The notes beneath the pieces are model-generated. The model searched no databases, had not been told where the DNA came from, and saw only the letters and a list, made by a program, of their open reading frames with translations. The translations under genes were made by a program, and so were the position numbers. A stretch of DNA of 46,291 nucleotides from Donghicola mangrovi (lineage in GTDB: Bacteria; Pseudomonadota; Alphaproteobacteria; Rhodobacterales; Rhodobacteraceae), in the NCBI RefSeq assembly GCF_013377535.1, contig NZ_JABCJE010000016.1:1-46291 (forward strand), in the 5' to 3' direction. Positions 1 to 46,291 of the stretch are shown in pieces (position 1 is the first letter of the stretch; each line of letters opens with the position of its first letter).

Positions 1-1
1 C

Positions 2-844
2 CGTCTTTATCCGGTGACGATGGGTGTGAGTAAGCAGCTGCTCCCCATCTACGACAAGCCGATGATCTATTATCCGATTTCGGTGCTCATGTTGGCCGGT
101 ATCCGCGAGATCTGCCTCATCACCACGCCTCAGGATCAGGATCAGTTCAAACGCACCCTAGGGGATGGCAGCCAGTGGGGCATTTCACTGACCTATGTCG
201 TGCAGCCTAGCCCAGATGGTCTGGCACAAGCATTCATCCTTGCTGAAGAGTTTCTGAATGGTGCTCCGTCCGCATTGGTGCTTGGCGACAACATCTTCTT
301 TGGTCATGGCTTGCCAGGTCTATTGGCCCAAGCTGATGCAAATGCAGATGGTGGCACCGTGTTCGGCTATCACGTGTCTGATCCCGAACGATATGGTGTG
401 GTTGATTTCGACGCAGACGGTACTGCACGTGAAATCATTGAAAAGCCGTCTGTGCCGCCGTCGAACTACGCTGTCACAGGTCTATATTTCTTGGACAGCT
501 CTGCGCCAGAACGCGCTCGCCAAGTCAAACCCTCTCCCCGCGGAGAGTTGGAGATTACCGATCTGTTGCAGATGTATCTGGACGAAGGCAAGCTTCGTGT
601 CGAAACAATGGGCCGCGGTTATGCTTGGCTAGACACTGGCACCCATGGATCACTGTTGGATGCGGGGAACTTTGTCCGGACATTGACCAAGCGCCAAGGA
701 CTGCAAACAGGCTGCCTAGAAGAGATTGCCTATGACGCAGGGTGGATTGATCGAGAGCAGATGCAAGCGCGTGCAGAGCTGTTCAAAAAGAACGATTATG
801 GTGCGTATTTGATGCAGAGGTTAAAAACCCGCGATCTAGTTTGA
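2..844 (+). CDS. rmlA: Glucose-1-phosphate thymidylyltransferase RmlA, 5' end outside the window
   Basis: RmlA makes dTDP-glucose from glucose-1-phosphate and dTTP, the first step of dTDP-L-rhamnose synthesis in the cytoplasm. The frame is open from the first bases of the window and reads RLYPVTMGVSKQLLPIYDKP, the usual nucleotidyltransferase sequence just after the GGSGTR loop, so only about the first dozen residues are missing. Further family motifs are GDNIFFG, an EKP motif and NYAVTGLYFLD. The stop is TGA at 842-844. An in-frame GTG and ATG inside the motif are not the true start. The remaining rml genes are probably to the left. IS-A copy 1 begins 32 bases downstream and separates rmlA from the glycan cluster. 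Confidence in family and partial status is very high. Confidence 0.95.
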   Translation, partial: RLYPVTMGVSKQLLPIYDKPMIYYPISVLMLAGIREICLITTPQDQDQFKRTLGDGSQWGISLTYVVQPSPDGLAQAFILAEEFLNGAPSALVLGDNIFFGHGLPGLLAQADANADGGTVFGYHVSDPERYGVVDFDADGTAREIIEKPSVPPSNYAVTGLYFLDSSAPERARQVKPSPRGELEITDLLQMYLDEGKLRVETMGRGYAWLDTGTHGSLLDAGNFVRTLTKRQGLQTGCLEEIAYDAGWIDREQMQARAELFKKNDYGAYLMQRLKTRDLV

Positions 845-857
845 ATCGTATTTCCTC

Positions 858-875
858 CAGCTCAATATTGAGCTG
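858..875. repeat. Perfect 18-bp palindrome directly abutting IS-A
   Basis: CAGCTCAATATTGAGCTG is its own reverse complement. It lies 14 bases after the rmlA stop, and its last base touches the first base of the IS-A left end at 876. No T-run follows it in either direction, so it does not look like an intrinsic terminator. It may be an insertion target or half of a former terminator. Confidence 0.7.
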
Positions 876-931
876 TGAATTGCCCCGTGTATTGTGGACG
901 CCTTCTTCGCTAACTTTTAGGCAAGGAGGCC

Positions 932-1204
932 ATGATGGGCACAGGGAATTTCACAGACGATTTCAAGCGCGATGCGGTCGCGCAGATCACCGAACGGGGC
1001 TATCCGGTAAAGTAGGTTTCGGAGCGGTTGGGTGTCAGCACGCATTCGCTCTACGCGTGGAAGCGCAAGTTTGCGAAGTCGGTGTCAGGCGACAGCGAAA
1101 AGGATGCCGAGATCCGTCGTCTGAAGCGCGAACTGCTGCGTGTGACGGAGGAGCGGGATATCCTAAAAAAGGTGACCGCGCATTTCGCCAGGTATGCAAA
1201 GTGA
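932..1204 (+). pseudogene. IS-A copy 1 orfA, IS3-type HTH protein with internal stop
   Basis: OrfA of IS3 elements binds the terminal repeats through a helix-turn-helix. The start is ATG at 932 after GGAGG. The reading runs MMGTGNFTDDFKRDAVAQ and then meets TAG at 1013-1015, where other members have GAG or similar. It continues in the same frame through SERLGVSTHSLYAWKRKF and the leucine-zipper-like RRLKRELLRVTEERDILKK, ending with TGA at 1202-1204. A single nonsense change is the only visible lesion. The stop overlaps the GTG start of orfB (1201), which would allow translational coupling. Confidence 0.85.
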
Positions 1205-2113
1205 GATACGCGTTCGTTGCCGAGCATCGCGGACTATTCTCGGTTCGGGCGATTTGCCGCTGCTTGCGGATCCAGTCGAGTGGTTTCTATGCGTGGCTGA
1301 AGGCCCCTCTGAGCCGCAGGGCTATCGAAGACCAACGCCAGACTGCGATGCTGCAAGAAGCATGGGTTGAAAGCGGCAAGGTTTACGGGCACCGGATACT
1401 GCATGACGACCTTCTTGAGCAAGGAGAGAGCATCTGCCTGAACCGTGTGGCACGTCTGACCCGACTGGCCGGGATCACAGCGCAGATTGGCTACAAGCGC
1501 CGTCCCGGCAGGTATGGTGGCAAGCCATCAATCATCGTGGATAACACACTGGACCGCCAGTTTGACGTTGCCGCGGCGGACAATGTTTGCCCTTACGGCG
1601 ATTAGGCAATCGCCTGCCGGGTAACAGGTGACAGACATCACCTATATCCGAACCCAAGAAGGCTTTGCGTATCTGGCTGTCGTCATCGACCTTTATTCCA
1701 GAAGGGTCGTTGGTTGGTCGATGCAAAGCAGGCAGACGACCGATGTGGTTCTGCAGGCACTCCTGATGGCGATCTGGCGTCGGAAACCCCGCGACAAGGT
1801 CCTGATTCATTCGGATCAGGGCAGCCAATTCACCAGCATGGATTGGGCTGCGTTTCTACGCGCCCACAAACTGGAACACTCGATGAGCCGAAGGGGCAAT
1901 TGCCACGATAATGCTGTCGCAGAGAGCTTCTTCAATTTACTCAAGCGCGAACGGATCAGACGGCGAACATACCGAACGCGTGCAGAAGCAAGGCAGGACG
2001 TGTTCGACTACATCGAAATGTTCTACAACCCGAAGCGCAAGCACGCGCATAACGGCATGCTGTCGCCAATCGAGTTCGAACGGCAGCAGGAACTGAACAA
2101 CAAAGGCGTCTAA
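1201..2113 (+). pseudogene. IS-A copy 1 orfB, DDE transposase split by a 37-bp hairpin insertion
   Basis: The frame starts at GTG 1201 (VRYAFVAEHRGLFSVRA) and runs through VYGHRILHDDL to the DNV that precedes the first catalytic Asp. There it enters the inserted hairpin and stops at TAG 1603-1605. The second half resumes at GTG 1628 (VTDITYIRTQEGFAYLAVV) and holds the integrase core: D in TDIT, D in HSDQGSQFTS, E in DNAVAESFF. The expected joint is DNV-W-VTDIT. The actual distance between the two frames is 37 bp longer, a +1 shift. Deleting the insertion would restore a complete OrfB. Other mutations that abolish activity cannot be excluded. Confidence 0.88.
1590..1627 (+). repeat. Hairpin insertion A (family 1) inside IS-A orfB
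   Basis: A short segment absent from the expected transposase sequence reads CCCTTAC, then stem GGCGATT (1597-1603), loop AGGC, stem AATCGCC (1608-1614), then TGCCGGGTAACAG (1615-1627). The stem is perfect over 7 bp. The 3' tail matches the tails of the elements in IS-B (TGCCGGGCAGTG, TGCCGGTAACAG), while the stem sequence is different. The net length added to orfB is 37 bp. Confidence 0.75.
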
Positions 2114-2170
2114 AAAACTAGGGACTATTCATTCAGGCGCAGATCGGAAACCCCAAATCTCAATGGGACG

Positions 2171-2211
2171 CAGACGCCGGATACAGAGTAACCTGCCGGT
2201 TACGAGAGACC
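2171..2211 (-). repeat. Possible diverged family-1 hairpin between IS-A and the sulfotransferase gene
   Basis: On the minus strand the sequence reads GTCTCTC, then stem GTAACC, loop GGCA, stem GGTTAC, then TCTGTATCCGG. The CTCTC lead and a perfect 6-bp stem fit the family-1 plan, but the tail matches only loosely. It is the only candidate outside an IS coding region and could be coincidental. The rest of the 97-bp gap (2132-2228) holds nothing recognisable. Confidence 0.35.
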
Positions 2212-2228
2212 TGAGTTTCAGAATATTT

Positions 2229-3197
2229 CTACCAATTCAGCTTGGTCAGCTCTCGGGACAGTTTCCGTGCAATCACCTCAAGCTGCTCACGCGAAAAGCT
2301 GTAAAGCATTGAGTCATCGGGGTCCGGGAAACGCTTGATCGCGTCGTCTGTGCTTGGTACCGAATAGACCTCGTCCGCCGGGATGACAGGATTCACCTTG
2401 CTGATCGAAGACCGCATTCTGGCCAAAAAGGGTTCCAGTTCTTCGCGGGAGATCGCCGGATATTCCGACCGAACATCAGGCAGGTTGTTGCACAAGGGGT
2501 CGCTGATCAAAACCGAGGCACGCCGTCCCAGAAACTTGCTGAACTCGATTTGCAGCGCCAGCTCCCCATTGGTAACCGAGCGGTTGACTACAAGACGTTC
2601 GGGCTGGTTCAGGCTGTCCTGTTGCAGCCCCAGCCAATCCTCGGTCACGCCGGCCAGACGTTTGCTGTGCCGAGAGTAATTTCGGATCGAGACTTTCGCT
2701 CCCGCCTCATTCAGCGTGGTCACGAAATTCTTGACTTCCCGGGGAACCTTGTAGTTTCCCAGAAACTGGGAGAACCTGTCGGTATTACCGGATCGCTTGA
2801 CCGTCTGCTGGTACAAGGAAACCGCATGTTCCAGCGGATCGCGAATAAAACACAGAACGCGCAGATCGAATTCGCCATCCCGGACCTTTTCGAGAAACGC
2901 TTTTGCATTCCCGCCGTTTAGGTAGGCGAACAACTCTTCATGCGAGAACAAGACGGCCTGATCTTCGGACAGATGTCGACAGGTTTCTTCCACTGCCTCC
3001 AGCAAGGCCATTTTTCCGGTATGAATATTCCCCGCCGTAATCCGACCGGCCCGCGCATTGGCAAAGCTGTTCGTCAGGTCCGGATAATGGATTTTCTGGG
3101 CCGCCAGTACATCGCTAGACATCGCCAGACAGGATTGCAGGAAACTGCTGCCGGTCTTTCCGTGCCCAGCATGAAGATAAACGACTCTGGGTGTCAT
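2229..3197 (-). CDS. Sulfotransferase-family protein
   Basis: The protein probably transfers sulfate from PAPS to a glycan. The 322-residue product opens with MTPRVVYLHAGHGKTGSSFL, whose KTGSS loop is the 5'-phosphosulfate-binding motif. The 3'-phosphate-binding region is FIRDPLEHAVSLYQQ, at about residues 115-130. The start ATG at 3197 is preferred because AGGAG lies 7 bases upstream; longer readings begin without a ribosome site. No signal peptide or membrane segment is visible, so it should be cytoplasmic. It is the last gene of the minus-strand glycan cluster, 171 bases after the SGNH gene. The acceptor cannot be predicted. Confidence 0.82.
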   Translation of the reverse strand: MTPRVVYLHAGHGKTGSSFLQSCLAMSSDVLAAQKIHYPDLTNSFANARAGRITAGNIHTGKMALLEAVEETCRHLSEDQAVLFSHEELFAYLNGGNAKAFLEKVRDGEFDLRVLCFIRDPLEHAVSLYQQTVKRSGNTDRFSQFLGNYKVPREVKNFVTTLNEAGAKVSIRNYSRHSKRLAGVTEDWLGLQQDSLNQPERLVVNRSVTNGELALQIEFSKFLGRRASVLISDPLCNNLPDVRSEYPAISREELEPFLARMRSSISKVNPVIPADEVYSVPSTDDAIKRFPDPDDSMLYSFSREQLEVIARKLSRELTKLNW

Positions 3198-3368
3198 GCG
3201 CCCACTCCTGTTCTTGGGGTCTGCAAACGATTTTTCGTCTAAAAAATCTCTCTGCGTATCAGTGGTATCGAAACCGGGGCTCAGTTGCAAACGAATGCAA
3301 TGACCCAGCGTTTTCTGCTCAGTTTAAGCAGGCGTCCGCATGGCGAGGACTTGATGAGGATGGCGGTT

Positions 3369-4322
3369 TCATACAAGCCTAATTGCAACAATTTGCCCCA
3401 AAGCAATTTTATGCTCGATATGGAACATATCTGTATGCAAGGCTAAGGAAACAGCTTGGTGTGCAAAATGGCTACTAAGTTTTTGAATATACATCCCGTT
3501 CGGTAGAGGGACAAAACGTTTCACGTTCTGGTTCGACGGATCCATGTAGTAGCAGAAGAGATCTTTGGTATCCTTTGGACCATGAAGCCGCAAGACACCT
3601 CGCGTTTCACCTGAATTCACGAAAAATCCTAGAATGAATTCAGTTTGGGCGAGTCGCACGACGCTGCCGGGCGCCAAAATCTTGAAATCTTCCTGAATTA
3701 AGCTATTTTCAATTCGACTATCCGCGAGATCGGGTCGATCGAAGGTAATTACACGTACAGAACTCGTGTAGTTGCGCAATTCGCTCGGCGCTGGGGCACC
3801 GTCAAAATGCATCTTTAGCCAAACGGCAAATTCGCGGCCCACTTGATTGGCAACTGGGATATTGGGATGATGCTTGTCAATATAAAGGGGAACATTATCG
3901 TTCCTAAGATTCCTAATTCTCAGCGCAGCATCAAAAATGCCGCAACCGGTCTGGTGACATAAATCTAACTGACGAGTTACTAGCGGTGGCATAGTGTCAA
4001 GCGTTTTAAGAGGTGGAATTCGCAGTACTGTGACCGGCGCAAATGATCGCAAACTCGACAAAAGCATGAAATAAAGCCTATCAAAGAAAATTTCGCTGCC
4101 AACGTGCGTTGGGTAAGATTCATCATTGGCTGAACATTCCAAAATGATGTGATCAGCTTGACTTTTTTCAATGTCACTCAAAGTGGAAAAGAATTGAGTG
4201 AACGGAGCACCTCCTAAGGCGATACGGCTTACCTCATACCCCGATGGCAATTCAGCACAGAAACCATCATACCACCCCCCACTCAAAAGGGAATTCGAGG
4301 TTCCGACGACCAAAACTTTCAT
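3369..4322 (-). CDS. SGNH/GDSL-hydrolase-like protein
   Basis: The 317-residue product begins MKVLVVGTSNSLLSGGW, resembling block I of SGNH hydrolases (nucleophile Ser in a GxSN context). A later DKHHPN at about residue 150 could supply the catalytic Asp-xx-His. A C-terminal region of about 130 residues looks beta-rich and may bind carbohydrate. Such proteins often add or remove acyl groups on polysaccharides, which fits the neighbouring GT61 and sulfotransferase genes. The start ATG at 4322 has GGAAGG 9 bases upstream. The GT61 gene ends 29 bases before it, suggesting one transcript. The role as acylesterase or acyltransferase is inferred, and the catalytic assignment is tentative. Confidence 0.6.
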   Translation of the reverse strand: MKVLVVGTSNSLLSGGWYDGFCAELPSGYEVSRIALGGAPFTQFFSTLSDIEKSQADHIILECSANDESYPTHVGSEIFFDRLYFMLLSSLRSFAPVTVLRIPPLKTLDTMPPLVTRQLDLCHQTGCGIFDAALRIRNLRNDNVPLYIDKHHPNIPVANQVGREFAVWLKMHFDGAPAPSELRNYTSSVRVITFDRPDLADSRIENSLIQEDFKILAPGSVVRLAQTEFILGFFVNSGETRGVLRLHGPKDTKDLFCYYMDPSNQNVKRFVPLPNGMYIQKLSSHFAHQAVSLALHTDMFHIEHKIALGQIVAIRLV

Positions 4323-4351
4323 CGCAAGCACCTTCCGCCTCTGTCTTGACC

Positions 4352-5422
4352 TTAATTAAAGCACTCAGCACGCATAGTTTGGATTTTCTGCAATTCCTGT
4401 TCGGCAACGACTGTATCTTCCCAATATTTCTCCGCTTCGCGCCGTTCAAAAATAAGAAAATCTCGTAGAGAAAATTGCCCCATGACAAGGTCATGCGCTT
4501 TCATCTCAGAAAAAATTGAATCGGGGTTCAAGCAGTAACTTGGAGAGTTAGGACCATTTTTGCCGTTGCGACCCACCGTTCTGACGATTGTTGCGCTGTG
4601 TCCAAGATAGAAAAAACTGGCTCTGCTTGAAATGCTTGGGCCGAAAATCAGATCTCCGCGTGGTCTTCTAGGAATCATGAAAATGCTGTTACCCACCGAG
4701 CCACACAGGTCAATTCCATGGATCGCACTTCCTTCCGTGAATACGATTTTCTTAGCACGCGTGATCATTGCGACCTGTGAACGGATACTCGGAGAATCCT
4801 CAGGCCTCGTGTATACGAAACCGTTGTCCTGTAACATTTTTGAAAAATAGCCTTCACCGATCAAAGATCCTTTGTTTGCAAGATGGGTTCGGCCGTAAAA
4901 AAGGAATGGCTCAGGAATTGTACTGTCAGGAGGAAAATGTTTCTCCAGCCACTTCAAATACCAAGATTCGGGCATCATGCCTGCACGAAGACCAGGAAAA
5001 GGGAAGTCTAGAGACTGTACCAAATGCGAAGTGCGAAGAAAAAAAACTTTTTCTTTTGGTACGCCAGCTAGTTCACAAAACTCAAAAATGAATCCAGGCG
5101 TAAATTTTTCGTTCTGAAAACATGAAAAAACTACCCCATCATAACTTTGATCGTAGGCATAGAGCCGAGGCAAAGCATCTATAATGAAGTGGCCGAAATG
5201 CATTTTCAACGGACCGCCATATAGATAATGGCCCTCAAGCTTCCTCTCAACCTTCAGGTTTTCATTCGTGACCGCAAATGCATTAATTGGTTTCCCCAAA
5301 ACGAATTTATCTGCATGCCAAGGCCGGCCAGCAGCTTCTGGCCCGCCGGAAAAAGTGCTCACATGTGGATACACTACGATATTCTTTCGATTTTCGACTT
5401 CAGATATAACAGACTGAACCAT
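4352..5422 (-). CDS. Glycosyltransferase family 61 protein
   Basis: The 356-residue protein resembles GT61 (formerly DUF563) transferases. Diagnostic stretches are MHFGHFIIDALPRLYAYDQ at about residue 73 and ITRAKKIVFTEGSAIHGIDL in the C-terminal half, corresponding to the conserved GHWLxD-like and EGS-HxxNL-like motifs. No membrane segment is seen. The gene follows a 349-bp gap, so it may be the first gene of a separate transcript with the SGNH and sulfotransferase genes. It is AT-rich compared with the catabolic region. The donor and acceptor sugars are unknown. Confidence 0.82.
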   Translation of the reverse strand: MVQSVISEVENRKNIVVYPHVSTFSGGPEAAGRPWHADKFVLGKPINAFAVTNENLKVERKLEGHYLYGGPLKMHFGHFIIDALPRLYAYDQSYDGVVFSCFQNEKFTPGFIFEFCELAGVPKEKVFFLRTSHLVQSLDFPFPGLRAGMMPESWYLKWLEKHFPPDSTIPEPFLFYGRTHLANKGSLIGEGYFSKMLQDNGFVYTRPEDSPSIRSQVAMITRAKKIVFTEGSAIHGIDLCGSVGNSIFMIPRRPRGDLIFGPSISSRASFFYLGHSATIVRTVGRNGKNGPNSPSYCLNPDSIFSEMKAHDLVMGQFSLRDFLIFERREAEKYWEDTVVAEQELQKIQTMRAECFN

Positions 5423-5771
5423 CTGGGCCTTTCTTAGTACATAACTTCGATAACTCTAGGAAATAAAATTCATCCAATCATAAGTAAAAAATGTCTCTGA
5501 CAAAGCCAAGCCATCTTACTTTCCTTAGGCCTATCGCAACGCAAAAACTCAATAATTCTCTCTATTCGAATATCTGAATGCCGAGAAAATTCTGCTGCCA
5601 GAAACAGAAAGAACGACTTGGAACAATTAAACACTCCATTTTCCTCCCGTCCTACCTTTACTTTCAAGCTTTACTTGAATTCGAAAGGTGATCGGCGTCC
5701 TTCTACAAGGGTCAAGTAAAGCCAGTTCAAGGACGAGAGGGAAAGACCTATTCTACATATAGAATTCCGTG
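5423..5771. other. AT-rich intergenic gap of 349 bp
   Basis: This gap lies between the end of the multi-transferase gene and the start of the GT61 gene, both on the minus strand. It is AT-rich and contains no open frame with a family I recognise. It is the logical place for a terminator of the long operon and a promoter for the GT61 gene, but I see no strong hairpin with a T-run and no convincing -35/-10 pair. Confidence 0.5.
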
Positions 5772-8700
5772 TCAATTTAAATTCATACGGGCACGTTGAT
5801 CAATCAATAAGTCTCCTCCGATTTGATGAATTCCTGATTCAATCTGATCGCAGAAATCTATCCAAGATGATGGCGGCGCCATAGAATTCAGTATTGTATC
5901 CGCGCAAGAATACCGCATGGCGAAACAATATTCTTGAATGCGATCAGTGTAAAAAACATAGTCCTGATTTTCCGGTCCCTTCGACGCGTACTCTCGTGGC
6001 CTTTGCGGAAAGGTCAAAGGGCCTTGAGCAAAAGAAAAACGCTGACGTAAGTGATCACCGATCGGGCCCATTATTGTTGGCAAAGCCAAGCTCGCACGTG
6101 ATTTTCCAGCTGAAGCATCACATAGAAACTTTATCGCATTTTGTTCAAAAATCACATTTGGTTGCGCAAAAATGATGTGCGTTTGCTCTCCAGTCCAATC
6201 AGAAACTAACATCTTTGACAGCAACTCCCAAGATTCTAACTTTGCTACCTCAAAGTGGGAATTACCTAACTTATTATAGGTATCTTGAAGGCCTTGGTCA
6301 CTTTCCCCAACATATATCAAAGTGACTTTCTCAACACCTGATTTCCCGGAGAAGCGTTCAACAAGAGTATCATTGCAAGAAGAGCGATCTGAGATCGGTA
6401 TAATGAGATGTGCAGCAATATCGCTGTCTTGCACGTTCGAAAGAATGAAAGGTGCAGCACTATTAATTGTTTGCTTCAAGATGGATAGGTTTGACCCATG
6501 ATCTTCTATTCGCGTAATTTGATTGCTGACCTTGTCCATAAAGTAGTCTGACAAAAGTGCTCTTACATAAATTGGCTTAGAGGCCCTGCAGTAACGCAGG
6601 ATTAGTTCCCAATCGACAAGTCGCGTCATACCTTCGTTGAAACCACCATAGAGCTTGAATAGATTTCTGCTGTGGACAAAACAATTCAAATCAATGAAGT
6701 TACGGTTTTCAATCTGAGCCAAGCTAAACTCACCACCCCGTATTACGACTGGCTCTGAAACCGATCCGTCGCGATCGTAACGCACTTGGTGAATGAGTTG
6801 AGCGCAATAGGCAGTTTGCGCGCCGGACGCTAGAATTCGCGCGATCATGACCGATAAGTAGTTTTTCTGCCAAGTGTTATCACTATCTAAATATGCAATA
6901 ATATTCCCTTGCGCGTTCTCCAAACCTACGTTTCGTGCATGAGATACGCCGCAATTTTTTTCCAAACTAATTACGCGACAGCGACCGTCACCATGCTCTT
7001 CGGCCGTCGAAATAGCAATAGCGGCGCTATCATCGCTGCTTCCATCATCAACAACGATCAATTCTACGTCTGGATAGGACTGCTGGAAGACAGATATCAT
7101 GGCTTCAACAATTGTTTCAGCGCGATTATAAGCGGGCATTATGACGCTTACTTTAGGGATATTTTCTTCCGCAATGGGAATGGGATTAATATTGCGAGCA
7201 TCGATATAGCTACTTACCAAGGAATCCTTTTGATCAAATCGCGCTTCTCGGTGGTGAAATAACCATTCTTCTTTTTGATAAAAATTATTGCCATGAAGAG
7301 ATTTGGCGGGAGGGTTGCAATCTACTTCGCGCTTGTGGAGAACCTGTCCTGTTGCTGCAAGCTTTATGGTCAGGGTGCGGCGCTTTCCATCAAGAACACA
7401 CAAAGGAAGCCTGATAATGAAGGCATTATGTCCACGTCCGTTGCCTGCTTGTTGAAGGTCTGCTCGAAATTGGTTGGCAGAACCACTCGCTAGATAGCGA
7501 TCACCCTCAAAGACATCTATTTCGACGGGCTCGTTAAAGTTTGTACTGTTTAAAACCCAGCCGCGAATGGCCATACTACGAATACCTTCAATTCGGCTTC
7601 GATATTCGAAATCATGTGGTACATAGTATTTCGTTTCAGCTATGATCTCTCCCAAGCCTGAGACTAGCTTTATTTCGTGCGGAAGCCCATCATTAAGATA
7701 CGCTCCCCCTGAGATCTCGAAATCAACAGATTTTATATCGTGTGAGTTAGCTGCGTTGCCAACTGCCGAAATGACTTGATCATCAATTAAAACCACACCA
7801 GAAATTGGAGCACTTCCATTATCCTCTCGCGTCAGAGATCCAAATATTTTACCGCCCTTGGTGGCCTTCAAGTTTCCGGAGTAGTAGCCATAAGACATTC
7901 TTTCCGGAACCGTAAAGTTCCATTTTGGACCAGTGAGACCATCTTCTCCGTCCATCAAAGCTGCTTCAGAAATCTTCTTATATTCGACGTACCTTGATGG
8001 ATCGCGACTCTTAATACGCTCTAGCCAATCCGAAACGAAGGTCGCTTTGATATAATCAATTGTTTCAACCTCATGCGCAGGTGAAAATTTACGTGTAAAT
8101 GTTACTATATTTCTGATTAAATAATAAAAATAGTAGTCTGCAGGGAGATTTCCCTTCTCTGACGTCTTGTCGTGAAACAGTATTGCACTTGGACATACAT
8201 GTAAAACATCTCCAAGCGCGTGCCTGACAGTCAAACACCAGTCGGTTTCTTCAAAATACAAAAAATAATCTTCAGGAAACAAACCAACTTCCTCGAAGAT
8301 CTTTGATCGACAAAAAAGGCTTGCACCAGTTAGATATTCGACTGTGTAAGGGGTGTCAGGTACAACCCCTTCATCCATACCATTATAGAGATGGTCAGTC
8401 CGAGTACCACCTGCGAACTTTACTTGCCCTCCGGCAGACCACACCAAGCGACTCTTGCGATTTTTTAATATTTTAGGTCCTATTACGTGGGCATCTGGGG
8501 TTGACAGCGCATAACTACGTAGATTTCCAAAGGCAGTCGGCTCAACTTCAGTATCTGGATTCAGAATCCATACGAATTCGTGCCCAGCCTCTTTAGCCAG
8601 ACAAATGCCGATATTATTACCCGCAGCGTATCCTAAATTCTCATGGCTTCGATAGATTTCTATGATGAAGTCATATCGATCAATTAGCTCTCTAAATTCA

Positions 8701-10439
8701 TAATCGAAGAGATTATTGGATCCGTTGTCAACTACGTAAACTCGGAAATCTTTCTCCTCAGAGTTATTCAACGTTTCAAGTAAACGACGGAGATCATCAA
8801 GCTCCCGATAGGTTAAGATTACTACTCCTGTGCCCTCGGAAGCAGTGCCTCGATTGTGTGGCAAAATTGGAAATACCACACGTTCTTGACCATTGACCCT
8901 TGTCTTCAATGCCTTGGCACTGCTTAACTGTATTGCGCCATCAAGTTTCTGCGCAAAAGAGCCCCAGTTCAAACTATGAGAAAGTTTCCCTGCTGCATCC
9001 GCCATTTTAAGATAGCTACTCGGTTCATTTAGGGCTGCTTCCATAGCGCCCGTTAGAGCACCTGGCGCCGATCTATCGTAAAGCCAACCTATTTCACCAC
9101 ACTTCAAGAGCTCTGAAATTGCTGGAAAGTTTGGGGCTATAACTGGTGTGTCAAACGATAATGCACCAAGGACGGATCCCGAGGTCAGGATCGATTTATA
9201 TGGAAAGACTGCAACATCCGCTGCACGATAATAAACTTGGATTTCTTCGTCTCGAACAAACTTCTCAATTATCGTGACATTATCCATATCCGCCGCTAGC
9301 TGAGATACTGTTCCAATAGTGTAAGGGTGGACAGGATTGCCGACTATTATCAAATGAAATTCATAGCCTTTTATTCTCAGTGATTTTGCAGACGCCAGAA
9401 GTTGTGAGAGTCCTTTATAGGGGCGTAGCTGACCAAAGAAAACGAATGTTGGGACGCTTTGATTAATGCCCAATGCGCGTCGCGCGCTTTCGCGTGAAAC
9501 ATAATCTGGATATACGCCAACATAACTAGGATGTGGAATTTCCAAAACCTTCTCAGGCGAAATAGAGAAGTATTCTTCAATTTGAGTCAACGCTGCCCTT
9601 GAATGCACATGCACACGGTGCGCTCGATCCGATATCCCTTGGTTTAATTCGACTTCGGCTTGCAAATACTTTGCGTCGTGCGGAATAGTATTGTGGACAG
9701 TCCATATCAATATTCCCCCAAGCTTGATGAAAGAATCAAGTTTGGTAAGGAATGCAGTCACACGTCGGTTTGCATCAGGTCCGTTTTCCGCTGGAGCTAT
9801 TACAGAGGTAGACCAATGCAGGTGAAAAGTCGCAGGGTGTTGAGCAACAATTTGACTTGCCATCAAGTTCTCGACAGCGCCATCAATATCGCTATATCTG
9901 ATGTCGTATGATTCAGGTAGATGTTGCTCAATCATTTTCTGATATGGGTTGGTCGCGCGATAATCAGGAAATACAAAGTACTTCCTCTTTTCATTAATAA
10001 TTTTGTTTCTTTTCGTGGTCCCCGATACATTAGAATTGCCAGCTTCGAGAGAAGCCAAGCCGTCACCATCCAAAAAATCGATGTCAATGCTTCTGCAGTG
10101 GAACGCTAGCCTTCGGGCATCTCCCTCAGCATCTTCTTTGTACTCCGAAAGAATTTCAATATTTGCAGATCCGACTACAGGATCTGGAAATTCAATTTTT
10201 ACCTCTGATATCTCGCCACGAGCAATTTCTGCTGTATGGATAAGCAGGCCATTAAGGAGAAATTGTACGCGTTTCGTTTCTCTTGCCTCGTCTAATTCCG
10301 GTAACCATAGACTAGCTGTGAGGCCTTTCGCTCTGTGAAGAGTCATGCTTGCAGCTGTTGCGATCCACCCATCTTCGTAGGCACCCATATTCCAAGTATA
10401 GCTAATGTCAGAAATTTTATGCGTGGGATGTTCGTTCAT
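5772..10439 (-). CDS. Giant multidomain glycosyltransferase (GT4 + two GT2 domains)
   Basis: The 1555-residue protein combines several transferases. Residues 1-130 look like a beta-sandwich. A GT4-type domain spans about 150-530 (FVFFGQLRPYKGLSQLL; later an LTSGSVLGALSF substrate loop). A first GT2 domain spans about 536-790 (ILTYRE, VDNGS, NPDTEV, YFEETDWCL), resembling rhamnosyltransferases. Beta-rich linkers follow at about 840-1040. A second GT2 domain spans about 1096-1330 (SVIMPAYNRAE, VDDGSSDDS, YLDSDN, DWEL). A further domain at about 1350-1555 is only weakly GT-like. The start ATG at 10439 is chosen because GGAAGA precedes it and longer frames run into manC. It lies 61 bases behind manC. 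It probably assembles several linkages of one repeat unit; the specificities are unknown. Confidence 0.88.
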   Translation of the reverse strand: MNEHPTHKISDISYTWNMGAYEDGWIATAASMTLHRAKGLTASLWLPELDEARETKRVQFLLNGLLIHTAEIARGEISEVKIEFPDPVVGSANIEILSEYKEDAEGDARRLAFHCRSIDIDFLDGDGLASLEAGNSNVSGTTKRNKIINEKRKYFVFPDYRATNPYQKMIEQHLPESYDIRYSDIDGAVENLMASQIVAQHPATFHLHWSTSVIAPAENGPDANRRVTAFLTKLDSFIKLGGILIWTVHNTIPHDAKYLQAEVELNQGISDRAHRVHVHSRAALTQIEEYFSISPEKVLEIPHPSYVGVYPDYVSRESARRALGINQSVPTFVFFGQLRPYKGLSQLLASAKSLRIKGYEFHLIIVGNPVHPYTIGTVSQLAADMDNVTIIEKFVRDEEIQVYYRAADVAVFPYKSILTSGSVLGALSFDTPVIAPNFPAISELLKCGEIGWLYDRSAPGALTGAMEAALNEPSSYLKMADAAGKLSHSLNWGSFAQKLDGAIQLSSAKALKTRVNGQERVVFPILPHNRGTASEGTGVVILTYRELDDLRRLLETLNNSEEKDFRVYVVDNGSNNLFDYEFRELIDRYDFIIEIYRSHENLGYAAGNNIGICLAKEAGHEFVWILNPDTEVEPTAFGNLRSYALSTPDAHVIGPKILKNRKSRLVWSAGGQVKFAGGTRTDHLYNGMDEGVVPDTPYTVEYLTGASLFCRSKIFEEVGLFPEDYFLYFEETDWCLTVRHALGDVLHVCPSAILFHDKTSEKGNLPADYYFYYLIRNIVTFTRKFSPAHEVETIDYIKATFVSDWLERIKSRDPSRYVEYKKISEAALMDGEDGLTGPKWNFTVPERMSYGYYSGNLKATKGGKIFGSLTREDNGSAPISGVVLIDDQVISAVGNAANSHDIKSVDFEISGGAYLNDGLPHEIKLVSGLGEIIAETKYYVPHDFEYRSRIEGIRSMAIRGWVLNSTNFNEPVEIDVFEGDRYLASGSANQFRADLQQAGNGRGHNAFIIRLPLCVLDGKRRTLTIKLAATGQVLHKREVDCNPPAKSLHGNNFYQKEEWLFHHREARFDQKDSLVSSYIDARNINPIPIAEENIPKVSVIMPAYNRAETIVEAMISVFQQSYPDVELIVVDDGSSDDSAAIAISTAEEHGDGRCRVISLEKNCGVSHARNVGLENAQGNIIAYLDSDNTWQKNYLSVMIARILASGAQTAYCAQLIHQVRYDRDGSVSEPVVIRGGEFSLAQIENRNFIDLNCFVHSRNLFKLYGGFNEGMTRLVDWELILRYCRASKPIYVRALLSDYFMDKVSNQITRIEDHGSNLSILKQTINSAAPFILSNVQDSDIAAHLIIPISDRSSCNDTLVERFSGKSGVEKVTLIYVGESDQGLQDTYNKLGNSHFEVAKLESWELLSKMLVSDWTGEQTHIIFAQPNVIFEQNAIKFLCDASAGKSRASLALPTIMGPIGDHLRQRFSFAQGPLTFPQRPREYASKGPENQDYVFYTDRIQEYCFAMRYSCADTILNSMAPPSSWIDFCDQIESGIHQIGGDLLIDQRARMNLN

Positions 10440-10500
10440 ATTGAGTCTTCCAAAAATGTCATTTTCCGCGACAGGTATCGTATACTGAGGGCTGCAGTGT

Positions 10501-11946
10501 TTACCCTTTGGCACCCTGCCCGCGAGAGTAGACATCGTCGTAACGGACGATGTCGTCTTCGCCGACATAGGAGCCGGTTTGCACCTCGACGAGTACCATC
10601 GGAACTTTGCCGGGGTTCTCCATCCGGTGGACGGACCCAAGCGGCACGTAGATGGACTCGTTTTCGGTCACGAGGCGAACCTCATCATCGACGGTAACCT
10701 GTGCGGTGCCCTCGACCACGATCCAATGCTCGGAGCGGTGGAAGTGGCTCTGTAGCGACAGCGACGCGCCAGGGTGCACGTGAATCCGTTTGACCTGAAA
10801 GCGCGAGCCAACAGCCAGGCTTTCGAACCAGCCCCAAGGACGGTGGTCTTTGGGGAAGGATTCCGCTTGGATCGCGGCCTTTTTCTTCAGCGCGGAGACC
10901 GCCAGTTTGACGTCTTGGGCGCGGTCTTTGTGGGCCACGAGCACGGCGTCGTTCATGGCAATGGCGACGATATCCTCGACCCCGATGCCGACCAATTCCA
11001 GCTGCGGTGATTCCGAGCGCAGGACCGAGTTCTTGCAGTCGATCGCGGTGACGCGGTCGGTGACAGCCACCCCGTCATCGTCCTGATCCATCGCGCGCCA
11101 GACCGCATCCCAGCCGCCCAAATCGGACCACAGATCGTCATAGGGGACAACCGCAAGATCCGACGCTTTTTCCATAATCGCGTAGTCGATCGACACATCC
11201 TGAGCCTGATCCCAAGGCTCGGCCGCTAGACGCAGGAAGCCAAGATCAGCTTTGGCCGAGTGGACCGACTGTTCCACAGGCGCCATGAGCTTCGGCGCAT
11301 GCTCTGCGAACGCCGCGATAATATCAGAGGCGCGGAATAGGAAAATGCCCGCATTCCACAGGTAGCCGCCCTCGGCGAACATCCGTGTCGCGTTCTCCGC
11401 ATCAGGCTTCTCGACAAAGCGCTTCAATGAGCAAACGCCCTCATCCGAAACGCTATCCAGTTCGAGATAGCCGTATCCGGTTTCAGGACGGTCTGGCTGG
11501 ATGCCAAAAAGAACAAGCTTACCTTCCTTCGCCGGCTCGATGCCCTTGGCAACCGAAGCACGGAACGCGTCGCCATCCGGCATCGCATGATCAGAAGGAG
11601 CGACCAACATGATCGCATCCGGATTTTGTCTCTGCAAATAGATCGCTGCCGCGAGCACTGCGGGCGCAGTGTTCCTCGCAGCCGGCTCAATCAAGACCGC
11701 CTCCGGATCGATACCGAACTCTGTCAGCTGTTCTACAACAATGAATCGAAAATCAGAATTTGTGACGATCAACGGCTTACCATAGCCGATCTGTCCATCA
11801 ACACCGCTCAAACGCTTCGCTGTCTGCTGAAACAGACTTCCTCCGTCGATCAGCGGTGAAAACTGCTTCGGAAAACTCTTTCGAGAGAGCGGCCACAGCC
11901 GCGTGCCAGATCCGCCACAGAGGATAACGGGGGTGACTGCAAACAT
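10501..11946 (-). CDS. manC: Mannose-1-phosphate guanylyltransferase / mannose-6-phosphate isomerase
   Basis: ManC makes GDP-mannose from mannose-1-phosphate and GTP and, through its C-terminal cupin domain, can also interconvert fructose-6-phosphate and mannose-6-phosphate. The 481-residue length is normal. Visible motifs are VILCGGSGTRLWPLSRK at the N terminus, RFVEKPD in the transferase core, and a cupin with GASLSLQSHFHRSEHWIVVE and YVPLGSVHRMENPG. AAGG lies before the ATG at 11946. It sits 63 bases after the preceding glycosyltransferase gene and 61 bases before the next, so it is probably part of the same operon and supplies the donor for its mannosyltransferases. It is more GC-rich than its neighbours. 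Confidence 0.95.
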   Translation of the reverse strand: MFAVTPVILCGGSGTRLWPLSRKSFPKQFSPLIDGGSLFQQTAKRLSGVDGQIGYGKPLIVTNSDFRFIVVEQLTEFGIDPEAVLIEPAARNTAPAVLAAAIYLQRQNPDAIMLVAPSDHAMPDGDAFRASVAKGIEPAKEGKLVLFGIQPDRPETGYGYLELDSVSDEGVCSLKRFVEKPDAENATRMFAEGGYLWNAGIFLFRASDIIAAFAEHAPKLMAPVEQSVHSAKADLGFLRLAAEPWDQAQDVSIDYAIMEKASDLAVVPYDDLWSDLGGWDAVWRAMDQDDDGVAVTDRVTAIDCKNSVLRSESPQLELVGIGVEDIVAIAMNDAVLVAHKDRAQDVKLAVSALKKKAAIQAESFPKDHRPWGWFESLAVGSRFQVKRIHVHPGASLSLQSHFHRSEHWIVVEGTAQVTVDDEVRLVTENESIYVPLGSVHRMENPGKVPMVLVEVQTGSYVGEDDIVRYDDVYSRGQGAKG

Positions 11947-12009
11947 ATCTTACCTTGAGAAATTTGTGAAGTAAATTTGAAAATATCCACACCAAAAAAA
12001 TCAAAGCGA

Positions 12010-15000
12010 TTATTCTAGATAATTAAAGCACCCTAGATAATCGAAAGCAGCTTTCATGTGAACTCGACCTCTTTCAAAGGAGTATCGATCTAAGGTAAAC
12101 TTCCGTCCAGCATTAGAAAGATCGCTCCATAAGTCTTCATCTGTATTAAGTCTATTAATGCAGTTAATCCATTCCTGTGGAGAACTGGCAATCAAACACT
12201 CTGAGCCATCTCGTAGTCCTATCCCCTCAGCCGCGATGGGGCTCACGATAGTAGGAATGCCATGAGAAATAGCCGAAAGAACCTTCCCTTTTATTCCGGC
12301 GCCAGAGATTAGAGGTGCAATGAAAATTTTATGCTTGTTGTAGGCATCAGATATATTGGAAACGTATCCCTCAACAAAAATAGAATCTGAATTAAGGTCT
12401 TTAAGACCTTTTTTCATGCCGGAGCCATATACATGCAGATGCGTATCTTGCCTATTCCCATTCAAAAGTGGACAAACTTCTGAGGCGAACCATTTTACGG
12501 CCTCTTCATTTGGATAGTGTTGATAACTTCCAACAAAAGATAATCCGACACGCCCGTGTAAACTTGGAACTTCGCTTGGGCTGGATACCACCCATGGCGC
12601 AAGTAGAACCTTAACATTCTTATTTGTATGGCTCTCAATAACTACATGTTCAAATTCATTGTAAGAAAAGACAACATCAACATTTTCAATGACAGACATT
12701 TCCTCTTTCCTGGTCTTTTTTGCTGCCTTAAGTAGCTCAGGATCGCTTTTTGCTTTCGCGACACGAAGCTCTCTTAAGAAGTGCAGATCAGCATTATTAA
12801 AGAGAATCTTTGCATGTGGGCAGCTCTCTCGAATTTTCCGAATGAAGTCAATTGCAACATGATATCGCGTTATATAAACAATATCAAATTCCTCACCGCG
12901 CGATTTCAAGAAGTCATCTACACTCAATGCGAACGGGGAGTAAATTGTTTCTATTCCAGATTTTTCAAGCTCAGAGGTATATTCGCCCAGGTGAGCTAGA
13001 TTAATTGGAAGGAAGGTGACCTTATACCCCAAAGATTGAACAAGGGACATTTCTTGAAGCGCGGCATATGATCCTGCATCCAAGTCTGGTCTGGGAGTGG
13101 CGTAATCTAAAAAAAGGACACGACCAAGAATACCACTATCTTTGGCAAAATCTGGATCGGTGCCTTCCTTGGGGTGGTCTCTAAACTTTTGAATCCACTT
13201 CTTTTTGAATTTTGGAGCATTCTTAAGTTGATTGGACTTGAGCCCTGAATTAAGATCTGTTCCTGAAGTCAATCCCTCATGATGATATACGACAGAGAAC
13301 GGGGCAAAAAATACCTTTAGGCCAGCATCTCGCACCTTGAAGGCGAAGTCCGTATCTTCAAAGTACATGGGTTCCAGATAAGACGAAAGCCCGTCAAGTT
13401 TTTCCCATAAATCTTTGGCTACCAGCATAGCTGCACCAGAAACGTAGTCTACCTCTCTAGCGTAATTAAACCTTGGATCCCAAGGATTTTTCCCCTTTCC
13501 ATAGTTCCAAGGGTTGCCACTCTTCCAGACTATTCCACCAGCTTCTTGGAGGTTGCCATCAGGATATATTAACTTAGACCCTACAAGCCCAACGTCTTCA
13601 AAGCGGTTAAATACTTCAAGTAACTCATCTATCCAAAAACATGTTGGCTCTGTGTCGTTATTTAGCAATGCCAAAAATTTTCCAGACGCTACTTTAGCTG
13701 CAGCGTTGCATGACTTAATGAACCTCTGAGAAACGTCATTTCTTATAAAGGTCACGTTCTTGACGTATTCATGCAGGCTCATGGTATCGTCATCGGAAGC
13801 ATCATCAACGACAATTACTTCAAATTTAGACTTGTTATAAGAAAGTAATAATGCGCACAGCGCTGTGTAGGTCGCCTCTACCTTATTGTGGGCTGGAATG
13901 ATGATAGATACATCAGGTTGGTCTACCTTGGGAAAAGACAATGGCTTGATTTGTACATTTTCATACCCTCCTTCAAGCACCTGTAGTGCCCATGGCAATT
14001 GATCAAGTATTTCCTTGTCAGAGCCTGCCTTGAGATGCTCCTTTAAGCTCTTGTATCTAAAATTTTCTATTGCGCTTGGAACGCTGGGAAATGGCGGACG
14101 ACTTTCACGCAACATAACTTCGTGAGGCGTAAGTATCTTTGGCAGAACAATGTAGTCTTGGAAGAATGTACGAATTCCCCATTCGTCACATATTTTAAGG
14201 AAAACCATCTCCCCTGTTAAGAATTCGTTAGGCAACTTTATAGAGCAGGGAGCGTCCCCAAAGGAAACCTTTGTTGAAAGTCTGTTATTTATAAATACAC
14301 TAAAAATTCCGGGAGAATCTGATGAAAAAATAAGTGTATGCCCCTGATTTTCCAGCATACTTATTTTCAAAGACTTGGAATCCAGTAGACACACTTCCCC
14401 TGAAGGAGATCGTAGATGTATGCCGTTAACGTTGGCTTCTGACGAAATTGGAGCAGTGCTAATAAAATTGCTTTTTCCGGTGATTTTTGCGAATCCAAAT
14501 TCTAGTCCGCCTGAGGCTAAGTTAGTACCGCTATTCCTGCTGCAAAATTTTAAATCTGCGAGAAAGATAAATGGGTTTTTGGGATTGCTATCGATCAATT
14601 GTCCAGATGAAATTAATTTCATTCGAAACTGATAAGTGACGCCTGGGTCTGCAACTTCGGTATTAAAGACGATTTCTTGATATTTCTCCCTAACGCGGCC
14701 ACCAATGAAACTTGCTTCAATCCGAACAGTGTCTTCTTTGACAAGCTTTCCATCCGCGAGGTATTCTAAAATCACCGTAACATCACAATGATGGGTCGCA
14801 GCAAGAAAGCTTAACTCATACTTGCCCGGCTGCATGGAAATCGTCGTTAGTGGTAAAATTTGTATTTCCATACTTCGATGGGAATCATTAACAAGAATTT
14901 GTAAAGTATTGGAATCAGGTAGCGACCAATCCTCAAGCTTATTTACAAACGCAGTAACTTTCGCGACTTCTCTTGATACAATGTCGCGAGCTGATACTTC

Positions 15001-15207
15001 ACTTAGTTTGAATGCAATGTCGTGCGCCTGCTCAATTGCAAGCTCTTTACATTCTCCAGATTCCGAAAATTTGTAAATATTTCCATTAATTGATAAACAC
15101 GAATCCGCAACAATTTTCTTGTCGCCCCATGCAAATGCGCAGTCAGGGTAAAGAATAATGCGATCAAATCCGGCAGGCAGGGAGAGTTTGCTTCTTTGGT
15201 GCAACAT
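12010..15207 (-). CDS. Bifunctional glycosyltransferase (GT2 plus GT4) with beta-rich N terminus
   Basis: The 1065-residue protein has an N-terminal beta-rich part of about 370 residues without a recognised family. A GT2 domain follows at about 431-660: SIIIPAHNKVEATYTAL, VVDDASDDDT, LLNNDTEP, and PMYFEDTDFAFKVRDAG with the ED acid pair. A GT4-type domain lies at about 695-1060: VLFLDYATPRPDLDAGSYA, VGLSFVGSYQHYPNEEAV, and APLISGAGIKGKVLSAISHG with the nucleotide-sugar loop. No signal peptide is seen. The gene starts 31 bases after the methyltransferase gene and is strongly AT-rich. It probably adds two sugars in sequence to the cell-surface glycan; donors and acceptors cannot be told. Confidence 0.88.
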   Translation of the reverse strand: MLHQRSKLSLPAGFDRIILYPDCAFAWGDKKIVADSCLSINGNIYKFSESGECKELAIEQAHDIAFKLSEVSARDIVSREVAKVTAFVNKLEDWSLPDSNTLQILVNDSHRSMEIQILPLTTISMQPGKYELSFLAATHHCDVTVILEYLADGKLVKEDTVRIEASFIGGRVREKYQEIVFNTEVADPGVTYQFRMKLISSGQLIDSNPKNPFIFLADLKFCSRNSGTNLASGGLEFGFAKITGKSNFISTAPISSEANVNGIHLRSPSGEVCLLDSKSLKISMLENQGHTLIFSSDSPGIFSVFINNRLSTKVSFGDAPCSIKLPNEFLTGEMVFLKICDEWGIRTFFQDYIVLPKILTPHEVMLRESRPPFPSVPSAIENFRYKSLKEHLKAGSDKEILDQLPWALQVLEGGYENVQIKPLSFPKVDQPDVSIIIPAHNKVEATYTALCALLLSYNKSKFEVIVVDDASDDDTMSLHEYVKNVTFIRNDVSQRFIKSCNAAAKVASGKFLALLNNDTEPTCFWIDELLEVFNRFEDVGLVGSKLIYPDGNLQEAGGIVWKSGNPWNYGKGKNPWDPRFNYAREVDYVSGAAMLVAKDLWEKLDGLSSYLEPMYFEDTDFAFKVRDAGLKVFFAPFSVVYHHEGLTSGTDLNSGLKSNQLKNAPKFKKKWIQKFRDHPKEGTDPDFAKDSGILGRVLFLDYATPRPDLDAGSYAALQEMSLVQSLGYKVTFLPINLAHLGEYTSELEKSGIETIYSPFALSVDDFLKSRGEEFDIVYITRYHVAIDFIRKIRESCPHAKILFNNADLHFLRELRVAKAKSDPELLKAAKKTRKEEMSVIENVDVVFSYNEFEHVVIESHTNKNVKVLLAPWVVSSPSEVPSLHGRVGLSFVGSYQHYPNEEAVKWFASEVCPLLNGNRQDTHLHVYGSGMKKGLKDLNSDSIFVEGYVSNISDAYNKHKIFIAPLISGAGIKGKVLSAISHGIPTIVSPIAAEGIGLRDGSECLIASSPQEWINCINRLNTDEDLWSDLSNAGRKFTLDRYSFERGRVHMKAAFDYLGCFNYLE

Positions 15208-15238
15208 TATATATGCCTATGCTCTTAATTACCTTGTT

Positions 15239-15823
15239 TTAAATAAGCTTCAGATAATGACTTTCATATACACTTTCTTGAAAGCTTGCCTTCGCAGAGA
15301 AGTCAATAGACTTCCCTTTCTGAGTGCTGATCTTTGAAAATCCGGCATCTAATAGAAGCTTGGCCAAATACTCTTCCGTGAATCCAGATTTGTGTGCCAT
15401 AAACGGATTGCCGTTGGATATCGATTGCCTATGTCCATAAAGGACATCTAAGACAGAAATGGATCCTGCAGGAGACTCGTATAATGTCTTCTCTAGGTTA
15501 TCAGCGTCTAGAAGATCTTTAACCTGGGATAAATCTGGGCATTTAAATACTGCAATGCCGTCATTTTTCAAAATGCGCGAAATCTCAGAAAGTACAATCG
15601 GTACTTCATGTGAGTAAAAATGTTCAATCACGTGGGAGCAGTACACAATATCTACGGACTTATCTTGTACGAAGCTTTTTAAGTCCACGAGGGATGCTAC
15701 TAGATCAGGTTTAGCTTCCTCATTGACATCTACGCGCACCTCTCTCCAACCTTGGAAAAGTTCGCTTCCTATTGGCATTGCAGCCCGAGGACCTGATCCT
15801 AGATTCAAAAAAATTTTCGACAT
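15239..15823 (-). CDS. Class I SAM-dependent methyltransferase
   Basis: The 194-residue protein is a small Rossmann-fold methyltransferase. It begins MSKIFLNLGSGPRAAMP, with the glycine-rich SAM motif I. An acidic residue follows in VRVDVNEEAKPD, then VDIVYCSHVIEHF and a motif-III-like LSEISRILKNDGIAVFKCPD. It lies 9 bases after the preceding glycosyltransferase gene and 31 bases before the next. This gene order is common in O-antigen and glycan clusters, where such enzymes cap or modify a sugar. The substrate is not predictable. Confidence 0.85.
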   Translation of the reverse strand: MSKIFLNLGSGPRAAMPIGSELFQGWREVRVDVNEEAKPDLVASLVDLKSFVQDKSVDIVYCSHVIEHFYSHEVPIVLSEISRILKNDGIAVFKCPDLSQVKDLLDADNLEKTLYESPAGSISVLDVLYGHRQSISNGNPFMAHKSGFTEEYLAKLLLDAGFSKISTQKGKSIDFSAKASFQESVYESHYLKLI

Positions 15824-15832
15824 AAGTTATTC

Positions 15833-18031
15833 CTAAATCCAGGCAGGCAAATCTACGTTCTTTTTTATCTTATTAGAACGGATGCTTGGTGCTCGATGTT
15901 GCGAACTTAAAGCCCGATACGGCATAGTATCTGTTGATAAGAGTGGATGAGAGAACGGGTCGTTCCAAATTACATCTCGCCAACGAAGCCTTAGATTATC
16001 TATTTCTCGGCGCATGCGATTGGCGGACGGGCTTCGAATTTCGGCACCACGGCTAACAGATTCAAAGTGTTGAACATAGCAATGAGGGCTGAAAATTACT
16101 CGATAATTAGCTTCTCTTAAGCGCAAGCAATAATCGACGTCATTAAAGTTCACGGCGAAAAGGGCTTCTTCAAATCCACCAAGAGCTTGGAACAATGACT
16201 TGCGAGTAAGCATCATAGCCCCAGTGACCGCACTGCATTCATGAGCTACGCGTAGCATTTCCCCGTACCCAGGGTCCCCTCGCATACGGTCCTCGAAAGC
16301 ATGTATTGCTCCGCTATGCGGTCCGAGCACGACTCCACCATGCTGAATAATATCGGAGCCTCGCACCATGAGAGGTCCCACTGCCCCTACCGTTGGGTCG
16401 CTCAGACGACCACAGAGTTCCTCAAATACTCCCGCTTCTGGGAAAAACACGTCGTTATTCAGGAAGCAAAGCTGTTCATGGCGTGCATATTCAACTGCAA
16501 GATTGTTCATCTGCGAAAAGTTGAAGCCATCATCATATTCTAGAATGCGTACACCTTGAGCTTCAAGCTCTAGGAATATGGCTGCGGTCTTTTTGTCTTT
16601 TGAGCAGTTATCAACAACGATAATATCAAGATCATATGCTGCGTTGTTCGAGATCAGGCTTGAGATACATTTCTTCAGCATCTCACCTTCATCGCGTGTT
16701 GGGATGATTACGCTAATTGCATGGTCTTTTGATTCTCTGCTGATCTGAACAGCGGGAAATACAACACCCTCTAGCTCCACTATGTGAGTTGGATTTAGGG
16801 ATGTGGCTAGAAAATCTTGCAAGACTTCTTTGTGTAAACTCGCAGAGCGATTAATCAAATCCTCCTTAAGAACACCTCCGGGATGTGGGATGTGAAGTAT
16901 GCTGTCGGAGTCTAAATCCGTCATCATCTTAATAAAGAACTCGAACGATGATCTTGGATTGAAGGAAAGTATTTTGCCGACTTCGCAACTGGGAACAGCA
17001 AAGCACTGCGCAGCGTAGCCTTGTTCAAGCAGCCTCTCAAGATCGAAGGCTGGAAAGAGCATTGGGAAGTATACATCGCCCTTACACGCGCAGAGATCAA
17101 AGTAGGCAATGCCTAATGCCTCAGTTGGCAGCCATTGAAGAATGCCTCTGCTCGGGGTGACGGCTGAACTGCAAATAAGGCTCCAGTCGCTCTCTGGGAT
17201 ATCCCAAATCAACCCATCCGAGCCAAACCGAACTAGCTCTTCTGTAGAGATGATGGAGCTAGAGAGCCCTGAATATATGTCGCTATAGCAGGTGAGCGGG
17301 ACACTGTTCTCGAGGATCCTGTCTAACGCCATGTCGGAGGCGCTCGTTTTTCGACGTCCATCAGCATCCAGCCAAGCGTTCCGCATGCTATTCGGGAATG
17401 CAAGAAAATCGACTGGGCTACCGTTGAGCGGCTGACCAGTCGAGGTTTCAACTCTTAGCTTTCTCGGGACGCCGTCTGCCAATTTTGGATCTACGAGCAG
17501 GTCAAATCCAACGCGCTGACCGTGCGGGCTGCGCGGGTTTCCAATATGCTGCCAGCGAAACATTCGCGATCGACCTACAACAGTATCCCCATCATAGGCT
17601 AAGATCTCATAAGAAGGATGCTCAGTGACTGCATCATTTAGATATCCGGTCAGCGTCAGACCATTCGCATGACGAACATGGCCGAGCGGGAACCGCCCAT
17701 CTACATCCCACCACTCTGTGTGGTCTGATAGGCAGATGTCGCAAACTATGTGATCAGTGTTGATAACTCTAATAGAGAGCCTGTCTTTTTTCTCAAAAAA
17801 AGCTTTATTCAGATTGAATTCAAATGCGCAATCTCTGGGAATGCGATCTAAATTCATCTCGGTATCCTTGAAGCTCAAATCTTCAAAGTATTCGTCTGCA
17901 TAGTACGTACCGAACAGTATATTATTGTGATACAGGCCAACTGCCCAACGGACACCTTGGGATTCAGTGTCAATGACATATCCCCGGATATATCCTGGCT
18001 TGTAGAATTCTACGTTCGATTCAAGCTGCAT
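15833..18031 (-). CDS. Glycosyltransferase, GT2 family with long N-terminal extension
   Basis: The 732-residue protein has about 400 N-terminal residues, in part beta-rich, with a central region not assigned. A GT2 domain follows at about 438-680: SVIIPTRDEGEMLKKC, VVDNCSKD, FNFSQMNNLAVEYA, FLNNDVFFPE, GAMMLTRKSLF and NFNDVDYCLRLREA. This is the rhamnosyltransferase-like type with an NDVD acid motif. The start overlaps the end of the previous gene by 11 bases, and the next gene begins 9 bases after its stop, so translation is probably coupled. It presumably acts at the inner membrane face in glycan assembly. Confidence 0.87.
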   Translation of the reverse strand: MQLESNVEFYKPGYIRGYVIDTESQGVRWAVGLYHNNILFGTYYADEYFEDLSFKDTEMNLDRIPRDCAFEFNLNKAFFEKKDRLSIRVINTDHIVCDICLSDHTEWWDVDGRFPLGHVRHANGLTLTGYLNDAVTEHPSYEILAYDGDTVVGRSRMFRWQHIGNPRSPHGQRVGFDLLVDPKLADGVPRKLRVETSTGQPLNGSPVDFLAFPNSMRNAWLDADGRRKTSASDMALDRILENSVPLTCYSDIYSGLSSSIISTEELVRFGSDGLIWDIPESDWSLICSSAVTPSRGILQWLPTEALGIAYFDLCACKGDVYFPMLFPAFDLERLLEQGYAAQCFAVPSCEVGKILSFNPRSSFEFFIKMMTDLDSDSILHIPHPGGVLKEDLINRSASLHKEVLQDFLATSLNPTHIVELEGVVFPAVQISRESKDHAISVIIPTRDEGEMLKKCISSLISNNAAYDLDIIVVDNCSKDKKTAAIFLELEAQGVRILEYDDGFNFSQMNNLAVEYARHEQLCFLNNDVFFPEAGVFEELCGRLSDPTVGAVGPLMVRGSDIIQHGGVVLGPHSGAIHAFEDRMRGDPGYGEMLRVAHECSAVTGAMMLTRKSLFQALGGFEEALFAVNFNDVDYCLRLREANYRVIFSPHCYVQHFESVSRGAEIRSPSANRMRREIDNLRLRWRDVIWNDPFSHPLLSTDTMPYRALSSQHRAPSIRSNKIKKNVDLPAWI

Positions 18032-19826
18032 CTTGGCGCACCCCCAGTAACCTTAGGGCGATTTCTTCAAAATCGTTTACTGACTTCTGCGACGAGTTTT
18101 TTAGATCCAAGTAAGCTATTGGCTCCACTTCAGTGCCCCATAGGGTCAACTGTGAAAACTCTCTTAAATATTGTAAATGTATCACTTTTGGGGATCGTAA
18201 CTTTTGCGCGCCAACCTCAGCTACATCTTCAGGAAGAACTATGATTTCTGAAAATGGCTTGGAGTAAAATACATCATCGACTTCCCCTAATACGGGAATG
18301 ACAACTTTATCGATCAAATCAATTTCTCTTATTATCTGCGGCTTTAGAGCATCATCCCCAGAGTGCTTTCGGGGCCGCCAACTAGTGGAGGCCATAAGAT
18401 GTGATCTATAAATCTTCAGAGGATCGATCAGTGCGTATCGAGCGTAGGCTTGATGATGAAATGGATATTTCCTGGAAAGAATTAGGCCATTCTTCGAAAT
18501 GAGATTTTTCTTTTCCTCTCCAAAAGTCACACCACCAACATGACCAATAAAGCAATCTACCGCTGCGAGGTGGCGATAGCCTTTCGCGGATGCTCTAATG
18601 CAAAAGTCCACTTCCTCGTAGTATCCGGCGCCAAAATCCTCCGAGAGAAAGCCCGTGTCGTGTAAGCATTTCTCAGAAATCATCATGGCAAAGCCGTTTC
18701 CGTTCAAAACATCAACGGAGATTCCGGCGTTTTGCTTGTACGCTAACTTGGCCAATTCCTCGACTGTCGCCGGTGAGGGCATCTTATAAGCTGTCAGAGG
18801 CTCGGGAACTGAGAAGCTTCCCGCGTTATTGGAAAGCGGCGTTACAGTTCCCACATCAGGTTCATTCAAGTGCTCTAGCATTCGCGAAAGCGTGTGCTTG
18901 GGCAGATACGTGTCAGAGTTCAAAAGCAAGACAGGACCCGTTCCGATTGAGCGAAGCCCCAAGTTTACTGCCCCTACAAATCCAAGAGATCTTGGGGAGT
19001 GGACGACTGTAACTCTGCGATTTTCAGACACTGCTCGTAGGAGCTTTTCTGTTGAGCGCTCCCTCGATGCGTCGTTCACGATAACCAGCCGAACCTTTGC
19101 GGTGCGCTTCAGTTCTTTCAAGACACTGTCCAAGCAGCGCTCAAGCACCTTACCGCCGTCATGAACAGGCATGATAATCCAGAGGCGGCTTCTCTTCTTA
19201 GACCCGGCCCCTATCAATGCTGGGTCCAGTTCTACGAATGGCAGGACCGTAATGCTTTTCTCTCGTGCGCCAACTTCTATCTGAACGATCCGCTCGGCAT
19301 CGGTTCCTTTGGCAACATAATGATCCTGCGCGACAATATATTGATCCCCACTTCGATGTGCTCCGAGGACCTCTGGGAAATCACCCTCCTCACGAGGTGT
19401 GATTTTGGCCTGCTCTCCGGCGGGAAAAACAAGGGTAATCCGATCTACAACCTTCAATGGCGTTTGCAGGATCAGCGGCAAACGTTCTGGTAATAAAAAC
19501 CGTATCGCTGCTTTACGATGAGATGGCAGACTGACTTCCGACAACAGGATCTGAACCGCTATGTCGTGAGTTTGCTCCGGCCGCTTTTCTTGGCCAAGCG
19601 CGCAAGCGATAACTTGAATATCGGGGTCAGCTCCTTCTAGCAGCCGCGCACTGTCTATATCTTCCAGAGCCTCAGCTGTTTTCCCCAGCTTAGAAAGAAT
19701 GCGCGCACGCAGCATCAGGTCACGCGCAGAAAGCTGCTTCGTATCCTTGTGAACCTGATGAAAGCAAATCAATGCTCTGAGGTACTGGCCCTTTTTAAAC
19801 AGGCTCAAAATATGGGCCGTGTCCAT
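18021..19826 (-). CDS. GT2 glycosyltransferase with TPR-like N terminus
   Basis: The 601-residue product starts with about 105 residues of paired helices resembling TPR repeats (YLRALICFHQVHKDTK; KLGKTAEALEDIDSARLLEG). A GT2 domain follows at about 215-450: LWIIMPVHDGGKVLERCLDS, VNDASRE, LGFVGAVNLGLRS, LLNSDTYLP, NGNGFAMMIS and YYEEVDFCIRA. Ribosome-site evidence at the start (19826) is weak, but the terminator of the RTX gene lies just upstream, so this is the first gene of a new unit or depends on read-through. Its stop is overlapped by the start of the next glycosyltransferase gene. The target could be a protein or lipid-linked glycan. Confidence 0.85.
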   Translation of the reverse strand: MDTAHILSLFKKGQYLRALICFHQVHKDTKQLSARDLMLRARILSKLGKTAEALEDIDSARLLEGADPDIQVIACALGQEKRPEQTHDIAVQILLSEVSLPSHRKAAIRFLLPERLPLILQTPLKVVDRITLVFPAGEQAKITPREEGDFPEVLGAHRSGDQYIVAQDHYVAKGTDAERIVQIEVGAREKSITVLPFVELDPALIGAGSKKRSRLWIIMPVHDGGKVLERCLDSVLKELKRTAKVRLVIVNDASRERSTEKLLRAVSENRRVTVVHSPRSLGFVGAVNLGLRSIGTGPVLLLNSDTYLPKHTLSRMLEHLNEPDVGTVTPLSNNAGSFSVPEPLTAYKMPSPATVEELAKLAYKQNAGISVDVLNGNGFAMMISEKCLHDTGFLSEDFGAGYYEEVDFCIRASAKGYRHLAAVDCFIGHVGGVTFGEEKKNLISKNGLILSRKYPFHHQAYARYALIDPLKIYRSHLMASTSWRPRKHSGDDALKPQIIREIDLIDKVVIPVLGEVDDVFYSKPFSEIIVLPEDVAEVGAQKLRSPKVIHLQYLREFSQLTLWGTEVEPIAYLDLKNSSQKSVNDFEEIALRLLGVRQDAA

Positions 19827-19842
19827 TACACCACATGATTAT

Positions 19843-19880
19843 TTAAAATAAAAAGAAGAGCGAGGCCGAAGCCTCGCTCT
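19843..19880 (-). terminator. Intrinsic terminator of the RTX gene
   Basis: Read on the minus strand, AGAGCGAGGC pairs with GCCTCGCTCT around a TTCG tetraloop (19857-19880), followed by a T-rich tract (TCTTTTTATTTT). The 10-bp perfect stem, the stable tetraloop and the T-run are textbook. It lies 20 bases beyond the RTX stop and should separate or attenuate transcription into the downstream glycosyltransferase genes. Confidence 0.92.
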
Positions 19881-19899
19881 GATTTTTGAAAGACACAGC

Positions 19900-21060
19900 T
19901 TATGCGTCGGTGTCCATATCGTCTTCAAAGACGAATTCCTCTACCGAAACGAAGGCGAACACATTGCCATTTTCGAAAGCGATAGTCGTAATGGTATCGG
20001 GTTGATAGTCAATGTATGCATCTGCAGAGCTACCGGCGATATAAACGACATCGTAGCCACCGTTACCGTCAACCCAGACTTGGTCATCACCGTCTGCCGA
20101 TACATAGAAGGTATCGTCGCCACGGCCGCCATACATCTCATCGTTGCCCGAACCACCGTAGAGGGTATCGTTACCAGCGCCGCCATCTAGGACGTCGTCA
20201 CCGTTATCGCCATACAGGAGATCGTCTCCACCTCCAGCACGGATCCAGTCATCACCGTTGCCGCCATAGAGCGTATCGCTGTCGGCGCCGCCATTCAACT
20301 CGTCATCGCCACCGCCGCCTTCGATCCAATCGTTGCCAGCGTCACCGTTCAGAGTGTCGTCACCCAAACCGCCGTACAGCGCGTCATCGTCGCCGCCACC
20401 GTTAAGCAGGTCTTCACCGTTCATACCAAACAGAGTGTCATTTGCCGAGCCGCCACCAAGTTGGTCGTCACCGTTGCCGCCGTCCAACATATCGTGGCCA
20501 TCGCCACCCCAAAGGGTATCGTTCCCGCCGTTACCGTAGAGCTCGTCGGCACCTTTTTCGCCACGAACAACGTCGTCGCCAGCGCCACCCTTCAGGGTGT
20601 CATTACCATTGCCGCCGAGCAGGGCGTCGTCGCCCTTTGCCCCAAAGGCAAAGTCTGCACCACTACCGGCGTCTACTTTATCCGAACCCGCACCGGCCAG
20701 AATTTCGTCATCACCGGCATCAGATTTAATGACGTCATCACCCGCGCCGCTGGCAACAACTGCGTCAGGAATATCGGTCCCTTTAGCGCCAGTCGATCGA
20801 AGATCGATAACGTTGTCATCGGAGTTACCTGTTGTCGTAGCCGTACCCGAGCCAACAACTTCAGTAGTGATGGTGCCATTACCATTGTCACGCACGACGA
20901 GATCGGCATCCTCGGGGACTGCATCACCAGGATTAAGTACAACTACAGTTGTACCGTCACCCAAATCTTCCAGAATATTCGCGACCAGATCCTCACGGAT
21001 ACCCAATTCGTCCAGCCCAGCAGCTACGGCTGAGGTATTGCTATATTCATCGACCGCCAT
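19900..21060 (-). CDS. RTX calcium-binding repeat protein, probably secreted
   Basis: The 386-residue, very acidic protein has a non-repetitive N terminus (about 1-100), then roughly 230 residues of nonapeptide RTX repeats of the GGxGxDxLx type (GGNGNDTLKGGAGDDVVRG and many more). A short C-terminal region ends ENGNVFAFVSVEEFVFEDD and is followed only by DMDTDA. It has no Sec signal peptide. RTX proteins fold on calcium outside the cell and usually leave by type I secretion using a C-terminal signal, which fits the C terminus seen here. No type I exporter genes are in the window. AGGAA precedes the ATG at 21060. Its position at the head of a glycosyltransferase cluster suggests a surface or matrix role, possibly as glycan carrier or anchor; this is inference. 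Confidence 0.9.
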   Translation of the reverse strand: MAVDEYSNTSAVAAGLDELGIREDLVANILEDLGDGTTVVVLNPGDAVPEDADLVVRDNGNGTITTEVVGSGTATTTGNSDDNVIDLRSTGAKGTDIPDAVVASGAGDDVIKSDAGDDEILAGAGSDKVDAGSGADFAFGAKGDDALLGGNGNDTLKGGAGDDVVRGEKGADELYGNGGNDTLWGGDGHDMLDGGNGDDQLGGGSANDTLFGMNGEDLLNGGGDDDALYGGLGDDTLNGDAGNDWIEGGGGDDELNGGADSDTLYGGNGDDWIRAGGGDDLLYGDNGDDVLDGGAGNDTLYGGSGNDEMYGGRGDDTFYVSADGDDQVWVDGNGGYDVVYIAGSSADAYIDYQPDTITTIAFENGNVFAFVSVEEFVFEDDMDTDA

Positions 21061-21079
21061 ATCGAGTTCCTATATAATT

Positions 21080-21107
21080 AAATTACACTTACATTATTTG
21101 GAATCAA
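21080..21107 (-). promoter_or_regulatory. Candidate promoter of the RTX gene
   Basis: On the minus strand TTGATT (21107-21102) and TAATTT (21085-21080) are 16 bp apart and lie just upstream of the RTX ribosome site (AGGAA) and ATG. The surrounding 100 bases are unusually AT-rich. The match to a sigma-70 consensus is only moderate, so this is a guess at the likely location. Confidence 0.3.
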
Positions 21108-21336
21108 ACAGGGCACGAAAAAAACAAAAAAGGATTCCCTATGGGGGAGTATTAATTAGATATTTGCAAAATCGCAATGACCTTCTATTGGGGAGATAAG
21201 AAATGTTTTTATTATCAGCGAAATTCGATGGTAAGGATTTCCATGACGATCAAAAATCGATCACAGCTAGTTAGATCGGGATGAATCCATTGCATAAATC
21301 GACGGCGCTTCAAGGTTCCCATTATCCCAGACGGCC

Positions 21337-21549
21337 TCATTGCACGGTCCCTGAGGCAGGTTCGCCTAGTGAAGTGTCGCCGTTCACGATGGCGATGCTG
21401 ACCTCAATCTCGGCGACTTGAAGTCAAAGGTACTGTGGCATGAGGCGCCAGTTCGGGAGCTTCACACATTTTATCCTCGTCTCGACGCAGCTCTGCTGGT
21501 GGTATCCGCTCCAATGTCGCAGCGAGGCTCGGTCTAGGTATTTGAAGTG
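21337..21549 (-). pseudogene. C-terminal remnant of an IS5-family transposase
   Basis: The minus strand reads HFKYLDRASLRHWSGYHQQS, then CVETRIKCVKLPNWRLMPQY, an in-frame TGA, then LQVAEIEVSIAIVNG and a final TGA. This matches the end of IS5-type transposases (typically WSGYHRRS-VETKM, LM-RDFDRQVAE, LNR-T-LG). Only the last 70 or so codons remain, cut off exactly at the left end of IS-A copy 2. The sequence between 21290 and 21336 may hold its terminal repeat. It is clearly non-functional. Confidence 0.7.
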
Positions 21550-21609
21550 CATTGAATAGCCCCGTGTATTGTGGGCGCCTTCTTCGCTAATTTTGAGGCA
21601 AGGCGGCGA

Positions 21610-21917
21610 TGATGGGCACTGGTTTTTTCGAAGACGAGTTCAAGCATGTCCTTGTCTAGCAAATCACCGAACGGGGCTTTCCCGAGAAGGCGGCTTCGGA
21701 GCGGTTGGGTGTGAGCACGCATTCTCTCTATGCGTGCAAGCGCAAATTTGCGAAGCCGGTGTCAGGCGACAGCGAGAAGGACGCCGAGATCCGTCGTCTG
21801 AAGCGCGAGCTTCTGCGTGTGACAGAGGAGCGGGATATCTTAAAAATGGGCGAGCCAGTGCCCGCCTTAGGTCCGAGGACAATGGCGAGCGCGTATTTCG
21901 CCAGGGATGCAACGTGA
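21610..21917 (+). pseudogene. IS-A copy 2 orfA, with internal stop and 36-bp insertion
   Basis: The start is ATG 21610. The frame reads MMGTGFFEDEFKHVLV and then TAG, a nonsense codon at a different place from copy 1. It continues in frame through QITERGFPEKAASERLGVST and RRLKRELLRVTEERDILK. There an in-frame extra segment (21854-21888, net 36 bp) precedes AYFARDAT and the TGA at 21915-21917. Two independent lesions show this copy is long dead. Confidence 0.82.
21854..21888 (+). repeat. Insertion G (family 2) in IS-A copy 2 orfA
   Basis: A 35-base segment absent from copy 1 reads GCCAGTGCCCGCCTTAGGTC, then CGAGGACAATGGCGA. It aligns with insertion H in IS-B (shared GAGCCA-TG, GCC, GGTCCGAG, GACAATGGCGAG) and is bordered by GGCGA on both sides. 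It can fold with GGTCC facing GGAC and CGCC facing GGCG. It resembles family 1 in size, and weakly in the TGCCCG block. Confidence 0.6.
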
Positions 21918-22000
21918 GATACGCGTTCGTTGCCGAGCATCGCGGACTATTCTCGCTTCGGGCGATGTGCCGCTGCCCGCGGATCCAGCCCAGTGCGCTC
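21914..22000 (+). pseudogene. 5' fragment of IS-A copy 2 orfB
   Basis: It begins at GTG 21914 with MRYAFVAEHRGLFSLRAMCR and stops being recognisable at CPRIQPSA, where IS-B begins at 22001. The corresponding gene in copy 1 is full length apart from its own insertion. This is a truncated transposase fragment with no expected function. Confidence 0.8.
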
Positions 22001-22264
22001 TGAGCTACTCCCCATCTATTGGACAGGATCTGGCGTAAATTAAGCTACTCTTTGCACCTGCAGATCCGGTTTGCTGATATTATTTCTCTGTCAATATACC
22101 AGCGCCGATGGCCTGCCGTCCAAAACAGAATTCGGGCGCCGGTGATTGTAGAAGGTCATCCATTTCCGAATGGCCGCTTTCGTCTCTGATCCGGTTTCCC
22201 AAGCATGCAGGTAGACGCATTCGTATTTCAGGGTGCGCCAGAGCCTCTCGATGAAGATGTTGTC

Positions 22265-22303
22265 CGCTGCCCGGCAATGGTTTGCCTGCAAACCATGAGA
22301 GGG
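22265..22303 (-). repeat. Hairpin insertion E (family 1) in IS-B orfB
   Basis: On the minus strand CCTCTC leads a perfect 9-bp stem ATGGTTTGC / GCAAACCAT with loop AG, followed by TGCCGGGCAGCG. The 39-base segment splits the expected codons between RF-L and DNIF of the transposase. The outer sequences match insertions D and F, while the stem is different but still fully paired. Confidence 0.85.
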
Positions 22304-22327
22304 GAGGAACCGGCCTTTCCCTTCCAT

Positions 22328-22368
22328 TCACTGCCCGGCAGGGCATTGCATAGCAATGTCCCGAGAGG
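22328..22368 (-). repeat. Hairpin insertion D (family 1) in IS-B orfB
   Basis: On the minus strand CCTCTC is followed by GGGACATTGC, loop TAT, GCAATGCCC, then TGCCGGGCAGTGA. The stem pairs with one bulged base. The 41-base segment sits exactly between the expected sequences ending GGATATCC and beginning ATGGA. Only 24 bases of ordinary transposase sequence separate it from insertion E. Confidence 0.85.
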
Positions 22369-22619
22369 GGATATCCGCACGCCAGATCGCCGCAACCGAT
22401 CCGTCCAGGCAAAGGATGTGAACTGGGATCCTTGATCGGTATTCATTATCTCGGGCGGCCCGAACTTGTGGATGGCCTCGTTCAGCGCGTCAACACAGAA
22501 GTCCGCCTCCAGTGTGTTCGAGATCCGCCAAGACAGAACCTTGCGGGTATGCCAGTCCATGATCGCCACCAGGTAGAGGAACCCGCGCCGCATGGGCAGA
22601 TAGGTGATGTCTGAATACC

Positions 22620-22660
22620 CATTGCCCGTCAGGGTCATGCGCAGCATGATCCCGAGAGGG
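22620..22660 (-). repeat. Hairpin insertion F (family 1) in IS-B orfB
   Basis: On the minus strand CCCTCTC is followed by GGGATCATGC, loop TGC, GCATGACCC, then TGACGGGCAATG. The stem pairs with one bulged base. The 41-base segment lies between the codons for NQV and the YSDIT block and introduces a frameshift and a TGA. The tail differs from D and E at a few positions. Confidence 0.82.
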
Positions 22661-23072
22661 AGACCTGGTTTGGGCGTTCTACCCGCAGACCTCTGAGCAG
22701 GTAGGGATAGGTTTTGTGGCCCTTCGCCGAACTACTCGTGTTGGGCTTCTGGTAAATCGGCATCAAGCCCATCAGCCGCATTAGTCGCCGGATGCGCTTC
22801 TCGTTCACCATCTGGCCGTCATTGCGCAGATGCCAGGTCATCTGCCGAACGCCGAAGATTGGGGTCTCCAAGAACGGCTCGTCGATCTGCCGCATCAGGT
22901 CGAGGTTCTGTTCGGTCTCGCCCTTCGACTCGTAGTAATAGGATGAGCGTACGATCGACAGCAGCTTGCATTGCGGGCCGATGGACAAGTTCGGATGGTT
23001 CGGCTCGATCATGTCACGCCTCACTTCCCTCCCCAAGGCTTCAGCTTTCGCTCCAAGAAGAATTGGCCACCG

Positions 23073-23115
23073 TCTCGCCATTGTCTCTCGGACCAATGGC
23101 GTCCCAATGGCTCGA
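23073..23115 (-). repeat. Insertion H (family 2) in IS-B orfA
   Basis: Read on the minus strand the segment holds GAGCCATTGGGACGCCATTG, then GTCCGAGAGACAATGGCGAG. CGCCATTG and CAATGGCG form a perfect 8-bp stem around a 10-base loop. The segment replaces about 5 expected bases near the end of orfA (after KIG). It aligns closely with insertion G in IS-A copy 2, and both sit at comparable positions near the orfA C terminus. Confidence 0.65.
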
Positions 23116-23244
23116 TCCCCAATCTTGGCGTGAAGTTCCTTCACCTGCTCTGCGTCAATCGCAGCCTTCTTGCTGCTCCCGTGCTCGAACACGCCAGAAG
23201 CGCCTTTGAGTAGAGCGCGTTTCCACTGATGGATCATTAGTCGC

Positions 23245-23283
23245 CTCTCGGTGTTTGCTTCGCAATCACCTGCCGGTAACAGA
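23245..23283 (+). repeat. Hairpin insertion C (family 1) in IS-B orfA
   Basis: On the plus strand CCTCTC leads stem GGTGTTTGC, loop TTC, stem GCAATCACC (one mismatch), then TGCCGGTAACAG. It is 39 bases long and adds exactly 13 codons in frame to orfA between the codons for RF-xx and MIHQW. Its orientation relative to the IS is opposite to insertions D, E and F. The tail is almost identical to that of insertion A in IS-A copy 1. Confidence 0.83.
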
Positions 23284-23470
23284 TTCACACAAAACCGGCT
23301 CGCAAGCTCGGCGGCCGTCTCCTCACCCTTTAGGGCTTCCAGCGCGACCTTCGCCTTGAACTCAGGCGCATGCTGTTTCCGCTTCGACATCTCTGATCTC
23401 CTTCTCGTCGAAGACTAGCAGACTGCAAGTAGTAGCTTATGTCTGTGTCCGAATTTCGGTGGGCAGCTCA

Positions 23471-23794
23471 GTCCTGATTCACTCGGATAGCCATACAATT
23501 GGTGCCCTTCTAAGAGTCACGCGGCGGTCTGTGACCGATTGATCTGCTTCTGGCGATGCATGATGATGCCGAAGAGGTAATTGCCAGGATAACGCCGTTG
23601 CCGAGAGCTTCTTCAACTCGCTCAAGCGCGAGCGGATCAGTCGGCGAACCTACCGAACGCGCGCAGAAGCAAGGCTGGATGTGTTCGATTACATTGAGAT
23701 GTTCTACAACCCGAAACGCCAGAACGCACACAATGGAATGCTGTCACCAATTGAGTTCGAACGGCAGCAGAAACTGAACAACAAAGGCGTCTAA
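23471..23794 (+). pseudogene. 3' fragment of IS-A copy 2 orfB
   Basis: It starts with bases coding VLIHSDS-like sequence (GTCCTGATTCACTCGG), equivalent to position 1799 of copy 1. About 90 bases to 23580 no longer align. It becomes clear again at AVAESFFNSLKRERISRRTY-like sequence and ends YNPKRQNAHNGMLSPIEFER, then QQKLNNKGV and TAA at 23792-23794. It retains the last catalytic Glu but not the rest of the core. Confidence 0.78.
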
Positions 23795-23834
23795 GAAACG
23801 CGGTGCTATTCAGCTACATAAGGAATGACTTGCT

Positions 23835-24569
23835 ATGGCTAAGACCCCAACATCTCGCGTCGACAAACTGCTTTCTTCGATGGGCTATGGCTCGCGCAAG
23901 GAAATGGCACGTTTGGCGATTGCGGGGGGCATCACTCTGGACGCAGCCCCGCTTTTGGATGTCAGCGGGCGTATCCCTGTAACGCCGGATCTGCCAGAGC
24001 GCATGATGGTTGACGGCGATCCGGTTGATCCCATCCCGGGCATGGTCATTCTTTTGAACAAGCCCTTGGGCGTGACCTGTTCGCACAAGGAAGTCGGAAA
24101 GCTGGTCTATGACCTGCTGCCCACGCGATGGAGGCGGCGTACTCCGGCGATCTCGACCATTGGCCGCTTGGACAAGCAAACGTCGGGCCTTTTGTTGCTG
24201 ACCGATGACGGCGATCTGCTTCACCGGGTCATCAGCCCCAAGCGCCACGTCAAGAAGATCTATCGCGCCAAGTTGGCCCGCCCGCTCGATGGCAGCGAAG
24301 GCGAACAGTTTGCTTCGGGCCGCATGATGCTGGAGGGTGAGGATAAGCCGCTGGCGCCTGCCGAACTGGAGGTCGCCTCGGAAACCGAAGCCCTGCTTTC
24401 TGTAACCGAAGGTCGATATCATCAGGTGCGCCGCATGTTTGCAGCCACCGGAAACCACGTCGAGGAACTGCACCGCGAAAGCATGGGCGGCCTGTCGCTG
24501 CCTGATAGCTTGGCACCCGGTCAGTGGAAGTTGCTAAGCGAAGACGAGATCGTCATGATCTTTCAGTAA
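23835..24569 (+). CDS. rsuA: Pseudouridine synthase, RsuA family
   Basis: RsuA converts a uridine of 16S rRNA (U516 in E. coli) to pseudouridine. The 244-residue protein has an N-terminal S4 RNA-binding domain (VDKLLSSMGYGSRKEMARL), the NKPLGVTCSHK segment, and the catalytic motif ISTIGRLDKQTSGLLLLTDD with the essential Asp at about residue 114. The late motif EGRYHQVRRMFAATGNHV is typical. AAGGAA precedes the ATG. The gene begins 22 bases after the IS-A copy 2 end, so the IS may have replaced its upstream region. It is a housekeeping-type gene, arguing that this part is chromosomal. Confidence 0.92.
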   Translation: MAKTPTSRVDKLLSSMGYGSRKEMARLAIAGGITLDAAPLLDVSGRIPVTPDLPERMMVDGDPVDPIPGMVILLNKPLGVTCSHKEVGKLVYDLLPTRWRRRTPAISTIGRLDKQTSGLLLLTDDGDLLHRVISPKRHVKKIYRAKLARPLDGSEGEQFASGRMMLEGEDKPLAPAELEVASETEALLSVTEGRYHQVRRMFAATGNHVEELHRESMGGLSLPDSLAPGQWKLLSEDEIVMIFQ

Positions 24570-24804
24570 AGGGAGTGGCTGTTGCCCGCCGCTCGCGTCC
24601 TTGGTGCTTGCATTTATGTGCCAAAGTTAAACGTTTGCAAAGATGCGTCAATGACTCTCCTACTCTGTGTTGGCGGTATGGGGGCAGAGCAGGACGACAC
24701 AATACCCGCTCCACCGACCTGTTCGGCAGATGGACGAGGCGTTTCAAATACCTTGCAAGCTGTCGCTCTTCCGAGGAACCTCCTGAGCAAAGCGGAGAAA
24801 GACC
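24570..24804. other. Intergenic gap with nothing recognised
   Basis: These 235 bases separate rsuA from the carboxymuconolactone-decarboxylase-like gene. Open frames on both strands lack recognisable families. No clear hairpin terminator, tRNA or hairpin-family insertion is visible. A promoter for the downstream gene is presumably present. Confidence 0.5.
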
Positions 24805-25350
24805 TTGAAGCAATCAAATACCCCGATCGGCCCTCTGACAGACGATCTCTGGCCTGAAGAGATTTCGGATCTAAAGCAAGGCTTTGCGGGCGCGTTGAAC
24901 GTCTATCGAACGATGGCGCATCATCCCGCGCTTACGCGGGCGTGGGCGAATTTGCGGCAACACATTGTCAAGGACACCAGCCTTGGTCTGGAGCGGTCCG
25001 AAGTGGTTATCTTGCGGACGGGCGTGCGTTTGGGGTCGGCCTATGAATGGGCGCATCACGTGTCGCGGGCGCGGGCTCTGGACTTTTCCGATGACCGTAT
25101 CCGTGCCATTCGCGAGGCGCCCGCTGGTGAAGATGCCCTGCTGACCCGTGCTGTGGATGCGATCTTCGATGATCATAAGCTGCCCGCAGAACTAGAGGCA
25201 GAGTTGCGCCAAACCATCGGCAAGGCCGGTGTATTTGATCTGATTGCGACCGTCGGGTTTTACTCGGTCCTGGGCACCATATTGATGACCTATGACGTGC
25301 CGATTGACGACAATATCCGCGCCGAATTGGTCGCCAACCCCATTGATTAA
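24805..25350 (+). CDS. Carboxymuconolactone decarboxylase-family protein
   Basis: The 181-residue alpha-helical protein resembles CMD/AhpD-fold proteins. GALNVYRTMAHHPALTRAWA and ILRTGVRLGSAYEWAHHVSR hold the EWxxH motif of the non-peroxidase subgroup; the CxxC of AhpD is absent. The best start is TTG at 24805, preceded by GGAGA at suitable spacing; no nearby ATG fits. The stop overlaps that of the convergent iclR gene by 4 bases. The substrate is unknown. The neighbouring aromatic operon makes an aromatic or lactone substrate conceivable but does not prove it. Confidence 0.82.
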   Translation: MKQSNTPIGPLTDDLWPEEISDLKQGFAGALNVYRTMAHHPALTRAWANLRQHIVKDTSLGLERSEVVILRTGVRLGSAYEWAHHVSRARALDFSDDRIRAIREAPAGEDALLTRAVDAIFDDHKLPAELEAELRQTIGKAGVFDLIATVGFYSVLGTILMTYDVPIDDNIRAELVANPID

Positions 25351-26135
25351 TCGGGCAAGGTGCCTGCGATGCGTTTCGCGATTTCCTTTAGCGGAGCCGC
25401 GAATTCTGTCACGGCCTTGCCAGAGCTCATGGCGGTCCGGATCCAGATCATCGACACGCATCCCAGAACATTCCCCGCAGACATGATGGGCACCGCGATC
25501 GAGGATGTCTGGGGGTTGAACTCTCCGCTGTCGCGGATGGCGACGCCGGTCGCCCTTGATCGCTCGAAGAGGCCATCGAGCCAACGTTGCTGCAGGAAAA
25601 CGCGGTCCTCTGGATCATCCATCCTGATCAGATGGTCGAGGATCAGACTGCGTTCGGACGCCGAACAGAATGAGAGATAGGCGCGGCCCGCAGAGGTCCG
25701 CAGCATCGGCAGCCGATACCCTGTCATGCCTCGGTCAATCGACAGGGGGGATCGCCCGTGGGTGGTTTCCTGAATGACCATCGCGGCGTTGTTGTAAACG
25801 GTCAGGTCCAAAGGCCACACAAGTTGCTGCGAATAATCCGCAAAGATCGGTCCCGCCGCCTGCGAAATCTCTGAAGTCAGCGCATAGCCATCCCCAAGCG
25901 ACGCGGCGAGCCGTGTTACACGCACATAGTTCGACGTGGCTGAAAACGCGACGTAACCCATCTCCTCAAGCGTTTCGAGCAGGCGGTACACCGTCGGACG
26001 CGGCAGGCCCAAGGCTTTGGCGATCTCGGCGGGGCGGCTTTCACCGGATTTGTTCACGTAGCTCAGCACGGCAAGACCCCGCGCGAGAGATCGCACGGCG
26101 TTCGATTTGGTTTTGTCAGAGCGCGCATCAGTCAT
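25347..26135 (-). CDS. IclR-family transcriptional regulator (MhpR-like)
   Basis: The 262-residue protein has an N-terminal winged helix (SLARGLAVLSYVNKSGESRP, AEIAKALGLPRPTVYRLLET) and a C-terminal effector-binding domain (SLGDGYALTSEISQAAG; RTSAGRAYLSFCS; AVPIMSAGNVLGCVSM). IclR regulators of this type, such as MhpR of E. coli, control aromatic-acid operons. It is the last gene of the minus-strand catabolic operon, 38 bases after the FAH-family gene, so it is probably co-transcribed and autoregulated. The operator was not located. Confidence 0.9.
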   Translation of the reverse strand: MTDARSDKTKSNAVRSLARGLAVLSYVNKSGESRPAEIAKALGLPRPTVYRLLETLEEMGYVAFSATSNYVRVTRLAASLGDGYALTSEISQAAGPIFADYSQQLVWPLDLTVYNNAAMVIQETTHGRSPLSIDRGMTGYRLPMLRTSAGRAYLSFCSASERSLILDHLIRMDDPEDRVFLQQRWLDGLFERSRATGVAIRDSGEFNPQTSSIAVPIMSAGNVLGCVSMIWIRTAMSSGKAVTEFAAPLKEIAKRIAGTLPD

Positions 26136-26173
26136 TGGGGAACAGTCTCATACACGCTCTGACTGTGCCAGCC

Positions 26174-27016
26174 TCAGGCTTCGGCGACCACGGGATTGCG
26201 CAGGATACCGACGCCAGAGACCTCGATTTCGCAGACATCGCCGTCTTTCATGAACAGGGGCGGTTCGCGGCGGGCACCGACGCCGCCGGGGGTGCCAGAG
26301 ACCAGAACGTCACCGGGCAACAGCGGCAGGATGGTGCTGCAATAGGCGATCAGACGGGGGATCGAGCAGACCAGCATGTCCAGCGTGGTGTCTTGCATGA
26401 CCTCGCCGTTCAGGCGGGTTTGCAGGCGCATCTTGGTGTGATCCTCGATCTCGTCTGCAGTGGTCATCCACGGGCCAAAGCCGCCGGTGCCAGCAAAGGT
26501 CTTGCCCGGCATGAACTGATGGGTGTGCTTCTGCCAATCGCGGACCGAGCCATCGTTGTAACAGGCGTAACCCGCAACATGGTCCATCGCGTCCGCTTCG
26601 GAAATGCGGCGGCCTTCTTTGCCGATGATGACCGCGACCTCGCCTTCGTAGTCGAATTTGTCGGATTCCAGCGGCTTGATCAGAGGTTGGTTGTGCCCGA
26701 TCTGAGAGCCCGCAAAGCGCGCGAAGAGCACCGGGTTGGGGGTTTCTTCGCGACCGGTTTCTGCGATGTGCGCGTGGTAGTTCAGACCAACGCAGATGAT
26801 CTTGTCCGGGTTGGGAATGACCGGTTCATGGATCACATCGTCAAAGGCATAGTCCGCCTCCGCGCCAGTCAGGGCTTCAGCCTCGGACATCTGGCCCGAG
26901 GCCAGAAAGTCCCGCAGGGTCGCTGCATCAAAGCGTTTGCCCAGATCGACGATACCCGCATCGGTGACAAGACCATAGGACGCCACGCCGTCTTTCTTAA
27001 AAGAACATAGTTTCAT
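26174..27016 (-). CDS. Fumarylacetoacetate hydrolase-family protein
   Basis: The 280-residue protein belongs to the FAH superfamily, which hydrolyses or isomerises ring-cleavage products using a divalent metal. It has IICVGLNYHAHIAETGRE, the metal-ligand segment FDYEGEVAVIIGKEGRRI, GYACYNDGSVRDWQKHTHQF, and PGDVLVSGTPGGVG near the end. The start MKLCSF is preferred over a longer frame that runs into the hydroxylase gene. It lies only a few bases after the hydroxylase stop. It may act on the meta-cleavage product made by the upstream extradiol enzyme, since no MhpC-type hydrolase is in the operon. Exact reaction unknown. Confidence 0.87.
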   Translation of the reverse strand: MKLCSFKKDGVASYGLVTDAGIVDLGKRFDAATLRDFLASGQMSEAEALTGAEADYAFDDVIHEPVIPNPDKIICVGLNYHAHIAETGREETPNPVLFARFAGSQIGHNQPLIKPLESDKFDYEGEVAVIIGKEGRRISEADAMDHVAGYACYNDGSVRDWQKHTHQFMPGKTFAGTGGFGPWMTTADEIEDHTKMRLQTRLNGEVMQDTTLDMLVCSIPRLIAYCSTILPLLPGDVLVSGTPGGVGARREPPLFMKDGDVCEIEVSGVGILRNPVVAEA

Positions 27017-27020
27017 GAGG

Positions 27021-28511
27021 TTAAGCCATTTCCGGTTGTTGTGTTGTGATGGGATTGGGCAGGACGCGCAGCAGCAACGCCTGCAATTCTTCGGCGGTAT
27101 CGGCACCGCCAAGCGTATGTCTGTCGGGGCGCAAGACGGTGGCCTTGGCCCCAAAGCGGGCCAGATGGTCTGCCGCGTTCGACTGTTCAGTCGTGACTAA
27201 CGCAACATGGTTCGGCAGGGTCAGCCCCTCGGCCAATGTGGCATCCGCGACCACGACGAACTGATGGGGATAGACATCGTCCATCCGCTGACCGTCCGCC
27301 ATGCGCGGCTGGCCGAACAGACGACCTGCTTGCTCGGTGTCATCGCCAAGACCCGGACCAATCGGGGGCGCAATACTTTCCATCCGCGCCGACCCATCAC
27401 CCGCGGGCAGCGCCGCGCGCAGGGCCTCTTCGGTGCCAGCGGTGTTGATCAGGCCGCCAAGGCGCACGGCGGTTTTAATGTATTCGGCAGCGTTGGGTTT
27501 GCGCTCGCTCTCGTAGGTGTCGAGCAGCTGGTCCGGATCAGCGACCAGCCCTTTGCAGGCCAGCGCCAGTTTCCAATAGAGGTTCGCCACGTCCCGAGTG
27601 CCTGCGCACATGCCTTGGCCCATAAAGGGCGGTGTTTGGTGGCACGCATCGCCAGCAAGGATCAGACGGCCCTTGCGCCAATCGTTGGCCACCAGCGAAT
27701 GGAAGGTATAGACAGCGGTGCGTTCCAACTCGGCCTCGTCGGGGGTCAGCCAGTCGGACAGCAGTTCCCACACGCGATCGGGCTTGGCGATGTCAAAGCT
27801 GTCCTCATCGGGCAGGACGGTGATCTCCCAACGGCGGCGCAGTCCGGGGGTGCGCACATAGGTGGCGGGGCGCTCTGGCACGCAATACTGGATCGAGTGA
27901 TCGCCCAAATCGGGCTTGTCCTGATGCAGGATCACATCGACCACCAGCCAGCGTTCGTGGAAGCCATAATCCTCCATATCGCTCTCGATGTAGCGGCGGA
28001 CCAAGGACCGTGCCCCGTCACAGCCGACCACGTATTTCGCCGTCACATGCTCGACCTTGCCACGGGACATATCTTCGAAGCGCAGGGCCACCTGATCGCC
28101 CTGATCCTCGATATGGAAGACCTCGCAGCGGGTGCGGACGGTGACTTCGGGGCGCTGGCTCATATGGGCGCGCAGCACCTCTTCGAGATCGGGCTGGTGG
28201 AACCGGAAGTTCGCGCGCCAGCCTTGGGGGCCTTCGCCCTGAGGGCGGGGCCAGTCCAGCAGCAGATTGCCCTGTCCGTCAACGAACCGCATACCGGGGT
28301 GAATGGCGGTCTTGGGCTCCATCTGGTCCGCAATCCCGATCCATTGGAAAACGCGCATGACTTCGGCGTCGAAATGAACGGCGCGGGGCAAATGGTAGTG
28401 GGCGCCTTCACGCTCTAGCACCAGTGTTTTCAGGCCGCATTGTCCCAGCAGATGGGCCAGAGTGGCCCCGGCCGGACCGTAGCCCACAATGGCAACGTCG
28501 TAATGGTCCAT
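27021..28511 (-). CDS. FAD-dependent aromatic hydroxylase, MhpA-like
   Basis: The 496-residue flavoprotein monooxygenase resembles 3-(3-hydroxyphenyl)propionate hydroxylase MhpA. It has the FAD-binding VAIVGYGPAGATLAHLLG, the DG motif GCDGARSLVR, and the GD motif LILAGDACHQTPPFMGQGMC. Such enzymes use NAD(P)H and O2 to convert a phenol to a catechol. The ATG at 28511 gives MDHYDVAIVG; an upstream in-frame TTG overlaps the dioxygenase stop. It lies between the extradiol dioxygenase and FAH-family genes in one operon, consistent with hydroxylation followed by ring cleavage. The natural substrate is not determinable. Confidence 0.88.
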   Translation of the reverse strand: MDHYDVAIVGYGPAGATLAHLLGQCGLKTLVLEREGAHYHLPRAVHFDAEVMRVFQWIGIADQMEPKTAIHPGMRFVDGQGNLLLDWPRPQGEGPQGWRANFRFHQPDLEEVLRAHMSQRPEVTVRTRCEVFHIEDQGDQVALRFEDMSRGKVEHVTAKYVVGCDGARSLVRRYIESDMEDYGFHERWLVVDVILHQDKPDLGDHSIQYCVPERPATYVRTPGLRRRWEITVLPDEDSFDIAKPDRVWELLSDWLTPDEAELERTAVYTFHSLVANDWRKGRLILAGDACHQTPPFMGQGMCAGTRDVANLYWKLALACKGLVADPDQLLDTYESERKPNAAEYIKTAVRLGGLINTAGTEEALRAALPAGDGSARMESIAPPIGPGLGDDTEQAGRLFGQPRMADGQRMDDVYPHQFVVVADATLAEGLTLPNHVALVTTEQSNAADHLARFGAKATVLRPDRHTLGGADTAEELQALLLRVLPNPITTQQPEMA

Positions 28512-28513
28512 CG

Positions 28514-29494
28514 TCAATTTCCCTGTTTCGCAAGTTCAGAATAGAGCCACGGGCACTCGGCCACCGGAGGCGAGCGGCGTCCCCGCGCAGCCGCATCCAG
28601 CCGCATGTCCCGCAGGCGTTTGCGCCCGCCTTCTTCGGTTAGATACAGGCGCTCGTGTCCCCAGAAGCTGGGGCCATCGTGGGTCTCGTGGGGCTCCCAT
28701 GTGGCGGGATCGATCAAACGCCCGCCCCAGCCGTTCTCGACAAAGAAACCCGATGGCGAGTTGGCGTAGTAAGAGGTCATGTAATCGTTGGTGTGACGGC
28801 CAAGGGTGTAGGCGACGCGCCCCTCGTCCTGCTGTGCCAGATCAAAGCCTTGGCCCACGTCATCAAGGTTCTGGAACTCGACCATAAAGTGGTGAAAACC
28901 CAGTTGCCCCGAGCCGACCATGGCAAAGGAATGGTGCCGTTCATTCAGGTGAAAGAAGTACAGCCCATAGGGTTGCAGCCCGTAATCCGAGACGTGGAAA
29001 TCCAAGAGGTCGCGATAGAAGGGCATCATCACGTTGATGTCTTTGACGTGCAACACCGCATGACCCATGCCCAAGGGTCCGGTTTTGAAACCGTCGATGG
29101 GGCGGCCCGGTACGAAGGGATCATTGGCGATCATCGGGGCGTGGAACAATTCCACCCGATTGCCGCCGGGATCTTCGAACCAGATCAGGTCCCCGACAAA
29201 GCGGCGGTCGGCCAGCTCTTTGGTGCCAAGTTGGACAGGAACACCCGCCGCATCCAGCCGCGCAGCGTACATCTGCAGGTCGTCCTTGTGCTCGACCTCA
29301 AAGCCCAGAAAGGCCAGCGTTTCGCCCGCCTCGTCTGACACCAAGAGGCGCTGCACTTTGTCGTCCATGCGGAAGGCCACTGCTTTGCCGCCGCGGTCGA
29401 TCTTCTGCATTCCCAAAAGCTTGCCCGCGAAATCGCCCCAGTCGTCCAGCTTGTCAGAGCGCACACCGAGATAGCCCAGAGCATTGATTGCCAT
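28514..29494 (-). CDS. Type I extradiol ring-cleavage dioxygenase (BphC-like)
   Basis: The 326-residue, two-module VOC-fold protein resembles 2,3-dihydroxybiphenyl 1,2-dioxygenase. The active C-terminal module has candidate Fe(II) ligands His in GMGHAVLHVKD, His in LGFHHFMVEF and Glu in GFFVENGWGG. The N-terminal module ends WFEDPGGNRVELFHAP. The start MAINALGYLG (29494) is chosen because GGAG lies 6 bases upstream. Its stop codon lies within a few bases of the hydroxylase ATG, implying coupled translation. It would open the catechol made by the hydroxylase. A long C-terminal extension (ERLYLTEEGGRKRLRDMRLD) is unusual. Confidence 0.88.
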   Translation of the reverse strand: MAINALGYLGVRSDKLDDWGDFAGKLLGMQKIDRGGKAVAFRMDDKVQRLLVSDEAGETLAFLGFEVEHKDDLQMYAARLDAAGVPVQLGTKELADRRFVGDLIWFEDPGGNRVELFHAPMIANDPFVPGRPIDGFKTGPLGMGHAVLHVKDINVMMPFYRDLLDFHVSDYGLQPYGLYFFHLNERHHSFAMVGSGQLGFHHFMVEFQNLDDVGQGFDLAQQDEGRVAYTLGRHTNDYMTSYYANSPSGFFVENGWGGRLIDPATWEPHETHDGPSFWGHERLYLTEEGGRKRLRDMRLDAAARGRRSPPVAECPWLYSELAKQGN

Positions 29495-29604
29495 GGTCGT
29501 CTCCATCATTTGTTAAGGAATGCCCCAGATTAGACCGCTTGCTGCGGCCGCCTGAGGCGCAATCCCCGCCGGTCCGGTGGGCGGACAGGCGGGGTGCTGT
29601 GCCC

Positions 29605-30603
29605 TTAGTCGCCGACGACTTCGTGGGCGCGGGCCAAGGCCGCTGCCGCAGCTTCGGGGTCGGTTTGCTGACCAACCCACGTGTCAGCCGCATTGGTAAA
29701 GGCCGCGGCCCATGCCTGCATTGCGTCACTGTCCGGATCGACAAAGGTGACCTTGTCGTCCGCGCGGAAGGCCGCTTCGACCTCGGCGTCGGTGTCGTCG
29801 ACAACACCGGCGATCCACTCTGCGGTCGCGCGGCCAGACATGCTGTCGATCACAGCTTTGTCCGCGTCAGACAGGCTGTTGTAGGTGTTCTTGTTCATCA
29901 GGATCGACATCGGCTGCGCCATAAAGCCTGCCGTGGTCACGTAGGGCGCGACCTCGTTCAGGCGGAAGGTGCGATAGGCGTCCATCACCCAAACCGCGCC
30001 GTCCACAACACCGCGCTCAAGGTTCTCGTAGACCTGCGGGGCGGGGACACCCACGCCCGAGGCGCCGACCATATCAAACAGGTCCGACCCGAATTTCGAG
30101 GGCGAGCGCAGCTTTTTGCCCTTCAGATCCTCGGGCATCATGGCGGCCGCATCGGTCATCAAAAAGCGATAGGCAGGCGTGCTGAAGACCGCGATCACCT
30201 TGTAATCTCTGTATTCCGCGTCCAAAGCGCCATCCTCGGCCAGCGTGTTCAGGATGTTTGCGCCCTCTTTACCATTTGCGACAAGGCCGGGGATTTCGAC
30301 CACGCCCGTCATCGGGAAAACGCCCGGCGTGTAGGTCGGCACCACCAACGCCACATCTGCCACGCCCGCCTTCACAAGATCGGCCTGCGCTGGCGGAGCG
30401 CCGAGGATCGAGCCGGGGTAAAGCTTGAACTTGGCATCATCCGACAGCTTTTCATTCACCTGATCGATCCAGGGCTGAAGGACTTTGGACGAATAGAACC
30501 CTTGCGCCGGCTCAAAGGACGACACGCGCATTTCGCGGGCTTCAAGGGTGGTGGCAGCAAGCGCCAGAGCAAGTGTGCCCGTAGAAGTCAGAAGTTTAAG
30601 CAT
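29605..30603 (-). CDS. dctP: TRAP transporter solute-binding protein DctP
   Basis: The 332-residue periplasmic protein starts with a signal peptide (MLKLLTSTGTLALALAATTL). It has TRAP DctP features, including KGKKLRSPSKFGSDL, with the Arg that usually grips a carboxylate, then YENLERGVVDGAVWVMDAY. GGGAGG lies just before the ATG. It follows the large permease gene by 27 bases, in the order Q-M-P. The ligand is probably an aromatic or other organic acid fed to the downstream catabolic enzymes; this is inferred from the operon. Confidence 0.92.
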   Translation of the reverse strand: MLKLLTSTGTLALALAATTLEAREMRVSSFEPAQGFYSSKVLQPWIDQVNEKLSDDAKFKLYPGSILGAPPAQADLVKAGVADVALVVPTYTPGVFPMTGVVEIPGLVANGKEGANILNTLAEDGALDAEYRDYKVIAVFSTPAYRFLMTDAAAMMPEDLKGKKLRSPSKFGSDLFDMVGASGVGVPAPQVYENLERGVVDGAVWVMDAYRTFRLNEVAPYVTTAGFMAQPMSILMNKNTYNSLSDADKAVIDSMSGRATAEWIAGVVDDTDAEVEAAFRADDKVTFVDPDSDAMQAWAAAFTNAADTWVGQQTDPEAAAAALARAHEVVGD

Positions 30604-30630
30604 AGTTTCCTCCCATGAATGTATGCTTGT

Positions 30631-31932
30631 TCAAATGGCGTGGTGCGGCAGCCAGATCACGATCGCGGGGATGGCGATAATGATCAGGACGCGGATCAGA
30701 TCGGCGATGACAAAGGGGGTCGCCCCTTTCCACAACTCGGTCAGTTTGATGTCCGGCTGGACGGTTTTCAGAACGAACAGGTTCATGCCGACGGGCGGTG
30801 TGATCAGGCCCATCTCGACCACCATGACGGCGAAGATTCCGAACCAGACCAGATCGATCCCCGCCGCCTGCGCCACCGGCACAAAGAGCGGTACCGTCAG
30901 CAGCAGCATCGCCAGACTGTCCATCAGCGTCCCCAGCGCCAGATAGATCGCCAGCATCAGCAGGATCACCATCAGCGGTTGGTCCAGAATGCCCGCGAAC
31001 ATGCCGGTCAGGGAAAACGGCAGGCCGGAAAGCGTCAGAAAAAAGTTGAACAGATTGGCCCCGATCAGCACCAGATAGAGCGCCCCGCAGGTCATAGCGG
31101 TGTCCATGAGGGCGGAAACCAGACTGCTCAGGCTTAGGCGGCGGGATAGGACCCCGTAAGCCAGAACAACGGCGGCACCTATGGCGGCGGTCTCGTTCGC
31201 GGTGAAGACGCCAGAATAGAGCCCGCCCATGATGATCCCGAAGATCCCCACCGGCGGCAGGAGCTCGGCCCAAGCCGCGCGCCGTTCCTGACGGTTTGCC
31301 CGCGTCCGCTGAGGGGCCGAGGACCAGCCCATCCAAATCGGAACCCAAATCGCCAGACAGTAGAGCAGAACCGCGATGGTAATCGGGCCAGCCGTGGCCA
31401 GAAGCAGCTCGCGGATCGATTGTTCGGCGATGAAGGCATAGATCACCAGAACCGTTGAGGGCGGGATCAGAATGCCCAGAGTGCCCCCCGCGGCAACGGA
31501 TCCAGCGGACAGGGAACGGGAATACCCCGCCTCTTGCATTTCCGGCAGGGCAATCCGGCCCATGGTGGCAGTGGTCGCCAGTGAGGAGCCCGAGATCATG
31601 CCGAAACCGGCCGAGGCACCGATCGTCGCAAGGGCGAGGCCCCCGCGACGATGGCCAATCAGAACCGACATCGACTGGTAAAGCTTGGAAGACAGGCCAC
31701 AATTCGCCGCGACGTTCCCCATCAGGACGAACAGCGGCAGCATCGTCAGGGTATAGTTGGTCAGGCTGTCCCAAATCGTCGTTGCGCCGATGGCCATGGC
31801 CCCTTCGGACCCGATAATCAGGCCAGAGCCAACAATCCCGACCAGCCCCAATGCGACCGCCACGGGTACTTCGAGAAAGATCATGGCGATGGCTGCAGCG
31901 AACCCCAGCCCTCCGAGGAAAAGCCCGTCCAT
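30631..31932 (-). CDS. dctM: TRAP transporter large permease DctM
   Basis: The 433-residue inner-membrane protein starts MDGLFLGGLGFAAAIAMIFL and has about 12 hydrophobic segments typical of DctM. Characteristic stretches are AAGGTLGILIPPSTVLVIYA and MVVEMGLITPPVGMNLFVL. The ATG overlaps the dctQ stop (TGATG), so the two are translationally coupled; an upstream extension of the frame would run through dctQ and is rejected. It forms the Na+-dependent transport channel with DctQ and receives substrate from DctP. Confidence 0.93.
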   Translation of the reverse strand: MDGLFLGGLGFAAAIAMIFLEVPVAVALGLVGIVGSGLIIGSEGAMAIGATTIWDSLTNYTLTMLPLFVLMGNVAANCGLSSKLYQSMSVLIGHRRGGLALATIGASAGFGMISGSSLATTATMGRIALPEMQEAGYSRSLSAGSVAAGGTLGILIPPSTVLVIYAFIAEQSIRELLLATAGPITIAVLLYCLAIWVPIWMGWSSAPQRTRANRQERRAAWAELLPPVGIFGIIMGGLYSGVFTANETAAIGAAVVLAYGVLSRRLSLSSLVSALMDTAMTCGALYLVLIGANLFNFFLTLSGLPFSLTGMFAGILDQPLMVILLMLAIYLALGTLMDSLAMLLLTVPLFVPVAQAAGIDLVWFGIFAVMVVEMGLITPPVGMNLFVLKTVQPDIKLTELWKGATPFVIADLIRVLIIIAIPAIVIWLPHHAI

Positions 31933-32414
31933 CAAGCCTCTCCCTGTCCGCGGAGCGTTGAAACGAGCCCATAGGCAGCCGCAATGACCGCAAGCCCCAA
32001 GGTCACCGCCACCACGATCAGCGCCATATCCAATGGCAAGCCAAGGTCGGGCGTGGTCTGGGGCCCGCCAAGTTTCTCGAGCGCATTGCGCCCCATGATC
32101 CACGCCAGAAGCGCAGCGAAAATCAGCGATGTCGCGGTGCTCACGATCCCGAGGGGGCGGCCAAAGCGCGTAGGCGAGAGTTCAGACAGAAGCTTTGCCG
32201 TCACATGGGCGCGGTAGAGATACCCGATGGGCATGGACAGCAGGGCCCCAAGGCCAATCGACAACGACGTGAGCTCGATCGCGGCAGGAACATTGGTGCC
32301 AGAGGTCGCCCGCAGGATCACATCGCTGACCGTCACCGCCGTCCCAAAGATGAAACAGACCCCGGCAGAGAGCAGAAAACCCGTCGCAAAAAGCTTTTTG
32401 GGATGCTGAGCCAT
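31932..32414 (-). CDS. dctQ: TRAP transporter small permease DctQ
   Basis: The 160-residue protein has four hydrophobic segments (LFATGFLLSAGVCFIFGTAV; LSIGLGALLSMPIGYLY; LGIVSTATSLIFAALLAWIM; MALIVVAVTLGLAVIAAAYG), the layout of DctQ. Its ATG overlaps the stop of a 21-codon upstream frame (TAATG) and has no ribosome site of its own, so initiation probably depends on that frame. It is the first substantive gene of the catabolic operon running to the iclR gene. Sequence identity to known DctQ proteins is normally low, so context supports the call. Confidence 0.88.
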   Translation of the reverse strand: MAQHPKKLFATGFLLSAGVCFIFGTAVTVSDVILRATSGTNVPAAIELTSLSIGLGALLSMPIGYLYRAHVTAKLLSELSPTRFGRPLGIVSTATSLIFAALLAWIMGRNALEKLGGPQTTPDLGLPLDMALIVVAVTLGLAVIAAAYGLVSTLRGQGEA

Positions 32415-32479
32415 TATGCTGCCGCCCTTGGGCGCGCATAGGGGCTGGATGGGCAGATCGCCCTTGTTTTATTGCTCAT
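32414..32479 (-). CDS. Short leader peptide translationally coupled to dctQ
   Basis: ATG at 32479 follows GGGAGGACGTT, the strongest ribosome-binding site in this operon. It encodes MSNKTRAICPSSPYARPRAAA and stops with TAA whose last base is the A of the dctQ ATG. It is too short for a family assignment. The arrangement suggests that ribosomes translating this frame re-initiate at dctQ, giving a possible point of translational control. Alternatively dctQ is longer and in another frame, which I consider less likely. Confidence 0.55.
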   Translation of the reverse strand: MSNKTRAICPSSPYARPRAAA

Positions 32480-32615
32480 AACGTCCTCCCTACTTGGAGG
32501 CAGTTATCCGCGGGGCATCAGTCCAAAGGTATGTTTTTCCCACATCTGTCCGCCAGGCGGACATCTTTGCTTCGGCGTTCAGGTAAGGCGTAGGGGAACT
32601 TTCGCCTTTGTGAAT

Positions 32616-33650
32616 TTAGCGATGTCGGCCCCGTGCAGAGGTTTTCTTGTTCCCGCGTGCGCCGGTCACGACGGGCGTATTCTGCTGGTTCTCTTCGCGC
32701 AGTTTGCTCCACCGAGACAGGCGCGCGGGATCCAGCGTGCCTGCCTTGACTGCGGCTTGGACCGCGCATCCGGGTTCATGCTGGTGGGTGCAATCGCGAA
32801 ACCGGCAATCGGGGGCCAGTTCGGTGATCTCGGCAAACAGCTCATCTAGGCCGGTCGACAGATCGCTTACGTGGAGGGTCCGCATCCCGGGGGTGTCGAT
32901 GACCCACGCGCCGCCTTCGATTGTGTGCAACGAGCGGGAGGTCGTGGTGTGCCGCCCTTTCGCGTCATCTTCGCGGATGCTGCCGGTTGCCTGCGCATCC
33001 TCTTCTGATTTGCGGGCCAACGTGTTGAGCAGCGTTGACTTGCCCACGCCCGACGATCCGATCAGCGCCACGGTCTGTCCGGCACTGCACCAAGGGGCGA
33101 GGGCGGCGATCGCATCCTGTGACTTTCCGTTGATCGGGACTACTTGCAACCCCCGTTGCAATCCCGCGGCTGTGCGTTCGAAGGCGGTCACATCGGGGGT
33201 CTGGTCCACCTTGGTCAAGACGATCACGGCACCGGTTCCGGCTTCGTTGGTCAGGGCCAGATAACGCTCCAGTCGGGCCGGATTGAAATCGTCATTGCAG
33301 GAGGTGACGATGAACACCGTATCCACGTTGGCTGCGATCAGTTGCAGCTGGCGCGCGCCGACCGTCTGACGTTGAAGCAGGGAATGACGCTCTAGCAGGC
33401 GGGAAATCTGGAGGCCGTCAGGATCGGCTAGAACCCAGTCCCCGACAGCGAAATTGGCCGTCGTCATCCCCGCAGGCAGGCTGAGTTTGGCGCGCCCGCC
33501 CACGCGAAATGCCGTCATCGTCGAGCGATGCACGGCCGCGATGCGCATGGCCTCAAGGCCTGCGTCATCGGGGCCGAGTTGGTCTTGCAGGACAGGCGTC
33601 CAGCCAAGCGCATGCAATGCTGCGGGGATATGAGGGTCTTGCTTTTCCAC
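32616..33650 (-). CDS. rsgA: Ribosome small-subunit-dependent GTPase A
   Basis: RsgA (YjeQ) is a circularly permuted GTPase that helps mature the 30S subunit. The 344-residue protein shows an OB-fold N terminus, then G4 (VIVLTKVD) before G1 (GSSGVGKSTLLNTL), G2 (GRHTTTSRSL) and G3 (VIDTPGMRTL). A zinc-binding end follows (CRFRDCTHQHEPGCAV). This order is diagnostic. It starts 27 bases after the UPF0303 gene and probably shares its transcript. It is a chromosomal housekeeping-type gene. Confidence 0.94.
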   Translation of the reverse strand: MEKQDPHIPAALHALGWTPVLQDQLGPDDAGLEAMRIAAVHRSTMTAFRVGGRAKLSLPAGMTTANFAVGDWVLADPDGLQISRLLERHSLLQRQTVGARQLQLIAANVDTVFIVTSCNDDFNPARLERYLALTNEAGTGAVIVLTKVDQTPDVTAFERTAAGLQRGLQVVPINGKSQDAIAALAPWCSAGQTVALIGSSGVGKSTLLNTLARKSEEDAQATGSIREDDAKGRHTTTSRSLHTIEGGAWVIDTPGMRTLHVSDLSTGLDELFAEITELAPDCRFRDCTHQHEPGCAVQAAVKAGTLDPARLSRWSKLREENQQNTPVVTGARGNKKTSARGRHR

Positions 33651-33677
33651 GACGTCCTGAATGATCGGATTGGTCGC

Positions 33678-34181
33678 TTAGGGCAAGCGTTTCAGCGCCT
33701 CGGGCAGGGCGATTCCGGTCAAGCCAAGATGATCTGCCAGAATGGCCGTGGCCATCTCGTGATCTTCGACCGAGGGGAGGCCCGACACACCGATCGCGGC
33801 GATAACACCGACACCTTTGACAGTGATCGGAAAGCCGCCGCCGTGGATGACGAAATCGCTGTAGGGCAGGCCCACATCCGGCCACTGCTCGCGCCCTTCG
33901 AGCCCGTATTCCAGACCGGCCCGCATGGACGATTTGAAGGTCCGCAGAACAGTGTTGCCCTTTCGGCGGCCCCAATCTTCGTTCTCGGGCGTGGCACCGG
34001 CCAGCGTGGTGAAAAAGTAGCGGCGGGCAGCTGACTTGATCTCGATCGAGACGGGGGCAGCTCTGGCCAAAGCGTGTTCGCGCAGAGCACAGCCGAGGGT
34101 AAAGGCCAGGTCTTCGTCAAAATATTCCAGCACAAGCCGGCGTTCCTGCTCGGCGATGGCGTCCACTAATTCTTGCGTCAT
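33678..34181 (-). CDS. UPF0303 / heme-degrading-domain family protein
   Basis: The 167-residue protein resembles the UPF0303 family, related in fold to HbpS/GlcG-like proteins. Recognisable stretches are WGRRKGNTVLRTFKSSM and FVIHGGGFPITVKGVGVIAA, followed by IGVSGLPSVEDHEMA. The ATG at 34181 (MTQELVDAIAEQERRLVL) has GGAGGAAAG upstream; a longer frame lacks such a site. The biochemical role is not established, although a heme-related function has been proposed for the wider fold. It probably forms a two-gene operon with rsgA. Confidence 0.82.
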   Translation of the reverse strand: MTQELVDAIAEQERRLVLEYFDEDLAFTLGCALREHALARAAPVSIEIKSAARRYFFTTLAGATPENEDWGRRKGNTVLRTFKSSMRAGLEYGLEGREQWPDVGLPYSDFVIHGGGFPITVKGVGVIAAIGVSGLPSVEDHEMATAILADHLGLTGIALPEALKRLP

Positions 34182-34529
34182 AAAATTCTTTCCTCCCAAT
34201 GGACCGGCGAGAGCGTTTCGCCCCGTATATTTGTCCGAATTATCAGAGCGTAAGGCACGGTGCGCAGAGGCACCAGAGATCACCACTCGCCTTTGCGGCG
34301 ATGCGTGTCGTTTGTCTCAATTCGTTTCAAAAACGTTCGAGTGCGCAAAGCACCGAGGTCAGCACGCGGCGACGCCATGAGTAATTTGCACCACGGCGAA
34401 GAAGATTGGGGCGAGGGGCATTGCGTTGCTCCTGTCAGGAGCGGAGCGGCTGTGTGACAAGGGTGTGATACGCATGACAAATCTGGGTCACGGTTAAAGC
34501 ATTTCAGATCAGCATGTTGTGGACGTTTC
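34182..34529. other. Intergenic stretch with nothing recognised
   Basis: About 350 bases upstream of the UPF0303 gene. It should contain that gene's promoter. No protein family, terminator or repeat is apparent, although a short inverted repeat CTCCTGTCAGGAG occurs at about 34430. Confidence 0.45.
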
Positions 34530-34557
34530 TGGCTGGGGTGGTAGGATTCGCACCCAC
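34530..34557 (-). tRNA. 3' end of a tRNA, partial (tRNA-Gln-like)
   Basis: On the minus strand GTGGG, loop TGCGAAT, CCTAC form a T-arm (one G-T pair), followed by CACCCCA, G and CCA. This is a tRNA 3' half with encoded CCA; CCCCAGCCA is the usual end of bacterial tRNA-Gln. No matching 5' acceptor strand (TGGGGTG) or normal anticodon arm is seen upstream. The T-loop has G where the usual TTC has its second T. It could be a degraded gene or an attachment-site remnant of an integrated element. Confidence 0.4.
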
Positions 34558-34806
34558 AAAACCGGTCTCCGTAACTCACTATGCCGAAAGGAAAAACTTT
34601 TGGCCCGTTTCCGCTGTGTTACATGTCTGATGGACATTAAAGTGTGACGGACTCTAATGCAAGTGTTCTTCTTCTGTTCGGTGGGTGGCAATGCAGTTCT
34701 GTCAGTCACGTTTCGGGGGAAACGCTGCTCTTCGGCGGACGGCAAGGTTGCGCGGCTCATTGGTGGTATCCACGGTTTCGGGTGCTCCAAGTTCTTGAGT
34801 TGCTAA

Positions 34807-35139
34807 GGGAAAGGCATCCTTCCGAATACGAATGACCTTTCCACCCAATCTCTGATTGAACTCGACCTCGACGAAGCTTCCCAGCCCAAGGCTCTGATGC
34901 TGTCGGCGGCAACGGAAATGCAACGTCGCCAGGGACGGTAACTCGCGGCAATCCATCGCCACTATTTGATGGATATGGCCCTGAGCGCTGCGGTGGTGGC
35001 GCGGATTGAGCGCATGCTGATCGCTGAATCCCCTCCGGAGTGGTCCCCACAAGAGGATCCTCTGGCCGCGATGGGACAAGCTCTGGAGCATCTCACTCGG
35101 GATCTACGGCCATTTTCTGGCAACGAAACGGGCGCATAA
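34807..35139 (+). pseudogene. Degenerate reading frame of unknown family
   Basis: A frame without a plausible start reads LSTQSLIELDLDEASQPKAL, then SAATEMQRRQGR. It meets TAA at 34939-34941, then continues in the same frame with LAAIHRHYLMDMALSAAVVA, then RIERMLIAE and a TAA at 35137-35139. Codon use and amino-acid composition look protein-like on both sides of the stop, suggesting a decayed gene. I do not recognise the family. The surrounding 34558-35177 region holds no other gene. Confidence 0.35.
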
Positions 35140-35177
35140 AGATTCCACTGCTGCCGTGCAGCCGTATCGCCAAATAG

Positions 35178-36047
35178 TTAGTCGCGAAACTCTTGCGTGG
35201 CTTCCTTGAGCCAGTTCACGAAATCCCTTGTTTTGGCCTTGTTGGGTCGGGGCGCGTCAACTGCATAAACATATTTGCTATCGACCTTGCCGAACGGCGC
35301 GGCCAGCCGGCCACTTGCAATGTCCCCTGAAATCAGATGCCAAGGCGCGATCGCCATACCGAGGCTGTTCAAGGCCGCCTCAATCGTCATGTGATAATGA
35401 TCGAAAATCCGCGTTGTAGCCGGTTCAAACGCGTCACCTTCTCCGGTCGCGTCGATCCATTCCTGCCAGACCTGCGGGCGCGTGCGTGTCTCCAGCCGCG
35501 GCAAGGTGAGCATGTCTTCAACGCGATCCGGGACAAGCGAGGGGGCAACCACCAATGCCAGCTTTTCGTTGAAGAGCGGAACGCAGCTTTTGGGTAGTTC
35601 CGCATGGGGCGGCACGACAAGAATTCGGACATCGACAGAGACTTGTTGATGGCGGTTGTCTGTCGCGAGGCGGACGTCGAAGCGGGGGTGAATGGTCGTG
35701 AATTCGTGAAGCCGCGGTATCAGCCAGCGCATTGCAAAGGTGCTCAGGCAAGCGACATCCAGAATATCGCCATTCCCACGCCCGATGCTACGCAGGGCGT
35801 CCTCGATCTGGTCAAAGGCCGAGGTCAGGGCCAAGCCAAAAACGCGTCCTTCTTCGGTTAGTTTCGGGCGGTTCCGCGCGCCCTCGAACAGCGGCACGCC
35901 GACGAAATCCTCAAGATGGCTGACGTGGCGGCTGACCGCGCCATGGGTGACACCCAATTCATCAGCGGCGCGAGAGATCTGACCATGACGCGCAGCGGCT
36001 TCAAAAGCACGTAGGGCGGCGACAGGCAGGTTCTTTCTGTTTTTCAT
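35178..36047 (-). CDS. LysR-family transcriptional regulator (GcvA-like)
   Basis: The 289-residue protein has the LysR HTH (LPVAALRAFEAAARHGQISR, AADELGVTHGAVSRHVSHLE) and an effector-binding domain (STFAMRWLIPRLHEFTTIHP; LNSLGMAIAPWHLI). The closest described type is GcvA. ATG 36047 is preferred because GAGGA lies 8 bases upstream; a GTG 15 bases earlier is possible. It is divergent from the tautomerase gene, with a palindrome over its start, so it probably regulates itself and that gene. Confidence 0.9.
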   Translation of the reverse strand: MKNRKNLPVAALRAFEAAARHGQISRAADELGVTHGAVSRHVSHLEDFVGVPLFEGARNRPKLTEEGRVFGLALTSAFDQIEDALRSIGRGNGDILDVACLSTFAMRWLIPRLHEFTTIHPRFDVRLATDNRHQQVSVDVRILVVPPHAELPKSCVPLFNEKLALVVAPSLVPDRVEDMLTLPRLETRTRPQVWQEWIDATGEGDAFEPATTRIFDHYHMTIEAALNSLGMAIAPWHLISGDIASGRLAAPFGKVDSKYVYAVDAPRPNKAKTRDFVNWLKEATQEFRD

Positions 36048-36064
36048 GTGAGAAATCCTCACAT
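36046..36064. promoter_or_regulatory. Palindromic operator candidate between lysR and the tautomerase gene
   Basis: ATGTGAG and CTCACAT form a perfect inverted repeat with a 5-base spacer (AAATC). It has the T-N11-A spacing of LysR boxes (TGTGAG-N5-CTCACA). It overlaps the regulator's ribosome site and start codon, which would suit autorepression. Confidence 0.5.
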
Positions 36065-36141
36065 AGAGTGGGCAACATCGTCAATAAAGAACCAGCTGAA
36101 TTGCTGCTAAGAGCGCGGGAGAGAAATTGATAAGGTGAGCC

Positions 36142-36549
36142 ATGCCATTTGTTCGAACCGATGTTCCGAAAGGAACGGTCGCAGCCCAAAAGCAAAAGAT
36201 TGTTCAGGGAATTCATGATGCTTTGGTTGAAGGCATCGGGATGCCTAAAGACGAGCTTTTCAACCGTGTCACAGAGTATGACGCAGAGGAGTTCTTTTAC
36301 GACAGGGGCTTTAACGGCATCGCACGGTCAGACAATCTGATCGTTGTGGAAATCACGATGCGCCGCGGCAGAAGCGATGCGATGAAGCGCGATCTATATG
36401 CTGCGATCACGCGTAACCTTGAAGCAAACGCCGCGGTGTCGCCGAAGGATGTTTTCATTTTCATGCATGAGAATGACTACTCGGACTGGAGTGTCGGGAA
36501 CGGCGTCTTTGCGATGGCCATTGCTCAGCAGCGCGGTACAGACAGCTAA
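36142..36549 (+). CDS. Tautomerase-superfamily protein
   Basis: The 135-residue protein begins MPFVRTDVPKG, with Pro directly after Met. In tautomerases the freed N-terminal proline is the catalytic base. VAAQKQKIVQGIHDALVEGI and RRGRSDAMKRDLYAAITRNL, followed by DVFIFMHENDYSDWSVGNG, fit the larger single-chain members (Tautomerase_2 type, MSAD-like). The start at 36142 is therefore well supported. It is divergently transcribed from the LysR gene. The substrate is unknown. Confidence 0.87.
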   Translation: MPFVRTDVPKGTVAAQKQKIVQGIHDALVEGIGMPKDELFNRVTEYDAEEFFYDRGFNGIARSDNLIVVEITMRRGRSDAMKRDLYAAITRNLEANAAVSPKDVFIFMHENDYSDWSVGNGVFAMAIAQQRGTDS

Positions 36550-36909
36550 AACGAGGCTTTCAGAATAGCGGAGCGGACAACAGGAGCTTCGTTCCGCACG
36601 GCCTTCTTTTTCCACCGTAACGACGATTGGGGCTGTGGGACGCGGTCACATCATGAAGGTCAGGGATGGCCCTCAACGTGCGAGCTCTGTTCGGTGTATC
36701 GGAGCGGCCTGCATTTTACCGAGGATCTTGGCGACTGACATCAAGTCTCCCCGAGTGACGTCACGATAAGTCGTGCTGCCCGAAAAAAAAAGTCGCGTTG
36801 CTTTGCGCGCACTGATTGCGATCTCTGCAAAATAAATGACGTGATTTTCGCAACTGCGGGATACGCTACACCTAATGCTTTGCAAGTGAGGTGTGGTAAG
36901 CCCAAAGAC
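36550..36909. other. Non-coding region upstream of the mobilization genes; possible oriT
   Basis: About 360 bases without a convincing gene. The distal part is AT-rich (a run of nine A at about 36782). It also holds an imperfect inverted repeat near 36870-36897 (ACACCT facing AGGTGT) followed by GGTAAGCCC. An origin of transfer is expected next to a relaxase gene, and this is the best place for it, but I see no match to a known nick site. Confidence 0.35.
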
Positions 36910-37236
36910 GTGACAGAGACAAATTCCCCGACAATCAGGAAGACCATTCGTATGTCCCCTGCGCAGGCGCAGTGGATTGCGCACTGGTCAGGAAAGCTGG
37001 GGATCAGTGAAAACAAATACATGCTCGATCGAATTGATGGCTTCCGTCCTGAGCCGAAGGCGAAAGGCCTTTCGGATGAGGTGGTGCATGGGATTGTAAA
37101 TGTCGTCGGTGAAATCGAAGAGCAGGTCCGAAAGAGAGAAGCCAGCGGTGCTGAGGTGCCAATGGCTGAGCTCCTGCTTCTACAGCGGCTTTGTGAAAGG
37201 CTTAACGATCTACTCCTTAGGATACCGCGCTCATGA
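36910..37236 (+). CDS. MobC-like mobilization accessory protein
   Basis: The roughly 108-residue protein has an N-terminal TIRKTIRMSPAQAQWIAHWS segment and a helical remainder (LSDEVVHGIVNVVGEIEEQV; MAELLLLQRLCERLNDLLLR), a layout resembling ribbon-helix-helix MobC proteins that help a relaxase open oriT. The start is uncertain: GTG 36910 is chosen, with GTG 36841 and ATG 36952 as alternatives. Its stop overlaps the relaxase start (ATGA), a strong sign of coupling. The name rests mainly on position next to the relaxase. Confidence 0.6.
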   Translation: MTETNSPTIRKTIRMSPAQAQWIAHWSGKLGISENKYMLDRIDGFRPEPKAKGLSDEVVHGIVNVVGEIEEQVRKREASGAEVPMAELLLLQRLCERLNDLLLRIPRS

Positions 37237-38834
37237 TGTGTGGTTGGAAGGACGGTTGGGAAAATGATCCGCAAGCCCGCGGTATGATGAGCTACTTTCT
37301 GTCCCCAACGCATCGTAAGCAGGTTGGTGAAATCTATCAGGAGACGCGGCGCGATCCGGTGCCAGAGTTGCTGATCGGCGATCCCGATCAGATGGCAGCG
37401 TTTCTTCGACATCAGCGTGTGAACAAAAAGTTCAGCGTTCTGGTTCTGACCTTCGAGAAGGATGACGTGAACACCACGGATTTCAATCTCGGGGTAGGGG
37501 GAGCGAGAGAGGCGATCGGGCGGGTTCTGTCGATGGTCCTCGCGGTTTCCTACGCTGGTGTTCCGGAGCGGTCACGGCCACCGGTGTTGATCGGCACTCA
37601 CACCCACACAGGTCGGCTTGAATTGAATTGCATTCTGCCGCGCTCTGTACTGGCCGGACATGGGCGCTGGATGGGCTTCAATCCCAAGCCGCCTCGGAAA
37701 CTTTTCGGGGATCTATGGGACGATGTGGTGCGATGTGTGAATGCCCGTTTTGGCTGGGCCGACCCGTTTGATCCTGCAAGGGCGCAACTGGTCAAGTTGC
37801 CTAACTGGCGCCAAAAGCAGCGTGCAGAGGCGAAGCGCACGGGTGTTCATCTCGAGGAAGACCTTGGTGAGCGGATCGCGCGGCGAGCACAAATTCTGGC
37901 AACCACTTCATCATTCAGCGGCAGAGATGAATTGCTAAATGCGATGTCTGGGTGGCTCAGGAAAGAGGGTATCGTCGTTGCCGGAAAATCCTCAAAGACA
38001 GTAGCATTCCGTCTACGTGTCGATCACAGATCTGTTCCGGTAAAACTGGGTGGGATCCTGTTCGCGCGATTGCCTTATCCTGATTTTGGCGAGGCTGCTT
38101 CACCACCGGACATGCCCAAGCTGGCCAAGTCGGTGAACAGCAACGCCGCTGACGTGATTTCTGGAAATATCGACAAATATGGCAAGAATATTTGGCCGGT
38201 TCATAGGTTCGATATTGAGGAAATATTCGAAGGGCCGCCATTGCCAATTCCGACGCGCCATGTGTTGGCTGCGCAAGGTAGGTGCTCTAAAAATTCTATA
38301 TATAACAAGGCGTTTGTGGCGAGGAGGCTAGAGGCCCTTCTTCTGAAATGTGCGCAATGGATTGAAGAAAATCGCTTCATGCACATGCTTGTTGCCGGAT
38401 TGAATGAGGGGCCATTGCAGGTTCTGGAGGCCTCGAAAAGGGAGTGGAACATTTTCAATGCAAAACACAACAGAAGCGCGGCTGACCCAGCTGCTGGATG
38501 CCTGTCAGAGGCTGCCATTCCTGATCGACTCTCTGGAGAAACTTCTGGAGGTGCGCGAGGAGAGCACACTCAACGAACGGCTTCTGGAAATGATCACGAC
38601 TCTTTCCCAGATTTCGGAGCAGATCGGGCAGGTGCCAAAGATGCTCGAGCCCGTGATGGGGTTGGAGCCGCGGCTGGCCCAACTCGAAGACCAGATGAGC
38701 CGGATGATCGGTTTTCAGAAAGACCTGAACGCCTTTCTTTCCAGCGTCCCGAGCGAGGAAGTCGAGGATTGCTGATTAGGCGGTGGTTGCACAGTTCGCC
38801 ACGTGATATTGCCTCTCATCAGCTGGAAAGGTAG
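37233..38834 (+). CDS. Relaxase / mobilization nuclease
   Basis: Relaxases nick oriT and pilot plasmid or island DNA during conjugation. The 533-residue product has GTHTHTGRLELNCILPR, a histidine-rich metal-binding motif III of HUH relaxases, at about residue 125. SYFLSPTHRKQ near residue 20 may be the motif I region. The N-terminal 410 residues look like ordinary protein; the last 120 (from about KHNRSAADP) are low in hydrophobic residues and coincide with another gene read in a different frame. The true C terminus may still be this frame, as in plasmids where mobA and mobB overlap. No coupling protein or type IV secretion genes are present. Confidence 0.78.
   Translation: MMCGWKDGWENDPQARGMMSYFLSPTHRKQVGEIYQETRRDPVPELLIGDPDQMAAFLRHQRVNKKFSVLVLTFEKDDVNTTDFNLGVGGAREAIGRVLSMVLAVSYAGVPERSRPPVLIGTHTHTGRLELNCILPRSVLAGHGRWMGFNPKPPRKLFGDLWDDVVRCVNARFGWADPFDPARAQLVKLPNWRQKQRAEAKRTGVHLEEDLGERIARRAQILATTSSFSGRDELLNAMSGWLRKEGIVVAGKSSKTVAFRLRVDHRSVPVKLGGILFARLPYPDFGEAASPPDMPKLAKSVNSNAADVISGNIDKYGKNIWPVHRFDIEEIFEGPPLPIPTRHVLAAQGRCSKNSIYNKAFVARRLEALLLKCAQWIEENRFMHMLVAGLNEGPLQVLEASKREWNIFNAKHNRSAADPAAGCLSEAAIPDRLSGETSGGARGEHTQRTASGNDHDSFPDFGADRAGAKDARARDGVGAAAGPTRRPDEPDDRFSERPERLSFQRPERGSRGLLIRRWLHSSPRDIASHQLER
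38458..38775 (+). CDS. Small helical protein overlapping the relaxase gene (MobB-like position)
   Basis: The 105-residue protein begins MQNTTEARLTQLLDACQRLP at ATG 38458, with AAGGGAG about 10 bases upstream. It is almost entirely helical with heptad-like hydrophobic spacing (LIDSLEKLLEV; LLEMITTLSQISEQIGQVPK; LAQLEDQMSRMI), suggesting a coiled coil. The gene lies wholly inside the 3' end of the relaxase frame in another reading frame. Its sequence looks more protein-like than the relaxase frame there. Overlap of a relaxase with a small accessory gene is known in MOBQ plasmids; homology is not shown. Confidence 0.65.
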   Translation: MQNTTEARLTQLLDACQRLPFLIDSLEKLLEVREESTLNERLLEMITTLSQISEQIGQVPKMLEPVMGLEPRLAQLEDQMSRMIGFQKDLNAFLSSVPSEEVEDC

Positions 38835-38867
38835 CATAGAATGAGGGGTAAGTTCACTTGGGTTGGT

Positions 38868-39011
38868 GACGCCCAAGAGGGGCTATTCATCGTTCTTTGA
38901 TCTGCGCGACCGCGTGGCGCTTCAACTCGTCTGTGAAATTCCCTGTGCCCATCATGGCCTCCTTGCCTCAAAATTAGCGAAGAAGGCGTCCAAAATGCAC
39001 GGAGCTATTCA
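38868..39011 (-). mobile_element. IS-A fragment (left end and orfA start) next to a second IS-A-like end
   Basis: From 39011 backwards on the minus strand the sequence is the IS-A left end (TGAATAGCTCCGTGCATTTT), then orfA from ATG 38955 (MMGTGNFTDELKRHAVAQIK), breaking off after ER at 38890. Immediately beyond lies another terminal-repeat-like sequence in the same orientation (plus strand GACGCCCAAGAGGGGCTATTCA-like, 38868-38889; only about 22 bases). This is a remnant of at least one, perhaps two, IS-A insertions, just behind the mobilization genes. Confidence 0.75.
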
Positions 39012-39031
39012 GACCACCGCTCTGTTCAGCC

Positions 39032-39436
39032 TCAGCAGGTCAACTCTACACGTGTCCTTCCAGAGAGTTTATCAAGGGCAGATATCGGAATTCTCGTACC
39101 CTGACTGACACCGATTAGGTACAAAAAGGAATCTCCAGTTGCCGCACATCCTGTAACTGCACTGGCGGCAGTTTCGACTTCTCCTAGAGAAAACGATGCT
39201 TGGCCAATTGGTGCAACCAAGGCATACGACCAGTCCGGCGACACACCCACTTCATAATTCATACCGGATACAACGTACCCTCTTCTTTGGGCCCAAATTG
39301 CATTGTTTCGAGCTAGATTTGCCGCCCTTTGAGATTTCTGTGTATGAAGTTGCGCACTTGTTCCTCTTGATTGATTTGTTGGCCCACATGCACCAACAAG
39401 AAAAATGCTAAAGAAAAAAATAATCAAAACTCGCAA
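39032..39436 (-). CDS. Hypothetical lipoprotein
   Basis: The roughly 134-residue protein starts with a lipoprotein signal (LRVLIIFFFSIFLVGACGPT). The lipobox LVGAC places Cys at about position 17, so it should be lipid-anchored outside the inner membrane. TTG 39436 is proposed as start because GGAGG lies 9 bases upstream. The mature part includes AANLARNNAIWAQRRGYVVS and SALDKLSGRTRVELTC. No family is recognised. It lies directly beside the IS-A fragment and is less GC-rich than the genes further left. Confidence 0.6.
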   Translation of the reverse strand: MRVLIIFFFSIFLVGACGPTNQSRGTSAQLHTQKSQRAANLARNNAIWAQRRGYVVSGMNYEVGVSPDWSYALVAPIGQASFSLGEVETAASAVTGCAATGDSFLYLIGVSQGTRIPISALDKLSGRTRVELTC

Positions 39437-39603
39437 GATGACGCCCTCCGTTTGAGGTTTTTTGTAATTATCAATTACATTAAGGTCCACCCATCAATCT
39501 CATGCGGAACATTTCTTTACATCTTCGGGTCGCAAAAACGGTCATTCTCATGCTCGTGAGGTCAATTGGACGGTTAGGCCGCCAATGCGACCAAAGATGC
39601 CAG

Positions 39604-40260
39604 TCACCGGCAACCTTCCAGCCAAACGTCGCCGTGATCTAATGGCGCGCAATCACCTTGGAGCATGCGCTCAATGCGCTCCGTCCGATCTACAAGCTTC
39701 TCATCGCCCTGCAGCAAATCGAAGGACGCAGGCGCAATCAGCACGGCGACCAGTCGCAAAAACTCTGTATCCGTTACCTCGGACGGCGGGACGCCAAAGA
39801 CCAAAAAGCTGGCCTCGAAGAACCCGGTCATCCAGCCACTCGGTCCGCGTCCCATTTCAGCGGTATCGAGCCAGAGTGCAAGGATTTGATCTTTTGTCAG
39901 GCTCTGCTCCAATCCCAAAGCATAGCCGGTCTGTCGTACTTTGCCGATCCCGGGTTGGAACTGCTTGAAGGCAAGTCGCTTTGCGACAGACTGGGAAATT
40001 GTCGTCGCCCCGGCGCCGGCTGTGTTAAAGTCCACGCCACCGTGGTCGAGGAAAGCGGGGTCCTGCACGCGCAAAAGCCAATCGAGGCGTTCCGCTCCCA
40101 GGTCAGCACCGCTTCGGCCTTCCGCAATCAGCTTGTTTGCCCTGATGCGAAGATCATCGGAGGCAAGCTTCGCATCGACATAACCCTTTCCGCCATAGGC
40201 CGCGAGAGCTGCTACGAGCACTGCAAGCACCACCATGAGAAATTTGAAAACGCGCCCCAT
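39604..40260 (-). CDS. GT51-like transglycosylase-domain protein with altered first catalytic Glu
   Basis: The 218-residue protein has an N-terminal membrane anchor (VFKFLMVVLAVLVAALAAY) and then a peptidoglycan glycosyltransferase-like domain. LRVQDPAFLDHGGVDF aligns with the usual ED-xx-F-xxH-G-D motif, GAGATTISQSVAKRLAF with the GGSTITQQLAKN motif, and LALWLDTAEMGRGPSGW with the third motif. The canonical first glutamate is replaced by Gln (VQDPAF). The domain is at the short end for the family. It could be an inactive or specialised MtgA-like protein of the periplasm. Confidence 0.75.
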   Translation of the reverse strand: MGRVFKFLMVVLAVLVAALAAYGGKGYVDAKLASDDLRIRANKLIAEGRSGADLGAERLDWLLRVQDPAFLDHGGVDFNTAGAGATTISQSVAKRLAFKQFQPGIGKVRQTGYALGLEQSLTKDQILALWLDTAEMGRGPSGWMTGFFEASFLVFGVPPSEVTDTEFLRLVAVLIAPASFDLLQGDEKLVDRTERIERMLQGDCAPLDHGDVWLEGCR

Positions 40261-40289
40261 GGGGTAACTATACGTCTCGGGCCACGGTA

Positions 40290-40360
40290 GCCGGAAGCGG
40301 AAAACGGGCTCGAACCCGTTATGCGGCAGATGTCTGTATCACCGCGTCTACATATCAGTC
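40290..40360 (-). tRNA. tRNA-like remnant (possible tRNA-Leu type)
   Basis: On the minus strand ACGGG, TTCGAGC, CCCGT form a perfect T-arm at about 40304-40320. Upstream sequence GTAGACGCGG and CTGCCGCATAACGGG recalls tRNA-Leu D-arm and variable regions. The acceptor stem does not close and the anticodon arm is not convincing. It lies directly upstream of the GT51-like gene. It could be a decayed tRNA or a phage-borne or island-borne attachment sequence. Confidence 0.3.
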
Positions 40361-40541
40361 CTTTTTGGACATTGACCAACTGGACTGAGCCGCGGCGCTG
40401 TCCCCCCTCCCAACCAATGAGACACAATGCAGCCTAGTCCGATATGCCACGAACTGTGACGCTAAACGATGCTCCTGTTCGAATTTTGAATTAAATGGCT
40501 TCTTTGACGTTCTCTCAGAGGCGTTTTCACGATCGCCGCGT

Positions 40542-41162
40542 CTATTCGGGTCTACACGGATGGACTGTCTGCTCGCCGGTTGTCGCGCCGAAATAGGTCC
40601 CATCAGGATTGAAGGTGATAAAGTTGATCACCCGACAACCATTCGGGTTCTTGGTCGAAAGAAGAAAGGCGGCATTCACCATCGGCGGGATTGGCGACAG
40701 CTTTCTGTCACGGTCATGAGTGCCCTTTCCGATTAACTTAGTCTGTATGATCGAAAAGCGGCGCAACAGAAGTGCCTGTTCTACCTCATCTATAACACGG
40801 CTTGCATCAGCAAATTTAACGCTACACACATGCCGTGTGGTGCCGTTGGCAGATGTCCACTCCGTTAGCACAGCATACAGTTCAGATCCCGCGCGGATCC
40901 AAGCCTGCTGTTTGTAAGATCGGTGCCACTCTTCATCGCGCGCTAGGACTTCCGTTTCTTCCAGACCTTCGTGATCAAACTCCGAGTTCGTTTCGATCGA
41001 CAACCGGCAGCGTTCAAAGAGGTTGTCAAAGTCACGCAACAGGCCTTGTGAACTGTCTGCGCTGAAGAAAGTCACGGACAACGCCAAGACTGCAATGACC
41101 CAAGATAAAATCGCCACCAACAATGCAACATGGCGCTTTGGGTGAATAAACAATTTCATCAT
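40542..41162 (-). CDS. Hypothetical protein with N-terminal membrane segment
   Basis: The 206-residue protein starts MMKLFIHPKRHVALLVAILS and has one hydrophobic segment (VALLVAILSWVIAVLALSVT), so it is probably anchored with its remainder in the periplasm. GGAAG lies upstream of the ATG at 41162. The soluble part contains four Cys (RCRLSIE, HVCSVKF, GCRVIN, HPCRPE), perhaps forming disulfides. No family is recognised. It is isolated, between the tRNA-like remnant and the recombinase gene. Confidence 0.6.
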   Translation of the reverse strand: MMKLFIHPKRHVALLVAILSWVIAVLALSVTFFSADSSQGLLRDFDNLFERCRLSIETNSEFDHEGLEETEVLARDEEWHRSYKQQAWIRAGSELYAVLTEWTSANGTTRHVCSVKFADASRVIDEVEQALLLRRFSIIQTKLIGKGTHDRDRKLSPIPPMVNAAFLLSTKNPNGCRVINFITFNPDGTYFGATTGEQTVHPCRPE

Positions 41163-41366
41163 ACTTACACTTCCAACACTTCCAACTTTTGCGAGCGGAC
41201 CCTCAACGACAAATCAGAATGGGTCAAGTCGGGCTCAAACATGGCAAGTCGCAACTCGGGAGGCTCTGGTCTGCCGTGCACTCTCGAAAATCCGGCAATT
41301 CTGGTATGATCGGGTATCGGCAAACTGCCGAGGATGTGGCGGGCGTGGTGGAGAGGAGGAACCACT

Positions 41367-41999
41367 ATGCCAGCTACAAATCTACCTGGCATCCGAGCAT
41401 GCCGTCCTGCTTGGAACAAGGGGCGCATCGTCGGCCAGAAGCGCCCGCTTGCGCCGAAACACGTATGGGCAATCCGGGTTCGACTAGAGATTGCCCAGAA
41501 GTTACGCGAACTGGCGCTCTTCAATCTCGCCATAGACAGCAAATTACGGGGCTGCGATCTGGTAAAGCTGAAGGTTGCTGACGTTTACGCAGCCGGACAG
41601 GTTAAGCACTGCGCTTCAATCTTCCAGAGCAAAACCCGCAAACCTGTCAGCTTCGAGATCACCGAGGGGACGCGGAAAGCCGTCGCGAGTTGGCTCGAGG
41701 AGTCCATGATGATTGGCTCGGAGCATTTGTGGCCGGGCCGCTTTCATGAACGTCTGCATATTTCGACGAGGCAATACGCTCGTCTGGTGCGTGAATGGGT
41801 GATCTCAATCGGCTTAGAGCCGAGCGCCTATGGAACCCACTCCATGCGGCGGACCAAGGTGGCACAGATATACCGAAAAACTGGCAACCTCCGCGCGGTC
41901 CAGCTTTTGTTGGGCCATACGAAAATGGATAGCACGGTTCGCTACCTCGGCGTCGAACTCGAAGATGCGCTGACCATCGCAGAGGCTGTTGAGATTTGA
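41367..41999 (+). CDS. Tyrosine recombinase / integrase, short form
   Basis: The 210-residue protein has the catalytic pattern of tyrosine recombinases: Arg in KLRGCDLVKLKV, H-xx-R in GTHSMRRTKVAQIY, His in LLGHTKMDSTVRYL and Tyr in the VRYLG end. The N-terminal DNA-binding part is much shorter than in phage integrases, as in a group of small recombinases found in many Proteobacteria. The ATG at 41367 follows GAGGAGG at good spacing. It is a candidate for moving the adjacent patchwork region, but no att repeats were identified. Confidence 0.87.
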   Translation: MPATNLPGIRACRPAWNKGRIVGQKRPLAPKHVWAIRVRLEIAQKLRELALFNLAIDSKLRGCDLVKLKVADVYAAGQVKHCASIFQSKTRKPVSFEITEGTRKAVASWLEESMMIGSEHLWPGRFHERLHISTRQYARLVREWVISIGLEPSAYGTHSMRRTKVAQIYRKTGNLRAVQLLLGHTKMDSTVRYLGVELEDALTIAEAVEI

Positions 42000-42154
42000 A
42001 TAGAGGGCCGCCATGACAACGGAGGCCCTGAGCTGCCGGTCGGGACTGCGCCGATGCAGCAGTGCGGCTTTCCCAAAGCGGTGGTTCAGTGCTTGGTGCG
42101 GAAAACCACTGTCCGAAAGTCGCCGATCGCGCACAAAACTGCCGGTCGTAGGGA
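42000..42154. other. Intergenic stretch downstream of the recombinase
   Basis: About 155 bases with CTGCCGGTCG appearing twice, at about 42023 and 42139, as imperfect direct repeats. No gene is recognised. If the recombinase acts locally, this is one place where an attachment site could lie. Confidence 0.35.
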
Positions 42155-42922
42155 TCAGGCCGTCAAAAACCGTCGTAGGAGATCCGCGAACTCTTTGGGG
42201 GCATCAATGTGGACCGAGTGACCGGCTTCGAGCTGGGCGAAGGTCGTGCCGGTGCGCCATTGTGTCATGGTCCGTAACTCGGCCGCATCGCAAATGCGGC
42301 TTTCACGCCCCAAGACGACGAGCGCCGCGCACTGGCTTTTCAGCCAGATGGCCCAGTGATCGCCATTGGTCGCCTTTTCCGACATCAGGAACTCCGCAGG
42401 TTCGAAATTTAGGGCCCATTCGTCTGCAACGCGATGGATCGAGTTTTGCAGATAGGGCGCAAGGCGAGGCCCGAGGCGCGCCTCGAGGTCTTCACGCAAG
42501 CGGTGCGTACCGCCCCAGCCCCCCATATAAGTCGCTTAATCGTCCTGAATAGTCACACCGATGTCTTCGATGACCATTGCGCTTATGCGCTCAGGATGTG
42601 CCGCAGCGAGATGATAGGCAACAATTCCTCCGAAAGAGTGGCCAACCACAGGAACCGGCTCTGTGATGGACAGTTGGTCCAGAAGTGCAACCACATCGGA
42701 CACATAGGCGGGCATACTATGTGGCACGGCGTGGTCGGTCTCTCCGAACCCGCGCTGGTCCAATGCGATCACGCGCCAATCGGGGGCAAGGTCGTCGGCC
42801 AACGCAGAAAAATCGGACGCGCCCATCCAGTGCCCGTGTAGCGCAACCAGAGGCCGCCCCGCCCCGCCGGCGTCAAGGAAGGACAGGACGATCCCGTCGT
42901 GTTCGAAGCTGTGCCTGTGCAT
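42155..42922 (-). pseudogene. Alpha/beta-hydrolase gene split by one in-frame stop
   Basis: The N-terminal part starts MHRHSFEHDGIVLSFLDAGG at ATG 42922 and holds LVALHGHWMGASDF (oxyanion loop) and VVGHSFGGIVAYHLAAAHPE with the nucleophile Ser. After VTIQDD comes TAA at 42538-42536. The same frame then continues (MGGWGGTHRLREDLEARLGP) to AALVVLGRESRICDA and FAQLEAGHSVHIDAPKEF, with the catalytic His, ending at TGA 42155. Catalytic residues are intact on both sides, so a single nonsense mutation is the only visible lesion. The original substrate is unknown. Confidence 0.8.
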
Positions 42923-43090
42923 GAACCCGCCTTTTGTTTCTCGACATGTAACCCGTCAGGGCGGAGCGACAAGGGCCACTCGGGGCCAGAACACAGGACC
43001 AGAAACGGTCACGCGACTGCGCGGCGTTACGTCCCGAACCCGTCCGATCAAAGCTTCTTTTCAAAGAACAGGTCCGGATATGGGACGTCA

Positions 43091-43252
43091 TTAATTCTCT
43101 TGCTCTCGGGCCAGCCCAAGGTTGCGCGCTGCAGGGGCAACCCACATGCGTTTCACCTCTGCGAGCGTCCCTCCGCGGCCCTTGATGACAACGCAGCCCA
43201 GCGGAATCTCCGCAAGTCCCGCCACCACAAACCTGCCGTGGGGGTGTTTCAT
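43091..43252 (-). pseudogene. GNAT acetyltransferase fragment
   Basis: A 53-codon frame from ATG 43252 reads GRFVVAGLAEIPLGCVVIKG and AEVKRMWVAPAARNLGLARE, then stops. The block RMWVAPAARNLGLAR is the acetyl-CoA-binding motif A region of GNAT proteins, which normally continues for about 70 more residues. The N-terminal half is also missing. It is therefore a remnant of a GNAT gene. Confidence 0.65.
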
Positions 43253-43437
43253 CTGTGACTGGTCAGGTTCAACCGTTGACTAAACTCGGCGGCAAAGGCG
43301 GCCATGCAATCCCTGGCGAACTTGGAGGCGTAGTCGACCTCCTTAAATACGACGGCGTCGAGCGATGCCGCGATCAGTTCGCCGGCGTGCTGCCGCGTCA
43401 GCGCCGTCTGCTCATCTGGGGGAGGCGCCGATGTTGC
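43249..43437 (-). pseudogene. Short unassigned frame upstream of the GNAT fragment
   Basis: Bounded by stops, the frame reads DEQTALTRQHAGELIAASLD, then AVVFKEVDYASKFARDCMAA and FAAEFSQRLN, and ends in a TGA overlapping the GNAT fragment's ATG. It looks like natural helical protein sequence but lacks a start codon. It may be the tail of a lost gene. No family is recognised. The remaining bases up to 43499 show nothing. Confidence 0.3.
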
Positions 43438-43499
43438 CTATCCGGGAAGGACTTCCCGGTCTGTATCGGCCCAGGTCCCTAGTGCCGCACCTTGTCGAG

Positions 43500-44081
43500 C
43501 TATGAACGCCCTTTTGCTATGGCGAGGTTCAATCGAGCAGCTACCCCAGTCAAAATAGCGATGAGCACTGCCAACATTGCCAACGTGAGCAATATGAACT
43601 TCGCAGCCGCTGCGGCTGAGTAAATCATCGCAAGAGATGCAGAAATTGCATCAGGGCGTGCGAGCATTCCGAACGACAGCAGATTTTCGAGTACATCGAA
43701 TGAGGCGCCGCACACACCTAAAATTGCTGCGGCGCGACCCAAATGCCAGCTCCAAACACCGAGTAGGTTGATCTTTCCCCCAAGCCGCGCAGCCAAAGTT
43801 CCCAACAGCAACGAGACGGCCATCACCGCTGCGATGAAGCCAAAGTCGAGGAATTGAGTCTGCCAATAGATGTGCAGGGTCCCGGCATCCATCATATGCG
43901 CATAGTATGCCTCGATGAGCTTGGCATCGAACGCCAGTTGGCCCGACGCATAGTCAACCGGATAAAGCGATGCTGCATAGCTGGCGTCGAGGCGTCCTTT
44001 GATCCAGTGAAAGCCGAGAAATGCCAGAAAGGTTGCCGCCAAGTGTACGAAGAGGGGCATTCGAAGAAGTCGATTAAGCAT
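43500..44081 (-). CDS. Hypothetical inner-membrane protein, four TM segments
   Basis: The 193-residue protein from ATG 44081 (MLNRLLRMPLFVHLAATFLA) has four strongly hydrophobic segments: LFVHLAATFLAFLGFHWI, FGFIAAVMAVSLLLGTLAA, GRAAAILGVCGASFDVLENL and KFILLTLAMLAVLIAILTGV. GTGGGAAA upstream serves as ribosome site; ATG 44105 would give a longer form starting inside an operator. It is divergent from the marR gene with shared operators, so it is probably the repressed target. No function is recognised. Confidence 0.7.
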   Translation of the reverse strand: MLNRLLRMPLFVHLAATFLAFLGFHWIKGRLDASYAASLYPVDYASGQLAFDAKLIEAYYAHMMDAGTLHIYWQTQFLDFGFIAAVMAVSLLLGTLAARLGGKINLLGVWSWHLGRAAAILGVCGASFDVLENLLSFGMLARPDAISASLAMIYSAAAAAKFILLTLAMLAVLIAILTGVAARLNLAIAKGRS

Positions 44082-44098
44082 AAAATTTCCCACTTTGT

Positions 44099-44131
44099 AT
44101 TCCATGGAATGCTTTTTACATTCCTCGGAAT
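44099..44131. promoter_or_regulatory. Twin palindromic operators between the membrane-protein and marR genes
   Basis: ATTCCATGGAAT (44099-44110) and ATTCCTCGGAAT (44120-44131) are near-identical inverted repeats. Their centres are 21 bp apart, two helical turns, so two dimers would bind the same face. They sit between the divergent start codons, just upstream of marR (ATG 44150), as expected for MarR autorepression and repression of the neighbour. Confidence 0.75.
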
Positions 44132-44149
44132 GCAAATCAAGAGGTTTCG

Positions 44150-44617
44150 ATGCAACACCCGCCGCTTTCCGCACAGTTCGGCCAACAGCTTGGGGTTGTC
44201 AGCACCCTGTACCGGTCGTTGATCGAAAGCCTGCTTGTTCCTCACGATGTAACCTGGGCGCAGTTCAGTCTGCTTCTCCATCTTGCTCGGAGGAGCGGCC
44301 CGAGCCGAATTTCCGAGATCGCCTCAGCCGTGAACCTGACCCAACCTGCCGTGACCAAAGTGGTCCAAAAATTTTCAGCACAGCAGATGGTTTTCGTCCG
44401 GAGCGATCAAAACGACGGGCGCAATAGGCTGGTAGAGATCACAGAGGTAGGGCGCACAAGGCTTGTTGCCATGCAGCAGTCTTTTGGCCCTGCTTTTCAC
44501 GAGCTACTACTGGATTGGAGCTCTGAGGAGATAGAACGCCTCATTCACGATCTCACGCGCTTGAGCGCAACCCTCGTCACCTTGAATGAGGCGCAGCGGG
44601 GCCAGAAAAAGCCCTGA
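44150..44617 (+). CDS. MarR-family transcriptional regulator
   Basis: The 155-residue protein has the MarR winged helix: ISEIASAVNLTQPAVTKVVQ (recognition helix) and the wing VFVRSDQNDGRNRLVEITEV, with dimerization helices at both ends. AAGAGG precedes the ATG. It is divergent from a four-TM membrane protein gene and shares two palindromic operators with it, so it most likely represses both. The inducing ligand is unknown. Confidence 0.9.
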   Translation: MQHPPLSAQFGQQLGVVSTLYRSLIESLLVPHDVTWAQFSLLLHLARRSGPSRISEIASAVNLTQPAVTKVVQKFSAQQMVFVRSDQNDGRNRLVEITEVGRTRLVAMQQSFGPAFHELLLDWSSEEIERLIHDLTRLSATLVTLNEAQRGQKKP

Positions 44618-44788
44618 GAACTATTCATCACCTGTTCGTTTGCCAAGCTGCGATTGAACTAAGTCAGCCCTCCAGATCGATCATCGCGGTTCGATTGCTC
44701 AAGTCCGATTGATGTCCGGTTGGCGGACTTTGCTGTCGTTCAGCTATGAGCTAGATGAGCACCACGAACAGGCATCACGGGCATAATT
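44618..44788. other. Intergenic gap, nothing recognised
   Basis: About 170 bases between marR and the kinase-like gene. I see no terminator hairpin with a T-run, no repeat of the hairpin families and no coding sequence. Confidence 0.4.
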
Positions 44789-45286
44789 GTGGCTACCCTC
44801 ATTTCATTCGCAGGCTTGCCGGGAACTGGTAAGAGCACAATCTCACGCGCCCTGTCGGTCGCAAAGGGGGCGGTATATCTGCGGATTGATGAGATCGACG
44901 CCGCTATCTGGGAAATTGATCCCGACCGGGACATCGGTCCAGAAAGCTACCATATCGCAGCAGCCCTTGCGGCCTCAAACCTTGCTCTGGGGCACACGGC
45001 AATTATCGACTGCGTGAACCCTTGGGTGATCACACGCGAGATCTTCACTGCCGCCGCAAAGCGGTCAAAGGTAAGAATTCTTGGCGTTGAAACCATTTGC
45101 TCTGATCCGGTGATCCATCGGGCAAGGGTCGAAGAACGCACGATGGATGTGCCCGGCCTCGAAAAACCCGACTGGCAAAAGGTGCTATCCCGCGACTACA
45201 CGCCATGGGCTACGGCAGATGTGAAGCTGGACACGGCCAAACTGAATGTTGCTGAAGCCGTAGCCGAGATTGAGCGCCATCTCTAA
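44789..45286 (+). CDS. P-loop kinase-like AAA protein
   Basis: The 165-residue protein begins with a Walker A motif, ISFAGLPGTGKSTISRAL, followed by VYLRIDEIDAAIWEI, a lid-type region (IHRARVEERTMDVPGLEKPD) and a DWQKVLSRDYTPW end. It resembles small P-loop kinases of the Zeta-toxin / chloramphenicol-phosphotransferase-like group, which phosphorylate small molecules. The start is GTG 44789. No antitoxin-like gene is next to it, so a toxin role is not supported. The substrate is unknown. Confidence 0.8.
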   Translation: MATLISFAGLPGTGKSTISRALSVAKGAVYLRIDEIDAAIWEIDPDRDIGPESYHIAAALAASNLALGHTAIIDCVNPWVITREIFTAAAKRSKVRILGVETICSDPVIHRARVEERTMDVPGLEKPDWQKVLSRDYTPWATADVKLDTAKLNVAEAVAEIERHL

Positions 45287-45634
45287 GGCGGCTTTGGGCT
45301 CGAAGCGGTCTTATGCTGAGACGCGACGGGTCGTGCGCTTGGCACGCAGCAGTGGCCGTCGTTCCCGGCCCGTTGCTGCCGTTCAGTCTCTGGCCGCTAC
45401 GCGGCAACGCAGCTACGCTGTCCGGACATTCAAGGTTTAACGTAGCTCAGGCTGATGAGGCGCCAGGTGGGCGGTGGGCAAAAGATGCTGCTGCGGCCCC
45501 GACGCTTCCAGAAAACAGATCTTCCGCGGCAGCAATTCGAATGGCTTCTCCTCTTCGGTTTGTGCGGTAGTTTGGTGAAGTAGTTCACATCAAGGAAGAT
45601 AGCCCTGTACGCTTCGGAAGCCTTCAAACCACGG
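45287..45634. other. Intergenic gap, nothing recognised
   Basis: About 350 bases rich in short GC palindromes (for example GGCCGCTACGCGGC near 45392). Minus-strand frames read through part of it (FLDVNYFTKLPHKPKRRSHS) but lack a recognisable family and look like chance frames. Confidence 0.4.
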
Positions 45635-46276
45635 ATGGCACTAATGACCCGTGCCATTGAAGCGGGAGATTCCCCCTTTCAAGGGATGGTCCCCGCCGTA
45701 CTAGATCAGATATTCGAGGAACTTTCGGCGAGTATCGACAGAAGCCCCGAGACGCTTCGCGAACTTTACTTCCTGACATCGCACGGTCACTTCACGCGGT
45801 CGCTTGAAGAGATGAACAAAATTCTATTTCAACTTGGTCCGTTCCAAAGGGAGATTGTCTCTCGTTTGCGAGGTGGTCCTGAAAGTTTCAAGCAACCCTA
45901 TTGTCCAAACAGGCAAATGCTTTTTGACGCCGTTCAGTCAGCACTTGTTACGAACCCCCGAATAAAGCTACTCGAACATCTGGCGCCCGGAAACGCGGTG
46001 TTTTTCAGGTTCGGTCCGGCGAGTGGCAGCTCGATCGAAGTGTGTCTGAATACCCGGCTCAATCCCTTGGGGACATATTCGCAGGATGTATTGAGGGACT
46101 CACAAACGGGGACACGTCTGAACTGTATGTTGCGGCCGCTCTTCGGTGACTTCCGAGATTCGTCTTACCATTGTCCCGATGATGTCCAGCGTTGGACCGT
46201 GGATATCCTTCGCTATGCCAGTGCAGTATTTGAATGGTGGGAAACCGACCAGAACGAAAATCCCAGTGTGCCATAA
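45635..46276 (+). CDS. Hypothetical protein
   Basis: The 213-residue product starts at ATG 45635 (MALMTRAIEAGDSPFQGMVP) or the ATG three codons later; neither has a strong ribosome site. It is soluble-looking and helical at the N terminus (AVLDQIFEELSASIDRSPET), with a possible beta-rich middle (GNAVFFRFGPASGSSIEVCL) and a Trp-rich C terminus (DVQRWTVDILRYASAVFEWW). No family is recognised. The frame is open over its full length with even codon use, so it is probably a real gene. The window ends 15 bases after its stop. Confidence 0.55.
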   Translation: MALMTRAIEAGDSPFQGMVPAVLDQIFEELSASIDRSPETLRELYFLTSHGHFTRSLEEMNKILFQLGPFQREIVSRLRGGPESFKQPYCPNRQMLFDAVQSALVTNPRIKLLEHLAPGNAVFFRFGPASGSSIEVCLNTRLNPLGTYSQDVLRDSQTGTRLNCMLRPLFGDFRDSSYHCPDDVQRWTVDILRYASAVFEWWETDQNENPSVP

Positions 46277-46291
46277 CGGAATCTTGGCTAT

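Follow-up and report, generated by a model that had tools for sequence, protein, structure and literature searches.

Variable-stem palindromes inserted in insertion sequences of Rhodobacteraceae: a probable family of non-autonomous mobile elements

Why does an otherwise recognizable IS3 transposase gene in Donghicola mangrovi contain four extra segments of about 40 bp, each with conserved ends and with arms that differ between copies and still pair? The segments lie in the window analyzed here, a whole stretch of 46,291 nt (contig 8 of the 4.3-Mb genome), and an earlier note made from its sequence had offered two readings, a miniature mobile hairpin or an element processed or bypassed at the RNA level. 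We find that the observation is confirmed and that the interpretation is partly supported. Each compared copy is a clean insertion of approximately 37–45 bp, typically between a C and a GAYG-like word, in either orientation. Judged from sequence comparisons, these hairpins are probably non-autonomous mobile palindromic DNA elements that are moved in trans and live largely in insertion sequences (IS).

Hairpin insertions in IS-B

The host element in the window, IS-B, is a minus-strand IS3-family element with orfA and orfB at about 22060–23430 (22060–23430 as aligned). Two intact plasmid relatives (L146 and L147), which share approximately 79% identity with it and carry an IS3 family transposase annotation, differ from it by large gaps only at the four named segments and at a fifth insert. 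The four segments are thus not conserved parts of the transposase gene: relatives exist without them, and some carry another hairpin at the same nucleotide. All four are real, are built to the plan that the earlier note described and are clean insertions in comparison with intact IS3 relatives. We set their boundaries by alignment with hairpin-free relatives, base count and a covariance model. The coordinates given previously are right within two bases, with copy 2 not at 22328–22368 and copy 4 not at 23245–23283.

Copy 1 (39 bp, minus strand, 22265–22303; arms ATGGTTTGC and GCAAACCAT) lies in the orfB part of IS-B and matches the covariance model at E 4.2e-7; alignment with empty relatives gives its empty site as TTCCTC^GACAAC, which a different hairpin occupies in Sulfitobacter D7 (L149). 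For copy 2 (41 bp, minus strand, 22329–22369; arms GGGACATTGC and GCAATGCCC; E 2.8e-10), the same alignment gives ATATC^GATGG, and again a different hairpin occupies the site in Phaeobacter inhibens p1 (L148). Copy 3 (41 bp, minus strand, 22620–22660; arms GGGATCATGC and GCATGACCC, tail TGACGGGCAATG; E 1.8e-7) was placed in the same way at GGTCT^GGTG, a site filled by other hairpins in L116 and L198. Copy 4 (38 bp, plus strand, 23244–23281; tail TGCCGGTAACA) is antisense to the transposase gene, and its insertion is repeated in two further IS3 copies of the same genome (G000:C1 and G000:C23); the covariance model matches 23243–23282 at E 3.5e-4, with boundaries off by one base from the alignment. 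The conserved ends and pairing arms hold in all four, with one T-T mismatch in copy 4 by eye. All four sites are empty in Pseudosulfitobacter pSMR1-6 and Thioclava pTElox9, and pSMR1-6 has the three sequences above plus CATC^CGACG with zero duplicated bases. A fifth palindromic insertion (38 bp, GCCATTG...CAATGGC, approximate boundaries 23072–23109, no strand assigned) at the orfA/orfB junction was not in the earlier list; it does not have the family ends and is missing from intact relatives.

Apart from these inserts, comparison of frames shows two lesions in IS-B, a stop codon and a 1-bp deletion. The ATG with which the downstream frame (ORF 22228–22647) starts is supplied by copy 3 and overlaps a TGA (ATGA), so that a possible restart site can arise from a hairpin. 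To judge by frames, IS-B itself is apparently nested in a second, disrupted IS3 (21600–22003 and 23590–23795), kin of the IS3 at 841–2113, with an orfA-like part on one side of IS-B and the orfB end on the other.

Shape, distribution and target of the family

The family layout is CCCTCTC, two arms of variable sequence with a loop, and a 12-nt tail TGCCGGGCARYG, over a total of about 37–45 bp; the alignment starts with CCCTCTC and finishes with GCARYG. Forms of 41–43 nt have one additional base, mostly A, in the 5′ arm that is absent from those of 37–40 nt. Among 43 distinct sequences, all nine stem pairs show changes on both sides, and 97.4% of the cells in these pairs are paired versus a shuffled mean of 69.8%. 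Only one of five covariation measures, the number of further pair types, was equalled by shuffles (19 of 500). Of the 43, 39 have G-C as the first stem pair and 38 as the second. The alignment leaves out seven chance loci (L021, L023, L026, L032, L101, L120 and L124) and L118, and 14 of 57 hairpins (nine of 37 nt and five of 38 nt) did not enter the pair count, as MAFFT had misplaced their gaps. The 43 sequences had come through a folding filter; without such a filter, 127 of 135 pattern matches chosen regardless of pairing fold at −5 kcal/mol or below, versus 34.1 expected with shuffled interiors. Stem states that differ on two sides (77 cells) far outnumber one-sided G-U states (four cells), which points to maintenance of pairing at the DNA level; the stem changes would fit selection on DNA pairing.

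Further copies are found in the genome of the window and in others, contrary to an isolated set of four. The exact pattern CCTCTCGGN{14,20}CCTGCCGGGCA occurs in 39 of 198 Rhodobacteraceae genomes (D. mangrovi included), while the reversed control occurs in none of the 198. In a species-genome collection at least 120 stretches match, mostly from Rhodobacteraceae or Rhodobacterales by their titles; among the matches listed, a small number from other alphaproteobacteria are apparently genuine, and seven from elsewhere were judged chance. The covariance model (R1) has nine matches in the genome of the window, 29, 10, 16 and 40 in four others and none in a congener, and class-wide it matches nine of 289 genomes, six of them outside Rhodobacteraceae. 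A consensus match is present in 102 plasmid records; in the 60 rows listed, 56 have no annotated gene under the hairpin in a gene table that excludes pseudogenes, three have a transposase and one is an unannotated record. A phage origin was rejected: 50,697 phage records gave a single partial match, and viral contigs gave 13 stretches. Rfam gave no gathering matches in the window, L148, L152, L177 or L092, and in 11 other loci just one tRNA and a sub-threshold isrB overlapping the L189 hairpin (27.2 bits, cut-off 35, E 0.34).

Hairpins are diverse inside one genome, with no single amplifying type. Types tend to recur within one site, and 20 of 171 hairpin cores were found at two or more sites (11 in the case of the commonest), which weakens the idea of one hairpin type for one target. 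The 288 collected rows, in which some places were fetched twice and a few are chance matches, reduce to 175 distinct sites after merging similar flanks. For grouping flanks, greedy assignment took the place of single-linkage clustering, which merged nearly all of them. The target word, counted without the seven chance loci, which are outside the clade, is C^GAYG (−1 C 0.74, +1 G 0.74, +2 A 0.62, +3 T/C 0.80, +4 G 0.55), with little past +5, and several target sites hold different hairpins in different genomes. Relative to the gene, 76 copies are sense and 61 antisense; these are 137 of 198 copies, in families with a recognized coding frame, the 198 still including most of the seven chance loci. 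This use of either orientation argues against RNA-level splicing or bypass and, together with the stem states above, counts against the second reading of the earlier note.

The insertions are clean in comparison with empty sites, with no target-site duplication, in IS-B, in an IS5 of Dinoroseobacter shibae and in an IS3 with four hairpins; these junctions in three IS lack the duplication expected of a MITE of a DDE transposon. At one IS3-group site, five rows bear hairpins with the near-identical stem GGGACATCGCCRTGCGATGCCC, that of L268 being a few bases different. In a tree of 29 IS3 rows (five of 34 were omitted as duplicates or fragments), the five are scattered, requiring five changes of which at least three are forced by well-supported branches. 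The site was seen to be empty in 23 of the 24 rows that remain, the other one being L291. The scattered positions indicate that insertion recurred at that site, for which vertical inheritance is rejected by the tree. CATGGG stands beside the insert in four of the five hairpin rows versus one of the 24 hairpin-free rows listed; this flank may reflect a preferred target or, alternatively, may be left by conversion, as has been proposed for GC42 in yeast (PMC4478555). Empty sites, the 175 distinct host sites, recurrent insertion and the further covariance-model copies all favor the mobile hairpin.

Host genes and competing explanations

Hairpins are found mostly in transposase genes of IS3, IS5, IS21, IS66, IS91, IS110 and IS256, names that are our reading of Pfam family names (rve with HTH_21, DDE_Tnp_1, DUF4096, IS66, IS110, Mutator, IstB, Mu C-terminal and Y2_Tnp). 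Of 40 stop-free stretches beside hairpins, 20 had a transposase or integrase family above its cut-off (batches of 4/10, 8/10, 7/10 and, in a set picked as doubtful, 1/10). In the genome of the window, 10 of 11 hairpins have a transposase within 200 bp, the eleventh (window position 32956) being a chance match. The same holds for 30 of 34 in genome G067, 30 of 30 in G013 and eight of nine in G035, with 24 of the 30 in G013 belonging to six copies of one IS and six of those in G035 to three copies of one IS. A recognizable transposase is near just one of 13 hairpins in G108 and near five of 12 in a mixed set drawn from five further genomes. Six G108 hairpins occupy one fixed position of an intergenic repeat, TTCATCTTGCnAnnnAAACTCCCGCC^GGAGGC, and a seventh a variant of it (L188); the repeat is also found empty in the same genome (L326 and L341). 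It was called intergenic from its frames and, for L035 and L055, also from Pfam.

Several other arrangements were seen around these loci. An intergenic repeat beginning TTCATCTTGCnAnnnAAACTC (L326, L341, L317–L346) is present in 16 of 295 Rhodobacteraceae genomes in up to 37 copies and is followed by different palindromes; its sequence strings had no match in the literature searched. Near the DSTG motif of IS5, L052 and L106 contain a second type of small G+C-rich palindromic insert, GACCGTGGC...GCCGCGAAAG. Five different hairpins fall within about 950 bp of transposase remnants at L092:3701–4645. At L005:2852–2892 and L164, hairpins lie at apparent deletion junctions in IS256 and IS5 transposase genes; adjacent deletion via an active 3′ end was considered for these and set aside, as recombination between two hairpins fits equally well.

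Some hairpin-bearing IS are present in multiple copies. G013 contains six copies of an IS3 that bears four hairpins, two per orientation; the copies are 98.6–99.9% identical and lie at six places, three of them flanked by a 3-bp duplication made by the IS; a search of G013 DNA found no full-length hairpin-free copy, fragments only. Outside the hairpins, the compared frames of all six have no stop or indel. Compared with an intact relative, four of the six have 141 synonymous and 36 non-synonymous codon changes and the others 137/39 and 143/35, against 139/35 in the comparable hairpin-free SC52. The IS in P. inhibens p1 and Sulfitobacter D7 likewise have no stop or internal indel apart from hairpins. 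In D. shibae, three IS5 copies on pDSHI04 are identical across 919 bp, each with two hairpins plus a stop codon. Related hairpin-free copies exist there, the two comparable ones without a lesion, and a helper transposase acting in trans is therefore the simplest account in that genome. Altogether, four of seven hairpin-bearing IS compared (those of the window, D. shibae, Leisingera and P. gallaeciensis) have a stop or frameshift, with L178 left out of the frame comparison as it looks misoriented. The inserts in this comparison range in length from 38 to 45 irrespective of frame. For the G013 IS3, a lost helper, precise removal of the hairpins or skipping at the expression level is possible.

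Skipping of this kind, by RNA processing or by ribosomal bypass as in T4 gene 60 and the mitochondrial byp elements, would leave the transposase genes working. It could accommodate the frame-breaking IS3 that reached six places in G013, where no full-length hairpin-free copy was found, with otherwise undamaged frames and a synonymous excess like that of SC52, as well as the undamaged IS of P. inhibens p1 and Sulfitobacter D7. Yet both orientations are about equally frequent, even inside the G013 IS3, insert lengths ignore the frame, G-U stem states are rare, four of the seven IS have additional lesions and some copies are intergenic, which together make skipping quite improbable. Rare insertion followed by passive copying, through IS transposition and recombination between copies with no activity now, is slightly easier to credit, though still unlikely. 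Multi-copy IS share the same hairpin sets, hairpin types tend to recur per site and one G108 repeat position is fixed, all in its favor; it sits poorly with 175 distinct sites across many unrelated IS families, with different hairpins at one site (for example, window copy 1 versus Sulfitobacter D7) and with the five same-site insertions of one type scattered on the IS tree, although conversion over short tracts from one IS copy to another could produce a similar pattern.

A defence by the host or by a rival element that writes hairpins into transposases to disable them would explain why they cluster in transposase genes, of at least seven families, and why some sites, as judged by eye, lie near conserved catalytic motifs. 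Against it, the G108 copies are intergenic, hairpin-laden IS still transposed, and the target, a short word of DNA that serves in both orientations, is not specific to transposases, so we regard this as very improbable. Even less credible is a classical REP family moved by a RAYT, an IS200/IS605-like Y1 transposase. Size, a single hairpin with an unpaired tail, an adjoining preferred tetranucleotide and the lack of target duplication all resemble such a family, and one hairpin cut by a contig start (L145:1–33) lies about 270 bases from a Y1_Tnp match, on one side only. In contrast, the hairpins have no GTAG or CGTC end and are mostly inside IS genes, not extragenic; Y1_Tnp was found in two of 10 hairpin-bearing genomes (absent from that of the window and from seven of the nine others), and the Y1 gene of L144 has no flanking hairpins. 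The two Y1 loci inspected gave no convincing link to the hairpins. The truncated L145 hairpin sits inside an apparent IS630-type transposase.

With an IS91/Helitron-like (Y2 HUH) mini-element in view, Y2_Tnp was detected in five of 12 genomes with and without hairpins and not in that of the window; a scan of nine Y2 loci gave no matching ends, and the element tail was seen just within hairpins in two loci, plus one weak match in L264. As neither Y1 nor Y2 tracks the hairpins, a mobile palindrome would be moved in trans by another enzyme. In leaving no duplication, acting on a folded substrate, using a short target word and accepting both orientations, the process would resemble single-strand (HUH) transposition. 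The mobile palindrome could work as follows. The element would be recognized as a folded single DNA strand or a cruciform, a step that we hold tentatively, and an enzyme supplied in trans would cut and join it, leaving no duplication. Hairpins travel when the host IS transposes, and a hairpin inside an IS would be carried to new copies and new genomes; the multicopy, dispensable and horizontally mobile nature of IS may in this way produce the bias towards them. Counting against the mobile palindrome are the lack of a mobilizing gene among the two transposase families searched (Y1 and Y2), an IS link that is not absolute, given G108 and the mixed set, and the diversity of hairpins per genome. 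As an extension of this account, one enzyme might both insert and precisely remove folded 40-base palindromes, making the hairpins reversible switches or passengers on transposases. Hairpin-laden IS would stay alive through removal in DNA or, less likely, through skipping in expression. That would explain how the four-hairpin IS3 came to be at six places with undamaged frames and with no full-length hairpin-free copy found, and we consider it unlikely, if less so than passive copying.

Significance and comparison with known repeats

If mobile, these hairpins would be a layer of mobile DNA inside other mobile DNA, too small to code and located mostly in transposase genes, that ranges across Rhodobacteraceae and into other alphaproteobacterial families. 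They account for a class of broken transposase genes and are relevant to a long-standing question, the means by which short palindromic repeats move without a dedicated transposase. The precise junctions, the target word and their presence in D. shibae DFL 12 should make the mobilizing enzyme findable. Literature searches by keyword, analogue and sequence string, with a coverage that lacks many journals, found no description of the element; the string search returned one chance 12-mer in a LAT4 paper. A term search of a MITE review (PMC10969869) gave no match in its text, ‘REP’ occurring twice, in the reference list only.

Among described repeats, the relevant sections of Di Nocera et al. (2013, PMC3733652) present CGTC REPs as 20–40-bp palindromes with variable stems, commonest in alphaproteobacteria and some of them intragenic, with no known dedicated transposase and few, fortuitous associations with transposase genes. 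They begin with CGTC (or TGTC or CCTC), have 8–9-bp stems that start from A-T pairs, mostly have CCA tails and mostly form head-to-head dimers (PMC3733652). The hairpins here are likewise small palindromes with variable stems, and their opposite-strand flank is often CATC or CGTC. Unlike CGTC REPs, they have the ends CCCTCTC and TGCCGGGCARYG, their stems start G-G and transposase genes are their main home; the CGTC terminus is absent, and the C(A/G)TC-like word lies outside the element, in the target. GTAG REPs with their RAYTs are also non-autonomous palindromes, proposed to be moved by Y1 enzymes, whereas GTAG is absent from the consensus here. Rickettsia palindromic elements are palindromes in bacterial genes too, but they have other sequences and no tie to IS is mentioned in the sections on them; RPE-4 and RPE-6 are CGTC repeats and RPE-1 is longer (PMC3733652). 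The GC42 clusters of yeast mitochondria, as the corresponding parts of Wu and Hao (2015, PMC4478555) describe them, are mobile, 42 nt long and constrained in the stem. As with GC42, filled sites and empty ones do not have the same bases next to the insertion point; unlike the hairpins here, GC42 is mitochondrial, and those parts of the paper mention no link to transposase genes (PMC4478555). In its workings the element is like REPs and mitochondrial GC clusters, yet by sequence it is neither a GTAG nor a CGTC REP.
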